A stretch of 64,000 nt of DNA from Chloracidobacterium sp. (lineage in GTDB: Bacteria; Acidobacteriota; Blastocatellia; Chloracidobacteriales; Chloracidobacteriaceae), in assembly GCA_025057975.1 (NCBI GenBank), contig JANWUV010000014.1, positions 1 to 64,000 of the forward strand, read 5' to 3'. Positions 1-64,000 of the stretch are shown piece by piece. The position numbers and the translations under genes are program-made. A model generated the notes under the pieces. The model did no database searches and had not been told where the DNA came from. It was given only the letters and a program-made list of their open reading frames with translations. Each line of letters opens with the position of its first letter. Position 1 is the first letter of the stretch.

Positions 1-506
1 CGTCTGTCGTCAATCGTCACATAGTACGGAACCTTCAACACCGACTCATAAATGTCCCACTTCCGCAGCAGTTTCCGATCCTCCGCCCACGCCCCACGCC
101 CATACTCAGCCAAGTCGTTGCGGCGCGTCTGCGGCGACAATGCCTCGACGATGATGAGCGGCGCGCGCCCTTCATCTTCCACGACATAGCTTGCCCGCGT
201 GCGCTCGCCTCGGTACAGCGCCGGCACGCCGACAACGCCCATCCAGTCGGGACGCAGCCCGCGCACAACGCCCTCGTGCAGGAAGTACAGGTACAGGTCA
301 ATGGCGCAGAAGTAGTGGTCAGGGGGGACGGTTGTGGGGCGGAAGGTTTCGTACAGGAGCATAGCGAACAGGAGGTGGAACTCACTGGGCAAGGCTTCTT
401 CGTCCTCAAACTCGCTGGGGAGGTCGTCCATGGTGAGGACGCGGCAGGTGGGGAGGGGTGGCGTCGGCGTCGGTGGGTAGGCGGGTTGTGGAGATGGCGT
501 CGTCAT
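1..506 (-). CDS. Uma2 family (DUF820) restriction-endonuclease-like protein, C-terminus cut by window edge
   Basis: The frame is open from an ATG at 506 to the left edge of the window (168 codons, no stop), preceded by a clear AGGAGGT ribosome binding site. After a Pro/Thr-rich leader it shows the Uma2 pattern: RPDW near residue 90, then LIIVEALSP, then a KWDIYES segment ahead of PYYVTID. In this family the Asp, the Glu of VEALS and a following Lys form a PD-(D/E)XK-type nuclease site. Uma2 proteins occur in many paralogous copies in cyanobacteria, Chloroflexi and acidobacteria, and their biological role is not established. The gene is solitary here. The family call is firm; any function is inference. 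Confidence 0.8.
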   Translation of the reverse strand, partial: MTTPSPQPAYPPTPTPPLPTCRVLTMDDLPSEFEDEEALPSEFHLLFAMLLYETFRPTTVPPDHYFCAIDLYLYFLHEGVVRGLRPDWMGVVGVPALYRGERTRASYVVEDEGRAPLIIVEALSPQTRRNDLAEYGRGAWAEDRKLLRKWDIYESVLKVPYYVTIDDR

Positions 507-891
507 CGGGTACCTCCTGAGCGGCTGAGATGAGTAGGGGAAGGCGTTGATGGCACAACGGCAGACAAAAGTACAGCCGGCGCATACGCTTGGTGTCGTC
601 AGGGTAACAAGCTGGCGGACGCGCACTATGAAAGCGCTCTAACCAGCAGAGCTTACAGCCAAGCGCTAGAGGTTGGCGGGCGTTTGATGCTAGACAGCGC
701 CGCGTCCAACCCTCTGAACTCCTCCGGCATAGGGCTTCAATCACCGGTATGGTTACCTAGCAGTTGCTCACGTCGCCAGACACAGGATTGGGAATGGTCA
801 TCATGGCTTTTTGATGAACTTCATCCATCAACTACTGGTACTGGGTAACACGACCGCCAATTCCCTGTGCCCACAAGGTGGACACCAGGAC
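507..891. other. 385-bp intergenic stretch, no gene called
   Basis: This stretch lies upstream of the Uma2 gene and downstream of the permease gene. No frame here has coding character. A 23-codon minus-strand frame (757-828) is too short to call. The promoter of the Uma2 gene must lie here, but no convincing -35/-10 pair stands out. Confidence 0.5.
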
Positions 892-1806
892 CTAGCGGGC
901 GCGTTGGATTGTCGCCTGCCGTCTAAACCACGCCGCCGCCGCCAAGGTTAGGAGGTAGGGCAAAGCGAGGAAGACCTGGTACGGCACGGCATCCAGCCCC
1001 AACGCCTGCAGGCGAAATTGCAGGTCGCTGGCTGCGCCAAACACCAGCGCGGCCAGCAGGACGCCGGCCGGATGTCGCCGTCCGACAATCACAATGGCGA
1101 GCGCAATGAAACCACGCCCGGCGGTCATACCTTCAACAAAGGTGTTCGACAGCCCCAGCGCCAGATACCCTCCGGCCAGCCCACAGGTCAAGCCGCTGAA
1201 GAGCAACGCCGCCCAGCGCAACCACGCCACGCTCAATCCAGCTCCAGCCGCCGCCGCCGGATTCTCTCCGGCGGCGCGCAACCCCAACCCGTGGGGCGTC
1301 CGAAAGAGCCAGTACCAAGCTCCGACGCCGAGTGCCGCCGCCACCGGAGGGACGCTCCAGAGAGGCAAAGTCGGTACGACGAAGGCAGCGTTGGAGTCGC
1401 CAACCAACGCCCGCCGCGCAACGGCCGTCGCGCCAAGGGCGAAAATGTTCAAAGCCGTACCGACCAGCAGCGGATCGCGTGCGCCGTTGACGGTCAGCGC
1501 GGCAAATACCGCCGTCAACAGCAGCCCGCTTCCGACAGCGGCCGCCATCCCCAACCCTGGATGAGCCGTCAGGTAACAGACAGCGACGCCGACAAAGGCG
1601 GCCATCAGCATAACACCTTCAATGCCGATATTGACCACCCCAGCGTGTTCGGAAACAGCCTCGCCAAGCGCCGCCAACATCAGCGGTGTTGCCATGGTGA
1701 CGGTGCTGACGACAAAGGCAAGCAGCATTTCCATAGCGACCGACGCCCACGTCGGGAACCGCGTTCCACGCAACGTTTTCCTAAGAGGAGCGGCGTCCGA
1801 AACCAT
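892..1806 (-). CDS. ABC transporter permease, BPD_transp_2 type (sugar/nucleoside uptake class)
   Basis: About 304 residues with 8-9 hydrophobic segments. The family signature EHAGVVNIGIEGVML sits near the N-terminus and a GLGLRAAGENP loop in the middle; both are typical of the second permease of BmpA-dependent nucleoside/simple-sugar ABC importers (YufQ/NupQ-like). The start is uncertain. ATG at 1806 (MVSDAAP) is used; ATG at 1734 and an upstream frame to 1872 are alternatives, and none has a good ribosome binding site. The partner permease, ATPase and binding protein are not in this window, so this gene is either the last gene of a scattered operon or an orphan. The family is clear, the substrate unknown. 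Confidence 0.85.
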   Translation of the reverse strand: MVSDAAPLRKTLRGTRFPTWASVAMEMLLAFVVSTVTMATPLMLAALGEAVSEHAGVVNIGIEGVMLMAAFVGVAVCYLTAHPGLGMAAAVGSGLLLTAVFAALTVNGARDPLLVGTALNIFALGATAVARRALVGDSNAAFVVPTLPLWSVPPVAAALGVGAWYWLFRTPHGLGLRAAGENPAAAAGAGLSVAWLRWAALLFSGLTCGLAGGYLALGLSNTFVEGMTAGRGFIALAIVIVGRRHPAGVLLAALVFGAASDLQFRLQALGLDAVPYQVFLALPYLLTLAAAAWFRRQATIQRAR

Positions 1807-1974
1807 TTGCGGCGATCGAGTCGCTTGATACAAACAAAAAAAGCGGCATCGAAACAACATTCGACGCCGCAAAAAGCCAGACTGGTAAAGCTCACCCGGC
1901 TTGCCATTCTAACGAGGCGCGTTACCAACGTGTTGCTGGTGAGTAAAAGTTTTTTGCTTGCCTTGGAACAACGC

Positions 1975-2748
1975 CTATGAACGCCGGTCGCCGGGCTTGG
2001 GCGTCTCAGCTTTTGGCGACTCGGCGCTCGAACGCGACTCGCCTGCTGGACGCGGGCGCGTCCGTACTTCCATCGGAACGGGCTTGGCCTCGGACGTTTT
2101 CGGTTCCGCCGTCGCTGGTTTTGGGGTGGCCGCTGGCTTAGGCGGCTCTGGCTGACGACTTGCCGTCGCCGACTCCACGACTGAACCAAATGCGCTCATA
2201 CTCCGCGCCATGCCGGTCGCCACAGCCTCAAAGGCCAGAATGCCGTTGGTCAGCGTCGCGTTGATCAGCTGCGCCGTCAGCGTCGGCAGCTCCGCAACTC
2301 CCTTTTCCTGAACGGTTTCAATCCCGTTGAGTATGGCCGCGTAGCCATGGCGCGCGTGGTTGAGAAAATCCTCCGACGCGGCCGCCACCATGCGAAACCA
2401 AAGCTGAAGCGCTTCGCTGAAGGTCAACTTCTCGAACTGCGCAGCGATGTCGAACCGCTTCGCCGCCGGCAACGTCAGGGACAAATCTTTTTGCACCCGC
2501 GCACAGCACGCCAACCGCCGTCCCGCCGCCAAGTCGTCGGCGTCAAACCAGCGTTGTTCTTTGGCGCCCGGCGCAGACAATGCGGCTGCCGCCGCCGCAT
2601 CCACGCGAATTTCACAAGTCTGACAAATGCCGTAGCCGCCGCAAAAATGAAGCAACGGCTGACCGGCTTGCTGGGCCGCGCTAAGCAGCGTCGCGCCGGC
2701 CGCCACTTCGACCTTTTGCCCGGACGGCTGGAACGTCACGATTGGCAT
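1975..2748 (-). CDS. [2Fe-2S] ferredoxin-domain protein with helical middle and Pro/Ala-rich tail; chlorosome-envelope-like layout
   Basis: 257 residues. Residues 1-95 are a [2Fe-2S] ferredoxin fold with cysteines at about 36, 42, 45 and 81 (FCGGYGICQTC, then LACCARV). Residues 100-195 are predicted amphipathic helix with little charge, ending in SMSAFGSVVES. Residues 200-257 are Pro/Lys/Ala-rich and probably disordered. A ferredoxin domain joined to a membrane-surface helix, at about 220-250 residues, is the layout of CsmI, CsmJ and CsmX in chlorosomes of green sulfur bacteria. That is a family-level analogy, not a demonstrated homology. A redox partner of a dioxygenase is an alternative, but no such enzyme is nearby. 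The gene is divergent from valS. Confidence 0.75.
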   Translation of the reverse strand: MPIVTFQPSGQKVEVAAGATLLSAAQQAGQPLLHFCGGYGICQTCEIRVDAAAAAALSAPGAKEQRWFDADDLAAGRRLACCARVQKDLSLTLPAAKRFDIAAQFEKLTFSEALQLWFRMVAAASEDFLNHARHGYAAILNGIETVQEKGVAELPTLTAQLINATLTNGILAFEAVATGMARSMSAFGSVVESATASRQPEPPKPAATPKPATAEPKTSEAKPVPMEVRTRPRPAGESRSSAESPKAETPKPGDRRS

Positions 2749-2922
2749 AAGCGATGCTCACCAGATGAAAAGTACTAAGCGGGGACAAGGCGAATCTTTT
2801 ACCTACGCAGCCAAGCCTACCTTAGCAGCGTAGCGGTTTGGAAGCCGTGAAATCACTAGCGCTTCCTGCTACAACATCCGGTTCTACGGCGCGCGCCGCA
2901 TTCTCGCTAAACCTGTAAAACC

Positions 2923-5613
2923 ATGCCTCACGACCTACCGAAAGCTTACAATCCGCAAGACGTCGAGCAAAAATGGTATCCGTTCTGGGAACAGGGCGGC
3001 TATTTCCAACCTCAAGGCGATGGACAACCCTTCTGTATTGTTATCCCACCGCCGAACGTCACCGGCTCGCTCCACATGGGGCATGCGCTTCAGCATGCTC
3101 TGATGGATGTCCTGACGCGCTGGCGGCGCATGCAAGGACGGCGGACACTGTGGCTGCCGGGCACCGACCACGCTGGCATCGCCACCCAGATGGTCGTCGA
3201 GCAACAACTCGCTAAGGAGGGCATCAAACGAACCGATCTTGGGCGCGAAGCCTTTGAAGCGCGCGTTTGGGCGTGGAAAGCCGAATCCGGCGGGATGATC
3301 CAGCGCCAGATGCGGCTGGAAGGCGTCAGTGTGGACTGGTCACGCGAACGCTTTACGCTTGATGAGGGCCTGAGCCGCGCTGTGCGCGAAGTCTTTGTCC
3401 GGCTCTACGAAGAAGGACGCATTTACCGTGGCGCATACATGGTCAACTGGTCGCCCAAGCTCCAGACGGCCGTTTCCGATCTCGAAGTGGAAATGAAGGA
3501 AGTACGCGGCAAACTCTATCACCTTGCCTATCCAGTGGTGGACGCCGCTGAAAGCGTCGTTGTCGCCACGACGCGCCCGGAAACGATGCTCGGTGACACG
3601 GCCGTCGCCGTCCATCCAGACGATGACCGCTACCGGCGGCTCATCGGGAGGCGCGTTCGGCTACCAATTGTCGGCCGTGAAATTCCAATTATTGCTGACC
3701 CGCTGGTGGAAAAGGATTTCGGGACGGGCGTCGTCAAGGTCACGCCGGCGCACGACCCGAACGACTTTGAGATAGGGAAGCGGCACAACCTTGAATTCAT
3801 CGTCGTCATCGGCAAAGACGGCGCGATGACCGAAGCCGCCGGCGACGGCTTTGCCGGCCTTGACCGCTTTGAGGCGCGTGAAAAAATCATTGCACGCCTC
3901 AAAGCCGAAGGCGCGCTGGTCAAAGTCGAGGACTACACGCACAATGTCGGCCACTGTCAGCGGTCGGGCGTCCCGATTGAGCCGCTGGTGTCGGAGCAGT
4001 GGTTTCTGGATGTCAAACCGTTGGCGGAAGTCGCCGTACAGGCTGTCCGCGACGGGCGGACGCGCTTCATTCCCGCGTCCTGGGAGAAGGTCTACTTTGA
4101 TTGGATGGAAAACATCCGTCCGTGGTGCATTTCGCGGCAGTTATGGTGGGGTCATCGGATTCCGGCCTGGTACGCCGCAGACGGTCGTTTCGCCGTCGCC
4201 CGCTCGGAAGCCGAGGCGCGGCGCAAGCTCGGCCTTCCTAATGACGCGCCGTTGACGCAGGACGAGGACGTACTTGATACGTGGTTCTCTTCGGCGCTGT
4301 GGGCTTTCTCGACCTTCGGCTGGACGGGCGATCCGGCGCAGGACGCCGCCAATGAAGACCTGAAGACCTTCACGCCGACTGACGTGCTGGTGACCGGCTT
4401 CGACATCATTTTCTTCTGGGTCGCCCGGATGATGATGATGAGCCTGCATTTTACGGGCGACGTGCCGTTTCGGACGGTGTTCGTCACGGGACTCGTCCGC
4501 GACGCGCAGGGACAAAAGATGTCGAAAACCAAGGGCAACGTTGTTGATCCGCTTGACGTGTTCAGGAAGTACGGGACGGACGCCGTACGGTTTTCGCTCG
4601 TCTCGGCCGTCACTGGCGCGAACGACATCAAGCTTCAGGAAAGTAAAATGGAGGCGGCGCGCAACTTCGCCAACAAGATTTGGAACGCCGCGCGCTTTAC
4701 GCTCGGCAACCTCCCGGATGAAGCCACGCCGTTGCCAATAGACGCGCCGCAGACCTTGGCCGACCGTTGGATGGCTTCGCGCATGATGCGCGTTATAGGG
4801 GAAATCCATGATGCTCTTGAAGCGTTTCGATTTCATGACGCGGCGCTAACGCTTTACAAGTTTTTCTGGAACGACTTCTGCGACTGGTACATTGAGCTTG
4901 TCAAGCCGGTTGTTTCCGCACCGGAGGACACGCCAGAACGGACGGCTGCGCGTGGACGCCTCGCTGCGACGCTCGAACAAGCGCTGCGTCTGCTGCACCC
5001 TTTTATGCCCTTCATTACTGAAGAACTCTGGCAGCGCGTCAGCCCGTATGTGTGGCCGGCGGCGACGCGGCCGTCCAGCCTGTGCATTGCGCCCTACCCG
5101 CAGCCGGACGAAACACGACGCGACGCGGCGGCGGAGCGCGCTATGGACGCCGTCATCAGCCTCATTACGCGCGTCAGGAACATTCGCTCTGAGATGAACC
5201 TTCCGCCAAGTGCCCTTGTGGAGCTGCATGTTGCGGCTGACGCGGAGCGACTGGCGATTTTCGCCGAGCAGCAGGCGGCCATTCTGCGGCTGGCGCGGGC
5301 GAAGACGCTCATTGGCCACGAAACGCTGCCGGAGCTTGGCTTTTGCGCGCGCAGCGTGACGGCGGAAGGCGTCCGGTTGGCTGTGCCGCTTGCTGGTTTG
5401 GTGGACGAGCAGGCGGAGCGCGCGCGGCTTGAGAAGGAACTCGCCAAACGGGAGAAAGAACTGGCGCAGTTGCTTGAGGTAGTGAATCGTCCGGGGTTCG
5501 CCGAGCGCGCCGCGCCGGAAGTCGTGGCGGAGAAAGCCGAGCAACGGGCGGCGCTGGAGATGCAACTGGCGGCGCTCCGCGAGACGCTGGCGACGTTTGG
5601 GCGCAAGTCGTGA
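2923..5613 (+). CDS. valS: Valine--tRNA ligase
   Basis: A cytoplasmic class Ia synthetase of 896 residues, the usual family length. The HIGH-type signature appears as HMGHAL near residue 51 and the KMSKS-type loop as KMSKTKGN near residue 532. The editing (CP1) domain lies between them, with the [11 protein letters not shown] motif and the Val/Ile/Leu-type [13 protein letters not shown] segment. The last 65 or so residues form the valine-specific C-terminal coiled coil (heptads of Glu/Lys/Leu). It is transcribed divergently from the ferredoxin-domain gene, with 174 bp between them. No T-box leader was seen in that gap. Confidence 0.98.
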
Positions 5614-5864
5614 ATCTCACCTGGGGCGCAAAGTGATTCACCGGCTTGACCCAGTGCAAAGTGCAAGTAGTCAGCATTACTGCACTTGGCATAAAACGGT
5701 GCGGCTGCGTTGGCGGCTTTTGGGGCTGACTTCACAACTCGCTGTGCAACGGCTCGCATTCGGCGTCGGCAAGGATACGTTGCGGCTGCGGGACGTAGTG
5801 CTAGGCTAGGCGCTCCAACGTCAACCCAAGGCCCCCAACAATGCGACTTTTTCGAGGAGTTCCT

Positions 5865-7292
5865 ATGACGGCAACGGCTGTGGCGACAACGACGGGCGGG
5901 CGACCGCGCGTCGTCATCTGCGGCGGCGGCCTAGCGGGACTGGCGGCCGCCAAAACGCTGGTGGATAACGGCTTCGAGATCGAGCTTCTGGAGCAGCGCC
6001 CGATTCTCGGCGGCAAGGTCTCCGCGTGGAAAGACGCCGACGGCGATTGGATCGAGACAGGCTTGCATGTGTTCTTCGGTGCGTATGTCGAGATTTACGA
6101 ACTGATGAAGGAACTCGGCATCTACAACCGCATCCTGTGGAAGGAACACAAGCTGACTTACACGCTCGCTGGCGGCGAACGGTTCAGCTTTCGCACCACG
6201 AAGCTGCCTTCGCCGTTTCACCTGCTGCCGGCCGTTTTTGAAAACCACTACTTCTCCTTGCCGGAAAAGCTGACGTTGGGCAAATCGCTGTTCCCGATGA
6301 TTTTCGGCAACGACCAGTACATGGCGGAGCAAGACCGGTACACGTATCAGGAATGGCATCGGCGCTGGGGGATCAACGACCGCATGCTCAAGAAGATGTT
6401 CCTGCCAATGACGCTGTCGCTGAAGTTCATGCCGCCGGAGGAAATCTCCGCCAAGGTCGTGCTGGATGTCGCCGGAACGTTCCTGCGCGAGCCGCATGCG
6501 TCGCGCATGGGCTTTTTGAAAGGTTCACCACAGGAACACCTGACGCAGCCGCTGGCGGATTACATCACGCGCAAGGGCGGACGCATCCGCGTCAACTGCA
6601 ATGTCAAGACGCTCATCCTCGATGAACGTCGCCGAATCGCCGGCGTCGAACTCATCACTGGCGAGCGCGTCACCGGCGACTACTACCTGACGGCGCTTCC
6701 GATTCACAAACTCCAGCGCGTCATCCCGTCGGAACTCAAGGAAGACCCCTTCTTTGGCAATCTCGATCAGTTTGAAGGGGTGCCGGTTGTGACGGTGCAG
6801 ATGTGGTTCGACCGGCAGATTTCGTTTATTGACAACATCCTGTTCTGTCCTGACGGCATTATCCCGGTCTACGCCGATTTCGGTAACACGACGCCGGAGT
6901 ACTTCCTCGACCAGAAAGCCGAAATGGCGCAGCGCCGCTCGCGGATGGAGTTCGTTGTCGCGCCAGCGCGCGATATCATCGGACAAAGCGACGAAGAAAT
7001 CATTGGGCGCGTCTGGGAGGATGTGAAGTCGTGCTTCCCAAACACGGCCCCAAAAGCAAAGGTGACTAAGGCCGTTGTCGTACGCATTCCGCAGTCGGTG
7101 TTTGCCACCAAGCCGGGCATTGACCGCCTGCGTCCGACGCAGAAGACGCCCGTGCCGAACCTCTTCCTCGCAGGTGGCTACACGCAACAGCGGTTTTACG
7201 ACAGCATGGAAGGGGCTGTGTCAAGCGGACGACGGGCGGCGGCGGCGATTCTTGAGGCGCATCGCGCCACAGGCGCATTGGCGCGTGCGTGA
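5865..7292 (+). CDS. crtP: Plant/cyanobacterial-type phytoene desaturase (CrtP-like)
   Basis: 475 residues; a FAD-dependent carotenoid desaturase of the CrtP/CrtQ class, distinct from bacterial CrtI. The N-terminal dinucleotide site reads [15 protein letters not shown], followed by [10 protein letters not shown] and [11 protein letters not shown], hallmarks of CrtP/PDS. The C-terminal FAD motif is FLAGGYTQQ...[14 protein letters not shown]. The middle segment with [12 protein letters not shown] and the [17 protein letters not shown] stretch match CrtP better than CrtQ, though YTQQ is ZDS-like, so CrtQ cannot be excluded. The ATG at 5865 has GAGGAG 7 nt upstream and is preferred over the ATG at 5841. 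It introduces double bonds into phytoene/zeta-carotene at the membrane and supports a phototrophic host. Confidence 0.85.
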
Positions 7293-7302
7293 GTCTTTCA
7301 AG

Positions 7303-8742
7303 ATGACAGCCTCCAACAACGCATCTTGCGTGTCGCTGCCGCGACTGTCGGCCCTTGTAGCTTGGCTGCTGGCGGCGGCGGTCACGCTAACTGTAGGACA
7401 AACACGCAACCTTGAAACCGTTGACATCCTCGTGCGCGGCGGAACGGTTGTCACCATGGACGCGCAACGGCGGGTCATTCCCAACGGCTTTCTGGCGGTG
7501 CGCGGCGAGCGCATCGTCGCCGTCGGCGAGGCGGCCGAGGCCGCGCGCTACCGGGCCAAAACCGTGATTGAGGCGGACGGCAAGGCGGTGCTGCCGGGTC
7601 TCATCAACGCCCACACGCACGCCCCGATGACGCTCTTTCGCGGCCTCGCCGACGACCTGCCGCTTCAGGCATGGCTGACGCAATTCATTTTTCCGGCGGA
7701 AGCCAAAAACGTCACCCGCGAGATGGTACGCGCCGGGACACGCTTGGCCTGTCTGGAGATGATTCGCAGCGGGACCACCTGCTTCGTGGACATGTACTAC
7801 TTCGAGGGCGACATCGCCGAGGTGACGGAGGCCGCCGGACTGCGTGCCGTTCTGGGTCAGACCGTCATTGATTTTCCTGTCCCCGACGCGCTGACGCCGC
7901 AGATAGGTGTGGAAAACGCCGAGCGGTTCATCCAAAAGTACAAGACGGGACATCCGCTCATCACGCCGGCCGTCGCGCCGCATGCGCCCTACACTTGCGC
8001 GCCGGAAACGCTCGCAGCGTGTCGCAAGCTCGCCGACAAGCACGGCGTACCGCTCGTGACGCATCTCGCAGAAGCCGATACCGAAACGCAGACCATTCTG
8101 GAACGCTACGGCCAGCGCCCGATTCCTCATGTCGAGCGGCTGGGGCTGCTAGGGCCGCGCACCATCGCCGCCCACGTCGTGCAGATTACAGCGGATGAGT
8201 ACTCGATTCTGGAAAAGCGCGGCGTGGGCGTCGTTCACTGCCCGCAGAGCAACATGAAGCTGGCGGCCGGCGTTGCGCCGATTCCGGAGATGCTCGCCGC
8301 CGGGCTGGCGATTGGGTTGGGCACGGACGGGGCGGCGTCCAACAACGACCTCGATATGTTTGAGGAAATGGACACAGCAGCCAAGCTGCACAAAGTCGTC
8401 CGCCGCGATCCCGCGGTCGTTCCGGCGCAGGCGGCGCTGGAAATGGCGACCATCGGTGGCGCGCGCGCCATTCATATGGCCGACCGGATTGGGTCGTTGG
8501 AAGTCGGTAAGCTGGCGGATTTCATCGTGGTGGATGTTTCAAATCCGCGCCAGCTTCCGAACTACAACCTTTACTCGACGCTGGTGTACGCCACCAAAAG
8601 CGGCGACGTGGAAACGGTGGTCGTCCACGGTAAGGTACTGATGCGCGATCGGCGCGTGCTGACGCTAGACGAAGCGACGATTCGCCGCGAGACGGCGACA
8701 TTTCGCGCGCGCATTCTTGAAAGCCTGAGGAAGGGGCGGTAG
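7303..8742 (+). CDS. Exported amidohydrolase, MtaD/TRZ family (methylthioadenosine/S-adenosylhomocysteine deaminase-like)
   Basis: 479 residues. Residues 1-33 look like a signal peptide (LVAWLLAAAVTLTVG). The metal-dependent hydrolase core has the HTH motif in NAHTHAPMTLFRG, a HLAEA site, a late His in GVVHCPQSN and the catalytic Asp in GLGTDGAASNN; this order is typical of ATZ/TRZ and MtaD deaminases. The start lies 10 nt after crtP, so the two genes may be co-transcribed, but there is no obvious metabolic link. The export signal is unusual for an MtaD-type enzyme, which normally acts on cytoplasmic nucleosides, so the real substrate is uncertain. Confidence 0.88.
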   Translation: MTASNNASCVSLPRLSALVAWLLAAAVTLTVGQTRNLETVDILVRGGTVVTMDAQRRVIPNGFLAVRGERIVAVGEAAEAARYRAKTVIEADGKAVLPGLINAHTHAPMTLFRGLADDLPLQAWLTQFIFPAEAKNVTREMVRAGTRLACLEMIRSGTTCFVDMYYFEGDIAEVTEAAGLRAVLGQTVIDFPVPDALTPQIGVENAERFIQKYKTGHPLITPAVAPHAPYTCAPETLAACRKLADKHGVPLVTHLAEADTETQTILERYGQRPIPHVERLGLLGPRTIAAHVVQITADEYSILEKRGVGVVHCPQSNMKLAAGVAPIPEMLAAGLAIGLGTDGAASNNDLDMFEEMDTAAKLHKVVRRDPAVVPAQAALEMATIGGARAIHMADRIGSLEVGKLADFIVVDVSNPRQLPNYNLYSTLVYATKSGDVETVVVHGKVLMRDRRVLTLDEATIRRETATFRARILESLRKGR

Positions 8743-8800
8743 TCGGGTCGCTCGCGGACTCTGCCGATAACGATAGAAACCATCCCTCTGCTTGCGGTCT

Positions 8801-10003
8801 TCAGCGGCGACGGCGGCGGTAGAACGGCGGACGACGGCGACGCGCCTCCGCTTCCTGCTGCTTCGCCCGGTTGTACAAGGCCTCTACGTCGGGATGCAGT
8901 CGGCCGGGATGCTCTTCCTCAAACAGCGGTTGCAGCCGGCCGTCTGGGTGAATGAACGCCGTCCTGAGCGGTACGGGGCGCTGTGGATGCGCCACCAGCC
9001 GACACTCGACGCCGCGTGTCCACGTCACCCATTCCGCCAGCTCGCGCGCGTTGCCGACCGTCGCCGACAGCATCAGTAGGCGCGTCGAAGCCGGCGTGTA
9101 AATGATGGACTCCTCCCAGACGACGCCGCGATGCCGGTCGCCAAGGTAGTGTACCTCGTCAAACACCACTAAGTCGGGCGCACCCATCACCCCCTCGCGC
9201 GTCATCGCGTCGTACAGACCGTTGCGGTAAATCTCCGTCGTGGCGATTTTGAGCGGCGCGTCGGGGTTGACTCGTCGGTCGCCCGTAATCAGCCCAACGG
9301 CGTCGGGGCCGAACTTGCGTCCGAACTCGCGGAACTTGTCGTTGGACAGCGCCTTGAGCGGCGACGTGTACCACGCCGTCCCGCCGCGTTCAAGCGTCCG
9401 GCGAATCGCCTGCTCGGCGATCCACGTTTTGCCCGATCCGGTCGGCGCAGCGACGATGACATCCATCCCTTGCTCAGTCACAATCTCCACAGCCGCTAAC
9501 TGAAACGGGTCCGGGACAAACGGTTGCGGGTCGGGCGTACCAATCCCCTCCAGCAGTTTCTTGAGCGCCATGCGGCGGTGACGCTCAACTTGAAACTCGT
9601 GGTAATCGAGATTTGGGCGCGGTCGGCGGCGCTCAAGCTCGCGCAGTTCCTCAATGACCGTCGCCAGCCCAATCGTCAGCAGACTCACCACCTGCTGGGC
9701 GGGAATCAACTCACCCGGCTCCAACGACGCCGTCAACAGCCGCAGGATGCGCTCGCGTGCAGCCGTGTCCAGTTCCGGGGCGGCTTCAGCCAACCATTCC
9801 CAGACCTGCTCCGGGGACAGCCGGGCGGCCTCATAGAGGCGATGAGCTGTCGCGGTATGTTCCCGCGCTTGTTCAACTACCTGCTTGAGCAACGCAACCC
9901 GGTTGCCGGCCGACCGGGCATGCGCGCCCAACACACCTCGTAAGTGCAACGTATCGAGGGTTTCTGCTAGGCGACGCAGTCGCTCTTCCGTCAGTTTGAG
10001 CAT
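8801..10003 (-). CDS. Ski2-like DEAD/DEAH helicase lacking the C-terminal helicase domain
   Basis: 400 residues. Residues 1-150 are helical and poorly conserved. From 160 there is a RecA1-type helicase core: Walker A AAPTGSGKT near 185-193, motif Ia SPLKALSNDK, ITGD, motif II DEVH at 282-285 and motif III LSATVGN near 312. The chain then continues only to an Arg-rich end (PPFYRRRRR) and a stop, so RecA2 and motifs IV-VI are missing. Ski2-family helicases usually exceed 700 residues. The convergent amidohydrolase gene begins 58 bp beyond the stop, so there is no room for the missing half here. It may be a truncated gene, a split helicase or a regulatory ATPase; it is unlikely to unwind nucleic acid alone. 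Confidence 0.85.
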   Translation of the reverse strand: MLKLTEERLRRLAETLDTLHLRGVLGAHARSAGNRVALLKQVVEQAREHTATAHRLYEAARLSPEQVWEWLAEAAPELDTAARERILRLLTASLEPGELIPAQQVVSLLTIGLATVIEELRELERRRPRPNLDYHEFQVERHRRMALKKLLEGIGTPDPQPFVPDPFQLAAVEIVTEQGMDVIVAAPTGSGKTWIAEQAIRRTLERGGTAWYTSPLKALSNDKFREFGRKFGPDAVGLITGDRRVNPDAPLKIATTEIYRNGLYDAMTREGVMGAPDLVVFDEVHYLGDRHRGVVWEESIIYTPASTRLLMLSATVGNARELAEWVTWTRGVECRLVAHPQRPVPLRTAFIHPDGRLQPLFEEEHPGRLHPDVEALYNRAKQQEAEARRRRPPFYRRRRR

Positions 10004-10155
10004 TGTCTCCAGCCAAGCCGTTTCCGCACAATTGCGACGCCGGATGGTGATACGGCACTATGACCCAAGCAACGTAGGACGTGCAATCCGCACCAAACGA
10101 CCCTGTCACCCCTAACCGTACGCTTCGGCGACGCCTGTGAGGAGAGAACACCACC

Positions 10156-10416
10156 ATGACGACCGTCCGTTCAGGTTGGGCCGTAGGGCTAGGACTGGGG
10201 CTGGCAAGCTTGCTTGCCGCCGGACTGGTCAGCGCAGATGTCAAGTACCGCCTCTACTGCGCCAACGGAAAACTCGAAGTGGACACCCGAACACCGGAGC
10301 AGATGCAGCGGGCGCGCGGGCAGGTTTGTCTGTTAGGTGAGTATGATACGCGCGCGCAAGCCGAAGCCGCCGCCGAACGACGTGGTGGGAGCGGCGCTCC
10401 GTGTACGTGTCCGTAA
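10156..10416 (+). CDS. Small secreted cysteine-containing protein, unknown function
   Basis: 86 residues, with a GGAGAG ribosome binding site before the ATG. Residues 1-27 form a signal peptide (GLGLGLASLLAAGLVSA). The mature part of about 60 residues has four Cys (YCANG, QVCLLG, and CTC at the end), enough for two disulfides in the periplasm. I do not recognise the family. It is divergent from the helicase gene and precedes a convergent minus-strand gene by 37 bp. Confidence 0.6.
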   Translation: MTTVRSGWAVGLGLGLASLLAAGLVSADVKYRLYCANGKLEVDTRTPEQMQRARGQVCLLGEYDTRAQAEAAAERRGGSGAPCTCP

Positions 10417-10453
10417 CCCGTTGCATGTGTGGTGCCGTGCCCAGCGGACGGCG

Positions 10454-11230
10454 CTACGGCGCGGCTAGCCGTTGCCGCGCCTTTTCCGCTTCCGGCGCGT
10501 GTGGGTACTGCTGCACGAGCCGCCGGTAAGCGGCCCCGTCATAGCAATATCGCCTGCGCGCCGGGTCATAGCGAAACTTCACGCCCAGCCGGTGGTAGCG
10601 ATCCAACGCCGGATCGTTGTCGAAGTAGGCGGCTTCGTCGGCGTTGCCTGAGGCTGTGCGCCGACGGACGCGCGGCTCAGCGCGGCGCTGGATGGCTTCG
10701 GCTTCAGCGTCAGCCGTCTCACCAAGCAGCAATAACACAGCCGGCGTTTGCGACGACCGCCGAAACAACATCTCGAACAACCGACACAACCGAAGCCGTT
10801 CGTAGCCGCCGGTTTCAGCGCGGGCCAGCGCCAGCAGGCGGGCGTCATCGCCGCGCCGGTCGGCGCGAACCACTGCCCGCTGGTCAAGCCAACCGCGCGT
10901 GCGCCGCGTGACGGCGACAAACAAGTAGGTTCGTCCGTCAACCACCCGTGGACGGCCGACAACGTACACCCGCCGCCCCACACGCAATCGCTGTTTGAGG
11001 TCGCCGTCGGGCCTTGGCACAGTGCGCAGCGCCGCCAACCCAGCGTCGGCGACAAACGCCGCCCGCGCGCTAGCGCGCACCGTCCAACTTGGCTTTTCTT
11101 CAGGCGGTTCGTCGGATGGGTCCTCCTGCGCCAAGGTTGCGCCGCCGCACAGCGCAAGCAACACAACAAGCAGCCACGTCGCAAGGCACCGCCAAGCAGC
11201 AACATAAGCAGACAAGGCCCGATTCCTCAC
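10454..11230 (-). CDS. Secreted SH3-like protein with C-terminal helical repeat, unknown function
   Basis: 258 residues, starting at a GTG. Residues 1-35 form a signal peptide (WLLVVLLALCGGATLAQ). Residues 48-125 resemble a bacterial SH3 domain (an RVYVVG...YLFVAVTRRTRGWLD pattern). The C-terminal end, with YRRLVQQYPHAPEAEKARQRL, matches a TPR/YfiO-type outer-membrane lipoprotein repeat. SH3b domains often bind peptidoglycan, so a cell-envelope role is plausible. It starts 10 nt after thrC on the same strand and is probably the third gene of the nifS-thrC transcript. Confidence 0.65.
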   Translation of the reverse strand: MRNRALSAYVAAWRCLATWLLVVLLALCGGATLAQEDPSDEPPEEKPSWTVRASARAAFVADAGLAALRTVPRPDGDLKQRLRVGRRVYVVGRPRVVDGRTYLFVAVTRRTRGWLDQRAVVRADRRGDDARLLALARAETGGYERLRLCRLFEMLFRRSSQTPAVLLLLGETADAEAEAIQRRAEPRVRRRTASGNADEAAYFDNDPALDRYHRLGVKFRYDPARRRYCYDGAAYRRLVQQYPHAPEAEKARQRLAAP

Positions 11231-11240
11231 CCTGTCACCT

Positions 11241-12623
11241 TCACCCTTCGAGGGGCAGCGATTCGGTCACAAGTTCAAGAATAATTTGCCGGAGCGCGTC
11301 GGCGTCAGCCGGGACGCGACGCGGCGCGTTGGCGAAGGTCGCCGCAATCCGGCCTTCCGCGCGCGTCAGGCGCGTGTCGCGCTCGGCGTCGGTAAAAAGT
11401 TGCCCGGTGTGGTACTGCACAGTGAAATCTGGGTCCTTGAGCGCACTGCCCGTCAAAATCGCCACCACGTCCTCCTCTGGGTGGACGACACCCTCGGCGA
11501 CTAAACGGCGCAGTCCGGCGACCGTCGCGGCGCTGGCCGGCTCGCAACCAATACCGTCGCGGCCAATGACAGCTTTGGCGTCGGCAATATCCTGCTCGGA
11601 GGCCGTTGTGCAGACGCCATCCGTCCAGTCCAACGCCCGCACTGCTTTCAACCACGACACTGGACTGCCGATTTGAATCGCCGTCGCCAGTGTCTTGGGT
11701 TTCGTGACCGGCGTCAGGTTGCCCACACGTCCTGCCGCGTACCACTGCGCCAGCGGCGCTGCGCCTTCCGCCTGCACGACCGTCAGCCGAGGCATCCGCG
11801 CAATCAAGCCCAAGTCATGAAGCTCCTTGAAGCCCTTGCCTAGCGCCGAAATATTACCCAGATTGCCGCCCGGTACGACCACGCGGTCGGGGACGCGCCA
11901 CCGCCGCTGCTGCAACAGCTCAAACGCGATGGTTTTCTGACCTTCCAGCCGGAACGGATTGACCGAATTGAGCAAGTACAGCGGCGTCGTCCGGGACAGC
12001 TCGCGCACCAACCGCATGGCGTCGTCGAAGTCACCCTCAATCTGTAGCGTCACAGCGCCGTAGTCGAGGCTCTGCGCCAGCTTGCCGTAGGCGATCCGTC
12101 CGCCTGGAATGAAGACGATGCCGCGCATCCCGGCCCGCGCCGCGTAAGCCGCCAGCGACGCCGACGTGTTGCCCGTACTGGCGCAGGCCACCGCCCGCGC
12201 ACCCAGCCGTCGCGCCTGCGCTATACCGGTCGTCATCCCGTTGTCCTTGAACGAACCGGTCGGATTCATCCCCTGATGTTTGACTGTCAGCCGCTGGAGG
12301 CCGGCGTAGCGCGCGCTGCGGGGCGCGTCCCACAGCGGCGTATTACCCTCGCCAAGCGTAACGACTTGGCTTGGAGAAGTCGCAAAGGGAAGAAGCTCGC
12401 GGAAGCGCCAGACGCCACTGATGTCGTGCGGATGGTAGGAAGCGCGTCGCGCGTCAAAGATCGAGAGCACATCCATCAGGGCCGCTCGCCGCCACTCGTA
12501 CTGCACATCCAGCAGGCCGCCGCAGCGTTCACAGGTGTACACCTGCTCACCTGCGTCATACGTGGCGTGGCAGGTCGGCTCAATGCACTGCAGATAGGCG
12601 ACAGCGCGCGGAAAGGCTTCCAT
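11241..12623 (-). CDS. thrC: Threonine synthase
   Basis: 460 residues; a PLP-dependent fold-type II enzyme that converts O-phosphohomoserine to threonine. The PLP lysine is Lys126 in PTGSFKDNGM, and the glycine loop SGTG-type segment reads ACASTGNTSAS. A four-Cys zinc-ribbon-like knuckle at residues 13-34 (C-x4-C, C-x2-C) precedes the catalytic domain, as in the short class of bacterial and archaeal threonine synthases. It lies between a cysteine desulfurase (12 nt upstream) and a secreted protein (10 nt downstream) on the same strand. Confidence 0.96.
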   Translation of the reverse strand: MEAFPRAVAYLQCIEPTCHATYDAGEQVYTCERCGGLLDVQYEWRRAALMDVLSIFDARRASYHPHDISGVWRFRELLPFATSPSQVVTLGEGNTPLWDAPRSARYAGLQRLTVKHQGMNPTGSFKDNGMTTGIAQARRLGARAVACASTGNTSASLAAYAARAGMRGIVFIPGGRIAYGKLAQSLDYGAVTLQIEGDFDDAMRLVRELSRTTPLYLLNSVNPFRLEGQKTIAFELLQQRRWRVPDRVVVPGGNLGNISALGKGFKELHDLGLIARMPRLTVVQAEGAAPLAQWYAAGRVGNLTPVTKPKTLATAIQIGSPVSWLKAVRALDWTDGVCTTASEQDIADAKAVIGRDGIGCEPASAATVAGLRRLVAEGVVHPEEDVVAILTGSALKDPDFTVQYHTGQLFTDAERDTRLTRAEGRIAATFANAPRRVPADADALRQIILELVTESLPLEG

Positions 12624-12635
12624 AGCTATGGCGTA

Positions 12636-13814
12636 TCAGGCGGACGCGCGGCGATAAGACAGACGCTCCACTGTTTTTGGCAATACCTCAATAACCCGCG
12701 CGATGTCGTCCGCCGTCGTTTCACAGCTTAGGCTGACGCGAATTGAGCCGCGTACACGGTTGGGAGGCAACCCCATCGCGCGCAGGACATGGCTGGGTTC
12801 GGTCGAGCCGGATGAGCAGGCCGACCCGGTCGAGACGGCGATGCCCGCTAAGTCCAGCGCAATGACGAGTCGGTTGGCGTCAAGACCATCGAAGGCTAAG
12901 TTGGTAATGTGCGGCAGGCGGGGCGAGGCGACGCCGTTCACCACCATGTTTGGAATCCGCTTCTGAAGCTCGCGTTCGAGTTCGTCTCGCAGGGCGCGAA
13001 CGGCGTCCATGTGGTCAAGCCGTTCGGCGGCAAGTTGGGCGGCGCGACCCAGCGCGACAATATTGGCGACGGCTTCCGTCCCGGCGCGGCGGTCGCGTTC
13101 CTGATGGCCGCCAAGCTGTTGCGCTGCGAGCCGGACGTGTTTGGCGACGTAGAGCGCGCCGACGCCCTTTGGGGCATGCATTTTGTGGCCGGAAATTGAA
13201 AGCAAATCCACCCGCAGTTCGTGAACATTGACAGGGATTTTGCCGACCGCCTGTACGGCGTCCGTGTGGAGAAAAATCACTTGGCCGCGCCGGCGGCGTT
13301 CAGCGACCAGCGCGCCGATGTCAGCGACGGGCTGAAGCGTTCCGACTTCATTGTTGGCCAGCATAACGGTGACAAGCAGTGTGTCGTCCGTAAGCGCGGC
13401 GGCAACGTCATCCGGCGTAACGCGCCCGGCCGCGCCGACCGGCAGATAGGTGACGCGCCACCCAGCCGCCTCAAGCGCGCGGCAGGGTGCAAGGACGGCT
13501 GGGTGCTCAAAGGCGGTCGTGATGATATGGCGGCGGCGGTCGGACCCATACGCGCCGACGACGCCCTGAATAGCAAGGTTGTTTGCCTCCGTCCCGCCGC
13601 TCAGAAACGTGATTTCAGACGGCTCCGCCCCAATTAGGGCCGCCGTTTGTCGCCGCGCCTGCTCGACGGCGGCACGGGCGCGCTGCCCGAAAGCGTGGAT
13701 GGACGAAGCGTTACCGAACTGCTCGGTCAGGTAGGGCAACAGGGCGGCGGCGACCTCCGGCAGGACGCGGGTCGTCGCGGCGTTGTCAAGGTAAATTGGC
13801 GGCGCAGCAGACAC
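12636..13814 (-). CDS. Cysteine desulfurase, IscS/NifS type
   Basis: About 392 residues. N-terminal YLDNAATT, the SGGTEANN PLP-binding turn, HTDAVQAVG, the PLP lysine in SGHKMHAPKG and the active Cys in GSACSSGSTEPSHVL place it in the class I NifS/IscS group. It removes sulfur from cysteine for Fe-S clusters and other sulfur cofactors. No iscU, iscA or fdx gene follows; threonine synthase does. Start choice: GTG at 13814 (MSAAPPIY) or TTG at 13823, neither with a good ribosome binding site. The large number of Fe-S proteins in this window is consistent with a need for it, but that is context only. Confidence 0.93.
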   Translation of the reverse strand: MSAAPPIYLDNAATTRVLPEVAAALLPYLTEQFGNASSIHAFGQRARAAVEQARRQTAALIGAEPSEITFLSGGTEANNLAIQGVVGAYGSDRRRHIITTAFEHPAVLAPCRALEAAGWRVTYLPVGAAGRVTPDDVAAALTDDTLLVTVMLANNEVGTLQPVADIGALVAERRRRGQVIFLHTDAVQAVGKIPVNVHELRVDLLSISGHKMHAPKGVGALYVAKHVRLAAQQLGGHQERDRRAGTEAVANIVALGRAAQLAAERLDHMDAVRALRDELERELQKRIPNMVVNGVASPRLPHITNLAFDGLDANRLVIALDLAGIAVSTGSACSSGSTEPSHVLRAMGLPPNRVRGSIRVSLSCETTADDIARVIEVLPKTVERLSYRRASA

Positions 13815-13888
13815 GGCGTACAAAGGCAGGCTAAGCGTTGGCAGAGCTAAAAGAAGCTTGTCGAGTGGCTTTGCCTAAGGCGTCACGC

Positions 13889-14071
13889 TCAACATTCGGT
13901 GTCGGTAACAATAGGCCAATCTTTACCATCTTTGATCTGACGTACAGCATATAGTTTTCCCAAGGCGTAATCCCTGCAATCCTCACTAGCTAAACCCTGA
14001 ATCAGAGCAGCTTCCGCGCAAGTAGGACGATACTCCGCGTGAACAGCGCCATGGGTGGCGTGCCATATCAA
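13889..14071 (-). CDS. Possible small protein in an AT-richer patch, doubtful
   Basis: A 60-codon frame with a TTG start and no clear ribosome binding site, containing three Cys and ending in WPIVTDTEC. Base composition (about 45-48% G+C at 13880-14000) is well below that of neighbouring genes, and codon choice differs, which suggests an acquired or decaying fragment. I do not recognise it. The rest of 13824-14120 holds nothing I can identify. Confidence 0.2.
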   Translation of the reverse strand: MIWHATHGAVHAEYRPTCAEAALIQGLASEDCRDYALGKLYAVRQIKDGKDWPIVTDTEC

Positions 14072-14120
14072 GCGCCTGACGCCAATGGCGCGCTAACCCG
14101 CGACGTTTCTCGGAAACTCC

Positions 14121-14825
14121 CTAGCCAACGTAGCGCCGCAGCGCTGCATACAAGCGAGCCGCCTCTTTCGGACGCGGCAACCCGCCTTCAACCACCTCAC
14201 GGCTGGCGACTGTGCGACCGTAAACGGCTTTGTTCGCCTCGTCATCCACTTGCAATGTCGCGCCTTCCAGGGAAAGCCCGGCGAAAACACCCTGCGAACG
14301 AGAATAGGCTAAAATCTCAGCCTGCATCTGGATGTCCGTCCCAGCTTTGAGATTGCGCCCGACGGGGCCAGCGGCTACGGAAGCATCTGCGCCGAGCTGG
14401 AACTTGTTGGAGGCCAGTTTTTCAATGCCGCGCCGGTTCATCACCAGCAGAATAATGTCGCTGCTCTGACCGCCGATCTGAAGGCCGAAGCTGCCGCCGC
14501 CAAGCGTCACAAACCCCGGCGGCCCCCACTGGCGGTTCGGCTGGCGAACAACCATGACGCCGCGCCCAAAATGACCGCCGACAATCAGCGCCCCCTTCTT
14601 GACGCCCGGAATAAACACCAGCCCTTCACACCGGCGTAAGAAGTCAGGCGAAATACCCTGATCCGGCGCACGCATAATCTCAGTGAGAATTTCGGCCGCA
14701 CGGTCAAGACGCTCACGCACTTTACGGTCAATGTTGGTTACGGCGGCGCTGGCCGGGGGCTTGCCGGTCAATAGCAGCGTACCGATGAGCAGTCCGACCG
14801 CCGCCGCGCAAAGGAAGCTGCGCAT
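14121..14825 (-). CDS. SYLF-domain (Ysc84/DUF500) lipid-binding protein, exported
   Basis: 234 residues with a GGGAGG ribosome binding site before the ATG. Residues 1-28 form a signal peptide (AAAVGLLIGTLLLTG). The SYLF domain fills the rest: LRRCEGLVFIPGVKKGAL, GGHFGRGVMVVR, GGGSFGLQIGGQSSDIILLVMN and the terminal GVFAGLSLEGA are its conserved blocks. SYLF domains bind phosphoinositides in eukaryotes; the bacterial exported forms have unknown function. It is a monocistronic gene divergent from nuoI. Confidence 0.9.
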   Translation of the reverse strand: MRSFLCAAAVGLLIGTLLLTGKPPASAAVTNIDRKVRERLDRAAEILTEIMRAPDQGISPDFLRRCEGLVFIPGVKKGALIVGGHFGRGVMVVRQPNRQWGPPGFVTLGGGSFGLQIGGQSSDIILLVMNRRGIEKLASNKFQLGADASVAAGPVGRNLKAGTDIQMQAEILAYSRSQGVFAGLSLEGATLQVDDEANKAVYGRTVASREVVEGGLPRPKEAARLYAALRRYVG

Positions 14826-15031
14826 TACCGAGGACCTCCCGTGAAGTGTACGCCTCCAAACAGTTTGGAGCGAGGCTGAAAACTTTCAATGATGTAGGCA
14901 AAGGGCTGCGATGCATGCAGCAACAGCGGTCATTCGCCTAGCGACAAGGGTGAAATGCTATACAAGGCTTTCCGTCGGCTTCAACGCTGATGTCGGTTCG
15001 GTAGCCGTAACTCATACGAGGCAAAACACTT

Positions 15032-15580
15032 ATGACGACAACTGTGCCTGCCAAAGGCAACTGGAAGCAGACCCTTGAGCGGTTTTTCATGCTGGATTTG
15101 CTCAAGGGCTTTGCGTTGACGTTCAAGTACACCAAAAAGGTGCTGACCGAGCCGCGCGGCACGGGCGGCAATCCGCTGCGCGGCGCTTACACGGAGTTTT
15201 ATCCAGAGGAGCGCCCCAAGGTCAGTGAGCGGTTTCGCGGGGCCCCACGGCTGAATCTTGATCCGGTGACCGGCGACACCCTGTGTATCGCCTGCAACCT
15301 ATGCGCCTTGGCTTGCCCAGAAAACTGCATCAACGTCGGGGCCGTCAACCGCGTGGTGATGGAAGACGGCAAGCCCAAGAAGAAGAAGGTCCTGGCGACC
15401 TATGTCTATGACACGTCGCGCTGTATGTTCTGCGACCTGTGCGTGGAAGCCTGTCCGACAGACTGCATCGAGTTGACGCAGGAATTCGAGTTGGCAAGCT
15501 ACAACCGCGCTGGGATGGTGTGGGATCGCGAGCAGCTTGAGAAAGGACGCGAGATCGTCCGCTACGGTAAGCTCAACTAA
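15032..15580 (+). CDS. nuoI: NADH-quinone oxidoreductase subunit I (two [4Fe-4S])
   Basis: 182 residues. Two ferredoxin motifs, CIACNLCALACPENCI near residue 88 and CMFCDLCVEACPTDCIEL near residue 131, bind clusters N6a and N6b that carry electrons between NuoG/NuoB and the quinone site of complex I. The N-terminal GFALTFKY segment and the C-terminal EFELASYNR match NuoI. It is isolated: neither flank carries another nuo gene, so complex I genes must be scattered in this genome. A strong hairpin follows the stop. Confidence 0.95.
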   Translation: MTTTVPAKGNWKQTLERFFMLDLLKGFALTFKYTKKVLTEPRGTGGNPLRGAYTEFYPEERPKVSERFRGAPRLNLDPVTGDTLCIACNLCALACPENCINVGAVNRVVMEDGKPKKKKVLATYVYDTSRCMFCDLCVEACPTDCIELTQEFELASYNRAGMVWDREQLEKGREIVRYGKLN

Positions 15581-15606
15581 TCATTCCGGCTGCATCCGGC
15601 GTTCCT

Positions 15607-15636
15607 GTGGGATGCGCGCGGCGGCGTGCATCCCAC
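15607..15636 (+). terminator. Hairpin after nuoI
   Basis: A 13-bp stem with one mismatch (GTGGGATGC outer arm, GCATCCCAC return arm) and a GGCG loop, 27 nt past the nuoI stop. It is followed by ACTTGCTTTGC, only a weak T-run, so termination strength is uncertain. Confidence 0.6.
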
Positions 15637-15734
15637 ACTTGCTTTGCAGTCAGGTTTGCTGGTTGCGGTCAAGCCCCGCATAATCCAACGGATAAGCCAA
15701 ACTTACCCAAATGACGGCCGGACCTTAAGTTGGC

Positions 15735-16625
15735 ATGCCCCGCCGATCTTCAGCCTCCACGCCTCGTTTTGTCGTCATTACTGGCCTGAGCGGCTCCGGC
15801 AAGCAATCGGCGCTCAATGCGTTGGAGGACATGGGTTACTTTGGCGTAGATAACCTGCCTGTTGCGCTGCTGCCGACCTTCGCTGAGTTGTGCCGACGTT
15901 CGGAAGGTGGCATTGCGCGAGCGGCCGTCGTAGTTGATGCGCGCGAGCCAGCGTTTGTCGCCGCCTTTCCCGCCGCCTACGCCCGCCTGCGGGAACTGGT
16001 GGGGGATGTCCGGCTGCTGTTTTTTGAGGCAACGGATGAGGTTTTGATGCGCCGCTACAGCGAGACGCGCCGACCGCATCCGCTTGACGCCGCTGGCCGC
16101 CAAACGCGAGGCTTGCGCGCCGCCATCGCCGCCGAACGCGCCTTGCTGTCGCCAATTCGAGAACTCGCCGACCGCGTCATGGACACTTCCAGCTTAACGA
16201 TCTACGACCTGCGGCGGCGGCTCGGCGAAGCGCTTGGCGACGGACGCGCGGGACGGATGCGCGTTTTGCTCCTGAGCTTTGGCTTCAAGCACGGCGTGCC
16301 GACGGAAGCTGACCTTGTACTGGACGTGCGCTTTCTCAAAAACCCGCACTATGTCCCCGAACTACGTCCGCTGACCGGTCGAGATGCGCCGGTTGTGGAG
16401 TTTTTGTCAGCGGACGAGGAAGTGGAAGAAACGCGGCGGCGCTTTGCGGAGTTGCTGACGTTTGTTGTGCCGCGGTACGCCCGCGACGGGCGGAGCTACT
16501 TGACCATCGCTATTGGCTGTACCGGCGGACGCCATCGTTCCGTCATGATGGCCGAGGCGCTTGCCAAGGATGTTCGCAAGCTGCACTTCGCCGTACGTAT
16601 TCGCCACCGCGACATCGCTAAGTAA
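15735..16625 (+). CDS. rapZ: RapZ/YvcJ family nucleotide-binding RNase adapter
   Basis: 296 residues. N-terminal P-loop ATPase-like domain (VVITGLSGSGKQ, then NALEDMGYFGVDNLP) and a C-terminal domain with the family signature CTGGRHRSVMMAE. In enterobacteria RapZ binds a small RNA and guides RNase E to glmZ; in Gram-positives the homologue YvcJ binds nucleotides. The usual Ser/Thr after the P-loop Lys is Gln here (GSGKQ), which may weaken phosphate or Mg binding. No rpoN, PTS or hprK neighbour is present. It is convergent with the phosphatase gene downstream. Confidence 0.92.
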   Translation: MPRRSSASTPRFVVITGLSGSGKQSALNALEDMGYFGVDNLPVALLPTFAELCRRSEGGIARAAVVVDAREPAFVAAFPAAYARLRELVGDVRLLFFEATDEVLMRRYSETRRPHPLDAAGRQTRGLRAAIAAERALLSPIRELADRVMDTSSLTIYDLRRRLGEALGDGRAGRMRVLLLSFGFKHGVPTEADLVLDVRFLKNPHYVPELRPLTGRDAPVVEFLSADEEVEETRRRFAELLTFVVPRYARDGRSYLTIAIGCTGGRHRSVMMAEALAKDVRKLHFAVRIRHRDIAK

Positions 16626-16684
16626 CGTGCACAGCCGACGCTCGCCGACGCAAACCTTTTGCGGTGCTGCGTCACCCAAAACGG

Positions 16685-18391
16685 CTATCGGCAGGCCGTC
16701 CCCGGTTGGTTATCCAAGATTTCACTGATAGTCCGCCCGACTGCACCGTTAGGGACGGTGACGCCCAGCAAAGCAGCCAGCGTCGGCGCAATGTCCGAGG
16801 GACTGACCTCAGTGTAATAGACACCGGGACGCACTCCCGGCCCCATTAGGATGACTGGAACGTGCGTGTCGTAGGGGTACGGCGTGCCGTGCGTCGCAGC
16901 GAGCGTGACTTCCTCTTCGCTGAAGAAACAAAACGGCTCCGGGACGAGAAACACGTCACCGCTGCGTTGTGGGTGAAAGGCCATTTGTACCCGCTGGCCG
17001 ATCGGTGTTCGGGGCAGCGCGCCGGAGAGGATTTGCGTTCGGGTGAAAGCCGCCGCCACACCGGGGACAGTCAACGCCGCTTCCGCCGCCACTTGTTCGA
17101 CGGCAGCGCGCTCAAGCTTTTTCTCATCCAAAGTCTTGAGGTCAAAATACACCGACTCCGAGGAAAAGCCGGCGAACCACCGCCCTTCGCCGAATTTGGC
17201 GTCTAAGGCGCGCTTAACGGCGACGGCCACCTGCTCGAACACCACGCGCCGGCTGTTGAGCCGCCGACGCTGGGCGTACTCTGGCACGGGCGACACGCCG
17301 TGGTCGGCGGTGAGAAAGATCAGCGTTTTATCCAACCCTACCTTCTGGTCAAGTAGATCAAGCAACCGCGCCAGCGTCCGGTCAGTGCGCACTGTGATAT
17401 CCAGCGTCTCATGGCTGTTTGGCCCGAAGACGTGGCCGACAAGGTCGTTGGCCGAAAAGCTGATCGTCAGCAGGTCAGGAACGGCGTCTGCGCCAAGCTT
17501 TTCATTCTCAATGGCCGCCGCCGCAAAATCCACAAGGAAGTCATTCGCCCAAGGTGTCATTGTGAACTCGTCGTAAAACCGCGCATCAGGTTTGTCGCCG
17601 CGTCCAACAACATGAGGGAAAGCCGGCCCACCTCCGGTGAAACGCCCTTCATAGGGCGCGTCGTCGGCGTCGCAGCAAGCATAGGCGCTTTCCGGTAAGG
17701 ACTTCTCCCACGCCTTGCCAAACCACTGGTCAGGCAGCCGGCGGGCATTGAAGGCTGTCACCCAGTCCGGCAGCTTTTGCATGTAGTACGTACTGGTTTG
17801 CATCCACCCGCGTTTGCTGTCAAACCAATAGGCGGCGTCGGCGGCGCGGCCGGCGGGCAGGATGGCGGCGCGGTTTTTGAGCGACAGCCCAATGACTTTC
17901 GCCCGTCCGCCAGTTGCGGTTTTGAGTTCATCACCAAGTGTTGAGACCAAGAGGCGGCGTGGGGAAGCCCCCTTGCCGTCGGGGACGCCGACCGTCTCAT
18001 CGTCTGTGATGCTCTCGACCGACTTCCCGGTTTCGCGGTCATACCACTTGTTGCCGATGATACCTGTGACGGCCGCCGTCGAGCCGGTGGTGACGACGGC
18101 ATGGCCCGGTGCGGTGTACGTGCAGGCGTGCAAGTAATAGGCGTTGGGGAAGTACGCGCCGTTTGCTCTGAGCCGTGCGAAGCCCTTTTCGCCGAAGAGA
18201 TCGGCGAAGCGCTCCAAATAATCGGCGCGCAGTTGATCAACGATAATGCCCACAACTAACCGGCAACGCTGAGACATTAGGCGAGTTAGCGCTGGCGCGC
18301 AGGCTGCCGGTTTGGGAAACCCAATCAAGGGGAGCAAGACGGACGCTAAAACAAGCGCGCCCATGTAGGTTCGGCTATGTGAGAAACGCAT
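16685..18391 (-). CDS. PafA-like alkaline phosphatase superfamily protein, exported
   Basis: About 568 residues. A signal peptide covers the first 30 or so residues (YMGALVLASVLLPLIGF). The catalytic domain begins with VVGIIVDQLRADYLERF, where the Asp binds zinc, and continues with YTAPGHAVVTTGS carrying the Thr/Ser nucleophile region, then FLTADHGVSPVPEYA, the metal-binding Asp-His pair. This is the phosphate-irrepressible PafA class, which hydrolyses phosphomonoesters in the periplasm. ATG at 18391 is preferred over 18415 because a GAGG lies ahead of it. It shares the dyad-rich 18.4-18.65 kb intergenic region with the divergent cyclic-nucleotide/Fe-S gene. Confidence 0.88.
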   Translation of the reverse strand: MRFSHSRTYMGALVLASVLLPLIGFPKPAACAPALTRLMSQRCRLVVGIIVDQLRADYLERFADLFGEKGFARLRANGAYFPNAYYLHACTYTAPGHAVVTTGSTAAVTGIIGNKWYDRETGKSVESITDDETVGVPDGKGASPRRLLVSTLGDELKTATGGRAKVIGLSLKNRAAILPAGRAADAAYWFDSKRGWMQTSTYYMQKLPDWVTAFNARRLPDQWFGKAWEKSLPESAYACCDADDAPYEGRFTGGGPAFPHVVGRGDKPDARFYDEFTMTPWANDFLVDFAAAAIENEKLGADAVPDLLTISFSANDLVGHVFGPNSHETLDITVRTDRTLARLLDLLDQKVGLDKTLIFLTADHGVSPVPEYAQRRRLNSRRVVFEQVAVAVKRALDAKFGEGRWFAGFSSESVYFDLKTLDEKKLERAAVEQVAAEAALTVPGVAAAFTRTQILSGALPRTPIGQRVQMAFHPQRSGDVFLVPEPFCFFSEEEVTLAATHGTPYPYDTHVPVILMGPGVRPGVYYTEVSPSDIAPTLAALLGVTVPNGAVGRTISEILDNQPGTACR

Positions 18392-18473
18392 TCGGGAAGC
18401 CTCAAGAAAAGACATTTCTAGAAACGGCGCGGAGTGACTCGCCTGACAGGCTGCGTAAGCTTGCGGGAAGCGT

Positions 18474-18491
18474 GTGACGCGAATATGTCAC
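18474..18491. promoter_or_regulatory. Inverted repeat GTGAC-N8-GTCAC in divergent intergenic region
   Basis: Perfect 5-bp arms with an 8-bp spacer between the PafA-like gene and the cyclic-nucleotide-binding gene; TGTGA is also the half-site of CRP-type regulators, though their usual spacing is N6. This is a candidate operator only. Confidence 0.35.
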
Positions 18492-18529
18492 GTCGCCTCC
18501 CGGCGTAGGAACTGTGACGTACACGGTGA

Positions 18530-18546
18530 ACGCCTTTGAAAGGCGT
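18530..18546. promoter_or_regulatory. Perfect 17-bp palindrome ACGCCTTTGAAAGGCGT
   Basis: Eight-bp arms around one central base, about 110 bp upstream of the start at 18654. There is too little loop for an RNA hairpin, so a dimeric protein-binding site is the likelier reading. No regulator is identified. Confidence 0.45.
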
Positions 18547-18620
18547 CTTCGCAGTGTGCTTTTCTTCACAAAATCCGCTATCTTCATCCCCAGCGCGTCC
18601 AAAGTTCCTATCAAACGTAC

Positions 18621-18638
18621 TGGGGTACTAGCGCCCCA
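18621..18638. promoter_or_regulatory. Inverted repeat TGGGG-N8-CCCCA before the start at 18654
   Basis: Perfect 5-bp arms with the same 8-bp spacer as the dyad at 18474, ending 15 nt before the ATG. It could be an operator or a leader hairpin covering the weak AGAAG ribosome binding site. Confidence 0.3.
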
Positions 18639-18653
18639 AAAGAAGCGTCTCCT

Positions 18654-21236
18654 ATGAACGCAACCGTCGCGGCGGCTCCAAGCAAACGTCACGAGATTGT
18701 CAATCGGCACGCCATTCTGGAGGCCATCCGCAGCATTTCTGCGATTGAAGAGCTTGTTGAATACGAGCAAGGCCAGGGCTACAAGTTCGGCGTCGATCTG
18801 GAAGTGGCTGTCTACGGTCGCAACTACGGACCGGGCAAGAAGGTCGGCCCATACATACGGATGTACGACTACCCACCGGGGCTGGAAATTGTCCGGCAGG
18901 GCGACTGGGACACCAACACGTTCTTCATCGTCGTCTCCGGCGCGGCGGAAGTGTTCATTAGCGGTGTGGCGGAGCCGGTCGCCGTCTTTGAGGCTGGAAA
19001 GCCCTTTGGCGAAATGGGCGTTCTAGCAGGTGCGCCGCGCAGCGCGACTGTCATCGCTCATCGTCAGCGCGGTGCGCGCCTTCTCGAAGTGCAGCGCCCG
19101 GCGCTGCGCATCTTACGTAAGCTCAAAAAGTTTGGGGCGGCGCTCGACATTACCTACCGCAACAACGGTCGCGCCGCCGCCGCCAACCAGCTTCAGGTTT
19201 CAGACGAGCTGAGAAAAAAGATCGCCGACATCGCCGATTTTCGGCTGGTGGCGCGTGGTCACGTCTTGACGAGTGAGGGTGAACCGGTTCGCCGCTTATT
19301 ATTTATCCGCGACGGTTGGGTGAAGCGCACCGGCCAAGCGCAGACTGGTGAAGCGACGGATTATCTCGGTCCTGGCTACATTCTGGGCTTTAATGCGCTG
19401 AGCGTCCGCGACGCCCGCTTTCCCTACCGAACCGTGGCGATGAGCCGTACGGAACTGCTGGAAGTTCCGGTGGAAGACCTGTACCGCGACCCGCAACTGC
19501 TTGACGCCATTAAGACGGCCTTAGGCGTGGCTGGCGAGATTGGGACGCCGCTGCAACCGGCCAAGCCCCTTCAGTTCAATCCGGCGGTCAGAGCCGCCCA
19601 GGAACGCCTGCTGGACAAAGGACTCGCCGACGCCAACAACCTGCTGCTGATGGACATGGACCTGTGCGTTCGTTGTGGGAACTGCTCCCTAGCCTGCCAT
19701 CAGATTCACGGACACGCCCGACTCAAGCGAACCGGCATTCAGGTTCTACGTCCAAAAACCCCGACTCACACGAAGCTTGACCAGTCGTTGCTGATGCCGT
19801 CCGTGTGCCTCCACTGCAAAGACCCGGAGTGCCTCACGGGATGTCCGACCGGGGCTATTGCGCGTTTTGAGGGCGGGCAGGTGGACATCCTCCCTAGCCT
19901 ATGTATTGGGTGCGGCGATTGTGCGACACAGTGCCCCTACAACGCGATTTCACTCGTTCCGCGCAGCGAACTCAAAAAAGCTAAGTCGCCGACCGTGGCT
20001 GCGCCATCCAAAAACGGCCAAGGTGGGTCCGACAAGGACAAAAACGCTGCGTCGGAAGTTGGGTCGTTCGATCCTTTCGCCGCCTTCGGGCTGCGCTTCG
20101 ACCCAAAGCCTGCTCCGGTCACCCAAAGCGAAGACTTGGTCGCCATCAAGTGCAACCTGTGCAACAACACACCGCTGAACCCTAAAGACGCGGCGGGCAA
20201 ACCGGTTTACGCCACACACAAATACAACTGCGAGGAAAATTGCCCGACCGGGGCGCTCAGGCGCGTCAAGCCCAACGAGTACTTCAACGAAATCGCGCAG
20301 ATTCACGGCACAGCGTTCCGATTGACGTCAGGGATGATTGTTGGGAATCGGTTCGGCCATACCGACCGCGCTAAGCTGTTGGCGCACATCGTGGGCGTCG
20401 CCTTCACGCTGGTGCTCTGCGGAGGAACGATGGCCGGCATTGTTCAGTACGGGCTGGGGACGCCGCTTTTCAGGTCTAGCTGGTTCAACTTCCGGTGGAT
20501 CACCGGTTTGGTCGGCCTTGTCGGCATCGTCGTCGTGATGCTTTACCCTGTCCGACGGCAGATGTGGCGGCGACGCGCCGGAGCGCTCAAGCTATGGATG
20601 CTGGCGCACACTTACGCCGGCGTTATCGCAGGCGTCATTTTGTTGCTCCACGGCGGGACAAACCTCGGCGGCCCGGTCACAGCGGCGCTGATGATTGCAT
20701 TTGATTTGGTGATTTTGACCGGACTAGTCGGCGTTTTGCTCTACCAACTCGGGCCGCGCATGCTGACCAAAATCGAAGGAGAACCGTTACTGGCCGAAGA
20801 CCTGATGCGTCGCCGTGACGAGTTGTACCAAGAAATTGCCGACCTGACCATAACGGCGCAGGAGCAAGCCGACAAGGAAGGACGCGGCGCACAGTTCCGG
20901 CAGACCTTCCTTCCAGCGCGCGACCGCGTGATTCGCGCGGTTTTGTCGCTTCGTTTCCTGTTACGGCAGTACGCACGCCGCGAGACGCTGGAGGCTCTGC
21001 TAGCCGACGCTCGCAAACGGTTCGGCGACGCCATCGCCCAGCAGACTAACGCCGCCGAGCAGGAGATCATGCGACAAATCATTGACGCAATCGCCACCAT
21101 TCGGCGGATTGACGCTCTGCTGTACATCCACCGGGCGCTCAAGCTGTGGATGCCGCCGCATGTTATCTCGACATCGGTGATGTTGGCCCTGTTGGTCGTG
21201 CATATCGCCCAAGTTGTGTACTATCTGTGGCGGTAA
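18654..21236 (+). CDS. Cyclic-nucleotide-binding / four-[4Fe-4S] ferredoxin / multi-TM protein (putative sensor-electron-transfer subunit)
   Basis: 860 residues. A cyclic-nucleotide-binding (CNB) domain spans about 65-175, with an intact phosphate cassette FGEMGVLAGAPRSAT. A second, degenerate CNB fold is at about 190-285. From about 335 there are four cysteine groups in DmsB/PsrB style: CVRCGNCSLAC, CLHCKDPECLTGCP, CIGCGDCATQCP and CNLC...CEENCP, enough for four [4Fe-4S]. A Gly/Lys/Ser linker (about 445-490) interrupts them. Residues 575-700 hold four TM helices with His in LLAHIVG, LAHTYAG and LLLHGG; a charged helical stretch follows, then a last TM near 837-859 flanked by PPH and VVHIAQ. 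Membrane His pairs suggest b-type heme. A weak ribosome binding site and 78 nt to the next gene suggest one operon. The function is inferred, not known. Confidence 0.85.
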   Translation: MNATVAAAPSKRHEIVNRHAILEAIRSISAIEELVEYEQGQGYKFGVDLEVAVYGRNYGPGKKVGPYIRMYDYPPGLEIVRQGDWDTNTFFIVVSGAAEVFISGVAEPVAVFEAGKPFGEMGVLAGAPRSATVIAHRQRGARLLEVQRPALRILRKLKKFGAALDITYRNNGRAAAANQLQVSDELRKKIADIADFRLVARGHVLTSEGEPVRRLLFIRDGWVKRTGQAQTGEATDYLGPGYILGFNALSVRDARFPYRTVAMSRTELLEVPVEDLYRDPQLLDAIKTALGVAGEIGTPLQPAKPLQFNPAVRAAQERLLDKGLADANNLLLMDMDLCVRCGNCSLACHQIHGHARLKRTGIQVLRPKTPTHTKLDQSLLMPSVCLHCKDPECLTGCPTGAIARFEGGQVDILPSLCIGCGDCATQCPYNAISLVPRSELKKAKSPTVAAPSKNGQGGSDKDKNAASEVGSFDPFAAFGLRFDPKPAPVTQSEDLVAIKCNLCNNTPLNPKDAAGKPVYATHKYNCEENCPTGALRRVKPNEYFNEIAQIHGTAFRLTSGMIVGNRFGHTDRAKLLAHIVGVAFTLVLCGGTMAGIVQYGLGTPLFRSSWFNFRWITGLVGLVGIVVVMLYPVRRQMWRRRAGALKLWMLAHTYAGVIAGVILLLHGGTNLGGPVTAALMIAFDLVILTGLVGVLLYQLGPRMLTKIEGEPLLAEDLMRRRDELYQEIADLTITAQEQADKEGRGAQFRQTFLPARDRVIRAVLSLRFLLRQYARRETLEALLADARKRFGDAIAQQTNAAEQEIMRQIIDAIATIRRIDALLYIHRALKLWMPPHVISTSVMLALLVVHIAQVVYYLWR

Positions 21237-21314
21237 TGCCTGTCGTGTGCCTTCTGCGGTGACGCCCCCGCCGCCTGCAACGCCCCTCGGAAACCTTCGG
21301 CTCATGGAGTCGCC

Positions 21315-24300
21315 GTGGCAAAACGCAGCCGTTTCACGATTCAGCGTAAAGACCTCTTGGACAAGGGCGATCTTGTTCTTGAACTGGAAGGTCTAGTTAT
21401 CGGCTCACAGGCCGGCTGTGATCTGCTGCTCAATCACCCAACGGTATCGCGCATTCACGCCGGCATTCGGGAAGTGGACGGTCGGTGGTGGCTGACGAAC
21501 CTTTCCAGTACGAACGGCACGCAGGTCAACGGCGCGCTAGTCGAGACGGTTGAACTCCAACCCGGAGATGTGATTCGCATTGGCGTCTTCGTCCTTCGCC
21601 CGACTTTCACGGAAGGGACGATGACGCTTGATATTGATCGCCATGTGGACGCTTACGCGGCGTCTGAGCAAAGTACGCGCCTGTTGGGCGACCCGCTACA
21701 GGCGACGGCTGAGGGCAAAACGGCGCTGCTGCCAAAACTGACCAGCTATCTGCAACAACGCGGGATCACGCGGCGGCTGAGCGACCAAACCCAGCGTTTG
21801 ACGGAGACGCCGCCCCTAGCAAATGTCCCCGAAGCGCCGCCGCCGAGCGCTACCGGCTTGCTGCAGGCAGCTCGATTACAGCGCAACCTGACGGGGTTGT
21901 TGACCTCGATTCTGTCGCTGCCAGAGCAGGAGCAAAAACGCTTCCAGCAGGCGATGAACGTCTTTTGGGAGCGGCGTAAGGCGGCCATCAAAGGCGAGCA
22001 GAAGCTTGATGAACAATCGCCGCTTGAACCCCGCGAACCGCCCGAAGAACTCAAAAAACACAACCTACACTTGGGCAAGAAGCGGTTTAACTGGACGCCG
22101 ACCAACGACCTGATTCGCCCATGGCCGCGCGGGTATCTGTATGTTTTTGGCGCAGTGGCGGCCGTTTTGTGCGTCATTGCTTTCTTTGTGTGGGAAGCGG
22201 CCTATTTGCCGGGTGATACGTCGAACCCGCACGCACTGCCGGCTGCGCAACTACCTGCGCCGATTCAGGAGCGCCTCCGCCTTAAGCTCGTGGCGAATGC
22301 ACCCGTCGCAAACAAGTGCAGCGCCTGCCACGCCGCGACGACTTCCATGCAGAACAAGTGCGTGGAGTGTCACGAGACCAACCACTTCAACACCACGATC
22401 ATTGCCAAGCACGAAGCGGCCAACATCCAGTGCGTTGACTGCCATACTGAGCACAAGGGCGCAGACTTCCGTCCTGGTGTCGTCTCGCGCAGCATGTGTA
22501 TTGACTGCCACCGGGATAACCCGACCCACCCCAAAGCTGTAAGTTTGAAGGACGGCTCACCCTTGCGCGAGCCGCATCGCGGTTCATTCGGTTACCCGGT
22601 GGAAAACGGCGTCTGGTCATGGCGACGCCCAATGAATCCAAAGTGGGACAGGCTTTTTTCGGAAAGCAAGACGCCGCTGGAGCCTTCCACGAAATTCCAC
22701 TTGATCCATGCCGCCGTCGCGCCATCTGCAAGCGCTTGGAAATGCAGCGAATGTCACGACGGCGCATTCGCCAAGGGCGCAGCTGAGATCAAAGTCATCA
22801 ACCGCGACAAGTGCGCCGTTTGTCACGGACAAGCCTACGTCCAAAAAGCGTCACTTGAGGAGTTGGATACAAACGCGCTGCGGCTTGGCATCAATTGCAA
22901 CTCCTGTCATGCGCAACATCCGCAGTCGCAAACGCTGACGGCTGCCCGCCGCGCACCGAGCGGTGGGCCTGAACCTGTCATTTTCACCAAGGATCGCGTC
23001 TATCGCGGCGGCAAAGATTGGCAGTGGACGAGTCTGGCAGCTAAGTTTGGCGGCTTCACCATCGGCGACTGGGCGCTCTTTTTTAGCTTGATTCCGCTGA
23101 CGAGCCTTGGCTTTCTCACCTTCGACACGCTGCGCAAGCGCCGTGAGCAAGCTGTTCTCAAGGGACGGGTGCTCGACTTGGCGAATCGGCATCGCAAGTT
23201 TACCGACACACGCTACGCCGAGCGGTGGGAATCTCCCGCCCAGATCGAACGGGCGCGCATCTCGGCAAGGGAAAATCCTGTGCCGCATCCGGTCATCAAT
23301 TACGAAACCTGCATTGGCTGCCACGCCTGCATTCTTGCCTGTCCGCAGGATGTACTCGGTTTTGATGACCAAGAGCACCACGCCATCGTCGTCAACCTCG
23401 AACAGTGCATGGAAGACACAGGCTGTCAGCAGGCGTGTCCAACCGTGCCGCAGTCATGCGTCCTGATCAACACGCGGCAGAACATCCGCGAAGCGCCAAA
23501 GCCCCTACGCAAGGGCGCAAGTGAGGGATTCGAAGCCGAAGGCGTACCGAGCGTTTACTTAGTCGGCGATGTGTCGGGCGTCCCGCTGATTCGCAACGCC
23601 ATCAAGGAAGGTCGGCTGGCGATTGAACGTATCGCCGAGAAACTCAAAGTAGAAGGGCCGGTCGCTGGGGCGGAGTACGATGTCGCCATTGTCGGCGTCG
23701 GGCCAGGCGGTATTTCCGCCGTCGCACGGGCGGCGGAACTGGGGTTGCGTTACGTGGCGTTGGAACAGGGCCGCCGGTATGCCACCATTGTTGACAAGTA
23801 CCCAGCTGGCAAGTATGTCGCCTTCAATCCCTTCAACCCAAACGAGCCGCCGCTGGGCGCGATTCGGCTGGAAGGCCCGGGCGACTTGAAGGAGACGATG
23901 CTTGCGTGGTGGGATGAAGCCGTCGAAAGGCTGGGGCTTGTCATCCACGAGTACGAGGGTTGTAAGGCCATCGTCCGGGAGGGCGACTACTTTTTGGTCA
24001 AAACGACCAAGAACGCTCAAGGCTACAAGGCGCGCAAGGTTGTGCTGGCGATTGGCAACGCAGGTGAACCGCGCAAGCTCGGCTGTCCCGGCGAGGTAGA
24101 GGGGCGGGTGATCTACCGCCTGCAAGACCCTGGCGCATTCAAAGGGAAGCATATCGTGGTGGTCGGCGCAGGCAACTCGGCGGTCGAAGCCGCCGTAGAC
24201 CTCGCCGGACAGCGCCAACCGGATGGAACAGTTAAATTCCCGCCCGACGCGGAAGCCAACCATGTCACGTTGGTCATTCGGTCGGATTTCCCAAAGGATT

Positions 24301-24542
24301 TGACGCTCGAAAACAAGATGTGGGTCTATTACTGCATAGACGCCGGACGGATTACGGCGTACTTTGGCGCTGGCATTCGGGAAATCACTGACCGTGAGGT
24401 TGTTATTGAGAGCATCCGCGACAAGCGTGAAATCGCCCGCATCCCAAACGACTACGTGTTTGCTTTGATCGGCAGCATTGCGCCTAAGGAGTTTCTAACC
24501 AAGCTGGGCATCAAGTACGCCGGGGACGACAAGCAACGGTGA
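21315..24542 (+). CDS. FHA - TM - heptaheme cytochrome c - TM - 2x[4Fe-4S] - FAD/NAD(P) oxidoreductase fusion
   Basis: 1075 residues, GTG start. FHA domain at about 15-100 with the phosphothreonine-binding GS, SRIH and NLSSTNGT motifs. A Pro-rich linker leads to TM1 (about 274-298). Seven CxxCH heme motifs follow at about 335, 349, 373, 395, 477, 500 and 529 (CSACH, CVECH, CVDCH, CIDCH, CSECH, CAVCH, CNSCH). TM2 is at about 583-605. Then come ferredoxin motifs CIGCHACILACP and CMEDTGCQQACP, a VYLVGDVSGVPLI segment, and a two-dinucleotide-domain flavoprotein with IVGVGPGGISA (about 791) and VVVGAGNSAVEAA (about 946). No CxxC disulfide is seen, so it is not a thioredoxin reductase. The layout predicts FHA and flavin in the cytoplasm and hemes outside. 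Family unnamed as far as I know. Confidence 0.87.
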   Translation: MAKRSRFTIQRKDLLDKGDLVLELEGLVIGSQAGCDLLLNHPTVSRIHAGIREVDGRWWLTNLSSTNGTQVNGALVETVELQPGDVIRIGVFVLRPTFTEGTMTLDIDRHVDAYAASEQSTRLLGDPLQATAEGKTALLPKLTSYLQQRGITRRLSDQTQRLTETPPLANVPEAPPPSATGLLQAARLQRNLTGLLTSILSLPEQEQKRFQQAMNVFWERRKAAIKGEQKLDEQSPLEPREPPEELKKHNLHLGKKRFNWTPTNDLIRPWPRGYLYVFGAVAAVLCVIAFFVWEAAYLPGDTSNPHALPAAQLPAPIQERLRLKLVANAPVANKCSACHAATTSMQNKCVECHETNHFNTTIIAKHEAANIQCVDCHTEHKGADFRPGVVSRSMCIDCHRDNPTHPKAVSLKDGSPLREPHRGSFGYPVENGVWSWRRPMNPKWDRLFSESKTPLEPSTKFHLIHAAVAPSASAWKCSECHDGAFAKGAAEIKVINRDKCAVCHGQAYVQKASLEELDTNALRLGINCNSCHAQHPQSQTLTAARRAPSGGPEPVIFTKDRVYRGGKDWQWTSLAAKFGGFTIGDWALFFSLIPLTSLGFLTFDTLRKRREQAVLKGRVLDLANRHRKFTDTRYAERWESPAQIERARISARENPVPHPVINYETCIGCHACILACPQDVLGFDDQEHHAIVVNLEQCMEDTGCQQACPTVPQSCVLINTRQNIREAPKPLRKGASEGFEAEGVPSVYLVGDVSGVPLIRNAIKEGRLAIERIAEKLKVEGPVAGAEYDVAIVGVGPGGISAVARAAELGLRYVALEQGRRYATIVDKYPAGKYVAFNPFNPNEPPLGAIRLEGPGDLKETMLAWWDEAVERLGLVIHEYEGCKAIVREGDYFLVKTTKNAQGYKARKVVLAIGNAGEPRKLGCPGEVEGRVIYRLQDPGAFKGKHIVVVGAGNSAVEAAVDLAGQRQPDGTVKFPPDAEANHVTLVIRSDFPKDLTLENKMWVYYCIDAGRITAYFGAGIREITDREVVIESIRDKREIARIPNDYVFALIGSIAPKEFLTKLGIKYAGDDKQR

Positions 24543-24615
24543 GGCGTCACATTCACCTCCCGACGGCGGGCGGCGCGCGTCCGGTTCAAGACTAGAACAC
24601 ATTGTTTGCGTCACC

Positions 24616-25245
24616 CTATGAGGTGGAAAAACCCTCTGAAGGCTGCTGGTTGTGTAAATGGGTGATGAGCGCCTCGACGGCGCGTGCGCGGTGACTGTAC
24701 CGGGCTTTTTCCGCCGCCGTCATTTCCGCGAAGGTGCGTGTCTCACCTTCGGGGATAAACAGTGGATCATAGCCAAACCCCAGCTGACCGCGCGGCTCCG
24801 CCGCTATGACGCCGGAGCAAAGTCCGGTGAAACAGCGTTCTTCCGTATCCGTCACTAACGCTAAGACGCACACAAACTGCGCCGTCCGCTGGTCGGGCGG
24901 CACGTCGCGTAGGGCGGCAAGTAACTTGGCGATGTTTTCAGCGTCGGAGGCCTGCTCACCGGCGTAGCGGGCCGAGTACACGCCGGGAGCGCCGTCTAAA
25001 GCATCCACGCACAAACCGGAGTCGTCCGCTAAGACGCAGCCGCCGGTTGCAGCGCGCACCGTTCGCGCTTTGATCAGCGCATTTTCCGCAAACGTCGCGC
25101 CGGTTTCGGCGACGGACGGTATGCCTGTAAAAGCTTCCAGACCAATCACATGCTCTGTGACGGCCGCCAGTAAGTCACGAAATTCAGACAACTTGCCGGC
25201 GTTCCGCGTAGCGATAATCAGCGGTGAAAAGCACAACCAGGCCAT
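24616..25245 (-). CDS. rdgB: Non-canonical purine NTP pyrophosphatase (RdgB/HAM1)
   Basis: 209 residues from ATG 25245, which has GGGAGG just upstream; a longer frame to 25380 would add 45 non-family residues. Signature blocks: IIATRNAGKLSEFRDLL at the start, FAENALIKA, VLADDSGLCVDALDGAPGVYSARYAG, GFGYDPLFIPEG and the C-terminal SHRARA. It hydrolyses dITP/XTP to monophosphates, keeping deaminated purines out of DNA and RNA. It is convergent with the FHA-cytochrome gene. Confidence 0.96.
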   Translation of the reverse strand: MAWLCFSPLIIATRNAGKLSEFRDLLAAVTEHVIGLEAFTGIPSVAETGATFAENALIKARTVRAATGGCVLADDSGLCVDALDGAPGVYSARYAGEQASDAENIAKLLAALRDVPPDQRTAQFVCVLALVTDTEERCFTGLCSGVIAAEPRGQLGFGYDPLFIPEGETRTFAEMTAAEKARYSHRARAVEALITHLHNQQPSEGFSTS

Positions 25246-25548
25246 TTTGGCCTCCCGCCCAATGAGGAAATTCGGCGCAAAGTCGGCGTGGGAAGGAAAC
25301 CTTGCAGCGGTCGGCAACGTCCATGAGTGAACGGCGCACGAGGACGCTAAAACGGGGCAGAAAGCTCCGTCACAGAACACACAGAAGTCTTGCCGTGCGA
25401 CCGGATATACTGGGCCAGTCGTCTTGACCTTGCATTAATGGGTTGCTGAAGACGGCAGGCGCAACATACGCTGACGAGTTGACGTAGTTTACTTATCACG
25501 GCGACCAAAGCAAGTCTTTTCCCCACAACCTAACTTAAGAAGACAGCC

Positions 25549-27228
25549 ATGCGACTCGATCTGAAAGAAAACCTGATGGATGGCGACACGGATCCGACTG
25601 CCGGAGACGCTCTTCCAACCCTCGACCTCGAAAAATTTCTTGCCGAGATAGATTCCACCGCATCGGAAGAAGATGACTTTCTCCTCGACAGCGAGGTCGA
25701 AGAAACCGAAGAACTGGAAGAACCGACAGAGGACCTCGAAAACGGCGCACTTGCGCCGCAGCCAGACCTTTCCGCTTCTGAAAGCGACCGCTCACTCGAC
25801 GCGATGACCCTTTACTTGCGCGAGATGAGCAACGTCGCGCTGCTGACTCGTGAAGACGAGGTCAATATCGCCAAGCGCATTGAGCGGGGGCGGCTGCGTC
25901 TCTACAAGGCTCACTCGCGTTCGTTGATTGTCGCCGAGTACCTTGAAGAGCTGGCGGAACAGCTCAGAGAGCGCAAAATTGGCATTCGCCAAGTCATTGA
26001 TACTTCCGACTCTGACGCCGAGGACATTACGCTTGAAAACGAAGAGCGGTATCTTGCGGAAACCATCGAACGGTTTCAGTCCATTTCACGCGGCCTTGCC
26101 CATATTCGAGAAGAAGCCGCCAAAATCGAGAAGGAACGTAAGCGCAGCCCGCGCAAGGCGCAACAGCGGTATCGGCGTTACCTGCGCAAGCGTGTTGAAC
26201 TGTCGCGGCTGATTCGCGGTGTCCTTTTTTCGGACCAGATTCGGCAGAAGTTCAACGACCGCATTCGGCTCGTCGTCCGTCAAATCCAGGACGCCGAACG
26301 CAAGATCGCCCAAGCGAAGGAATCGCTGGTGCCCAAGCGGCGGCGCGTCCGGATGGATGCCGTTGAGGCGCAAAAACAAATCGAAGAAGCGCAGAAGGTC
26401 ATCGCCGACATTGAAAAGCGTTACTTAGAGCCGGCCGGACGCATCAAAGCCTCGCTAAGCCGAATCTTTTCCGCTTCGGCCGAAGCCGAAAAGGCGCGCC
26501 GCGAGATGATTGAGGCCAACCTGCGGTTGGTGGTCTCCATCGCCAAAAACTATATCAACCGCTCGCGCGGCCTTCAGTTTTCCGACCTCATCCAGGAAGG
26601 CAACATCGGTCTGATGCGCGCCGTCGAGAAGTTCGACTACCGGCGCGGCTACAAGTTTTCAACCTATGCCACGTGGTGGATTCGGCAGGCGGTGACGCGC
26701 GCCATCGCCGACCAAGGCCGCACCATTCGCGTTCCTGTCCATATGGTTGAAACCATCAACAAGATTGTTCGCACGGCGCGGCTGATGGTTCAGGAACTTG
26801 GGCGCGAACCAACCCATGAGGAACTCGCCCAGCGGACGGATTTACCGGTTGCTAAGGTGCGTCAGGCGCTCAAAATCGCGCAAGAACCGATCAGCTTGGA
26901 AACGCCGATTGGCGACGACGGCGAATCCAACCTCGGCAGCTTCATCGAGGACCGTAATAGCCTCAATCCGGCGGAAATTATCGTCGGGAAGGGACTGCGC
27001 GAGGCAACGTTGGAAGTGCTCAGTACGCTCACGCCGCGCGAAGAGCAGATTCTCAAAATGCGCTTCGGGCTGGACGGCGACGGCCAAGAGCGGACGCTCG
27101 AAGAAGTCGGTCGCTACTTCTCTGTTACCCGTGAGCGTATTCGCCAGATCGAAGCTAAGGCGCTGCGCAAACTCCGTCATCCGTCGCGAAGCCGCAAACT
27201 CAAGACCTTCTTCGACGACGGCCAGTGA
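25549..27228 (+). CDS. rpoD: RNA polymerase sigma-70 factor, canonical primary-type DNA contacts
   Basis: 559 residues. Residues 17-85 are strongly acidic and lack an obvious region 1.1. Region 1.2 starts at [20 protein letters not shown] charged non-conserved region spans about 150-310. Regions 2.1-2.4 include [19 protein letters not shown] and [17 protein letters not shown], region 3.0 has HMVETINKI, and region 4.2 has [20 protein letters not shown]. The residues that contact the -10 and -35 elements in E. coli sigma-70 (Gln437, Thr440, Arg584, Glu585, Gln589) are all retained. It stands alone, away from dnaG, and is followed by a strong terminator hairpin. On its contacts it is the better candidate for the housekeeping sigma factor. 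Confidence 0.93.
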
Positions 27229-27260
27229 CGGCGCTTCAATTTCGGCTGGTTCTTTGAAGG

Positions 27261-27304
27261 CCGCCGCCCAGCGTTTCCTTCCCTAGGGAAGCGATGGGCG
27301 GCGG
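27261..27304 (+). terminator. Strong hairpin after the 25.5-kb sigma gene
   Basis: Perfect 10-bp outer stem (CCGCCGCCCA / TGGGCGGCGG) with an inner 12-bp palindrome TTCCCTAGGGAA, followed by TATTGTTTTGG. It lies 33 nt after the sigma stop and ends 13 nt before the RDD gene's start, so it could also affect translation of that gene. Confidence 0.75.
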
Positions 27305-27316
27305 TATTGTTTTGGT

Positions 27317-28120
27317 ATGCGGCTTGACAACCAACTTGTTGTCGAAACCCCGGAACGTGTCGAACTGCGGTTTGCCCTCGCTAATGTCGGCAGCCGTTTC
27401 CTTGCCGCTTTGATTGACCATTGCCTCCAACTCTTCGCAATGTTTCTTCTGCTCCTCGTGGTGGCGCAGATTGGCGAATGGCTGCGCGACTTTGAGCCGA
27501 CCTTGAGCCATTCCGCCGAACTGTGGCTACTGGCCCTCGCTTTGCTCTTGGCGTTTGTCATCTACTCCGGTTATTTCACCGCGTTTGAGGCTTGGTGGAA
27601 TGGTCAAACACCGGGCAAGCGCCGGATGCGGTTGCGAGTGATTCGCATTGACGGGCGGCCTATCGGCTTCTTTGAAGCGCTGGTGCGGAACATTCTCCGC
27701 AGTATTGATTTTCTCCCCAGCGGCTATGCGCTGGGCGTGATGAGTATCATGCTCCACCGCGAATCACGTCGGTTGGGCGACCTTGTCGCTGGGACGGTCG
27801 TGGTCAAGGAACGCATTGGCGCTACGCCCAGTCTGGATCGCGTGTTGGCGACGCATACGGCTGAGGTTCAACTGGGTCAGCAGGAAGCGGTGGTAGACCC
27901 TGCCCGTCTCCGAGCCTTGACGCCGGAGGATGTGGCGGCGGTGGAACGCTTCCTGCTCCGCCGGACGGCGTTGCCGGAAAACGCCCGTCCAAGAATGGCC
28001 GCCCGCATTGCTAACGCCGTTAGCCAGCGGCTTGGCGTTCCACATCCGTCGCACCCGGAAGCCTTTCTAGAAGCTGTCAATCGCCAGTACCGCGCGCAGG
28101 CGAAATATCTTGTTGACTAG
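27317..28120 (+). CDS. RDD family membrane protein
   Basis: 267 residues. The RDD core contains FALANVGSRFLAALIDH (Arg and Asp of the family name), two hydrophobic segments (LFAMFLLLLVVAQIG and LWLLALALLLAFVIYSGYF), then NGQTPGKRRMRLRVIR and RRLGDLVAGTVVVKER, all typical of the family. The soluble C-terminal part of about 85 residues is not recognised. RDD proteins are poorly understood; some act in Na+/Li+/H+ transport. Its stop is 4 nt before the rhomboid start, so the two are probably co-translated. Confidence 0.9.
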   Translation: MRLDNQLVVETPERVELRFALANVGSRFLAALIDHCLQLFAMFLLLLVVAQIGEWLRDFEPTLSHSAELWLLALALLLAFVIYSGYFTAFEAWWNGQTPGKRRMRLRVIRIDGRPIGFFEALVRNILRSIDFLPSGYALGVMSIMLHRESRRLGDLVAGTVVVKERIGATPSLDRVLATHTAEVQLGQQEAVVDPARLRALTPEDVAAVERFLLRRTALPENARPRMAARIANAVSQRLGVPHPSHPEAFLEAVNRQYRAQAKYLVD

Positions 28121-28124
28121 TGAT

Positions 28125-29390
28125 ATGGACCTCAGAATGGAGCGGCCCTTGCGCGTCTGCCACCGATGTGGGCTTTTGACGCCGAACACCTCCCTGCGAT
28201 GCTTGGAGTGCGGCGCACTGCCGCCGGAAGTGGAGCGCGAACAGCAAGAACGTAGGCGAGCAGCCAAGTTCGTTGAGGCGGTCTTTTTCCGGCGGGCGCC
28301 GATCAGTTACATCCTCATCGGCGTCAACATTGTCATGTTTTTGCTGACGGCCTTCGCCGGCGGGTCCGCCGATCTCGATGTGCTGACCGCCTTTGGCGCA
28401 TGCAACCAAAAACTGATCGCTCAGGGAGAGGTTTGGCGGCTCATTGTCCCGATGTTCCTGCATATTGGGTTGCTCCACCTTGTGGTGAACATGCACGCGT
28501 TGTGGGTGTTGGGGCCGCAACTGGAGTCGCTGTACGGCTCGGCGCGCTTCACAATCCTCTATGTGCTGTCAGGAGTCGGGGGCTTTGTCGCCAGCTGTTT
28601 CTTTGCACACCCGGACAGCGTTGTCGCTGGAGCGTCGGGCGCGCTGTTTGGGATGTTCGGCGCATTGCTCGTCTTTGTCTACAAGTACCGAGATGACATT
28701 CCTTCGGTGGTACGCACCGCCATGCGACGTGGCGTCTGGCTAACATTGGCAATTAACCTAATCCTGACCTTTTCCATCCCGTTCATCAGCCGGTCAGGTC
28801 ATTTGGGCGGACTGCTGACAGGCGTCGGCTTGGCGCTGGTGATGCCGTATTCGCCGCCTTCCGAACAGAAAACACCCCTCGGCTGGCGCGTTGGGCAGAT
28901 TGCGCTGGCGTTGTTGGTTGCGGCGTCCTTTGCCGTTGCTTTTTGGCGTTACCAAGGCGGGCGGCCCTCACTAGAGCGGTTTCTGTCCGGCTCGCACCTG
29001 TTCCCAGAAAACAAGGCGATCAAAGGGTTTGTTGAAGCCTGCAACACGGGTGAGGCGGTTTACCGTGCAATCTTGCGGCGGCTGGAAACTGAACAGCCCG
29101 TACCAGCGGCGCTGTGGGAAGCGAGCGTCGCCGCTCGCCAGCAGCTCAGGCAACTGCGCCCATTCAGTGACGGCGCAACCCGGCTTGCCAATGAACTGTA
29201 CGAGTTGTTGGAGACGCAGGCGGCGGCGCGTGACCAACCGCCGGCGCGGCCGATGGTTGAGCAAATGCGGGAGCGACTGGCCGCGTATGAACGTAATCAA
29301 CAGCGGTGGATCGCTGAGGAAGGCGAACGCTACGGCTTGGGTTTTGTCGCTTCGGATGAAACCGATGTCCAGGCCGACGAGAAGAAGTAG
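28125..29390 (+). CDS. Rhomboid-family intramembrane serine protease with N-terminal zinc ribbon
   Basis: 421 residues. A CxxC/CxxC zinc ribbon (CHRCG, CLECG) lies at the N-terminus. The rhomboid core has six or so TM helices, with EVWRLIVPMFLHIGLLHLVVNM (broken: Arg-Leu at the loop, HxxxHxxxN), the nucleophile Ser in AGASGALFG and the catalytic His in SGHLGG. The C-terminal 150 residues after the last TM are soluble, helical and not recognised. It cleaves membrane-anchored substrates within the membrane. ATG at 28125 is used; 28137 is an alternative. Confidence 0.92.
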   Translation: MDLRMERPLRVCHRCGLLTPNTSLRCLECGALPPEVEREQQERRRAAKFVEAVFFRRAPISYILIGVNIVMFLLTAFAGGSADLDVLTAFGACNQKLIAQGEVWRLIVPMFLHIGLLHLVVNMHALWVLGPQLESLYGSARFTILYVLSGVGGFVASCFFAHPDSVVAGASGALFGMFGALLVFVYKYRDDIPSVVRTAMRRGVWLTLAINLILTFSIPFISRSGHLGGLLTGVGLALVMPYSPPSEQKTPLGWRVGQIALALLVAASFAVAFWRYQGGRPSLERFLSGSHLFPENKAIKGFVEACNTGEAVYRAILRRLETEQPVPAALWEASVAARQQLRQLRPFSDGATRLANELYELLETQAAARDQPPARPMVEQMRERLAAYERNQQRWIAEEGERYGLGFVASDETDVQADEKK

Positions 29391-29628
29391 TGAGGAGCGC
29401 ACACGCTGAGGGACGAGACGGTGTTATGCTGCTTTGCTCGCGGGTTCTTCCCAACCTAGCCAAAGCGGCGTTAGCGCAAAGCCTCGGAGGAAGGCGCGCT
29501 GAAACCGAGTAACTGCAAAAGGGATTGCTCCCCCGCCGCACGCAGCCTATGCTCACTGCACTGGTGACACAGTTTCACCGGCCTCAGCATCCTTGGAACA
29601 CAGCTGCTAAACCTGCTGGAAGAAAGCC

Positions 29629-30726
29629 ATGCCCCGTCAACGTTCGACGTCGCCCTCGCTTGCCGTTGTTCCCTCACCGGGTTCCGGAGAAGAAAGGCCC
29701 AAGTCTGAACCTCGGAAGAAAGTTCTCACCATCCAACGTCGCGACGGAGAAAAGTCGCTGCGTCTGCTGCCGACGGTCTCCCCCTCGGAGGGCGGCGGCG
29801 TGCGCCCGGCGACGCCGTCTGGCGCGGCAAGGGCGCGTCGCCGAGCAGAGCGGCGCAATGTTTTGCCGACCATCACTTCTGGTGGTTGGCTGTCTGCGTT
29901 GGCGGAATACTTTGTGGATGCTGAAGTGGACGCCAAAATGCGGCAAATCCCAACTCCGGTGAATGAGTACGGTTATGATTCCTGGGGACTACATCCGGGG
30001 ACAGCGCGTTACGGGTACTCGCTGTTTGCGCGGCTTTATCGGCATTACTGGCGCGTACAGACTTATGGCATTGAGCATGTTCCACCGGGACGTGTCCTGC
30101 TAATTGGCAATCACAGCGGACAACTGCCGATTGACGGCGCAATGGTCGCCGTCGCCATGTTGCTTGAAGCCAATCCGCCGCGCCTGTGCCGCGCCATGGT
30201 GGAACGCTGGTTCACCACGACGCCCCTCATCGGCAAGTTCTTGCAACGCAGCGGCGCGATTGTGGGCGATCCACTCAATTGCGAACGCCTGCTTCAGAAA
30301 GGCGAAGCAATTCTGGTGTTTCCGGAGGGAGCGCGCGGGTCGGGAAAGGTCTGGAAAGATCGCTACAAGCTGGTTCGGTTTGGGCTGGGTTTCATGCGGC
30401 TGGCGCTGGCGACCAACACGCCGATTGTCCCCTTCGGTGTGATTGGCGGTGAGGAGCAAGCCCCGAGTTTCATGGACTGTAAACCTTTGGCCAAGTTGCT
30501 AGGGATGCCGTACTTTCCCATTACGCCGACCTTCCCGTGGCTGGGCGTGTTGGGCATGATTCCTTTCCCGACCAAGTACCGCATCTACTTCGGCGAGCCG
30601 CTGATTTTTCGTGGGAATCCCGACGACCGAGACGAAGTCATCCAGCGCAAGGTAGATCGCGTCAAGCGTGAAATTCGCCGTCTGATTGATCGCGGCCTTG
30701 AAGAACGCGAAGGCATTTTCTTTTGA
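29629..30726 (+). CDS. Lysophospholipid/1-acylglycerol-3-phosphate acyltransferase family protein with long N-terminal extension
   Basis: 365 residues. The first 90 or so are basic and Pro/Arg/Ser-rich, probably disordered. The acyltransferase core starts near 135: IGNHSGQLPIDGAM (the NHSGxxPxD variant of the catalytic HX4D motif), a VGDPLNCERLLQKGE segment, then VFPEGARGSGK and IVPFGVIGGEEQ. This variant family acylates glycerolipids or related lipids at the membrane. Another PlsC homologue of standard type is at 61299. The 238 nt upstream hold no gene. Confidence 0.88.
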   Translation: MPRQRSTSPSLAVVPSPGSGEERPKSEPRKKVLTIQRRDGEKSLRLLPTVSPSEGGGVRPATPSGAARARRRAERRNVLPTITSGGWLSALAEYFVDAEVDAKMRQIPTPVNEYGYDSWGLHPGTARYGYSLFARLYRHYWRVQTYGIEHVPPGRVLLIGNHSGQLPIDGAMVAVAMLLEANPPRLCRAMVERWFTTTPLIGKFLQRSGAIVGDPLNCERLLQKGEAILVFPEGARGSGKVWKDRYKLVRFGLGFMRLALATNTPIVPFGVIGGEEQAPSFMDCKPLAKLLGMPYFPITPTFPWLGVLGMIPFPTKYRIYFGEPLIFRGNPDDRDEVIQRKVDRVKREIRRLIDRGLEEREGIFF

Positions 30727-30771
30727 CCCCCCCAACGACCCTAACGTTTTTCCTGACCACCGCAACCGCCC

Positions 30772-31164
30772 ATGACGGAGACGAAAAAAAGCATTCTCGT
30801 CGTAGACGACAATCCCGGCGTCCGCGAACTCCTGACGGATGTTCTGACGCATGCGGGCTATGAGGTCATCGCAACGGATGACGGCATCGGCGCGATGACG
30901 GCCCTCAAAAAGCGTGTACCTGACCTTATCATCCTCGATGTCATGATGCCTGTCATTGACGGCCCGCACTTGATGCAGGTCATTCGCGCCGCTGACAATC
31001 CAGAAATGTGGCAGGTTCCGATTATGGTGTGTTCGGCGTCGGAAAAGATTGATGAGGTTCTCGCCTCCCCGGAATTTGGTATCAAGCCGGAGGATTGTCT
31101 GCGCAAGCCCTTTGAAATCGCCGACCTGTTGCGTCGTGTCGCCGAACGGCTGGCGCGTGATTGA
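30772..31164 (+). CDS. Single-domain response regulator (CheY-like receiver)
   Basis: 130 residues forming one receiver domain: acidic pair Asp12-Asp13 (VVDDN), phosphoacceptor Asp56 (LIILDVMMP), Ser88 at the Thr/Ser switch (MVCSAS) and Lys112 (LRKPFE). There is no output domain, so it works as a phosphorelay intermediate or by protein contact. No histidine kinase is adjacent; the only kinase trace in the window is the decayed one at 62.5 kb. Confidence 0.95.
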   Translation: MTETKKSILVVDDNPGVRELLTDVLTHAGYEVIATDDGIGAMTALKKRVPDLIILDVMMPVIDGPHLMQVIRAADNPEMWQVPIMVCSASEKIDEVLASPEFGIKPEDCLRKPFEIADLLRRVAERLARD

Positions 31165-31212
31165 AACGGAACAAAGCCGTGTAACGATTTTGGACTTTGG
31201 GAGGTTGCTTCT

Positions 31213-31764
31213 GTGGGCTGGCTTTCATTTTTCGGGAAAAAGGCGTCGCCGCCCAAACGCCGAACGCGGCCGCTGGCGAACCTCAGCGCTGGAGACGCCA
31301 TTTTCCTTGCCGAAACAAGCCCCCTTCCCGGCAAATGGACGATTGACAAGGCGCATCGTTTTGTAGACATCGAGCGCCAAATGCTGGCGTTTTGGCAGTT
31401 TGAAGTCACCGATGGGGAACAGCGGCGCTTCATTGAAGTGCATCCGCCGGAAGCGCCGACAACGGACGGACGCGCCGTGGTCTCCTTCCCGCTTGACCCA
31501 ACGGAATACGACGAGGTCGAGGCGCTGGAGCTTGACCCAGATGAGCCGCCGGCGCAGCTGACATGGCGTGGACGCGAGTATCAACTGACGGCTGCGCGGA
31601 ATCTGCGCTTTTACCGCAACACCGGCGAACACCCACGCGACATGGTGCATTTGGAGTACGCCACCGAGGGCGGACGCCGGACCCTAACGTTTGAGTTTTG
31701 GTCAAGCAACGGTACGCCGGTGACTTCCGAAGGTCTGTGTCTGACGCCGGAGGAAATCGAATAA
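31213..31764 (+). CDS. DUF4178-like hypothetical protein
   Basis: 183 residues from a GTG with GGGAGG upstream. A short Lys/Arg/Pro head is followed by a beta-rich domain with LSAGDAIFLAE near 25 and LTWRGREYQLTAA near 115, reminiscent of DUF4178 proteins. No signal peptide or TM helix. It lies 48 nt downstream of the response regulator. Function unknown; the family match is tentative. Confidence 0.65.
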   Translation: MGWLSFFGKKASPPKRRTRPLANLSAGDAIFLAETSPLPGKWTIDKAHRFVDIERQMLAFWQFEVTDGEQRRFIEVHPPEAPTTDGRAVVSFPLDPTEYDEVEALELDPDEPPAQLTWRGREYQLTAARNLRFYRNTGEHPRDMVHLEYATEGGRRTLTFEFWSSNGTPVTSEGLCLTPEEIE

Positions 31765-31869
31765 CTGTCTGCTTTGGCGCAGCGCCTGAACCACGGTTCC
31801 TTGCTTCGCTAGGGGCAAGGTAGTAGTCTCCAACCCCGCACTTCCGTTCCGTCCAGATGGGAGGTATCC

Positions 31870-32628
31870 GTGAGTCAGGACTTGGAACTCCTTATCGCCC
31901 TGCAGGAAATTGATTGTCAACTGGCTGAATGTCAAACCCGCACTCGCCAATTCGCCGCCGAACGCGAACGTCTCGAAGTCGAGTTCCAACATCAAATCGC
32001 TGCTTATACCGCCGCCCGAACCGACCTTGAGACCTTGCAGCGGCGGTTGCGCGACCTCGAAATCGAACTAGCCCATTTTCAGGCTCAAGTCGCCAAATAC
32101 ACCGCCGACCTTCAGCGCGTCCGCAATCAGCGTGAGTACGAAACGGCCATTCGGGAAATTGATACGGCTAAAAAATCGGTCGCGCAGTGTGAAAACAGAA
32201 TCACGGAAACCCGGTCGGAAATCACCCGGCTTGAAACCGAAGTGGCAGCGCGCGCCCCGGAAATTGAGAAGCTGCGTGCTGAAACCAACGCAGCGCTAGC
32301 CGCCAATAGGGAGGCGGAAACAAGGTATCTGGCGGAAGTTGAAACCATCCGACAGCGGCGGCGCGAGATGGAAGCTAAACTTTCCAAGGTTTGGCTGACG
32401 AACTACACCAGGGTCGCCAAACTGCGCGGCGGCCAAGCGATGGCGCAGGTTGTCAACGGGGCCTGTTCGGCTTGCCGCATGCGCCTGCGTCCGCAGGTAT
32501 ACAGCCTCGTTCGGCAGGGGATTGGCATTCATACCTGCGATAGCTGTGGGCGAATCCTTTTCTACCGCCCGGAAGCCGGCGTAACGCCCTCCACCGAAAA
32601 AGCCGCCGCCGCAACCGCTGATACCTAA
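31870..32628 (+). CDS. Coiled-coil protein with C4-type zinc ribbon (DUF164/CT398-like)
   Basis: 252 residues from GTG 31870 with GGGAGG upstream. Residues 5-180 are a long antiparallel coiled coil (heptads with RNQREYETAIREID). The zinc ribbon at 200-235 has CSACRMRLRPQVY and IHTCDSCGRILFY, the family signature. In Chlamydia and Helicobacter the homologues form an elongated hook thought to act with secretion, flagellar or RNA-related partners. The role is not established here. Confidence 0.88.
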   Translation: MSQDLELLIALQEIDCQLAECQTRTRQFAAERERLEVEFQHQIAAYTAARTDLETLQRRLRDLEIELAHFQAQVAKYTADLQRVRNQREYETAIREIDTAKKSVAQCENRITETRSEITRLETEVAARAPEIEKLRAETNAALAANREAETRYLAEVETIRQRRREMEAKLSKVWLTNYTRVAKLRGGQAMAQVVNGACSACRMRLRPQVYSLVRQGIGIHTCDSCGRILFYRPEAGVTPSTEKAAAATADT

Positions 32629-32688
32629 GTTCACACTGGTTTTGCGGCGCGGTGAATGACGCCGCTTTCGCCGGTGAGGAGGCGTACG

Positions 32689-33480
32689 ATGTTTCAGCGG
32701 TTTCTCAACGCGCTGTTCATCACGATGGCGATCGGCGTCGGACTGCTGATTGTGTTCGCCGTCACCGCTTGGCTGACCGGCTGGCGAGTCCCCCCGCTCA
32801 CTCCGGGTCTGGCGCTCGACATCGGGATGGGCGTCGTCTGTTTCATCTGGCTGTTGCTCATTCTGACTGTTCCCTGGGATTTGCACTTCCAAGCCAAAGC
32901 CGTCCAGTTTGAGTTGGAGCGTTCACAGGAGGCGGGGCTAACGGTCAACCCCGACCGTGTGGCGTATGTTCAGCGGATGCAACGGACAACGCTGTGGGCC
33001 GCGCTTGGGTTGCATGTTCTTTCGGCCGCCGTCATTAGCGGGCTGGCCTATGTGACACGGGGGAGTCTGGGCTACTGGTTTGCCGGTTTTTACTTGGCCA
33101 CGATGGTGTTTCGTCCGATTGGCGCGGCATACGACTACTTGCACCGGAAACTGACGGACATCAGTGAGGAAGCCAAATTTCCCCGCGACGACACCCTGAA
33201 GCTCAAAAACGACCTTGAGCAGGTCAAGGCCGACGTGACCGAAGTCAAACGTCAGATGGAGGCCCTTGCAAGGCAGCTTGCCGCGTTGGAGGCCGCCGAC
33301 GCCCGCTCGCACCACGACATCCTTGCTTTACAGCAGGCCGTCGAGCGGGCCGAGCAATCCTTCAAAAGCCGGATCGGACAAATGAGCGACGAAATTGAAC
33401 GGTCGCTGACACGCGCCTTTGACCAGCAAGACATTGTGAACGGCCTGCGGGCCTTTGCGCGGCTGGTAAAATCCGCCTGA
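32689..33480 (+). CDS. Membrane protein with C-terminal coiled coil, unknown function
   Basis: 263 residues from ATG 32689, which has GAGGAG upstream (a frame start at 32656 lacks one). Four hydrophobic segments lie at about 5-30, 42-66, 100-122 and 130-150. A cytoplasmic coiled coil with LKNDLEQVKADVTEVKRQ follows from about 170 to 250. I do not recognise the family. It is convergent with the roadblock gene, with 22 bp between stops. Confidence 0.7.
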   Translation: MFQRFLNALFITMAIGVGLLIVFAVTAWLTGWRVPPLTPGLALDIGMGVVCFIWLLLILTVPWDLHFQAKAVQFELERSQEAGLTVNPDRVAYVQRMQRTTLWAALGLHVLSAAVISGLAYVTRGSLGYWFAGFYLATMVFRPIGAAYDYLHRKLTDISEEAKFPRDDTLKLKNDLEQVKADVTEVKRQMEALARQLAALEAADARSHHDILALQQAVERAEQSFKSRIGQMSDEIERSLTRAFDQQDIVNGLRAFARLVKSA

Positions 33481-33502
33481 GCCGGAGCCGCAGGAAGAAC
33501 TC

Positions 33503-33862
33503 CTACTGAAATTCCTCAAGCAGCGCCGGCATGGCTTGATCGAGAAGCCAAAGGGTGTACCCGATGTTCGCCCCGCGCTCCAGAACAAAGACCAAAAAGT
33601 AGTTCTCTGGAAACAGCTTCAGAATGCAAGTCGCCTCATCATACGTACAGATGATGGTGCGGATGTTTTCCAGCAAACTGCGGAGGCCGAACCGGCGGTA
33701 ATTGCCGACTGTAATGCCATGGTAAGCCGCCAACAACGGGAGCGTTTCAAAGTCACCGACGGTTTGGTGAAAGACAATTTCGCCGTCATCAGCCAAGAAA
33801 GCCCATCCGCGTGCGCCGTCCACGCGGTCAAGCACGCCGCGCATAATGGTCTCGAAGGACAT
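33503..33862 (-). CDS. Roadblock/LC7 domain protein
   Basis: 119 residues making one roadblock/LC7 fold: MSFETIMRGVLDRVDGARGW helix, AFLADDGEIV strand pair, a central helix and the C-terminal strand IGYTLWLLDQAMPAL. Bacterial members such as MglB regulate small Ras-like GTPases of the MglA type. No MglA-like GTPase is in the window, so its partner is elsewhere. Confidence 0.75.
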   Translation of the reverse strand: MSFETIMRGVLDRVDGARGWAFLADDGEIVFHQTVGDFETLPLLAAYHGITVGNYRRFGLRSLLENIRTIICTYDEATCILKLFPENYFLVFVLERGANIGYTLWLLDQAMPALLEEFQ

Positions 33863-33974
33863 ACTGGTTGGGAGAAAGGGGTTGCGTTTTCAAAATTTGT
33901 ACTGCGCACGCTATCTATCCCACCGTACGCCGTCAAATGGCTGGTGACGCCCATCTAGGTCTTCGCTGTCATTT

Positions 33975-34202
33975 TTAGCGCCGCCGCTTCTGGTTGGGGT
34001 CATCTAGCGGCAGAATCACACCCCAGACCGACTCAAGATTGACGGTGGCTTTTTGGCATGCCTTCTGCCGGCTGCTGAGCAACGCCGCCAATGCATTGCT
34101 CCCAAAGCGTGGACGTAAAATGCACGGGGGACGCAGTGGGCTACCTTGGCGCGCCGCCAGTAGCCGCACGACTTGCATCCGCCGCCGCGCCAAGGTAGCC
34201 AT
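33975..34202 (-). CDS. Possible small basic protein, doubtful
   Basis: A 75-codon ATG-initiated frame divergent from dnaG, ending in LPLDDPNQKRRR. It is rich in Arg/Ala/Leu and preceded by AAGAAGG. No family is recognised, and the inverted repeat at 34139-34200 lies inside it, so the region may instead be a leader for dnaG. Confidence 0.25.
   Translation of the reverse strand: MATLARRRMQVVRLLAARQGSPLRPPCILRPRFGSNALAALLSSRQKACQKATVNLESVWGVILPLDDPNQKRRR
34139..34200. promoter_or_regulatory. 15-bp inverted repeat 29 nt before the dnaG start
   Basis: Left arm GGCTACCTTGGCGCG (34139-34153) and right arm CGCGCCAAGGTAGCC (34186-34200) pair perfectly across a 32-nt G+C-rich loop. In the dnaG mRNA it would form a very stable stem; on the other strand it would too. 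A leader structure limiting primase-sigma expression is a reasonable guess. Confidence 0.5.
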
Positions 34203-34229
34203 GTCCGCCTTCTTGTAAGTGGTGCGCTT

Positions 34230-36119
34230 ATGCCATTCGACCGCCAAAGCATAGACGATCTTCGGGCGCAGGCTGACATTGTGCGAGTGATCGCCGGCTA
34301 TGTCCCCTTGCGGAAGCGCGGCGCGAACTACGTCGCCTGCTGTCCGTTTCACCATGAAAAGACGCCGAGTTTCAATGTTCACCCTGGTAAACAGGTCTTC
34401 AAGTGTTTCGGCTGTGGCGCTGGTGGGAACGTCTTTACGTTCGTCATGCGGATGGAAGGCGTCGCCTTTGCGGAAGCCGTACGGATGGTTGCCGAGGTCT
34501 GTGGTTTGCCGCCGCCTGAACCCCGCGCCACTACGCCTGAAACCGAACGCGAAGCCGAAGAACGTGAACGGCTGCTGCGCTTGCACGAACTGGCCGCCCG
34601 TTTCTTTCAAGACCAGCTTGTCCGCCCGGAACACTACGCGGCGCGCGACTACTTGGCCGCTCGTGAAATCGGCGAGGCGACGATCGCCGCTTTGGGGCTT
34701 GGTTATGCGCCGGATCGCTGGGAAAGCCTGACGAATTTTCTGCGCGACCACGGCGCTACCAACGCCGACTTGGAACGCAGCGGCTTGGTTTCCCCTAGAG
34801 AAGGCGGTGGTCGCCACGACCGCTTCCGTGGGCGCATCATGTTCCCCATCGCCGATTCTCAGGGACGCATTATTGCGTTTGGTGGACGGACGCTTGGCGA
34901 CGGCGAACCGAAATACCTCAACTCGCCGGAAACGCCGCTTTACGTCAAGGGACGACACCTATTTGGTCTGCATCTGACAAAGGAAAGCATTCGGCGAGCC
35001 GGTTTTGCCATCCTTGTCGAAGGCTACATGGATTTTGTCCGGCTTTACCAAGCCGGGGTGCACAACGTCGTCGCCTCGCTGGGTACGGCGCTGACCGAGG
35101 CGCAGGTCCGTCAACTGCGGCGATACCTAGAAACGCCCAAGGTCGTCGTCAACTTCGACAGCGACCGCGCCGGACAGGCAGCCGCCCGGCGCAGCTTTGA
35201 GCTGTTTTTGGAACAAGGATTCTGTGTCAGTGTCCTGCACCTGCCGGAAGGCAAAGACCCGGACGATTTCGTTCGTGTGCGCGGCGTGAGTGAGTACCGT
35301 GAACGCCTTAAGCAATCTCAACCGCTGGTCGAATACCTTGCCGACATAGCGCGTTTTGAATACGACATATCGCATCCGGCCGGGCGCGCACAGGCGGTCA
35401 ACGCCGTCTTGCCCTACATTGCCAAAATCAAGGATGCGATTGAGCGGGATCTGGCAGCGGAACGGCTGGCTGACCGCTTACAACTGGAGGCAAGCACCAT
35501 TCGCAGTGAACTGCGGCGTGCCGCCCGTGAACGCCGGGCTGAACTCTCGGCTGAGACGGTCGAAGTCACGACCAAGCTCACCCTGACCGAGCGAAATGTC
35601 CTGCTGGCCTTGCTGGCGCATCCGCCGCTGTGCGCCGTTGCCTTTGATGTGCTGGACGATGAACTGATTGACCTTCTACCCGGACGAGTGTTTTTCCGGG
35701 CCGTTCGCGAGGTGTATCTGAGCGGCGGCGTCTTTGACTACGCTTCGCTTGCCCGCGCCGTTGCGCGTTGGCAACGAACGGAAAGCCAGCTGAACGCCAC
35801 AGGACAACGCGACTTCTTCTCGGAAGAAGTCGTCGCAACACCGCTCGATCTGGAAATGGAAAACTATGTTGCGGAACTGCTCCTGCGCGCCGAACCTCCT
35901 GAAACCGACGAACAGGCCGACCGCTTGCGGGCGACTCTAGAGGACGGACTGCTAGTTTTGCAGCAGCGGCGGCTTGAGCAGCGGAGCGCCGCGTTACAGC
36001 ACTTGGTACGGGCCGCGGCGGAATCCAACGACGACGAGCTGGCGCTATATCATGCCCACGAGCGGCTGCGTCTTGAGCGCGCACGACTGGCGGCGCTGCG
36101 CAACCGGCAAAAACAATGA
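34230..36119 (+). CDS. dnaG: DNA primase
   Basis: 629 residues. N-terminal CHC2 zinc-binding site ([13 protein letters not shown], then [10 protein letters not shown]), the primase core with [20 protein letters not shown], and the TOPRIM domain with [16 protein letters not shown] and [14 protein letters not shown] (catalytic Glu and Asp pair). The C-terminal helicase-binding region is less conserved. It makes RNA primers at the replication fork. ATG 34230 (MPFDRQS) is chosen because family similarity begins there. Its TGA overlaps the ATG of the next sigma gene (ATGA), a remnant of the macromolecular-synthesis operon. Confidence 0.97.
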
Positions 36120-37687
36120 TGGCAAAGCCCTTGACAACAAACGACATTGTGGCGCAGGTAACGGCGGCGGCGCGCGGCAAAACGTTTTTGTCATTTGACG
36201 AACTGAATGAGCTGCTGCCCCCGCGTGTGACGGATGTCGCCGTTATTGAATCATTGCTGGCGGCGCTGGAACGGCGAGGGATACGGGTCGGTGAGGAGCG
36301 CGAACGCCCTCAGCGACCGGCGGCGGTGGTCAAGGAAACAGCGCCAGCGGCTTCGGCTCCGGCGTCGCCGACGGCGTTTTTCGAAGATCCACTGCGCCCG
36401 TACTTTCAGGAAATGGGACGCATCGCTGTCCTGTCGGCGGAGGAGGAAGCCGCCTTGGTCGCCAAAATCCGACGGGCGGCGTCCCGCTTTCAAAAGCTTC
36501 TAGCGCGGATTCCAGCGACGGCGACACTGGCGCTTCAGCACGCGGAAGCGCTCGAAGCTGGACACGCCAGCGCCTTTGACTGGTTTGACGCGCCGGGGGC
36601 GGACACGAGCGCGTTTCATTCGCTGGAGGATGCGCCGGACGCCGTACGGCGGGGCTCGTTAGCGGACGCTGTTGGGCGTGTCCGGCGGGCGCTAGAGGCG
36701 GTTCAAGAGGAATACCACTTGTCGGTGGTCGCTGGGCAACCAGCTAAGAGTAAGCAGCGGCGGCTGGCGCGCGCACGGATTGCTTTGGCGCGAGCAGTAC
36801 AAGCGTTGCCGCTTTCGCGGACAGGTTATGCGGCGTTGCTTGAGAAGTTGGAAAGCGGGCTACGCACTGGCGCGCCGTGGTTGACAACAGGGGCGGATTT
36901 GGAGGATGTCAAGCGACACCTAACGCGCGCGCGCTGCATGTTCGACGCAGCAGCGGCGGCGCGCCAACGGTTGGTTGAAACTAACCTGCGACTCGTTGTG
37001 TCGGTAGCCCGCCATTACTTGCATCGTGGTCTTAGTTTGACCGACTTGATTCAGGAAGGAAACCTCGGTTTGTTGCGGGCGGCGGAGCGCTTTACAGGTC
37101 GTCGTGGGGAGCGGTTCGCTTCGTATGCGACATGGTGGATTCGGCGCGCAATGGCGCAAGCGCTCAGTGAGCAGCCGCGCCTGATTCGGTTGCCGGCCGC
37201 CGTTCGAGCAGAGTTGACGCGCCTGTTCGAAGCCCTGCATCGCCTAACGCTGGAACAGCGGCGTGAACCGAAACAAATCGAATTGGCGCAAGCGCTTGGC
37301 ATTTCCCTCGAAAGGGTGCAAACCTTGCTTCAGTTGGCGCAGCCGCCAGTAAGTCTTGAAACCCCAGTCGGCGAGGATGAGGAGGCGAGTTTGGGTGACT
37401 TCATCGCCGACGCTCATGCGCCCAATCCGCTGGATGACGCTGCGCAACGGCGACTGCGGGAAAGCCTCGATGCGGCCCTGCAATCACTCAATGCACGTGA
37501 AGAAAAAATTCTGCGCATGCGGTTCGGGTTGGGCGCAGACGGCAAGACTTACACTTTGGAGGAAGTTGCCCAATTTTTCGCGTTGCCGCGTGACAGCGTC
37601 CGGCGCATTGAGGAAGAAGCCCTGCGTAAACTGCGTCAGCCTGGCCGAAGCCAAAAACTACGGTGGTTCTTGGAAGCGGATGGGTAG
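36116..37687 (+). CDS. Divergent sigma-70 family factor in the dnaG-rpoD position
   Basis: 523 residues. It has a region 1.1-like N-terminus ([18 protein letters not shown], then [12 protein letters not shown]), region 1.2 ([20 protein letters not shown]), region 2 ([16 protein letters not shown] and [13 protein letters not shown]) and region 4. Key DNA contacts are changed. In region 2.4 the sequence is WWIRRAMAQ, so the equivalents of E. coli Gln437 and Thr440 are Arg and Ala. In the region 4.2 helix [17 protein letters not shown], Glu585 is Asp and Gln589 is Arg. By position and region 1.1 it looks like rpoD, but by contacts it should read a different promoter. Its start codon overlaps the dnaG stop. 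Confidence 0.9.
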
Positions 37688-38277
37688 TTTGTGCGCCAAA
37701 CGTCGCCGAGGCATCCAACCGGTGTCGGTGAATGTCCGGCGTCAAAGGCGCCAGAAGGATAGGAGCGCTTTGCAGACCGAGAAAGGAAACGGTTTGGCGT
37801 CCTACACATCTGCAGCGCTCCGCACCGGCTTGTCAGATGCCGCCCGCCGGCGAGCTTGCAGCGTTATCGCGGCCGGCACAGTCGCTTACCGCCGAAAACG
37901 TGACCAACGCGATGGCAGCAAGCTTACGATTGTCACCCTATGCCGCCTGTCTGCACACAGTGGATCTCTTCCGGCGTCACGGTGCTGCATCCGCTCGGTG
38001 GCTGCGCTTACTGCGCACGTTCAAGTTTTGGTGGTTTCAACTTCGGTGGGGGTGTCGCCCGCTGAATCAGCTGCGCACAGGCGAGGCTCTCCAGTATGCT
38101 CTGTCGCCGTGTTTCAATCTCTTGGTTACGCGCAGCGATCTACATTTCGCAGCTTCGCGCGGCGATTTCCACATTCCTAGCCGCAAGCTCTTCGTTCCTG
38201 CGCGTCACTCTATGCCGTCCGCTCTGCTACCTTCGGCTTCAGTCTCCGAACTCCGCAACGTCAACCGCTACAGCCGC
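37688..38277. other. 590-bp stretch with coding debris
   Basis: No intact gene. The right half contains a minus-strand remnant of a SpoIIE-phosphatase linker (see 37991-38220); the left half shows only short frames with stops. Confidence 0.5.
37991..38220 (-). pseudogene. Remnant of coiled-coil linker of a TPR-SpoIIE (PP2C-type) phosphatase
   Basis: One minus-strand frame reads RRNEELAARNVEIAARSCEM, a TAG, IAARNQEIETRRQ, then SILESLACAQLIQRATPPPK. The SIxxAxxIQxAxLPP pattern after an R/E-rich coiled coil is the hallmark linker that precedes SpoIIE-type phosphatase domains in TPR-phosphatase regulators. The TAG replaces a likely CAG. A TAA follows after LERAQ, and no phosphatase domain is readable downstream. 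The intact TPR gene lies immediately upstream on the same strand, so the two were probably one gene. Confidence 0.5.
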
Positions 38278-39117
38278 TCAAGCCTGTTCTGCAAGGATCG
38301 TTCGGGCGCGGGCGAAACAGGCCTCAGCCTGTAGGCGACGGCCCTGCCGGTCGTGCAGGACGCCCAAGTTCTTGAGCGTTTCGGCGACTTTGGGGTGGTT
38401 TTCGCCCAACCGCCGCTCAAAAATATCCAGCGCCCGCTCTAGGAGCGCCTGCGCCTCATCGTACTTGCCGCGCAGATCACACGACACGGCCAAATTGTTG
38501 AGCGTCACGGCGACCGAAAGATCATCCGGGCCATGCGCCCGCTCTCGGATTGCCAGCGCCCGGCGCAGCGCTGCCTCAGCCTGAGCATAGTCACCGTCTT
38601 GGTCGCACATCCGCGCCATTTCACTCAAAAGCGGCGCAATGTGCAGCGTGTCGTGACCATGCAGCGCCTCGAGGAAGGCGATCGCCCGGTCATAGAGCTT
38701 GATTGCCTCGGCAATGCGGTCATCATCGGCCAGCATTTGGGCCAGATTCGTCAGGCTGGTCACAAAGCCACCGTAGCCGATTTCCAGCGCCTTGGCGTCG
38801 GCTTCTATCGCCCGCCGATAGACAGCTTCGGCCTGCGCCGTCTCGCCCAGCATGTCAAACGTCATCGCCAAGTTGTTGAGGCAAGCAGCGAAACGGGGAT
38901 CAGTCTCGCCAAAGCGACGCGCTTCACGAGTCGCCTCTGAAAAAAGAAGTTGCGCCTTTTCGTAGTCGCCGGCCTCAAACGCCTTCACGCCGGCCTTCCA
39001 GTACCGTTTCCACTGATTACGCCGGCGCTTCTGATTCTGAACGCGGGCAAAGGCCTCCCGCTGAGCATCCGTTTTGAGTTCCTCTGGACAAACCAGAACG
39101 TCAGGCGACTCGCTCAC
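38278..39117 (-). CDS. TPR-repeat protein, possibly the surviving half of a TPR-phosphatase
   Basis: 279 residues. A short basic head is followed by five or six TPR-10/TPR-12 units with the 42-residue kinesin-light-chain-like period (LNNLAMTFDMLGETAQAEAVY, LTNLAQMLADDDRIAEAIKLY, LNNLAVSCDLRGKYDEAQALL, LKNLGVLHDRQGRRLQAEACF). No signal peptide, so cytoplasmic protein-protein contact is likely. It ends in ILAEQA about 60 bp before readable phosphatase-linker debris. Confidence 0.8.
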   Translation of the reverse strand: MSESPDVLVCPEELKTDAQREAFARVQNQKRRRNQWKRYWKAGVKAFEAGDYEKAQLLFSEATREARRFGETDPRFAACLNNLAMTFDMLGETAQAEAVYRRAIEADAKALEIGYGGFVTSLTNLAQMLADDDRIAEAIKLYDRAIAFLEALHGHDTLHIAPLLSEMARMCDQDGDYAQAEAALRRALAIRERAHGPDDLSVAVTLNNLAVSCDLRGKYDEAQALLERALDIFERRLGENHPKVAETLKNLGVLHDRQGRRLQAEACFARARTILAEQA

Positions 39118-39137
39118 CTTGGTTCAGTCCCTCCTTG

Positions 39138-40598
39138 TCAGAGCTTCACACACACGTTTTTGAGTTCGGCGTAAAAATCGAGCGAGTGGCGACCGCCCTC
39201 GCGCCCGATACCACTGAGCTTCATACCGCCAAAGGGCGTCCGCAGATCACGCAAAAACCAGCTGTTAATCCAGACGACGCCGACTTCAAGCGCCTGCGCC
39301 ACCCGATGAGCGCGCGCCAGATGGCTTGTCCAGAGCGCCGCGCACAACCCGTAATCCCCAGCGTTGGCAAGCGCGATAGCTTCCTCCTCGTCGTCAAAGG
39401 GTGCAACATGGCAGACGGGGCCAAAAATTTCCTCCGTAACGCAGGCCGATTGTTCTGGTAGTCCCGTCCAGACGGTCGGTTCGACGAAGTAACCGTTGTC
39501 ATAAGGGGGCGGTAGGTCAGGAATGCCGCCGCCCGTGTGAACCTCCGCTCCGGCGGCGCGCGCCGCCGCGTAATAGCTCAACACCTTCTCGCGGTGCGCC
39601 GCCGAAATCAGCGGCCCTAGGGTCGTCGTCGCATCTTCCGGAGGGCCGGGACGGAGCTGGCGTGCTTCACGAACCAACGCCGCGACAAACCGCTCAAAGA
39701 TGGGACGCTCGACATAGACGCGCTCTGAGCAGAGGCAAACCTGCCCGCCGTTGAGGAAGCTTGAGCGCGCCACGCCCGCGACGGCGCGTTCAAAGTCGGC
39801 GTCGGCAAAGACAATCGCCGCGTTTTTGCCGCCCAGCTCAAAGGACAGGCGCTTGGTACGGGCCGCCGCCGTCCGCATGATCGCCTGCCCGGTGCGCGTC
39901 TCGCCGGTGAACGTAATCGCCGCCACGTCGGGATGCGCCACCAGCCATTCCCCGACGCTTTCCGGGCCGAAGCCATGCACGACGTTGTACACGCCTGGCG
40001 GAACGCCCGCTGCCGCCATGACCTCAGCCAGCAGCGTCGCCGTCGCCGGGGTTTCTTCGGACGGCTTGACAACCACCGTGTTGCCCATCGCCAGTGCCGG
40101 CGCCACCTTCCATGTCAGCAGCAGCAGCGGCAGATTCCACGGGCAAATGACGCCCACAACGCCCAGCGGTCGCCGCAGGCTGTAGTTGAGCGCCCCTGCG
40201 CCGTCGTCCGTGTGCGTTTCAAAGCACTCCGTCCCAAGCCCAGCGGCCAGATCGGCAAAGGTACGGAAGTTCGCCGCACCGCGTGGAATGTCAAGCGTAC
40301 GCGCCAGTCCGTAGGGTTTCCCGGTGTCAGCGACTTCGGCGCGCAGAAACTCATCAAATCGGGCTTCAATGCCGTCGGCGACACGCCGCAGTAGGCGTAC
40401 GCGCTCTGCGATAGGTGTTTGACGCCACGTCCGGAAAGCATCTTTGGCGGCGGCCACAGCACGGTCAACGTCTGTCTCAGTCGCCAACGCGACTTCTGCC
40501 GCAACGACACCAGTCGCCGGATCGTAATCGGGAAAGGTTTCGCCGCTTGCCCCGTCACCGTACGCCCCGGCAATGAACAGTCGCCACCGTTGACGCAT
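39138..40598 (-). CDS. Aldehyde dehydrogenase (NAD+), 2-hydroxymuconic-semialdehyde/betaine-aldehyde type
   Basis: 486 residues, normal for the family. PWNLPLLLLTWKVAPALAMGN and KPSEETP form the NAD site; FTGETRTG precedes the catalytic Glu in ELGGKN, and the nucleophile Cys is in NGGQVCLCSERV. C-terminal FGGMKLSGIGREGG is also typical. It oxidises an aldehyde to an acid, but the substrate cannot be told from sequence. A lipase-like gene ends 16 nt from its start on the same strand, so the two may be co-transcribed. Confidence 0.93.
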   Translation of the reverse strand: MRQRWRLFIAGAYGDGASGETFPDYDPATGVVAAEVALATETDVDRAVAAAKDAFRTWRQTPIAERVRLLRRVADGIEARFDEFLRAEVADTGKPYGLARTLDIPRGAANFRTFADLAAGLGTECFETHTDDGAGALNYSLRRPLGVVGVICPWNLPLLLLTWKVAPALAMGNTVVVKPSEETPATATLLAEVMAAAGVPPGVYNVVHGFGPESVGEWLVAHPDVAAITFTGETRTGQAIMRTAAARTKRLSFELGGKNAAIVFADADFERAVAGVARSSFLNGGQVCLCSERVYVERPIFERFVAALVREARQLRPGPPEDATTTLGPLISAAHREKVLSYYAAARAAGAEVHTGGGIPDLPPPYDNGYFVEPTVWTGLPEQSACVTEEIFGPVCHVAPFDDEEEAIALANAGDYGLCAALWTSHLARAHRVAQALEVGVVWINSWFLRDLRTPFGGMKLSGIGREGGRHSLDFYAELKNVCVKL

Positions 40599-40613
40599 GG
40601 GCTGGCCTCCGCG

Positions 40614-41297
40614 TCACTGGATGTACCGCGCCCAGCGCGGCAGGGTCGTATCGTACCACGCCGGCCGGTTAGGGACGTGCTGGACGCCTTCGCAAACTTC
40701 GTTCGTGGCACCTTCAAGCTGTCCGCTTTCGACCGGTACAACGCCGTCGCCCCAGACGTTTCCATCGCCACACACCAGCCGATAACTCTGATAGGCCGCC
40801 ATGGCTTCGAGTGTTCCTGGGAACTCCCCACGAATGGCGCGGCCAATGAGCGCGACGTAGCGTACTCGTGCGTAGAACGCTCCCGGATAATGTCCGTTGA
40901 CGAAATCCATCGTGCGGCGCGTCCACGACAGCAGGCTGTGGTGCGGACAGCCGAGCGTCACGAGGGTCGCCGTCCGCCGCCACCCGCCGTAGGCGACGCC
41001 ATCGTAGTCATCCTCGCCCAGATAGAGCCGCGCCACCACGCCGCCGGCGCTGTGGGTGACGAAGTTGACGAACTTGGCATCGTGCGTGCGGCGGGTTTGT
41101 TCGACCGTCGTGTGGGTAAGTTCAAGTAGGTTGCGGTAGCTGCCCGTCACCGAGGCGTATAGCCAACTGGCTTGGGTTAGCGGGACAATGGCGACGGGAA
41201 CGCGGCAAGTCGTCTCTAGCAGCGTCGCCAGCGGTTGATAGGCCGCCCAATCCAGCAGGAAGCCGCCGACGATGACGATGGGGTAGCGATGCGCCAC
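40614..41297 (-). CDS. Alpha/beta-hydrolase, lipase-like
   Basis: 227 residues. The nucleophile elbow is FVTHSAGGVVARLYL, preceded by IVIVGGFLLDW as the oxyanion-hole strand. A later Asp (WGDGVVPVESG) and the His in EGVQHVPNRPAW complete a plausible Ser-Asp-His triad. No signal peptide. It resembles triacylglycerol-lipase/PGAP1-like proteins found in cyanobacteria and plants. The substrate is unknown. Confidence 0.8.
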   Translation of the reverse strand: MAHRYPIVIVGGFLLDWAAYQPLATLLETTCRVPVAIVPLTQASWLYASVTGSYRNLLELTHTTVEQTRRTHDAKFVNFVTHSAGGVVARLYLGEDDYDGVAYGGWRRTATLVTLGCPHHSLLSWTRRTMDFVNGHYPGAFYARVRYVALIGRAIRGEFPGTLEAMAAYQSYRLVCGDGNVWGDGVVPVESGQLEGATNEVCEGVQHVPNRPAWYDTTLPRWARYIQ

Positions 41298-41520
41298 GGA
41301 GTTCCTTGCTCGAAAACGGGTTACTCGCCGTCATTTTATACATTGGGGTTGGCGTTCCCGGCTTCCTATGTGTTTGTTTTTCGGCGAATTTCAACCGTGT
41401 GAAGCGAATCGGCTGCGGACGGGTGCTCTGCTCAAAAACGGAACACGCCGACGCCAACAGCAGGCAATCTAGCCCGGTCAAAACAGCCCGCCGCATTACC
41501 CAAAACCAATCTTTTCCTAA

Positions 41521-42528
41521 CTATGAGGCCGCTGGCACAGCAGCACGCTTTTCTTTGAACGGCACACGTGGATAAAGGCCCAGCGTTGCTAGAAGTTGTG
41601 CGTCCTCATCGTAGTCATTCGTTGGCGACGCTTTGGTTAGCATTATCTTAGCGTCGCTTGAAAAAATCGAATTGGCGCCAGCCAAGAAACACAATGCCTG
41701 CGCTTCGTCGGACAACTGTGTCCGACCGGCAGAGAGCCGAATTATCGAACACGGCATGACAATCCGCGCCGTAGCAATGACGCGCAGCGTTTCCCAGAGA
41801 GAGACATCGGCTTGGTCGGCCAGCGGCGTGCCCGGTACGCGCGTCAGGATATTGATCGGCACGGATTCCGGGTGTGGCTGCATTGTCGCCAGCGTATGGA
41901 GCAATCCGATCCGGTCGTCCACGCTTTCTCCAAGGCCGAGAATGCCGCCGGTACAGAGCGTGACGCCGGTTTTGCGGACATTCGCCAACGTCGCCAGCCG
42001 GTCGTCGTATGTGCGGGTGGTCGTGACGCGGCCGTAGTACTCGCGTGACGTGTCAAGGTTGTGGTTGTAGGCGTACAGCCCGGCTTCTTCGAGCCGCCGC
42101 GCCTGCGTTTCGGTAAGCATCCCAAGCGTACAGCAGACTTCGACGCCTAGGGCGTTGACGCTGCGCACCATGTCAAGCACCGCCTCAAACTGCGCGTCGT
42201 CACGTACGTTGCGCCACGCCGCACCCATACAGATGCGACTGACGCCGTTGGCTTTGGCGCGCTTAGCGATAGCGATGACTTCCGCCTTGTCCATCAGCGG
42301 TTGCGCTGTAATCCCAGTTTTGTAGTGCGCCGACTGTGCACAGTAACCGCAATCCTCCGGGCAACCACCGGTTTTGATGGAAACGAGCCGGCACACCTGC
42401 ACTTCGCGCGGGTCATGGTGGGCGCGGTGGACAGTCGCCGCGCGATAAACAAGTTCCAGCGCAGGCGTATCGTGGATGGCGCGGATTTCCTCGCGTGTCC
42501 AGTCGTAACGAAGAGGCAATGATGACAT
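41521..42528 (-). CDS. bioB: Biotin synthase
   Basis: 335 residues. Radical-SAM motif [11 protein letters not shown] (C-x3-C-x2-C) near residue 55, a [13 protein letters not shown] segment and the [2Fe-2S] ligands of BioB (the Cys in VEVCCTLGM, the Cys in GVTLCTGG and the Arg in IIRLSAGRT). It inserts sulfur into dethiobiotin. ATG 42528 (MSSLPLRYD) is preferred to a TTG at 42546. No other bio genes are adjacent. Confidence 0.97.
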
Positions 42529-42561
42529 GGGCGAAGCGTTGACCAAACGTGAAAAGATGGC

Positions 42562-43431
42562 TCAAAACACGACCACCATGGTCGGGTAGAGCGGAGCCGT
42601 CCAGACGGGACTGACGTAGTACGGGCTCAGGTAAGGCGTATAGTACACATACGGGTCGGCTATCACAAAGTCGTAGTCATAGACGGTCTCCGTGGTCGTC
42701 GTGGTGGTTGTTGTCGTCGGTTGGAGCGCCTGCTGTTCGGCTTCAATTTCCTTTCCGCGCCGCACCAGTTCCAGCATGATTTGCCCGCCGCGCGTCAGTA
42801 GGTCATGCATCACGTCATCGGGCGTGACCTCTATCGTCCGGCTGGGGTCATTCGGGTCGGTTGTCGTGTAGCCAAGTTCACAGGGATGCAGATTGGAGTT
42901 GACGATGGCAAGGATTTCGTCCCACAGCTCGCCCGACAACACCCCCAACTCCCACTTGCCGTCGGCGTAGTTGTCAAAGCGTCCCTCCATCACAAACGAC
43001 ATAAAGACGATCTCAACCGGATCGAGCTTCTTGTAGATGGCGACGGCGACGCGCAAATCTTCCCACCGCTCTTGCTGGAGATAGAGCCGCCAGCCGTCGT
43101 CGTCGAAGTCGTAGTACCGCTCAAAGGCAAACTCGCCAGTCGCCAAATCCACGGCGCAGTAGATGTCATAGACGGTGAGGTACTCTTCGTACCGCTGACG
43201 AAACCGACGGACGCGCTCCTTCCCTTCTTCGGTAGGGACGTAGTACGCGCCCTGAATGTCAATCAGACGCTCATTGAATAACGTCTGAATGACATCCTTA
43301 AGCGCCATTTCGTCCGGGTCGGTCGGCGCAACGGCGAACTTCCGTCCTTTGCGCACCATTTTGTCGAGCACAAAAATGCTTGCGAACCCGACGCGCTGGG
43401 CGTTGGTCAGCGTATAGCGTTGTTTTTCCAT
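42562..43431 (-). CDS. Hypothetical protein with poly-Thr run and Tyr/Pro-rich C-terminus
   Basis: 289 residues with AGGAAAGG before the ATG. Residues 1-75 look like a winged-helix domain (TNAQRVGFASIFVLDKMV, then LFNERLIDIQGAYYVPTEEG). The middle has an acidic FERYYDFDDDGWRLYLQ segment. After about residue 235 there is a run of nine Thr, then a Tyr/Pro/Val-rich tail (VYYTPYLSPYYVSPVW). No signal peptide. I do not recognise the family. Both this tail and the next gene share aromatic/Pro low complexity. Confidence 0.65.
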   Translation of the reverse strand: MEKQRYTLTNAQRVGFASIFVLDKMVRKGRKFAVAPTDPDEMALKDVIQTLFNERLIDIQGAYYVPTEEGKERVRRFRQRYEEYLTVYDIYCAVDLATGEFAFERYYDFDDDGWRLYLQQERWEDLRVAVAIYKKLDPVEIVFMSFVMEGRFDNYADGKWELGVLSGELWDEILAIVNSNLHPCELGYTTTDPNDPSRTIEVTPDDVMHDLLTRGGQIMLELVRRGKEIEAEQQALQPTTTTTTTTTETVYDYDFVIADPYVYYTPYLSPYYVSPVWTAPLYPTMVVVF

Positions 43432-43562
43432 AACCTTTCCTTCCTTGACCTGCCTGTTCCGCGCTTCGTCTGCTTTCCAAGACAGTGGAGCAAGTAGCCC
43501 CTAAACCAAACCGTTGACGCGGTTCACACCGGGGGCATCACTACACCTATACGGGAACTGCT

Positions 43563-44546
43563 CTAGTTGCGTCGGCCGCGTGTGTTGAAGTTGCGCGCCG
43601 GCGGCGGCGTCGGACGTACGGCGGTCGGCGGCGTCGGACGAGCTATAGGCGGCGGTGTGGCCGGACGCGGCACAGCGGTCGGTGGTGGGACGCTGCGCTG
43701 CATCGCTGGTCCACGCCCAAAGCCGCCCGACGCGACCGGGCGATTGTTGTCGCGCTGCTGGAACTGGCGCTGTGTCTGCGGCGGCTGCGTCAGAGGCTGC
43801 CGAACGAACGGGGCAACCTTGCCGGCGTTGGGTGAAACAGCCGTCGAGCGAATCGGCGGTTGCGCCGTCCGCTGCGCCGGAACATCGCGGGTGTAGGTCG
43901 TCACGGTCGTCCGGTAGGTCGCCACCGGTACGGGCGCATAAGGGCGGTAGTAGGCCGGAAACGCGCCGAAGCTGTAGGGCGAAACATAGAACGCCGGGCG
44001 CGGTGCGAGCGCCCACGCAAGGAAAAGCGCCGTCGCAATCGGCAGCACGGCAGAGTAATAGACGTCCGGGCCGTAGACCGTTGGATGCCCTTGCACCTGC
44101 ACAACAGCTTCCTGTCGCCCCGGCGTCTGCTCGATGCGTAGGTTGGCGACTTCCTGCTCCTGACCGTCCTTAAGCAGCGCTACGAAGGAAAAATTTTTTG
44201 TATTACCGCCGCCGTACTCCTGAACGCGAATGTAATCCACGTTGCCGTCTTCATCGAGGTCGAGGTTGTTGATAGAGCCCGGCTGGTTTAGTAAGCGTTC
44301 CAGTTCTTCTGCATTTTTCGCCTGTTTGGTCAGACCGATGAGCGCCTGTAAGTCAAGCCCTTGGCCGGGGACGTTGCTCGTTGCTGTGACCGTCGAAGGG
44401 TTGGACGGCGGGGCGCTCACTGGCTGCGGTTGATAGGCCGAGCGCGACGAGGAACAGGCGAAACATCCGCCGGTAAGCAATGCGGCAAGTCCCAGCGCAA
44501 TGCCGCGCATCCACAGGCTGGCCGTGGAAGCCATTGGTGACGTCAT
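43563..44546 (-). CDS. Putative lipoprotein with Asp-rich loop and Pro/Thr-rich repeat tail
   Basis: 327 residues from ATG 44546 with AAGGAG upstream. The signal peptide LGLAALLTGGCFACSS contains a possible lipobox Cys. Residues 90-130 carry NLDLDEDGNVDYIRVQEYG, a calcium-loop-like motif. One hydrophobic segment (AVLPIATALFLAWALAP) lies near 170. The last 150 residues are Pro/Thr/Arg/Gln-rich with short repeats (PTPPTAVRPTPPP), probably disordered and surface-exposed. Function unknown. Confidence 0.65.
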   Translation of the reverse strand: MTSPMASTASLWMRGIALGLAALLTGGCFACSSSRSAYQPQPVSAPPSNPSTVTATSNVPGQGLDLQALIGLTKQAKNAEELERLLNQPGSINNLDLDEDGNVDYIRVQEYGGGNTKNFSFVALLKDGQEQEVANLRIEQTPGRQEAVVQVQGHPTVYGPDVYYSAVLPIATALFLAWALAPRPAFYVSPYSFGAFPAYYRPYAPVPVATYRTTVTTYTRDVPAQRTAQPPIRSTAVSPNAGKVAPFVRQPLTQPPQTQRQFQQRDNNRPVASGGFGRGPAMQRSVPPPTAVPRPATPPPIARPTPPTAVRPTPPPARNFNTRGRRN

Positions 44547-45772
44547 GAGGCCAACTCCTTTCCATCCCTTCCCTAAGTCTGAAAACAACCCCGCGCCTAT
44601 GGCTTAGAACGCGGTGGCGCATCGGCGCAAAGCGCGCCGGTATGCGAAACGCTGAGAAACGGCGGTGCGTTCCCAAAGCCGGCGCGACACCTCCGACAAT
44701 GACCCGACCCATCGTCTCCAACTGGAGACGCGGCGTCAAACCCCGCCGGAGCTATGAGCAAACGCCTTGTTTCCACAACGACACGCGGAACGCGAGTGCG
44801 AGCTCCGCGCTCAGCTTGAACATGGCAAGTGGAAAAGCGCCGCAACTGGGAACTTAGTGACTCCTGTACCGGGGCGACGGACGCCTGCGGTGTCCGTCGT
44901 CAAAAAATTCTCACGGCATGGTGGTTGACCGTGGGTGCTGCCACGGTGTGCCCTCTATCAGGGTGTGTGCTTATTAGGTGTTACAGCGTGCGTTGTAGGA
45001 GGCGCGACCTCGGCGGCGAGTATTCTATGGCGGCTGACTGTGTTCAGAGCTGGAGGATACGCCGGCGCATCCCTCGCTTGGACAAGCGGATACCGCTCCT
45101 CGATCACCTTGTGGCGCGTCTTGAATGTAGTGTGCATTGGATACAGTCCTAAGTGGGTCGCGCCAACATTGACGCCATCGCCGTACGCTGGGGCGATGAC
45201 GGAACAACTCGGCTCTCATATACGGCCAAGCTGATGACCGGGATTGACAGGCACTCGTCGGCGCGAGTGCTCCCGCTCGAACCATCACCGAAACTCAGCT
45301 GTTTCATGAGCTTGAGGGTGGTTCACGCGAGACCCGCACGCACTGGGTTGAACAGGTGGACAACGTGCTGCCTGCCCATCATTTAGTTTATCTGGGTTAC
45401 GGCATCTGGGGAGCAACGAAGCTGATGGTTTGACCTGTCGCTCGACGGTTGATATCTCGGCGCAGGCGTGGCGGTGATTCTGCGCGCAGGACAACTCGCC
45501 GACCTGGTTCGCTGTCGTCTCCAGCGCTCGCCTGCCGATCCGGCGCGAAGTGATGCGCAGGATTGAGCTGAAGCAACGAAGCGGTGCGTTGGGCTTCCAA
45601 GCTTGAGAAGATGGATGGACAGCGAGCGACCGCCGCGTCGGCCATATGCAACCCCGACGGCGCACGGCCTTTGCGCGAGTACCCTGAAATGGCGACGGCC
45701 GACTTGGGTTCATGACGCGCGCAGCGGCTGGAAGCAATAGGCGACGCGGTGTGGGTTCAGCTCGAAAACAGC
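44547..45772. other. 1.2-kb gene-poor stretch
   Basis: No frame longer than about 150 codons, and none with recognisable protein sequence. Two plus-strand pieces near 45153-45260 (DAIAVRWGDDGTTRLSYTA) and 45273-45431 (HWVEQVDNVLPAHHLVYLG) are protein-like but lie in different frames and end at stops, consistent with a decayed gene. No tRNA-like fold or hairpin array was seen. Confidence 0.5.
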
Positions 45773-47569
45773 TTAGTCTTTCGGAGCGCTTTCAGCGGCT
45801 TTTTCCGCTTGGCGGATACGTTCGATGTTGCGCTTCTCCAGCGGCGTCAGCTTGTCGCCTACGTCGTTGCCGGTCGGACGATACCAAGGCTTGGCGTTGA
45901 AATGTTCGGCGAGTTCCGGGTCGGAAAACCGATACCCATGCCGCGCCAGAATTTCATTCCGCATCAGACGCAGTTCCTCGCGGGTTAGGTTGCGGAGGTC
46001 GTCGTCCGTCAAGTCGCGCAAGGAGGCTTCCGGGAAGTCGCCGGGGACATCCTCCGGGTTGGGTGACGACGCTTCCTGCGACCGACGCGGCGGCCCCGAC
46101 GGCTTGGTGTACACGCTCAGTCCCCGTTCTCGAATGCGCGCCGCCGCCGTCTTTGCATCGGCTTCGGTAGCGTAAACGCCCAGCGCCACAATGTAGAAAC
46201 CCGGCTCGAAGTTCGTCCACTCATCCGTCTTGACGACAAACGGCTCGAAGCCGGCCTTAGCGTAGTCGGCGCGTTTGGCTTCGGCGGCTTCCGGCGTCCT
46301 CGCTGAAAAGCCGATGACGTACACGCCTTCCGAACCGGGCGCAAGCGGCGGCGGGGGCGGCGGCTCGTCTCCATCGGACGGACTGGACGGTGGAGGCGTA
46401 GGGGGCGCATCCACCGGCACGGCGGGTGTCGGCGATGTGGCGACGGGCGGCGGCGGGGGCGTCGGCGTGGACTGAAAAGCCCGGCCTTGAAAGTACATCA
46501 GCAGCGCCAGAAACAGCGTCGCCCCCAACACCAGCGCCACGGCCGCCCCGGCGGCCACCCACCACCAACCCTGCGTGCGCTGGTCGGCGGCCGACGTGGA
46601 CGGCCGGTGGGACGCAGGTACCACGGTTTCAGCCGTAGCCGGCGGAGGCGGTGGGTTGAACACCGGTATGGTTGACGCGGGACTCGCCGCACGCCCATCG
46701 GTTGTGCGCTGCACCGGTTGGGTCGCCGGCTCGTTGTTCCCGTCCACAGGCCGGCGCACCACCGGTTGCGTCGGCTGCGTCAGGAGCTGCACCAACGCCT
46801 GCCGCATCGCCGTCGCCGTTGGAAAGCGACGCGCCGGGTCTTTGCACAGCGCCGTCGCCACAAAGCGATGGACGGCCGCCGGTAGTGTGGCGGGCAGCGG
46901 GACCGGGTCGCGTGTCACAATCGCGCCCATCAAGGCCGTCAAGTCCTGCTGCGGGAACGGCAACCCACCTGTCAACAACTGCTGAAACATCACGCCCGCC
47001 GCCCAGAGGTCGCCCTGCTCCGTGCGCACGCCGTCAAAAGCTTCCGGCGGCATGTAGGCCGGCGTTCCCGCGATCAGCCCCGTCCGCGACGTAGCGTGAA
47101 TGACGCGCGCGATGCCGAAGTCGGCCAAGCGCGGCGTATCGCCTTGGAGGAGGATGTTCGCCGGTTTGAGATCGCGGTGGACGATTTGGCGACCGTGGAG
47201 ATGCTCCAGTCCGGCTAAAATCCCGTCGAGCATCCTGACGGCTTCCGGCAGCGCCACGCGCCCGCCCTTCCGCGCCAGCCAATCCACCAGCGAGCCGTCC
47301 GGGGCGTATTCGCTCACGATGACCACCTGCCCGTCGTAAATGTCGGCTTCAATGATGGGCAGCACATTCGGATGGCCGCTGGCCTGCGCCCAGACGGCGG
47401 CTTCCTTGCGGATGGCGTCGAGGTCGGCGTCGTCGGCCAGCGGGATTTTGAGCGCGACACGGGTGACGGCCAGTTTGGTTCGCCGTTCGGCCAACCAGAC
47501 CTGCCCAAACGCGCCCCGCCCTAGCAGTCGAACAAGCGTGTAGGGTCCGAGAGCACCGCCGGGCTGCAT
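45773..47569 (-). CDS. Transmembrane Ser/Thr protein kinase with extracytoplasmic SPOR and YARHG domains
   Basis: 598 residues. PASTA-less Hanks-type kinase domain 8-280: GRGAFGQV, Lys41 (VALKIPL), HRD at 131-133 (HRDLKPANIL), DFG at 150-152, and PPE for APE. A Pro/Thr linker is followed by one TM at about 332-358 (WWVAAGAAVALVLGATLF). Outside there is another Pro-rich stretch, a SPOR-like domain about 414-492 (VYVIGFSARTPEAAEA, FYIVALGVYATEADAK) and a YARHG domain about 520-590 (LMRNEILARHGYRF, WYRPTGNDV). SPOR domains bind denuded peptidoglycan; YARHG is an extracellular domain of unknown function. The kinase probably senses the cell wall. No phosphatase is adjacent. Confidence 0.93.
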   Translation of the reverse strand: MQPGGALGPYTLVRLLGRGAFGQVWLAERRTKLAVTRVALKIPLADDADLDAIRKEAAVWAQASGHPNVLPIIEADIYDGQVVIVSEYAPDGSLVDWLARKGGRVALPEAVRMLDGILAGLEHLHGRQIVHRDLKPANILLQGDTPRLADFGIARVIHATSRTGLIAGTPAYMPPEAFDGVRTEQGDLWAAGVMFQQLLTGGLPFPQQDLTALMGAIVTRDPVPLPATLPAAVHRFVATALCKDPARRFPTATAMRQALVQLLTQPTQPVVRRPVDGNNEPATQPVQRTTDGRAASPASTIPVFNPPPPPATAETVVPASHRPSTSAADQRTQGWWWVAAGAAVALVLGATLFLALLMYFQGRAFQSTPTPPPPPVATSPTPAVPVDAPPTPPPSSPSDGDEPPPPPPLAPGSEGVYVIGFSARTPEAAEAKRADYAKAGFEPFVVKTDEWTNFEPGFYIVALGVYATEADAKTAAARIRERGLSVYTKPSGPPRRSQEASSPNPEDVPGDFPEASLRDLTDDDLRNLTREELRLMRNEILARHGYRFSDPELAEHFNAKPWYRPTGNDVGDKLTPLEKRNIERIRQAEKAAESAPKD

Positions 47570-47728
47570 GAACGCCTCCGAACATCGAAAGCTTTGTCGG
47601 GCGTCAGTGTAGCGCGTGTTTTTCGCATGCCGAAATCCACATTGAAATCAGCGCGCCAAGTGTTGAGAATGACGCCGCTTTTCCATCTTCGAGTCAAAAA
47701 CGTTCGTCATCCGAGGTTGAGCGACGTG

Positions 47729-49408
47729 ATGAAAACGCTCCATCGCTGGGCAGCGTGCTGGTGGCTGCTGTGGCTGGTCGTCCAAGTCGGCGCACAGTCG
47801 GCGGGAAACGCCGGGACGGCCTCGCCGGTGGTCCCCGCCGAACTACGGGCGACGGCGGCTCGTATTCAGCCAGCCGCGCTGCACGCCCACACCGCCCTGC
47901 TTTCCGATCCCTTGTTTGAAGGCCGCGCGCCCGGTACGCGCGGCGGCATGCTGGCCGCCAAATACATCGCCGCGCAGTTTCAAGCTTATGGTTTGGAGCC
48001 TGTCAACGGCTCGTACTTCCAAAACGTCCCCATCATCAATCTGCGCGCCGAACCGACAACGATGACGTTTCGCGCCGCCGACGGCGGGCAGGTCGAGCTG
48101 GCGTACGGGACGGAGTTCACCGCCCAGTCGGGCGAGTGCGTCCCGGAAGTCAAGCTGGACGCCGTGCCGGTGGTGTTTGCGGGCTACGGCATCGTCGCGC
48201 CGGAATACGACTGGAACGACTACAAGGGCGTGGACGTGCGCGGCAAAATCGTCATGCTGCTCGTCAACGATCCGGGCCTGCGCAACCCAAACATCTTTCA
48301 GGGACGGACGCTGACCTACTACGGGCGGTGGACGTACAAGTACGAGGAAGCCGCCCGGCAGGGCGCGCGCGGCGTGTTGCTCATGCACACGACCGAAAGC
48401 GCCACCTACCCGTGGCAGGTCGTGCAAAGCTCGAACACGGGCGTTCGGTCGGAGCTGGTCCGCGACGCTAATTCGCCGCCGGTCGTGGCGCTCAAATCGT
48501 GGATTACCGACGACGCGGCGGTGCGCATCGCCAAGCTGGCCGGCAAAAACTTGGCGACGCTCATTGAGCAGGCGGAGCGGCGCGATTTTCGTCCCGTGCC
48601 GCTGGATGTCACGCTGTCGCTCCATCTGAAAAGCGAAATTTCGCGCTTGGAATCCCCGAACGTGGTCGGGCTGCTGCCGGGGCGCGATGAAAAGCTGCGC
48701 GCGGAATGCGTGGTGGTGACGGCGCACTACGACCACTTCGGCGTCAAGGACGATCCGGCGACCGGGAAGCGGCTGGTCTATCACGGTGCGCTGGACAACG
48801 CCTCCGGCACGGCGGCGCTGCTGGCGATGGCGGAAGCCATGGCGAAATCGGCATGGCGGCCGCGCCGGTCGGTGCTGTTTTTGTCGGTGACGGCCGAAGA
48901 GCAGGGGCTGCTTGGCGCGCAGTACTACTGCGAACGGCCGCTGATTCCCCTCGAAAAGACCGTCGCCAACATCAACCTCGACGAAGTGAACGTCTTCGGC
49001 CGGACGCGCGATTTCGTGCCGCTCGGCGCGGAACGCTCGACGCTCGGCAAAACGATTGACGCGCTGGCCAAGTTGGAAGGTCTGGTGATGAAGCCTGACC
49101 TATTCCCACAAAACGGGTCGTTTTTCCGCTCCGATCACTTTTGTTTCGCCAAGGTCGGCGTGCCCTGCCTGTCGCTCAACTTCGGCGTTGACGTGGAAGG
49201 CAAGCCTGATGGCTGGGGCAAGGAGCGATTTGAAACCTATGTGCGGCGCGACTACCACCAGCCGACGGATGTCATTCAGGACGACTGGGATTTTCGCGGC
49301 GCGGCGCAGCATGCGCAGTTTGCGTTGCTGATTGTCGGCGTCGTCGCCGAAGACCCGACGCCGCCCGAGTGGTTGCCCGGCGAGGCGTTCCAACGTCGAA
49401 AAACGTAG
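47729..49408 (+). CDS. Exported M28 family zinc peptidase with PA domain
   Basis: 559 residues from ATG 47729 (MKTLHRWAACW), where a signal peptide begins; an earlier frame start at 47594 would bury it. A PA-type insertion (VVFAGYGIVAPEYDWNDYKG) precedes the co-catalytic zinc site: TAHYDHFG, LDNASGTAA and TAEEQGLLGAQYY, with a later Asp (NINLDEVNVF) and His (VRRDYHQPTD). Such enzymes release N-terminal or C-terminal amino acids in the periplasm. It is divergent from the kinase gene. Confidence 0.93.
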   Translation: MKTLHRWAACWWLLWLVVQVGAQSAGNAGTASPVVPAELRATAARIQPAALHAHTALLSDPLFEGRAPGTRGGMLAAKYIAAQFQAYGLEPVNGSYFQNVPIINLRAEPTTMTFRAADGGQVELAYGTEFTAQSGECVPEVKLDAVPVVFAGYGIVAPEYDWNDYKGVDVRGKIVMLLVNDPGLRNPNIFQGRTLTYYGRWTYKYEEAARQGARGVLLMHTTESATYPWQVVQSSNTGVRSELVRDANSPPVVALKSWITDDAAVRIAKLAGKNLATLIEQAERRDFRPVPLDVTLSLHLKSEISRLESPNVVGLLPGRDEKLRAECVVVTAHYDHFGVKDDPATGKRLVYHGALDNASGTAALLAMAEAMAKSAWRPRRSVLFLSVTAEEQGLLGAQYYCERPLIPLEKTVANINLDEVNVFGRTRDFVPLGAERSTLGKTIDALAKLEGLVMKPDLFPQNGSFFRSDHFCFAKVGVPCLSLNFGVDVEGKPDGWGKERFETYVRRDYHQPTDVIQDDWDFRGAAQHAQFALLIVGVVAEDPTPPEWLPGEAFQRRKT

Positions 49409-49435
49409 AAGACAAAACCGAAGCGAGTAATCCTT

Positions 49436-51736
49436 ATGACGACCACGCGAGTTGAAGCGCCGGAGGCGACGCATTTTCACCCTTTCGTCGCCAACGACGA
49501 GGTCATGCCGGAGTTTACGCTGCGCAGCGTACTGGTCGGCGTCATTTTGGGCATTATCTTCGGCGCTTCGTCGGTGTACTTGGCGCTCAAGGTCGGGCTA
49601 ACCGTCTCGGCCTCAATCCCGATTGCGGTGCTTTCGATTACGATTTTCCGGGCGCTCGGCCGAAGCTCCATTCTCGAAAACAACATGACGCAAACCGTCG
49701 GCTCGGCGGGCGAGTCGGTTGCGGCCGGCGTGGTGTTCACCGTCCCAGCGCTGCTTTTGATGGGGTATTCGCTGGAACTTTCCCGGACGACGCTCATTGC
49801 TCTGGCCGGCGGGTGGCTGGGCGTCCTGCTGATGATTCCGCTGCGGCGGGCGCTCATCGTCAAGGAACACGGGAGACTCACCTACCCGGAAGGCACGGCC
49901 TGCGCCGAAGTGCTTATTGTCGGCGAAAAGGGCGGCAGTCAGGCCAAGCTGGTTTTCGGCGGGTTCGGACTGGCGCTGCTCTACAAGTTTTTGATGTCGG
50001 GGCTGCACCTGTGGAAAGAGTATCCCGCGAAGGCGCTGGGCAAGGTGTTGCCGGGCGCGACGGTCAGCGCCGAGGTTACGCCGGAGTTGATGGGCGTCGG
50101 CTACATCATCGGCCCGCGCGTCGCCGGCATTATGCTTGCGGGCGGGGCGCTGTCGTACCTTGTCGTCATTCCGACGATTGTGTTTTTCGGGTCCGGCCTC
50201 GCCGAACCCCTTTTTCCGGCGACCAAGTTGATCCGCGACATGTCGCCCGATGCGATTCGCTCCAGTTTCGTGCTCTACATTGGCGCCGGCGCCGTGGCGA
50301 CGGGCGGCGTCATCAGTTTGGCGCGCTCCCTGCCGATGATTCTGTCCGCCTTTCGGGCCGGCGTCGGCGGCCTCAGAGAAGCGGGCGGCGCGGCCGTCAC
50401 GCGGACGGAAAACGACTTGCCGATGAGCTTCGTCCTGAATGGCGCCGGATTGCTCTGGGTCATCCTGAGCGCCGTTGTTTACTTCACGGCGGCGGAGCTT
50501 GGCTTTAGCGTCCTCGCCGCCGGGATGATCATCGCCTTCGGCTTCTTCTTCGTGACGGTGTCGTCGCGGATCACCGGCGAAATCGGCTCTTCCTCAAATC
50601 CGATTTCCGGGATGACGGTGGCGACGATTTTGCTCACCTGCCTGATTTTTCTGGTCATCGGCAAGGTCGGCATCGAAGCCCGCGTGGTAGCGCTGTCGGT
50701 CGGCGCGGTAGTGTGCATCGCCGCTGCGATTGGCGGCGCGACTTCACAGGACTTGAAAACTGGGTTTCTCGTTGGGGCGACGCCGCGCCGACAACAAATC
50801 GGCCTCCTCATCGGCGTCACGACTTCGGCGCTAGCCGTCGGCCCGGTGTTATGGTTCCTCAACGACACCAACACGATTTACTTTCCCAAGGACGCGCCGG
50901 GCTACACAGCTCAGAAAACCGAAGATGAAACCGTCATGCTGGCTGGGAAGACGTACCAGGTTCATAGCGTGACGGAGCCGGTCGCAGGACTGCTGCCCGG
51001 ACGCTACTTGGTAAACGACGCCGGGCAGGTGCGCTTCGTGATTGACCCCGGCGTGGGCGGCGTTGAAACCAAGCAGCTTGTCGCGGCTGCCGGCCCCGTG
51101 GACGGAACGCCGACCGGCGTCATGCGCGGACTGGACGATCAAACCTACACGGTGGTCAGCGTCGGCGCGGGCGACGCCAAGACGGAGTATCTCGTGGACA
51201 CCGCCGGGCAAGCCCACTACCGCCTTGTGAAGCGCGATTTGCCCTATACCGCCCCAAAGGCCAGCCTGATGAAACTCATCATTGACGGCATTCTCACGCA
51301 AAAGCTGCCGTGGGCGCTGGTGCTGTTGGGGATGTTCATTTCCATCACGATGGAGTTGTGCGGCGTCGCGGCGCTGCCGTTCGCCGTCGGGTTGTACCTG
51401 CCGTTTTCAACTTCGGCGGCGATTTTCGTCGGCGGCTTTATTCGGTGGTTGGTCGACCGGCAAACGGGCGGTACGGTCTCGGAAGCCGAGGCCGAAGCCG
51501 GAAGCGGCGTGCTGTTCAGTTCCGGGCTGATTGCCGGCGGCTCGATTGGCGGGCTACTGCTGGCGGCGCTGACCGTGGTCGCCGGCGCGGCGCTGGCGAA
51601 GCTCAACGTAGCGGAGCACGTTCCGGCGCTCGAGCACGGGCCGTTTTCCGATGTCTGGGCGACGGCGGTGTTTCTGCTGCTCGGCGTCGGTCTTTACCGC
51701 GTAGCGCGGTGGTCCCTCGTTGGAAAGACATCATGA
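49436..51736 (+). CDS. Oligopeptide transporter, OPT family
   Basis: 766 residues with about 14-16 TM helices. N-terminal EFTLRSVLVGVILGIIFGA and the NNMTQTVGSAGESVAAGVVF and GRLTYPEGTACAEVL blocks are OPT hallmarks; ITGEIGSSSNPISGMTVAT follows. A soluble insert of about 110 residues (near 480-600) contains two related units, each with a YLVxxxGQxxx pattern (RYLVNDAGQVRFV, EYLVDTAGQAHYR). Proton-coupled uptake of peptides or metal chelates is the family role. Its stop overlaps the next start (ATGA), after a secreted peptidase gene 27 nt upstream, so peptide degradation and uptake may be one unit. Confidence 0.93.
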   Translation: MTTTRVEAPEATHFHPFVANDEVMPEFTLRSVLVGVILGIIFGASSVYLALKVGLTVSASIPIAVLSITIFRALGRSSILENNMTQTVGSAGESVAAGVVFTVPALLLMGYSLELSRTTLIALAGGWLGVLLMIPLRRALIVKEHGRLTYPEGTACAEVLIVGEKGGSQAKLVFGGFGLALLYKFLMSGLHLWKEYPAKALGKVLPGATVSAEVTPELMGVGYIIGPRVAGIMLAGGALSYLVVIPTIVFFGSGLAEPLFPATKLIRDMSPDAIRSSFVLYIGAGAVATGGVISLARSLPMILSAFRAGVGGLREAGGAAVTRTENDLPMSFVLNGAGLLWVILSAVVYFTAAELGFSVLAAGMIIAFGFFFVTVSSRITGEIGSSSNPISGMTVATILLTCLIFLVIGKVGIEARVVALSVGAVVCIAAAIGGATSQDLKTGFLVGATPRRQQIGLLIGVTTSALAVGPVLWFLNDTNTIYFPKDAPGYTAQKTEDETVMLAGKTYQVHSVTEPVAGLLPGRYLVNDAGQVRFVIDPGVGGVETKQLVAAAGPVDGTPTGVMRGLDDQTYTVVSVGAGDAKTEYLVDTAGQAHYRLVKRDLPYTAPKASLMKLIIDGILTQKLPWALVLLGMFISITMELCGVAALPFAVGLYLPFSTSAAIFVGGFIRWLVDRQTGGTVSEAEAEAGSGVLFSSGLIAGGSIGGLLLAALTVVAGAALAKLNVAEHVPALEHGPFSDVWATAVFLLLGVGLYRVARWSLVGKTS

Positions 51737-52923
51737 GCGCAACGACGTGGTTGGTTCGGCGACTGCTGGCGGCGGTCGCCTTTGGCTTCGGCCTGCTGTG
51801 GCTTGGCGTTGGTGTGTTGGCGGGCGATGTCTGGGCAGGCGGCGTCGTCACCCGCGACAATGTTCCCTTCAACTACGCCGAAGACCGCCTGCTGATCTAC
51901 TACGACCCGGCGACCAAGCGCGAAACGGTCATTTTTGAGCCGGCGATTCGCTTTCGAGGCGAAGCTTTCGCCTGGGCGATGCCGTTTCCGGGGGACATTC
52001 AGTTGGCGGCCGCCGGGCCGCAGATTTTTCTGCGCCTGAGCGAATACCTTGCGCCGACCGTTATCGAAACCAAACTCCGGTGGAAGCTGGCGTTCTGGCT
52101 CTGGGAGTGGCTCAAGCCGAAGCCAGTCGTCAAACCGAGTGAGTCGCTCAAGCCGCAGCCCGGTCAGGTAGTGGTGGCGCGGCGCGTGGTCGAGGCTGGG
52201 ATTGAAACGTTCCCGCGCGCCACGAAGGAGGAACTCATCAAGGGGCTTCAAAAGGCGGTGACGCGCGATCTCGATGAAATTCCGTTCGATCCAACTAAAC
52301 CGCCCAAGCCGGAAAAGCCACTGGTGTTGTCAAAGGCGTTTCTTGCGTGGGCTCAACCGCATCTTGATCGGAAGGCAACCTGGGTCATTGTCACGGCGCG
52401 GACGGACGCCCCTGATATTTCGCTCGGTTATGATGAGCAGGCCTCCATCCAGCCGTTCGTCGTCTCCTTCACCACCGAGCAGCCGATTGTGCCACTGCTT
52501 TGCCCGCCGCCGACGCCGGCGGCCGAGAACGTTCCGCAGTACCGCAACTTCAAAGTGTTCATTGTCGCCAATGAACGCAAAGAAGTGCGCGCCGACGGTG
52601 TTCTGTTGTTTGACCCGGCCGCCGTGCCGTTTGCGGATCGTGTCCCGGCTGCCGATTGGGCCAAGCGGGTACTTGCTCCGACACAGCCTGAATTTCAACC
52701 GGCAGGCGACACCTTTCTGACCGTTTATTTCCACACCGAGCGCAACCAGCGCGTCTTTCAGACCAACCCGGTCATTGTTCCGGCGACGACGCAAGCAACC
52801 ATTCGTCCGCCGGCAAACATTGTCGTGCAGGAACGTCCGGTCATCATTCCTGGCGAGGCATTGCTGCTGATGCTGAGCGGCGGCGTAGTCTATTGGCGGC
52901 AACGCCAACGCGAACGGCGGTGA
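51733..52923 (+). CDS. DUF2330 domain protein, exported and membrane-anchored
   Basis: 396 residues, translationally coupled to the OPT gene (ATGA at 51733-51736). Signal peptide LLAAVAFGFGLLWLGVGVLAG, then the DUF2330 core with EDRLLIYYDPATKRETVIFE and FAWAMPFPGDIQLA. Near the end a short hydrophobic segment (GEALLLMLSGGVVYW) precedes RQRQRERR, consistent with a sorting-like or simple C-terminal anchor. Function unknown; the coupling suggests a periplasmic role with the transporter. Confidence 0.85.
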   Translation: MSATTWLVRRLLAAVAFGFGLLWLGVGVLAGDVWAGGVVTRDNVPFNYAEDRLLIYYDPATKRETVIFEPAIRFRGEAFAWAMPFPGDIQLAAAGPQIFLRLSEYLAPTVIETKLRWKLAFWLWEWLKPKPVVKPSESLKPQPGQVVVARRVVEAGIETFPRATKEELIKGLQKAVTRDLDEIPFDPTKPPKPEKPLVLSKAFLAWAQPHLDRKATWVIVTARTDAPDISLGYDEQASIQPFVVSFTTEQPIVPLLCPPPTPAAENVPQYRNFKVFIVANERKEVRADGVLLFDPAAVPFADRVPAADWAKRVLAPTQPEFQPAGDTFLTVYFHTERNQRVFQTNPVIVPATTQATIRPPANIVVQERPVIIPGEALLLMLSGGVVYWRQRQRERR

Positions 52924-52954
52924 GTAGTACGAACCGCCAGTACGCCGCCACGAC

Positions 52955-53635
52955 TTACGCTTGCCCCGCCGAAGGGCAGAGATCGGCAAGGATGCACGCC
53001 TCGCAGCGCGGACGGCGTGCACGACACACCGCTCGGCCGTGAAAAATGAACCAGTGCGGCAGCATCACGTAGTGCCGGCGAGGAACAATCGCCATTAGGT
53101 CACGTTCGACTTTTTCTGGCGTCGGCGCAGTGGAAAAGCCCAATCGGGCGGCAAGGCGCGTCACATGCGTATCCACCACGATACCCGGCGCTTGACCGAA
53201 GGCGTTACCCAAGACGACGTTCGCCGTTTTGCGCGCCACACCTGGCAGCGTAAGCAGCTCTTCCATCGTACGGGGCACTTCCCCGCCGAAAGCTTCAACC
53301 AACCGCCGCCCCATCCCCTGTAACGCCTTGGCTTTGTTCCGGTAAAAGCCCGTCGAACGAATGTCCGCCTGAAGGGTCTCAAGGTCGGCCTGAGCGTAAT
53401 CCGCCGCCGTCCGGTATTTCTGGAAGAGGTCTTTCGTGACCAGATTGACCCGCTCATCCGTACACTGGGCAGACAGAATGGTGGCGACCAACAGTTCGAG
53501 CGGCGTCGTGTAGTTAAGCGAACAGCGCGCGTCGGGATACGCCCGGCGCAGTCGCCGAATAACGGTCTGCATGCGGCGGCGCTGAGCCGCCAAGTCGGTG
53601 TTGTCCACCATCGGATGAGTTGCTTTCGACTTCAT
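52955..53635 (-). CDS. nth: Endonuclease III
   Basis: 226 residues. Helix-hairpin-helix LPGVARKTANVVLGNAFG, with the catalytic Lys replaced by position in ILSAQCTDERVN (start of the family core) and the Asp in VDTHVTRLAARLGF. The C-terminal [4Fe-4S] loop is C-x6-C-x2-C-x5-C (VCRARRPRCEACILADLC). It removes oxidised pyrimidines from DNA in base excision repair. It is convergent with the DUF2330 gene. Confidence 0.95.
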   Translation of the reverse strand: MKSKATHPMVDNTDLAAQRRRMQTVIRRLRRAYPDARCSLNYTTPLELLVATILSAQCTDERVNLVTKDLFQKYRTAADYAQADLETLQADIRSTGFYRNKAKALQGMGRRLVEAFGGEVPRTMEELLTLPGVARKTANVVLGNAFGQAPGIVVDTHVTRLAARLGFSTAPTPEKVERDLMAIVPRRHYVMLPHWFIFHGRAVCRARRPRCEACILADLCPSAGQA

Positions 53636-53761
53636 AAGTGCGGATGAAGCGCGTGGGAAACGGCTTGACGTTGACAGGGGTTTGAAGCCAGCATAGCGGC
53701 ATTCAATCGCTTCTGAAACAGCCTGTTTTCAATACTCCCATCGCTCCAAGACTGACAGCGT

Positions 53762-54328
53762 ATGCCAAAGGTGCTTGTTCCTCTCGCGGAAGGCTTCGAG
53801 GAGATGGAAGCCGTGATTGTCGTGGATGTTCTGCGCCGCGCTGACATCGCCGTCGTGACGGCTGCGCTGACTGACAACCGCACCGTCACCGGCTCCCACG
53901 GCATTCCGGTCGTCGCCGATACGACGCTGGCCGCCGTGATGGAAGACCACTTTGACGCGGTGGTTCTGCCCGGCGGGTTGCCCGGCGCGACGAATCTCCG
54001 CGACGACCCACGCATCGCCGAGATCGTGCGCCGGACGGTCGAACAAGATGGGTGGGCGGCGGCAATTTGCGCCGCGCCGCTGGCGTTGGCGGCCTTTGGG
54101 GTGCTGCGTGGGAAGGCGTTCACCTCGCATCCAAGTGTGCGCGACCGGTTGGCGGACGCTGGAGGCGAGTACGATGAACGGCGAGTTGCAGTGGACGGGC
54201 GCATCGTCACTAGCCGCAGTCCCGGCACGGCGTTTGAATTCGCGCTGGCGTTGGTCGCCCGCCTTGCTGATGAAGCGACGGCGCGGCGGTTGGCGGAGGC
54301 AATGTTGGTTGCGGCTTCGGTCGTTTGA
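53762..54328 (+). CDS. DJ-1/PfpI family protein (YajL/ThiJ-like)
   Basis: 188 residues. VLVPLAEGFEEMEAV carries the conserved Glu that activates the nucleophile, FDAVVLPGGLPGATNL is a family block, and the reactive Cys is in AAAICAAPLALA. DJ-1 family members act as glyoxalases/chaperone-like stress proteins; the exact activity here is unknown. The next gene begins 29 nt later. Confidence 0.93.
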   Translation: MPKVLVPLAEGFEEMEAVIVVDVLRRADIAVVTAALTDNRTVTGSHGIPVVADTTLAAVMEDHFDAVVLPGGLPGATNLRDDPRIAEIVRRTVEQDGWAAAICAAPLALAAFGVLRGKAFTSHPSVRDRLADAGGEYDERRVAVDGRIVTSRSPGTAFEFALALVARLADEATARRLAEAMLVAASVV

Positions 54329-54357
54329 GGTCAGAACGTTCGGAGTAATTCGTTGGT

Positions 54358-55179
54358 ATGAAACCCCTGCCAAAACACTTGGTCTTTGGGACGCTGGCCA
54401 CTGGCTTGCTGGCGGTCGGCGGTTATGTCTGGCTTCAGGGCCGAACGAGCCTGCCGTCATCTTCAACGCCCGCCTTGGCGACGGATACCGTCGCCGCAAA
54501 GGAAGCGGCGGTGGATCCGCTCTTGAGCGAGTTGCTCGCGGATGACTATGCCGACGCCGAGGAACTCGAATACTACGACCGCAACGCCGTCCGGCGGGCG
54601 TTGCTGGCCGAACAGACGCGCGCGACCGGCAAACGCGCTGTCGCCGTTGCTTACTTGCTAGCAGCGCTGGATGAAGACTACGCCCGCAATCGGGATATTG
54701 TCTTGGCGGCGCTGGAAGCGCGTCTGGCTGATCCAACTGAAGACGATGACGCCATCGAGTACGCCATCTCGCTGTGTAAGCGAGGCGATCAGAGCTTACG
54801 GCGACCGCTGTTCGCAGCGGCCGCGCGGTGCGTTGGCGAGTCGGCCGAGCTGCTGGGGACATTCTACGCCGACCTGATTGCCTCTGACCTGGATGGGTTT
54901 CTGGACGTACTCAGCCGCTTCCATGCAGATGAACAACGGCGGATCGCGGACCTGATGGCTCAAAGCTTGGTCGTGACACCAGAGGAGCAAGTGTCGGACG
55001 ACCAGTTTGACGACATCTATGAGACCTTGACCCACCGTGCCGCACAGGGCAAATCTGACATTCGCGCTGCTGCCCGCCGGTGTGTTGAGGCGCTTGACCG
55101 TGAGCTAGCTGATGACGGCGCGACACCGGCGGCGCTGCTGGTGCATGGCGTACGTAAGCCTTCCCCTTTTGCCAAATAG
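54358..55179 (+). CDS. Membrane-anchored helical protein, unknown function
   Basis: 273 residues. Residues 8-26 form a single TM or uncleaved signal (LVFGTLATGLLAVGGYVWL). The rest is acidic and helical, with HEAT-like pairs (AYLLAALDEDYARNRDIVLA, LFAAAARCVGESAELLGTF). I do not recognise it. Probably co-transcribed with the DJ-1 gene. Confidence 0.7.
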   Translation: MKPLPKHLVFGTLATGLLAVGGYVWLQGRTSLPSSSTPALATDTVAAKEAAVDPLLSELLADDYADAEELEYYDRNAVRRALLAEQTRATGKRAVAVAYLLAALDEDYARNRDIVLAALEARLADPTEDDDAIEYAISLCKRGDQSLRRPLFAAAARCVGESAELLGTFYADLIASDLDGFLDVLSRFHADEQRRIADLMAQSLVVTPEEQVSDDQFDDIYETLTHRAAQGKSDIRAAARRCVEALDRELADDGATPAALLVHGVRKPSPFAK

Positions 55180-55287
55180 CGCTTGAACCACGTACAAGTC
55201 CACTACCTGCTGAACAGAGCCAATCAAGCGGGCCGAAGGGACAGCCTGCGCCTTGGCATGCGCCCGCGGCGCCTTCCAAGGCATCGG

Positions 55288-56304
55288 CTACGTCTTGGGT
55301 TGGACGCCAATCCCTGGTAGAGGTCGCGGCGTCAGTCGCCCGGCGACAAGTTGTGCGCCATCAAAGGGGTCGTTGGCGATGAGCGCTGCGCCGTCCAAAT
55401 CCGCCCAATCCGCCAGTGGCGACAGATGCGCCGCCGCCGATACGGCGCAGGAAGTCTCCGTCATACAGCCCAGCAACGTTTTGAGACCCAGCGCCCGCGC
55501 TACGGTTAGCATCATATAGGCGGCGCGCAACCCACCGCACTTCGCCAACTTGACGTTAACGCCGTGATAGACGCCGCGTGCGGCGACGACATCCGCGATG
55601 CTGTGAACGGCCTCGTCGCCGATAATCGGCAGCGGACTGCGCTCGGTCAGCCAAGCATGGTCATCCACGCGGCTCGGCGGAAACGGCTGCTCGACAAAGA
55701 GCACGTTTTGCTCGGCCAGCCAGCCGATGAAATCCAACGCCGCCATCCGGTCGCGCCAACCCTGATTGGCGTCCACTGAAAGCGGCCGGTCAGTGGCGTC
55801 GCGGACGGCGGCGACCAACGCCCGGTCGTCTTTCCCGCCAAGCTTGAGCTTGATGACCTGGTACGCAGTGACCTGCGTGACTTTGCGGCGTAGCGCCTCC
55901 GGTGCCCCCAAACTGAGCGTAAACGATGTCGGCGGAATTCGCGCCAAATCTAGACCCCACAGTACGTAGAGCGGCCGCCCAATGATTTTGCCGAACAAGT
56001 CGTGCAGGGCGATGTCTAGTGCCGCCAGCGCGGGCGGTAGGTCGCCAATGCTGGCGGCGGCCTCCGCCAGCAGGGCGTCGAGGTTGAGGGGGTCGGCGTT
56101 CACCGGCCAGGAGACACGCGCCAACGCTCGGCAGACGGCGTCCTGTGTCCACCCCAAATACGGTGGTAAAGCGACCTCGCCGTAGCCGACCAACCCGGCG
56201 TAATGCAGTTCGGTAAGCACAGCCGGCGTCGTTGTTCGGCTGCCGACGGCTAGGGCAAAGGGTTCTTTGAGTTCGAGAGTAAACGGACGAATGATCAAAC
56301 GCAT
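55288..56304 (-). CDS. L-Ala-D/L-Glu epimerase-like dipeptide epimerase (enolase superfamily)
   Basis: 338 residues. Muconate-cycloisomerase-type barrel with the KxK motif in VIKLKLGG, metal ligands Asp in SVDANQGW, Glu in LFVEQPF and Asp-Glu in IIGDEAV, and the opposite catalytic Lys in VNVKLAKCGG. This set defines dipeptide epimerases, which recycle murein peptides, although other acid-sugar or dipeptide substrates occur. It is convergent with the 54.4-kb gene. Several secreted peptidases in the window would fit peptide use. Confidence 0.88.
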   Translation of the reverse strand: MRLIIRPFTLELKEPFALAVGSRTTTPAVLTELHYAGLVGYGEVALPPYLGWTQDAVCRALARVSWPVNADPLNLDALLAEAAASIGDLPPALAALDIALHDLFGKIIGRPLYVLWGLDLARIPPTSFTLSLGAPEALRRKVTQVTAYQVIKLKLGGKDDRALVAAVRDATDRPLSVDANQGWRDRMAALDFIGWLAEQNVLFVEQPFPPSRVDDHAWLTERSPLPIIGDEAVHSIADVVAARGVYHGVNVKLAKCGGLRAAYMMLTVARALGLKTLLGCMTETSCAVSAAAHLSPLADWADLDGAALIANDPFDGAQLVAGRLTPRPLPGIGVQPKT

Positions 56305-56427
56305 GGCCCGTTACGCCGCCCCTAGGAGTCAGCTTGACAGCTTGAAGCAACCACGGAAGCGTTGACGGTGTACAGGGGTTCTTAGATAACCTAGCTCACA
56401 ACACTTTGCTGCTATTTAGCCAGTGAC

Positions 56428-57300
56428 ATGAAACGAATCGCGCTTGTGACCGGGGGGACGGCCGGCATCGGGAAGGAAACCGTGCGTGGATTGGCGCGCG
56501 CCGGTTTTGCTGTGGCTTTCATCGGGCGCGATCCCCGCAAATGCGAACTTGTCGTCCAAGAACTGCGCGCCGACACTGGCAACCCTGACATCACAGCCCT
56601 GACAGCCGACCTGTCGCGCTTGGATGACGTTCGACGTGCGGCGGCTGAGTTTCGCGCCGCCTTTCCCCGCCTCGATGTTCTGGTCAACAACGTTGGAGCG
56701 ATTTTCGACGTACGCCGGACAACCCCCGACGGCTTTGAACAAACGTTTGCGCTTAACCACCTCTCCTACTTCCTGCTGACCAATCTGCTGCTTGACCTGC
56801 TTGTCGCAAGTGCGCCGGCGCGCGTTGTCAACGTCAGCTCGCGGGCGCATCGCTTCGTGACCGGCGTGGATTTCGACGATCTTCAGTTCGAACGGAAGCC
56901 GTACGCTGCGATGACGGCTTACGGCCAATCGAAGTTGATGAACATTCTTTTCAGTCACGAACTGGCGCGGCGGTTGGACGGAACGGGCGTGACCTCCAAC
57001 TGTTTGCATCCGGGCGGTGTCGCCTCCAACTTCGCCGATAATACGTCTGGGTGGTTTCGTTTGACGGCGCGAGTGCTCAAGTGGGCGTTTGGTATTTCAC
57101 CCGCGCGCGGCGCGGAGACATCGCTTTATTTGGCGACGGCGGCTGAGGCGGCGGGCGTCAGCGGCCAATACTTTGAGCGTTGCCGGCCAGCGCCGACCAG
57201 CGCCGCCGCCAATGACCCTGCGGCGCAGGCGCGGTTGTGGCAAGTCAGCGAGGAAGCGGTTGGCCAAGTGTTTCCTTCGCCGGCAGGAGTCACATCGTGA
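56428..57300 (+). CDS. Short-chain dehydrogenase/reductase (retinol-dehydrogenase-like)
   Basis: 290 residues. NADP-type Rossmann motif TGGTAGIGKE near residue 8, NNVGA, the catalytic Ser in VVNVSSRAH and YGQSK (Tyr-x3-Lys). The order matches the RDH/WWOX-like SDR group. Its TGA overlaps the GTG start of the glycosyltransferase gene, so the two are co-translated. The substrate is unknown. Confidence 0.93.
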   Translation: MKRIALVTGGTAGIGKETVRGLARAGFAVAFIGRDPRKCELVVQELRADTGNPDITALTADLSRLDDVRRAAAEFRAAFPRLDVLVNNVGAIFDVRRTTPDGFEQTFALNHLSYFLLTNLLLDLLVASAPARVVNVSSRAHRFVTGVDFDDLQFERKPYAAMTAYGQSKLMNILFSHELARRLDGTGVTSNCLHPGGVASNFADNTSGWFRLTARVLKWAFGISPARGAETSLYLATAAEAAGVSGQYFERCRPAPTSAAANDPAAQARLWQVSEEAVGQVFPSPAGVTS

Positions 57301-58871
57301 TTTTCGACGTGCTTCCCGCTTCTTCCACGAGGACGCTTAGCGCCCTCCCAGTCACAGCGCCGACGTTGGCTGGCCGCGTCCTTGCTGTTGTCTTAGCGGC
57401 TTGGTGGTTGCTGCCGTTTTTCGCCTTCTTCGTCGTGGCCTCGCCGGGCGGCCTCACATTTGAGTTTCAACAGGGCCTTAGGGGCGGTGCAACGGCACTG
57501 GCGCTCGCCGTCATTGCCGCTGTCTTACTCCGGCTGGCTTCCATGAGCGGCTCGCTGCTTGAAATCCGCCGCCGTCGCCGTCGCCGCGCCATCGAGATGG
57601 AATGGACGCTGCCGAACTCCGAACGCATTCGTCCAATTTCGATTATCGTGTGGGTGCGCGGCGGGCGCGAACGAGCGGTTGAGATTATAGACCGTCTGCT
57701 AGCGCTGGATTATCCACGCTTTGAAGTCATTGTCGTCAATGACGGCGCAAGCGATGGGACGCATGCTTGTCTGCAAGAGGCGTTCCTCCTCCATCCCGTC
57801 TCACGCATTATTCAGCGCAGCATCCCAATGCAGACTGAGCCGACGCTGTACGCCTCGGCCAAACACGCCGAACTGACCGTCGTCGCCAAACCAGCGACCG
57901 GCCGCGAAGATTCGCTCAACTGTGGTTTGAATCTGTCGCGCTATCCGCTGGTCTGCGCCCTTGACACCCAAGTCACGCTTAATCCAGATGCGTTGATTGA
58001 GCTTGCTCGTGGATTCATTGAAGACGTGACGCAGACCGTCGCTGTCAGTTGTCTGGCTGAGTTCCCCGGCGACGCTTCAACCCCGAACGATTCGGAAATT
58101 CGTCTCTCCGCCGACGGCCATCCGTCATATGCGGCTACCCAACGTCTGGTCGGTACGGCGGCAGTGCGGCGTCCCCTGGATGATCTCCAGCGGATTGACC
58201 GGGCGGCGCTCTTCCATACGCAGTGGCTGCTCCGCACCGGCGTCGGCAATCTAGCGCTGTTGCCGGGCGTCGTCTCACTGCTCAAAAAAACCGAAATCGT
58301 GGCGGCTGGCGGTTATCGGACCGGCTACGCCGCCGACACACTCGACCTTTTGCTGACAGCCTACGCTGTCCGCAAGCGTGAAGAAACGCGGCGCGTGCTG
58401 TTTGTCCCGGAAATCCTCGCCTGCATTCCACCCCTGAACTCACTGGATGAAGCGATGGCGACACGGGCAACCGCTGCACGGGAAGCCTTCGGCGTCATTG
58501 TCCGCCACTTGGGTCTTACCTTCGGTGGGCAAGGTGACTGGCGCGCGCGCTTGGCGTTGCCTGTGTTGATTGTGGCATCCATCTTTGCACCGATCTGGGA
58601 GCTGTTCGCCGTCGTGCTGGTAGACTTGACGGCGATGGCGGGCGGACTGACGTTTGATGAACTCGTCGCACTGTTGACGCTGTTTGTCGCCGTCGGTCTG
58701 TCTGACGGCTTGGGCGCGCTGCTATGCGACGAAGCCTCTAACCGCCGCCGTCGTTCAACCGAGGACATCCTGCGACTAGGGCTGAGCGCCGTCAAATACG
58801 CGCTGGGGTTCCGGTGGATGATGGGGCTGGCGCAGATGCGGGGCATGCTGGCGTACATTTCAGGACGCTGA
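57297..58871 (+). CDS. Membrane glycosyltransferase-2-like protein with altered DxD site
   Basis: 524 residues from GTG 57297, which has AGGAG 7 nt upstream and overlaps the SDR stop. Two N-terminal TM helices precede a GT2 fold: ISIIVWVRGG, FEVIVVNDGASDGTHA, then CALDTQVTL where a DxD/DTD metal site is expected; the second Asp is Gln. The QxxRW motif of processive enzymes is not recognisable (ATRATAAREAFG occupies its place). Three or four C-terminal TM helices follow. It resembles cellulose-synthase/PgaC-type proteins, but activity is doubtful. The partner SDR may act on the same glycan or lipid. Confidence 0.8.
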   Translation: MIFDVLPASSTRTLSALPVTAPTLAGRVLAVVLAAWWLLPFFAFFVVASPGGLTFEFQQGLRGGATALALAVIAAVLLRLASMSGSLLEIRRRRRRRAIEMEWTLPNSERIRPISIIVWVRGGRERAVEIIDRLLALDYPRFEVIVVNDGASDGTHACLQEAFLLHPVSRIIQRSIPMQTEPTLYASAKHAELTVVAKPATGREDSLNCGLNLSRYPLVCALDTQVTLNPDALIELARGFIEDVTQTVAVSCLAEFPGDASTPNDSEIRLSADGHPSYAATQRLVGTAAVRRPLDDLQRIDRAALFHTQWLLRTGVGNLALLPGVVSLLKKTEIVAAGGYRTGYAADTLDLLLTAYAVRKREETRRVLFVPEILACIPPLNSLDEAMATRATAAREAFGVIVRHLGLTFGGQGDWRARLALPVLIVASIFAPIWELFAVVLVDLTAMAGGLTFDELVALLTLFVAVGLSDGLGALLCDEASNRRRRSTEDILRLGLSAVKYALGFRWMMGLAQMRGMLAYISGR

Positions 58872-58947
58872 ATCCGTGAAACGATACCAGTAAGGCACGT
58901 TTGTACCCCCGGCGCACTTCGCCGTCTAAAGCGAGGCGATTGTCCCC

Positions 58948-59580
58948 ATGCGTATTACCGAAATCTTCTTCAGTATCCAAGGGGAATCCAGCTACGCCGG
59001 CCTGCCCTGCGCCTTTGTACGGACAACGGGCTGCGACCTCCGCTGTACGTGGTGCGATTCGGAATACACGTTCACCGGTGGGACGCACATGACCGTCGCG
59101 GAAATCGTCGAGCGGGTTCGGGCATATCCGACGCGACTGGTCGAACTGACTGGCGGCGAGCCGTTGCTGCAAAGGGACATCTACGACTTAGCTGGACGCC
59201 TGCTTGAAGAAGGGTATACGGTGCTGATTGAAACCGGCGGTCACCGCGATGTTTCACGGCTTGACCCGCGCATTGTCAAGATTATGGACATCAAGTGTCC
59301 GGGCAGCGGTATGGTGGAGAAAAACCTGTGGTCGAATCTCGACTACGTGACGCGCCGCGACGAGGTCAAATTTGTTCTCGCCGACTTGGGCGACTATTTC
59401 TGGGCGCGGGAAATCCTGCGCATCTACCGGTTGGAGGAGCGAACCAATGTGCTGTTTTCAACCGTGTTCGGCGTCGAACGACGGCCGATTGTGGAGCGCA
59501 TTCTGGCGGATGGCCTCCAAGTACGCTTTCAGACGCAGTTGCACAAACTCATCTGGCCGCCGGACATGCGCGGCGTTTGA
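58948..59580 (+). CDS. queE: 7-carboxy-7-deazaguanine synthase
   Basis: 210 residues. N-terminal FFSIQGESSYAGLPC, the radical-SAM cluster motif C-x3-C-x2-C in GCDLRCTWCDSEYTF (with the QueE-type context), and LTGGEPLLQ. C-terminal FQTQLHKLIWPP is the family end. It converts 6-carboxytetrahydropterin to CDG in queuosine and 7-deazaguanine synthesis. queC, queD and queF are not nearby. Confidence 0.95.
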   Translation: MRITEIFFSIQGESSYAGLPCAFVRTTGCDLRCTWCDSEYTFTGGTHMTVAEIVERVRAYPTRLVELTGGEPLLQRDIYDLAGRLLEEGYTVLIETGGHRDVSRLDPRIVKIMDIKCPGSGMVEKNLWSNLDYVTRRDEVKFVLADLGDYFWAREILRIYRLEERTNVLFSTVFGVERRPIVERILADGLQVRFQTQLHKLIWPPDMRGV

Positions 59581-59721
59581 CTGGATGACGCCGTCCTATC
59601 TCACCGAGCGCGGGCTGCGGCGGCTTGTCGTCTTGTCACCGACAGTGTAGCCTTGTTCCCATCCTTCACAGGCTGCGTCCAACGCCACGCGGCTGCATTC
59701 CGCCACGGGAGATTGACCGGT

Positions 59722-61173
59722 ATGCGTCCATCCACTCTCAAGCATTTGGCCCTCGGCTGTGCAGTGATTGCGGCCGCCGGTGGGATTGGTCTGATGCGCC
59801 GTCTTCCGGTTCCAAAGTCGTGTGGAACCGTAGCGCACCCAGTCACGGTGGAACCGAGTAAGCTTGCCTGTCCTGCCGGAGGCGCAACCGTCGCCGAACG
59901 ACCTGAAAGCTACGGCTTTATTGTCAAGTACAAGCGGACGGCGCAGCCGAACGCCATCGCCAAGCTCATGGCACAGATGAACGTCGGGCGGGTTTACCGC
60001 TATTCCAACCTACCGTTGTTCGCCTTCGGCCTGTACCCGGAGGACAAAGCGGAGACGACGGATGCATTTCTGGAACGTCTGCGGAAGCATCCAAGCGTGG
60101 AATATGTCGAACCGAACTATGTGTACAAAGCTGAGGATGTGCGCCCTAACGATCCTGGCTTTGCTGAACAATGGGGACACTTCAACGACGGTCAGCCGAT
60201 CAAGGGTGGTCGGCCAGGCATACCGGGTGTGGACGCTGCCGTACCGTCGGCGTGGGATGTGACGACAGGCAGCCGCGATGTCGTTGTAGCGATCATTGAC
60301 ACCGGTGTGGATTACACGCACGAGGACCTAGCCGACAACATGTGGGTCAACGACCGTGAAATCCCCAACAACGGCCTCGATGACGACAGTAACGGCGTCG
60401 TGGACGACTACTACGGCTATAACGCCGTCGGGAACAGCGGCGACCCGATGGACGACAATGGCCACGGTACGCACTGCGCCGGCGTCATCGGCGCGAAGGG
60501 GGATAACGGCGCGGGAATTGCAGGTGTGAATTGGGATGTGCGTCTGATGGCGCTCAAGTTTCTGGACGCCAACGGTCGGGGAACGCTCAATGACGCGCTG
60601 GAGTGCATTGACTATGCGATTGCGATGAAGCGGCGTGGCGTCAACCTCCGCATCCTGTCGAACAGTTGGGGCGGCGGCGGTTATTCGCGGGCGCTGGAAG
60701 ACGCCATCCGCATCGCCAACGCGAACGACATCCTTTTTGTCGCTGCCGCCGGCAACGCCGGTACGGACAATGACCGCCTCCCACACTACCCGGCGTCCTA
60801 CAACGTCCCCAACGTTGTGTCGGTCGCTGCGCTGTCGCCGGATGACAAGCTGGCGGCCTTTTCCTGCTACGGCAAGAAAACCGTTCACTTGGCTGCGCCG
60901 GGTGTTGATGTTTACAGCACCGTGCCGGTTGGCGTCTTTGGGGAAGGGTACAAGCACTTCTCTGGCACTTCGATGGCGACGCCCTACGTGGCAGGCGCGG
61001 CGGCGCTGGTGTTGGCAAACACCCCAGGTCTGTCGGTCAAGCAACTCAAGGCGCAACTGCTCCGCTCCGTCACACCGACGGCGGCGCTGGCCGAGCGTGT
61101 GGCGACTGGCGGACGACTCAATGTCGCACGGGCGCTGGGCGTCCGCAGCGAGCAAGCGTTCCTGCCTGAATAG
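59722..61173 (+). CDS. Secreted subtilisin-family (S8) serine protease
   Basis: 483 residues from ATG 59722 with GGGAG upstream. A signal segment (LALGCAVIAAAGGIGLM) is followed by an inhibitor-I9-like prodomain (YGFIVKYKRTAQPN, then SVEYVEPNYVYKAED). The catalytic triad is Asp near 192 (AIIDTGVDYTHED), His near 248 (NGHGTHCAGV) and Ser near 416 (SGTSMATPYVAGA), with Asn in AAAGNAGTDN for the oxyanion hole. It is a thermitase-like extracellular protease. A terminator-like hairpin follows. Confidence 0.95.
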   Translation: MRPSTLKHLALGCAVIAAAGGIGLMRRLPVPKSCGTVAHPVTVEPSKLACPAGGATVAERPESYGFIVKYKRTAQPNAIAKLMAQMNVGRVYRYSNLPLFAFGLYPEDKAETTDAFLERLRKHPSVEYVEPNYVYKAEDVRPNDPGFAEQWGHFNDGQPIKGGRPGIPGVDAAVPSAWDVTTGSRDVVVAIIDTGVDYTHEDLADNMWVNDREIPNNGLDDDSNGVVDDYYGYNAVGNSGDPMDDNGHGTHCAGVIGAKGDNGAGIAGVNWDVRLMALKFLDANGRGTLNDALECIDYAIAMKRRGVNLRILSNSWGGGGYSRALEDAIRIANANDILFVAAAGNAGTDNDRLPHYPASYNVPNVVSVAALSPDDKLAAFSCYGKKTVHLAAPGVDVYSTVPVGVFGEGYKHFSGTSMATPYVAGAAALVLANTPGLSVKQLKAQLLRSVTPTAALAERVATGGRLNVARALGVRSEQAFLPE

Positions 61174-61203
61174 CCGGTCTTTACATAGGCATACGCCGTG
61201 CGC

Positions 61204-61222
61204 CCCCGTCGTTTCGGCGGGG
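61204..61222 (+). terminator. Hairpin after the subtilase gene
   Basis: Eight-bp stem CCCCGTCG / CGGCGGGG with one G-U pair and a TTT loop, 31 nt past the stop. The T-rich stretch after it (TCGTTTC, then TTGTTTGGTTGTTTT) is interrupted, so strength is uncertain. Confidence 0.55.
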
Positions 61223-61298
61223 TCGTTTCGGGGGTTGTTCATAGGTTGTTTGGTTGTTTTGAGGCTGGCGCGGCGCAGCGCCCTGCTGTCAACCGGTG

Positions 61299-61931
61299 AT
61301 GAACTTCCACCAGCGTACGATTGTCTATCTTGTCCGTCCGGCGCTGCGCTTGGCGCTTCATCCGTTTTTTCGGATGACATATTCCGGCGTCGAGCACGTA
61401 CCGAAGACAGGGCCGGTTCTGTTGGCTCCGAATCATCAGGCGTACGCCGATCCATTTTGGATTGGTCTCCCAATTCGGCGGCCGATTCACTTTATGACGT
61501 GGAGCCGCGTTTTTCGGGTCGCCTACCTGCGTCCGTTCCTGCGGTATTTCCAGTGTTTTCCGGTTGACCATGACAAACCGTTCGACAAAAGCGCGCTCAA
61601 GACCCTGCAGGACCTCCTGCGCGCTGGTCAGGCGGTGATGATTTTTCCCGAAGGCGGACGGACGCCGCATGGCGACCTACAGGAATTCAAGGCCGGGGCG
61701 TTTCGGATTGCGGTCAAAATGCAAGTGCCGATTGTCCCGATTACACTCAACGGCGGCTTTGAGGCCTGGAGCATGTATCGCAAATTCCCGCGACCGGCGA
61801 AGATTCGGGTTCACTTTCACCCGCCAATGCGCTTTGCGGCGCAAGACCGCGACCTGAAGGAAGTAACGGCCGAAGCTGCCCGTGTTGTCCGGGAAGTCAT
61901 CGCCAGCAAGCTGGAGCGTCCAAGGTTATGA
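61299..61931 (+). CDS. plsC: 1-acyl-sn-glycerol-3-phosphate acyltransferase (PlsC type)
   Basis: 210 residues. HX4D motif in APNHQAYADPF, a Cys-containing YFQCFPVDHD segment, FPEGGRTPHG and the IVPITLNG block are the four PlsC motifs in order. It makes phosphatidic acid at the inner membrane. GTG at 61296 is an equally possible start. The stop overlaps the cdd start (TTATGA). Confidence 0.92.
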   Translation: MNFHQRTIVYLVRPALRLALHPFFRMTYSGVEHVPKTGPVLLAPNHQAYADPFWIGLPIRRPIHFMTWSRVFRVAYLRPFLRYFQCFPVDHDKPFDKSALKTLQDLLRAGQAVMIFPEGGRTPHGDLQEFKAGAFRIAVKMQVPIVPITLNGGFEAWSMYRKFPRPAKIRVHFHPPMRFAAQDRDLKEVTAEAARVVREVIASKLERPRL

Positions 61932-62389
61932 CGCAGGCGGCGACGCCTTGCTCGAAAACAGCCTTAGGTGACAAGGCGCTAATCGCCGCTGCACAGGCCG
62001 CCCGGCGACACGCCCATGCGCCTTACTCCGGGTTTGCCGTCGGGGCGGTTATTCAAGCCCGCTCCGGACGTTTCTACACCGGCTGCAATATTGAGAATGT
62101 CTCGTTTGGGTTGACGGTTTGCGCCGAGCGCGTTGCGCTTTTCAAGGCGCTCTCCGAAGGCGAACGCGACTTTCAGGCCGTGGTCGTCGCTACGGAAGCC
62201 GCAACTCCGACGCCACCTTGCGGGGCCTGTCGGCAGGTGTTGTGGGAGTTTTGCGGCGACATTCGCATCATTAGCGTTGCGGCGCAAGGCGCAACTATGG
62301 AGTGGTCGCTGGCGGCGCTGTTGCCGGAAGCGTTCAACTGTCATCATCTCCTCTCGTCCCCGGCGACCCCTCCCTCCGAAGCGCCATAG
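61928..62389 (+). CDS. cdd: Cytidine deaminase
   Basis: 153 residues; homotetrameric type. YSGFAVGAVI, the CNIENVSFGLTVCAERVALF block with the catalytic Glu in CAER, and the zinc ligands PCGACRQVL. It deaminates cytidine and deoxycytidine to uridine in pyrimidine salvage. It is translationally coupled to plsC by a 4-nt overlap. Confidence 0.95.
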   Translation: MTQAATPCSKTALGDKALIAAAQAARRHAHAPYSGFAVGAVIQARSGRFYTGCNIENVSFGLTVCAERVALFKALSEGERDFQAVVVATEAATPTPPCGACRQVLWEFCGDIRIISVAAQGATMEWSLAALLPEAFNCHHLLSSPATPPSEAP

Positions 62390-62931
62390 CCGTTTTCGAG
62401 GAGCATCCTGCCGAGTGCGGGGGCGTCCTCTTTTGGTTAGACGGCAACGCTTTTGTCGTTCAGACGCTCCCTTCGGCAAGGGAAAACATCGCGCTGCAAG
62501 GATGTTTTTCAGGTTGGGTCGGTCTCAACGCCAGCGTTGGCGACGGGCAAAGTCACAGTAAAACTCGTACCAACACCTAGCTGACTTTCCACTCGGACAT
62601 CACCGCCGTGCGCCGCGACAATGCTTTTCACAACGGATAGACCTAAGCCAACGCCGACGCCCATCCGATGGTTGCGCGACTGCCGACAGACATCGAATAC
62701 ATAGGGCAAATCCCTCTGGCGGAATGCCGACGCCGGTATCCGTCACGCTGATTTCAATAAAATCACGACCGATGGTTGAGCGCGCGAGCGATTGACCTCC
62801 GTCATCTCCGTCGTAAAGGTTTGTTGCATAATGTTCGGCCTTGGCGTTTTCACTGACCGCCTGGAAAAAGTCTTTGTTTCCCAGCGATGTAGGATTTTGA
62901 AAACGTACGTGCGAAGCTGCTCTGCGCGCCT
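62390..62931. other. 542-bp stretch holding a decayed histidine kinase
   Basis: Apart from the minus-strand kinase remnant (62509-62890) nothing is recognised. The plus-strand piece 62392-62560 is protein-like (VFEEHPAECGGVLFWLDG) but has no start, ribosome binding site or recognised family. Confidence 0.5.
62509..62890 (-). pseudogene. Frameshifted histidine-kinase ATPase domain fragment
   Basis: One minus-strand frame gives DFFQAVSENAKAEHYA (N box) and [19 protein letters not shown] (G1 box). The next frame continues with [14 protein letters not shown] and [21 protein letters not shown] (F and G2 boxes) and a [10 protein letters not shown] end. One extra G in the run opposite 62712-62714 accounts for the frame change. 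The sensor, DHp and phospho-His segments are absent, and a stop lies just upstream, so even a corrected frame would encode only the ATPase part. Confidence 0.75.
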
Positions 62932-64000
62932 ATGAACCTTCTTGAACTTCAACGTTTCCTAGTCGGCGTGATGGTGTTGGCCGTGACCGTTGCCACACCG
63001 CATCAGCCCACCCATCCAAAGCTCGTGCCGCTGTCCGACCAACCGCCGGTGAGCGCCGCCGACGAATCGCTATTTGAGGCACGGACGACGGCGCAGCGCA
63101 TTCAGCAGGCGGTCGCGGGACGTTGTTACGCCGACGCGCTCCGCGACTTAAACCGCTTTGCCGCCGCCGCGCCAGCGCTGTACGTGCTCAACAACTATGA
63201 CTACCTCCACGCCCGCTTGGCGCTGCGTACCGGTGATATGGTGACGGCAAAGAAGCTCTTCCTGTCCGTCGTCGCACGCCAAGAGGCGCGGATGCTGACG
63301 CCGTTTTGTCTGCATTACTTGGCTGAGATCGCCCGCCGCGAACGACAGGCTGGAAAGTCCGAAGCCGCTGAAGAAGAGCGCGTCGCACTAACGCGCCTCA
63401 TCCGCGAGTTCGCAATGCATCCGGTCGCACGACAGGCGACGCTGCGCCTAGCCGAAAACTACGTCGCCGCCGGCCGGCTAAACGCCGCCATCGCGCTCTA
63501 CCGTCAACTTGCACCGCGCAGCCGCGAGTATGAAGCCCGGCTCGGCCAACTGTTGCGTCGCGCCGGCAACGAAGCTGAGGCGCAGGCGATTTTTCGGCGA
63601 CTGCTAGCGACCGGCAAGGATGACGCAGCGCTGCTGGCGGCGGAAGCGCTTGACGCACAGGGGGACGCCGTGTTGACGCCGGCAGAGCGCCTGACACGGG
63701 CGCGGCTTTACCTGGCGAACCGGCATACGGAAGGCGCCAAGCGGCACTTTCGCACCTTGGTTGAGCAAGCGCCAGCCGCGCCGAACCGCGCCGAGGCGCT
63801 CTGGGGACTCGGTCGCGCTTTCTTCATTGAGGAAAACTGGGAGGAAGCCCGCCGCTGGTTTGAGCGCGCGCACGAGGAATATCCAACGTCGCCTGACGGC
63901 GAAAAAGGCTACTACCAGTCCGGTCACGCGCTGCAAAACGCCGGACGCCACCGAGAAGCTGTTGCGCGCTATGAAGCCTTCATCGCCAAATATCCCAAAA
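62932..64000 (+). CDS. Secreted TPR protein, probably lytic transglycosylase N-terminal part; cut by window end
   Basis: 356 codons from ATG 62932 to the right edge with no stop. A short hydrophobic head (FLVGVMVLAVTVATP) suggests export. From about 40 there are continuous helical hairpins of TPR/Sel1-like type (YLHARLALRTGDMVTAKKLF, TLRLAENYVAAGRLNAAIALY, LWGLGRAFFIEENWEEARRWF, and YYQSGHALQNAGRHREAVARY near the edge). Repeats ending in FIAKYPK are typical of the superhelical domain of Slt70-type transglycosylases; BamD/YbgF-like proteins are an alternative. The catalytic domain, if any, is beyond the window. Confidence 0.7.
   Translation, partial: MNLLELQRFLVGVMVLAVTVATPHQPTHPKLVPLSDQPPVSAADESLFEARTTAQRIQQAVAGRCYADALRDLNRFAAAAPALYVLNNYDYLHARLALRTGDMVTAKKLFLSVVARQEARMLTPFCLHYLAEIARRERQAGKSEAAEEERVALTRLIREFAMHPVARQATLRLAENYVAAGRLNAAIALYRQLAPRSREYEARLGQLLRRAGNEAEAQAIFRRLLATGKDDAALLAAEALDAQGDAVLTPAERLTRARLYLANRHTEGAKRHFRTLVEQAPAAPNRAEALWGLGRAFFIEENWEEARRWFERAHEEYPTSPDGEKGYYQSGHALQNAGRHREAVARYEAFIAKYPK

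Follow-up and report, generated by a model that had tools for sequence, protein, structure and literature searches.

A putative inner-membrane electron-transfer complex bearing CNB and FHA domains in Chloracidobacterium

Organization and domains of the A-B locus

The DNA analyzed here (the window) is a 64,000-nucleotide stretch of Chloracidobacterium sp., positions 1 to 64,000 of the forward strand of contig JANWUV010000014.1 (assembly GCA_025057975.1). Two adjacent open reading frames, genes A and B, lie on its plus strand with 78 bases between them; their coordinates were confirmed in the ORF list. The features of the two genes are as follows.

18654..21236, plus strand: gene A, 860 aa, with CNB1, an apparently degenerate CNB2, four [4Fe-4S] clusters and five TM helices with a cytoplasmic helical hairpin (ORF, Pfam, conservation, structure model)
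18867..19178, plus strand: CNB1, residues about 72-175, phosphate-binding cassette 118-132 (Pfam match over 73-152; conserved Glu120 and Arg129)
19179..19613, plus strand: CNB2, residues about 176-320 (second Pfam stretch; fold match)
19656..20246, plus strand: four [4Fe-4S] clusters, 16 Cys within 338-530 (invariant in 54/54; sub-cut-off DsrO and DmsB matches)
20367..21233, plus strand: membrane part, helices 572-599, 613-637, 646-666, 674-707 and 833-859, with His652, His666, His836 and His850 (structure model, invariant His)
21315..24542, plus strand: gene B, 1075 aa, GTG start (ORF, Pfam)
21315..21614, plus strand: FHA domain, residues 1-100, Ser31 at the place of the usual Arg (Pfam match over 28-90, E 4e-18)
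22131..22190, plus strand: TM helix 1 of B, residues about 273-292 (hydropathy, structure model)
22230..22919, plus strand: heptaheme region, seven CXXCH motifs (335-532) plus seven additional conserved His (306, 366, 380, 421, 462, 465 and 535) (alignments)
23061..23126, plus strand: TM helix 2 of B, residues about 583-604 (model helix 583-627)
23310..23459, plus strand: two [4Fe-4S] clusters, Cys 666/669/672/676 and 698/704/708/715 (Fer4_10; invariant Cys)
23535..24539, plus strand: YpdA/TrxR-like domain for FAD and NAD(P)H, circularly permuted, with the NAD(P)H motif at 950-956 and Arg989 (Pfam, fold match, conserved motifs)

By Pfam, gene A has cNMP_binding in two stretches (E 2.3e-25) along with Fer4 matches. 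Gene B has matches to FHA, cytochrome c3/c7, Fer4_10 and Pyr_redox_3 (5.7e-27), and reads FHA-TM-7 c-hemes-TM-2x[4Fe-4S]-YpdA/TrxR-like flavoprotein. The two-gene CNB-FeS and FHA-heme-flavoprotein composition given in the preliminary description is thus borne out by ORF coordinates, strand, Pfam matches and invariant ligands. Compared to a Chloracidobacterium congener, dN is far smaller than dS for both gene A (0.118 and 1.35) and gene B (0.072 and 1.72). The structures of A and B were predicted as whole chains, each alone.

Within the CNB1 cassette, Arg129 is kept in 54/54 A proteins and Glu120 in 53/54; the residues expected for cNMP binding were found in CNB1 only. CNB2 matches a CNB fold (Z 13.8, rmsd 2.4, 123 residues over 170-299 in the fold search with the A model), but no phosphate-binding Arg is conserved at the position checked in the alignment of A proteins, and the domain looks degenerate. 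Two CNB domains are present, as first described.

All 16 Fe-S Cys of A are invariant in 54/54 proteins. Against NCBIfam, the Fe-S part stays below the cut-off for DsrO (67.1 of 200) and DmsB (48.4 of 214.1), and gives weak, sub-cut-off TtrB, HmcB and QrcC scores too. This part is of low confidence in the A model (block means 36-72); among the 50 matches listed in the fold search with the A model, only CNB-type rows were found. In plasmids, tblastn of A returned 12 Sphingobium records with 24-27% identity over 53-56% of the protein.

The four membrane His of A form an H-x13-H pattern on each of two helices and are invariant in 54/54 A proteins. The pairs 652/666 and 836/850, each 14 residues apart, agree with the sequence pattern of a two-heme cytochrome b. 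The same four His were found in 18/18 rows of an alignment of five A proteins and 13 free-standing relatives; since they persist even in relatives that are 15-24% identical, the membrane part of A and these relatives probably constitute a two-heme cytochrome b family. Neither the membrane part of A nor eight free-standing relatives matched a Pfam cytochrome b family at or above the cut-off. The best scores of these eight were 16.9 of 30.1 bits for prokaryotic cytochrome b561 / Ni_hydr_CYTB and 17.3 of 26.7 bits for DUF4405; for gene A itself, no match to either was listed at E up to 1. Ancestry shared with b561 / Ni_hydr_CYTB or DUF4405 is still compatible with these scores. In the model, helices 646-666 and 833-859 carry His652 and His836 near their starts and His666 and His850 towards their ends; if the two helices run in like direction, the pairs 652/836 and 666/850 would lie on opposite sides of the membrane, each pair holding one heme.

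The FHA domain of B is presumably cytoplasmic. In the fused FHA rows (n=11), SRxH and NG are kept in 11/11, and the GR Arg is replaced by Ser in seven (including the B protein of the window) and by Ala in one, with Arg in the remaining three. In the separate-gene FHA rows (n=23), the GR Arg is present in 21, N67 in 14 and G68 in 10. B contains seven hemes, as initially proposed; an eighth CXXCH picked up by script is C666-x2-C669-H670, which belongs to the first Fe-S motif. The last heme of the B1 rows is gapped in alignment A4 (23/34 rows); it is present when the B1 proteins (21 rows) are aligned alone. Confidence of the heme part in the B model is middling (28-82). TM helix 2 is missed by the hydropathy cut-off in the B protein of the window, and is detected in most fused relatives.

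The eight Fe-S Cys of B are kept in 29/29 fused or B2 rows. The flavoprotein is circularly permuted: the FAD motif, C-terminal elsewhere, is located at 747-780, ahead of the Rossmann glycine motif (794-799). Rossmann domains for FAD and for NAD(P)H, as in the TrxR fold, were both found, with conserved Gly motifs. The fold search with the B model returned flavoprotein rows only; residues 785-1073 match YpdA 7a7b (Z 18.7, rmsd 5.6, 261 residues). B scores 120.1 bits for TIGR04018 (YpdA / bacillithiol disulfide reductase), below the cut-off of 339.9, and no CXXC was seen by eye within residues 785-1073.

Gene order within and outside Blastocatellia

Gene A is followed by the heme gene on the same strand in 58/58 Blastocatellia loci with sequence beyond A, the loci having been recruited by A itself. 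Adjacency of the pair, anticipated in the preliminary description, is thus conserved, and the homologues do not mostly occur apart. The FHA domain resides within the heme gene in 57 of these loci; in the remaining one, it is encoded by a separate gene between A and the heme gene. The flavoprotein is missing at nine Blastocatellia loci despite more than 5 kb of sequence beyond the FHA-heme gene; NAD(P)H is therefore not necessarily the donor everywhere. Genomes were scanned for A with two peptide patterns taken from its close relatives, and the best 80 of 239 were kept; distant members are therefore under-reported.

Outside the class, 20 of the 21 places with CNB-FeS loci were covered (all except G301:C490), and phyla beyond Acidobacteriota were sampled in part. 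A cytochrome b gene was found by profile in 19 of the 20 loci, L196, L197, L199 and L201 included; six of the 19 contributed to building the profile. At L212, neither a cytochrome b nor a multiheme gene was found. A flavoprotein-CNB-CNB-FeS fusion is present in 6/20 loci; L223, from another phylum, carries this fusion as well, and no cytochrome b or multiheme gene was found beside it. In L180, L226 and L227, three genes follow in the order CNB-FeS, cytochrome b and multiheme-permuted flavoprotein; no FHA was seen there. Among neighbours of ten-heme genes, Pfam was run on L200 and L205 only, and the FHA counts there are minima: L205 has FHA twice with ten hemes, and L200 has a flavoprotein with two FHA and Fer2. 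The recurrence of the same parts as separate genes or in other fusions is good evidence that they make up one system.

Proposed electron path and alternative explanations

Taken together, A and B are probably subunits of one electron-transfer complex of the inner membrane, whose family has no description in the sources searched. In its core, A would provide a ferredoxin part with four clusters in the cytoplasm, seated on a two-heme cytochrome b, and B a periplasmic wire of seven hemes c, held by an FHA-bearing membrane anchor; Chloracidobacterium B would add, on the cytoplasmic side, two Fe-S clusters and the permuted FAD domain of TrxR type. Electrons may pass from NAD(P)H to FAD, the two Fe-S clusters of B and the four of A, then from the heme b near the cytoplasm (His652/His836) to that near the periplasm (His666/His850), where the quinone pool could join, and through the seven hemes c to a periplasmic cytochrome partner. 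The path from NAD(P)H/flavin to the hemes is a well-supported inference; we likewise infer complex formation, heme pairing, topology, direction and donor. The periplasmic partner is speculative, and the window holds no multiheme neighbours besides A-B. The continuous flavin-Fe-S-membrane-heme path of the preliminary description is thus plausible from the parts, but the nine loci above indicate that its flavoprotein is not obligatory.

Reverse flow through A-B may also occur, and a role in electron uptake, with periplasmic donors reducing NAD(P)+ or ferredoxin via the hemes (lithotrophic or reverse transport), is the strongest of the alternatives, albeit improbable. Every step is reversible in principle, TrxR-type ferredoxin-NADP reductases operate in both directions, and A-B1 without flavoprotein could supply other cytoplasmic acceptors. 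However, inspection of the window by eye showed no gene beside A-B that is recognisable as a periplasmic oxidase or dehydrogenase; the neighbours there resemble NuoI, RapZ, a phosphatase, RdgB and a sigma factor.

CNB1 and FHA may set activity or assembly of the complex via a nucleotide ligand and phosphorylation. Such gating, proposed in the preliminary description, is speculative: the conserved Arg129 and Glu120 of CNB1 are in its favour, but a profile search of the genome gave no PF00211 (class III) cyclase, and the FHA domain is without the canonical GR Arg. It is possible, though doubtful, that A-B represents a class of gated transmembrane wires, Acidobacteriota-wide and sporadic in other phyla, in which the NAD(P)H-to-periplasm current is set directly by nucleotide second messenger and phosphorylation and the permuted flavoprotein is a plug-in donor module. 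The lack of a PF00211 cyclase, together with 32 kinase matches over the cut-off in the genome and the recurrence of CNB and FHA in differing fusions, would also suit a redox sensor, in which the chain would signal the state of quinone or NAD(P)H to CNB/FHA, and these would act on kinases or other proteins. This reading is slightly less probable still than electron uptake: a sensor would need fewer than the roughly sixteen cofactors present (six Fe-S clusters, two hemes b, seven hemes c and FAD), up to 31/73 loci of other Blastocatellia have multiheme cytochromes nearby, and no FHA was seen in L180, L226 and L227, which retain the redox parts.

It is very unlikely that A-B is an ordinary, known respiratory module of the DmsABC/Nrf/ACIII type carrying stray regulatory domains. 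The Fe-S part bears a weak resemblance to DsrO, DmsB and TtrB, but even its best NCBIfam score is far under the cut-off, and the membrane His are arranged as in a cytochrome b, unlike NrfD. No molybdoenzyme gene lies next to A-B in the window, none is evident among the 14 most frequent neighbour clusters listed, and an ACIII-like locus lies separately in the genome.

Relation to known systems

In the FdnH-FdnI pair (formate dehydrogenase-N / hydrogenase type), a four-[4Fe-4S] ferredoxin subunit feeds a two-heme cytochrome b. With the A profile, FdnH (chain 1kqf_B) is recovered at E 5e-12; different from FdnH-FdnI, A fuses the Fe-S part, the probable cytochrome b and two CNB domains in one chain, without a catalytic subunit. 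Hmc, Tmc, Qrc, ACIII and DsrMKJOP are membrane chains which, like A-B, join Fe-S clusters, a membrane protein and multiheme c; to our knowledge, they have no sensor domains and no such flavoprotein. Their membrane subunit is unlike that of A, and the A scores for DsrO, HmcB and QrcC are far under cut-off. The flavoprotein part of B (residues 785-1073) shares the fold of YpdA and TrxR-type ferredoxin-NADP reductases, but differs in its permuted order and its fusion to Fe-S clusters, TM helices and hemes. CbcL, CymA and ImcH are inner-membrane gates of extracellular electron transfer; compared by description, their likeness to A-B lies in the proposed role only, handing electrons on from the inner membrane to multiheme cytochromes of the periplasm, and we know of no CNB, FHA or flavin in them.

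With no molybdopterin subunit beside the Fe-S subunit and sub-cut-off DsrO and DmsB scores, A-B was not assigned to the complex iron-sulfur molybdoenzymes (DMSO reductase type); as for alternative complex III, the genes for an ActB-like subunit and a pentaheme ActA (by eye) are on another contig, C4, and not at A-B. Neither the A-B pair nor the permuted flavoprotein was described in the titles or abstract openings of open-licence papers (preprints not included) among the matches listed. These results and the sub-cut-off family scores agree with the earlier statement that no described complex joining these parts is known.

Control of respiratory electron flow is mostly attributed to gene expression and substrate supply. 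If CNB and FHA regulate A-B, it would be an electron wire that cells could switch directly. The presence of ligand- and phosphopeptide-binding domains on the electron-carrying chains of a complex would make post-translational control of transmembrane flow directly testable. The substrates of acidobacterial multiheme cytochromes are given as mostly unknown for wastewater MAGs (PMC8100337), and the phylum is described as including a phototrophic genus (PMC5629043). A-B is a candidate inner-membrane gate for the orphan multiheme cytochromes of Acidobacteriota, the phototrophic genus included.

Gene pair and its distribution

The A–B pair is real and conserved; its two genes lie 78 bases apart in the window, within a genome of 3.52 Mb:

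18654-21236, + strand: gene A, ORF of the CNB-CNB-4x[4Fe-4S]-membrane-His protein
21315-24542, + strand: gene B, ORF of the FHA-TM-7 heme-TM-2x[4Fe-4S]-flavoprotein

The composition and same-strand adjacency put forward in the preliminary description were both confirmed. Pfam places two cNMP-binding stretches in A, along with several Fer4 matches; B contains FHA, cytochrome c3/c7, Fer4_10 and pyridine nucleotide-disulphide oxidoreductase domains. Against a congener, dN is far under dS for both genes.

A matches were found at E 1e-100 or better in 47 of 98 related genomes, and part of B shares the contig with A in 46 of these 47, so homologues occurring mostly apart were not seen. The sole exception is genome G012, where A overruns the end of a 5 kb contig. 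In genome G044, B is present and no A was found; the contig of B stops where A is expected.

Gene order was scored in a genome scan with A (one genome per species), in which the best 80 of 239 matches represent 77 loci. Since the 73 loci analyzed (L108-L180) were all retrieved through A, the count tests only what comes after A. A heme gene follows A in 58 of the 73, on the same strand in 58/58, and FHA lies inside the heme gene in 57 of them; in L151 it is a separate gene between A and the heme gene. In 12 of the other 15 loci A runs off the contig end; the remaining three are L129 (contig stops 22 bases past A), L134 (start of an FHA gene at the contig edge) and L180 of Candidatus Binataceae, whose arrangement is different. 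Among the 58 loci, B is fused in 11; in 34 the next gene is a separate FeS-flavoprotein, and 13 show no flavoprotein.

Cofactor ligands, putative cytochrome b part and permuted flavoprotein

All 16 Fe-S Cys of A are invariant across 54 A proteins, as are His652, His666, His826, His836 and His850; His578 is kept in 53/54. In B, eight Fe-S Cys are invariant (29/29 rows), and conservation extends to seven CXXCH motifs plus seven additional His. Because this would allow two His per heme, the heme domain would appear to have no obvious open catalytic site.

With E values up to 1 admitted, Pfam lists no model over the membrane part of A. In the AlphaFold model, residues 572–859 of A form five long helices (block confidence mostly 81–96, but 60–66 at 631–650); His652 and His666 share one helix, His836 and His850 another. 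Free-standing genes located after CNB-FeS genes (A-like sensor and ferredoxin part, without the membrane part) align with this region. The alignment of 18 rows (5 A, 13 free-standing) has 12 invariant columns, four of which are His652, His666, His836 and His850. The 13 free-standing rows, from other families of the class Blastocatellia (3), other Acidobacteriota (6) and other phyla (4), are 15–24% identical to the window sequence. Among eight free-standing relatives, Pfam hints at cytochrome b561, DUF4405 and ferric reductase, all of them sub-threshold. From these alignments, we take the membrane part of A and its free-standing relatives to be a family of putative two-heme cytochromes b.

The flavoprotein of B is circularly permuted. 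Residues 785–1073 match YpdA (Z 18.7, model fold search); residues 747–780, modelled with high confidence (block means 80–97), resemble the TrxR-type C-terminal FAD motif, yet stand before the Rossmann motif, which lies at 794. With a profile of residues 747–780 from 39 permuted proteins, 16 homologues and 320 shuffles were searched. Of the 15 ordinary homologues, 13 match at the domain end (E 4e-11 to 0.0045), among them L231 from the window's genome (288–330 of 333, E 2e-5); L200 (E 0.83) and L233 (E 5.1) fail, and the best E value among the shuffles was 1.1. The sixteenth homologue, L238, an 818 aa ORF from a different family of the class, is permuted itself. In another genome of the family, L217:2497-4890 (− strand) encodes a 797 aa fusion of a permuted YpdA-like flavoprotein with a NapH-like membrane polyferredoxin, and long matches of a similar kind are present in genomes G008, G009, G011 and G012.

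The proposed electron path from NAD(P)H/flavin to the hemes is plausible from its conserved parts and ligands, but the flavoprotein is not obligatory: nine of the 13 loci without flavoprotein (L139, L142, L147, L151, L152, L160, L162, L174 and L175) have more than 5 kb past the heme gene.

Other arrangements of the same parts

Of 297 Acidobacteriota genomes, 37 match the CNB-FeS profile at E 1e-45; 19 of the 37 fall outside the class, and from these 20 of 21 loci were analyzed. The 18-row profile detected a cytochrome b gene in 19 of the 20, six of these 19 being themselves in the profile, and 19 of the 20 have a nine- or ten-heme neighbour. The flavoprotein is fused ahead of CNB-FeS in six loci and separate in eight; FHA occurs in some form in at least ten. 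L205 has ten hemes with FHA twice; at L200:10730-13096 (+ strand), two FHA domains and a 2Fe-2S domain are joined to a flavoprotein in a protein of 788 aa. In other phyla, CNB-FeS was found in 2 of 118 genomes in one draw and in 3 of 297 in another that overlaps it, with one genome in common, and in 1 of 40 in a further draw. L180, L226 and L227 have CNB-FeS, cytochrome b and a multiheme-permuted flavoprotein in that order, without FHA; in L230 the order is CNB-FeS, cytochrome b and ten-heme gene. A CNB-FeS relative with 24–27% identity was observed on Sphingobium megaplasmids (records H1-H12).

The occurrence of these parts in different fusions argues that they may form one working complex. 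Counting against this is L223, a single flavoprotein-CNB-CNB-FeS chain with no multiheme gene seen adjoining it and no cytochrome b match.

Signals, novelty and possible electron partners

Sensor gating, as suggested in the preliminary description, is a hypothesis that found mixed support. In CNB1, Arg129 (54/54) and Glu120 (53/54 A proteins) are kept; in CNB2, no Arg is conserved where the cassette would place one (54 A proteins). Kinase matches in the genome of the window number 37, of which 32 exceed the cut-off (some may be fragments of a single gene); one match lies inside the window:

46802-47542, − strand: Ser/Thr protein kinase domain, profile match

A phosphothreonine source is therefore likely in this organism. 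On the other side, the FHA of B in the window has Ser31 where Arg is usual, and no PF00211 cyclase was found in the genome at E 0.001, in a search that covered the PF00211 class only and whose control was positive in 5 of 14 genomes.

Complexes of the general kind, with Fe-S, cytochrome b and multiheme c, are already known. The open-licence literature searched gave no description of the A–B composition, of the cytochrome b family or of the permuted flavoprotein, and the NCBIfam scores listed for A and B (best 25 of 88 and best 25 of 82) are all under cut-off, the top score far under. The pair is apparently undescribed, in agreement with the preliminary description, which knew of no such complex.

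The A–B pair is likely to function as an electron wire. Nine-heme proteins are present in 31 of the 73 loci, eight-heme in 27 and four-heme in 26, and a family with an HbpS-like representative in 19. These genes lie on either side and on either strand, and are thus neighbours rather than one operon. L160:14150-20546 and similar loci have 4-, 8- and 9-heme genes and the HbpS-like protein near A-B1 (B1, FHA-heme gene without flavoprotein); in L205 the HbpS-like gene follows the ten-heme gene. No multiheme neighbour genes were seen near A–B in the window. The genome has seven matches to the multiheme family PF14522 and an ACIII-like locus on another contig, near which genes for a pentaheme ActA-like protein and a ~480 aa multiheme protein were observed (G000:C4:105750-110582). 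These surroundings suggest that in relatives the complex would hand electrons to a periplasmic cytochrome pool, and that in the window's organism it may serve a different partner.
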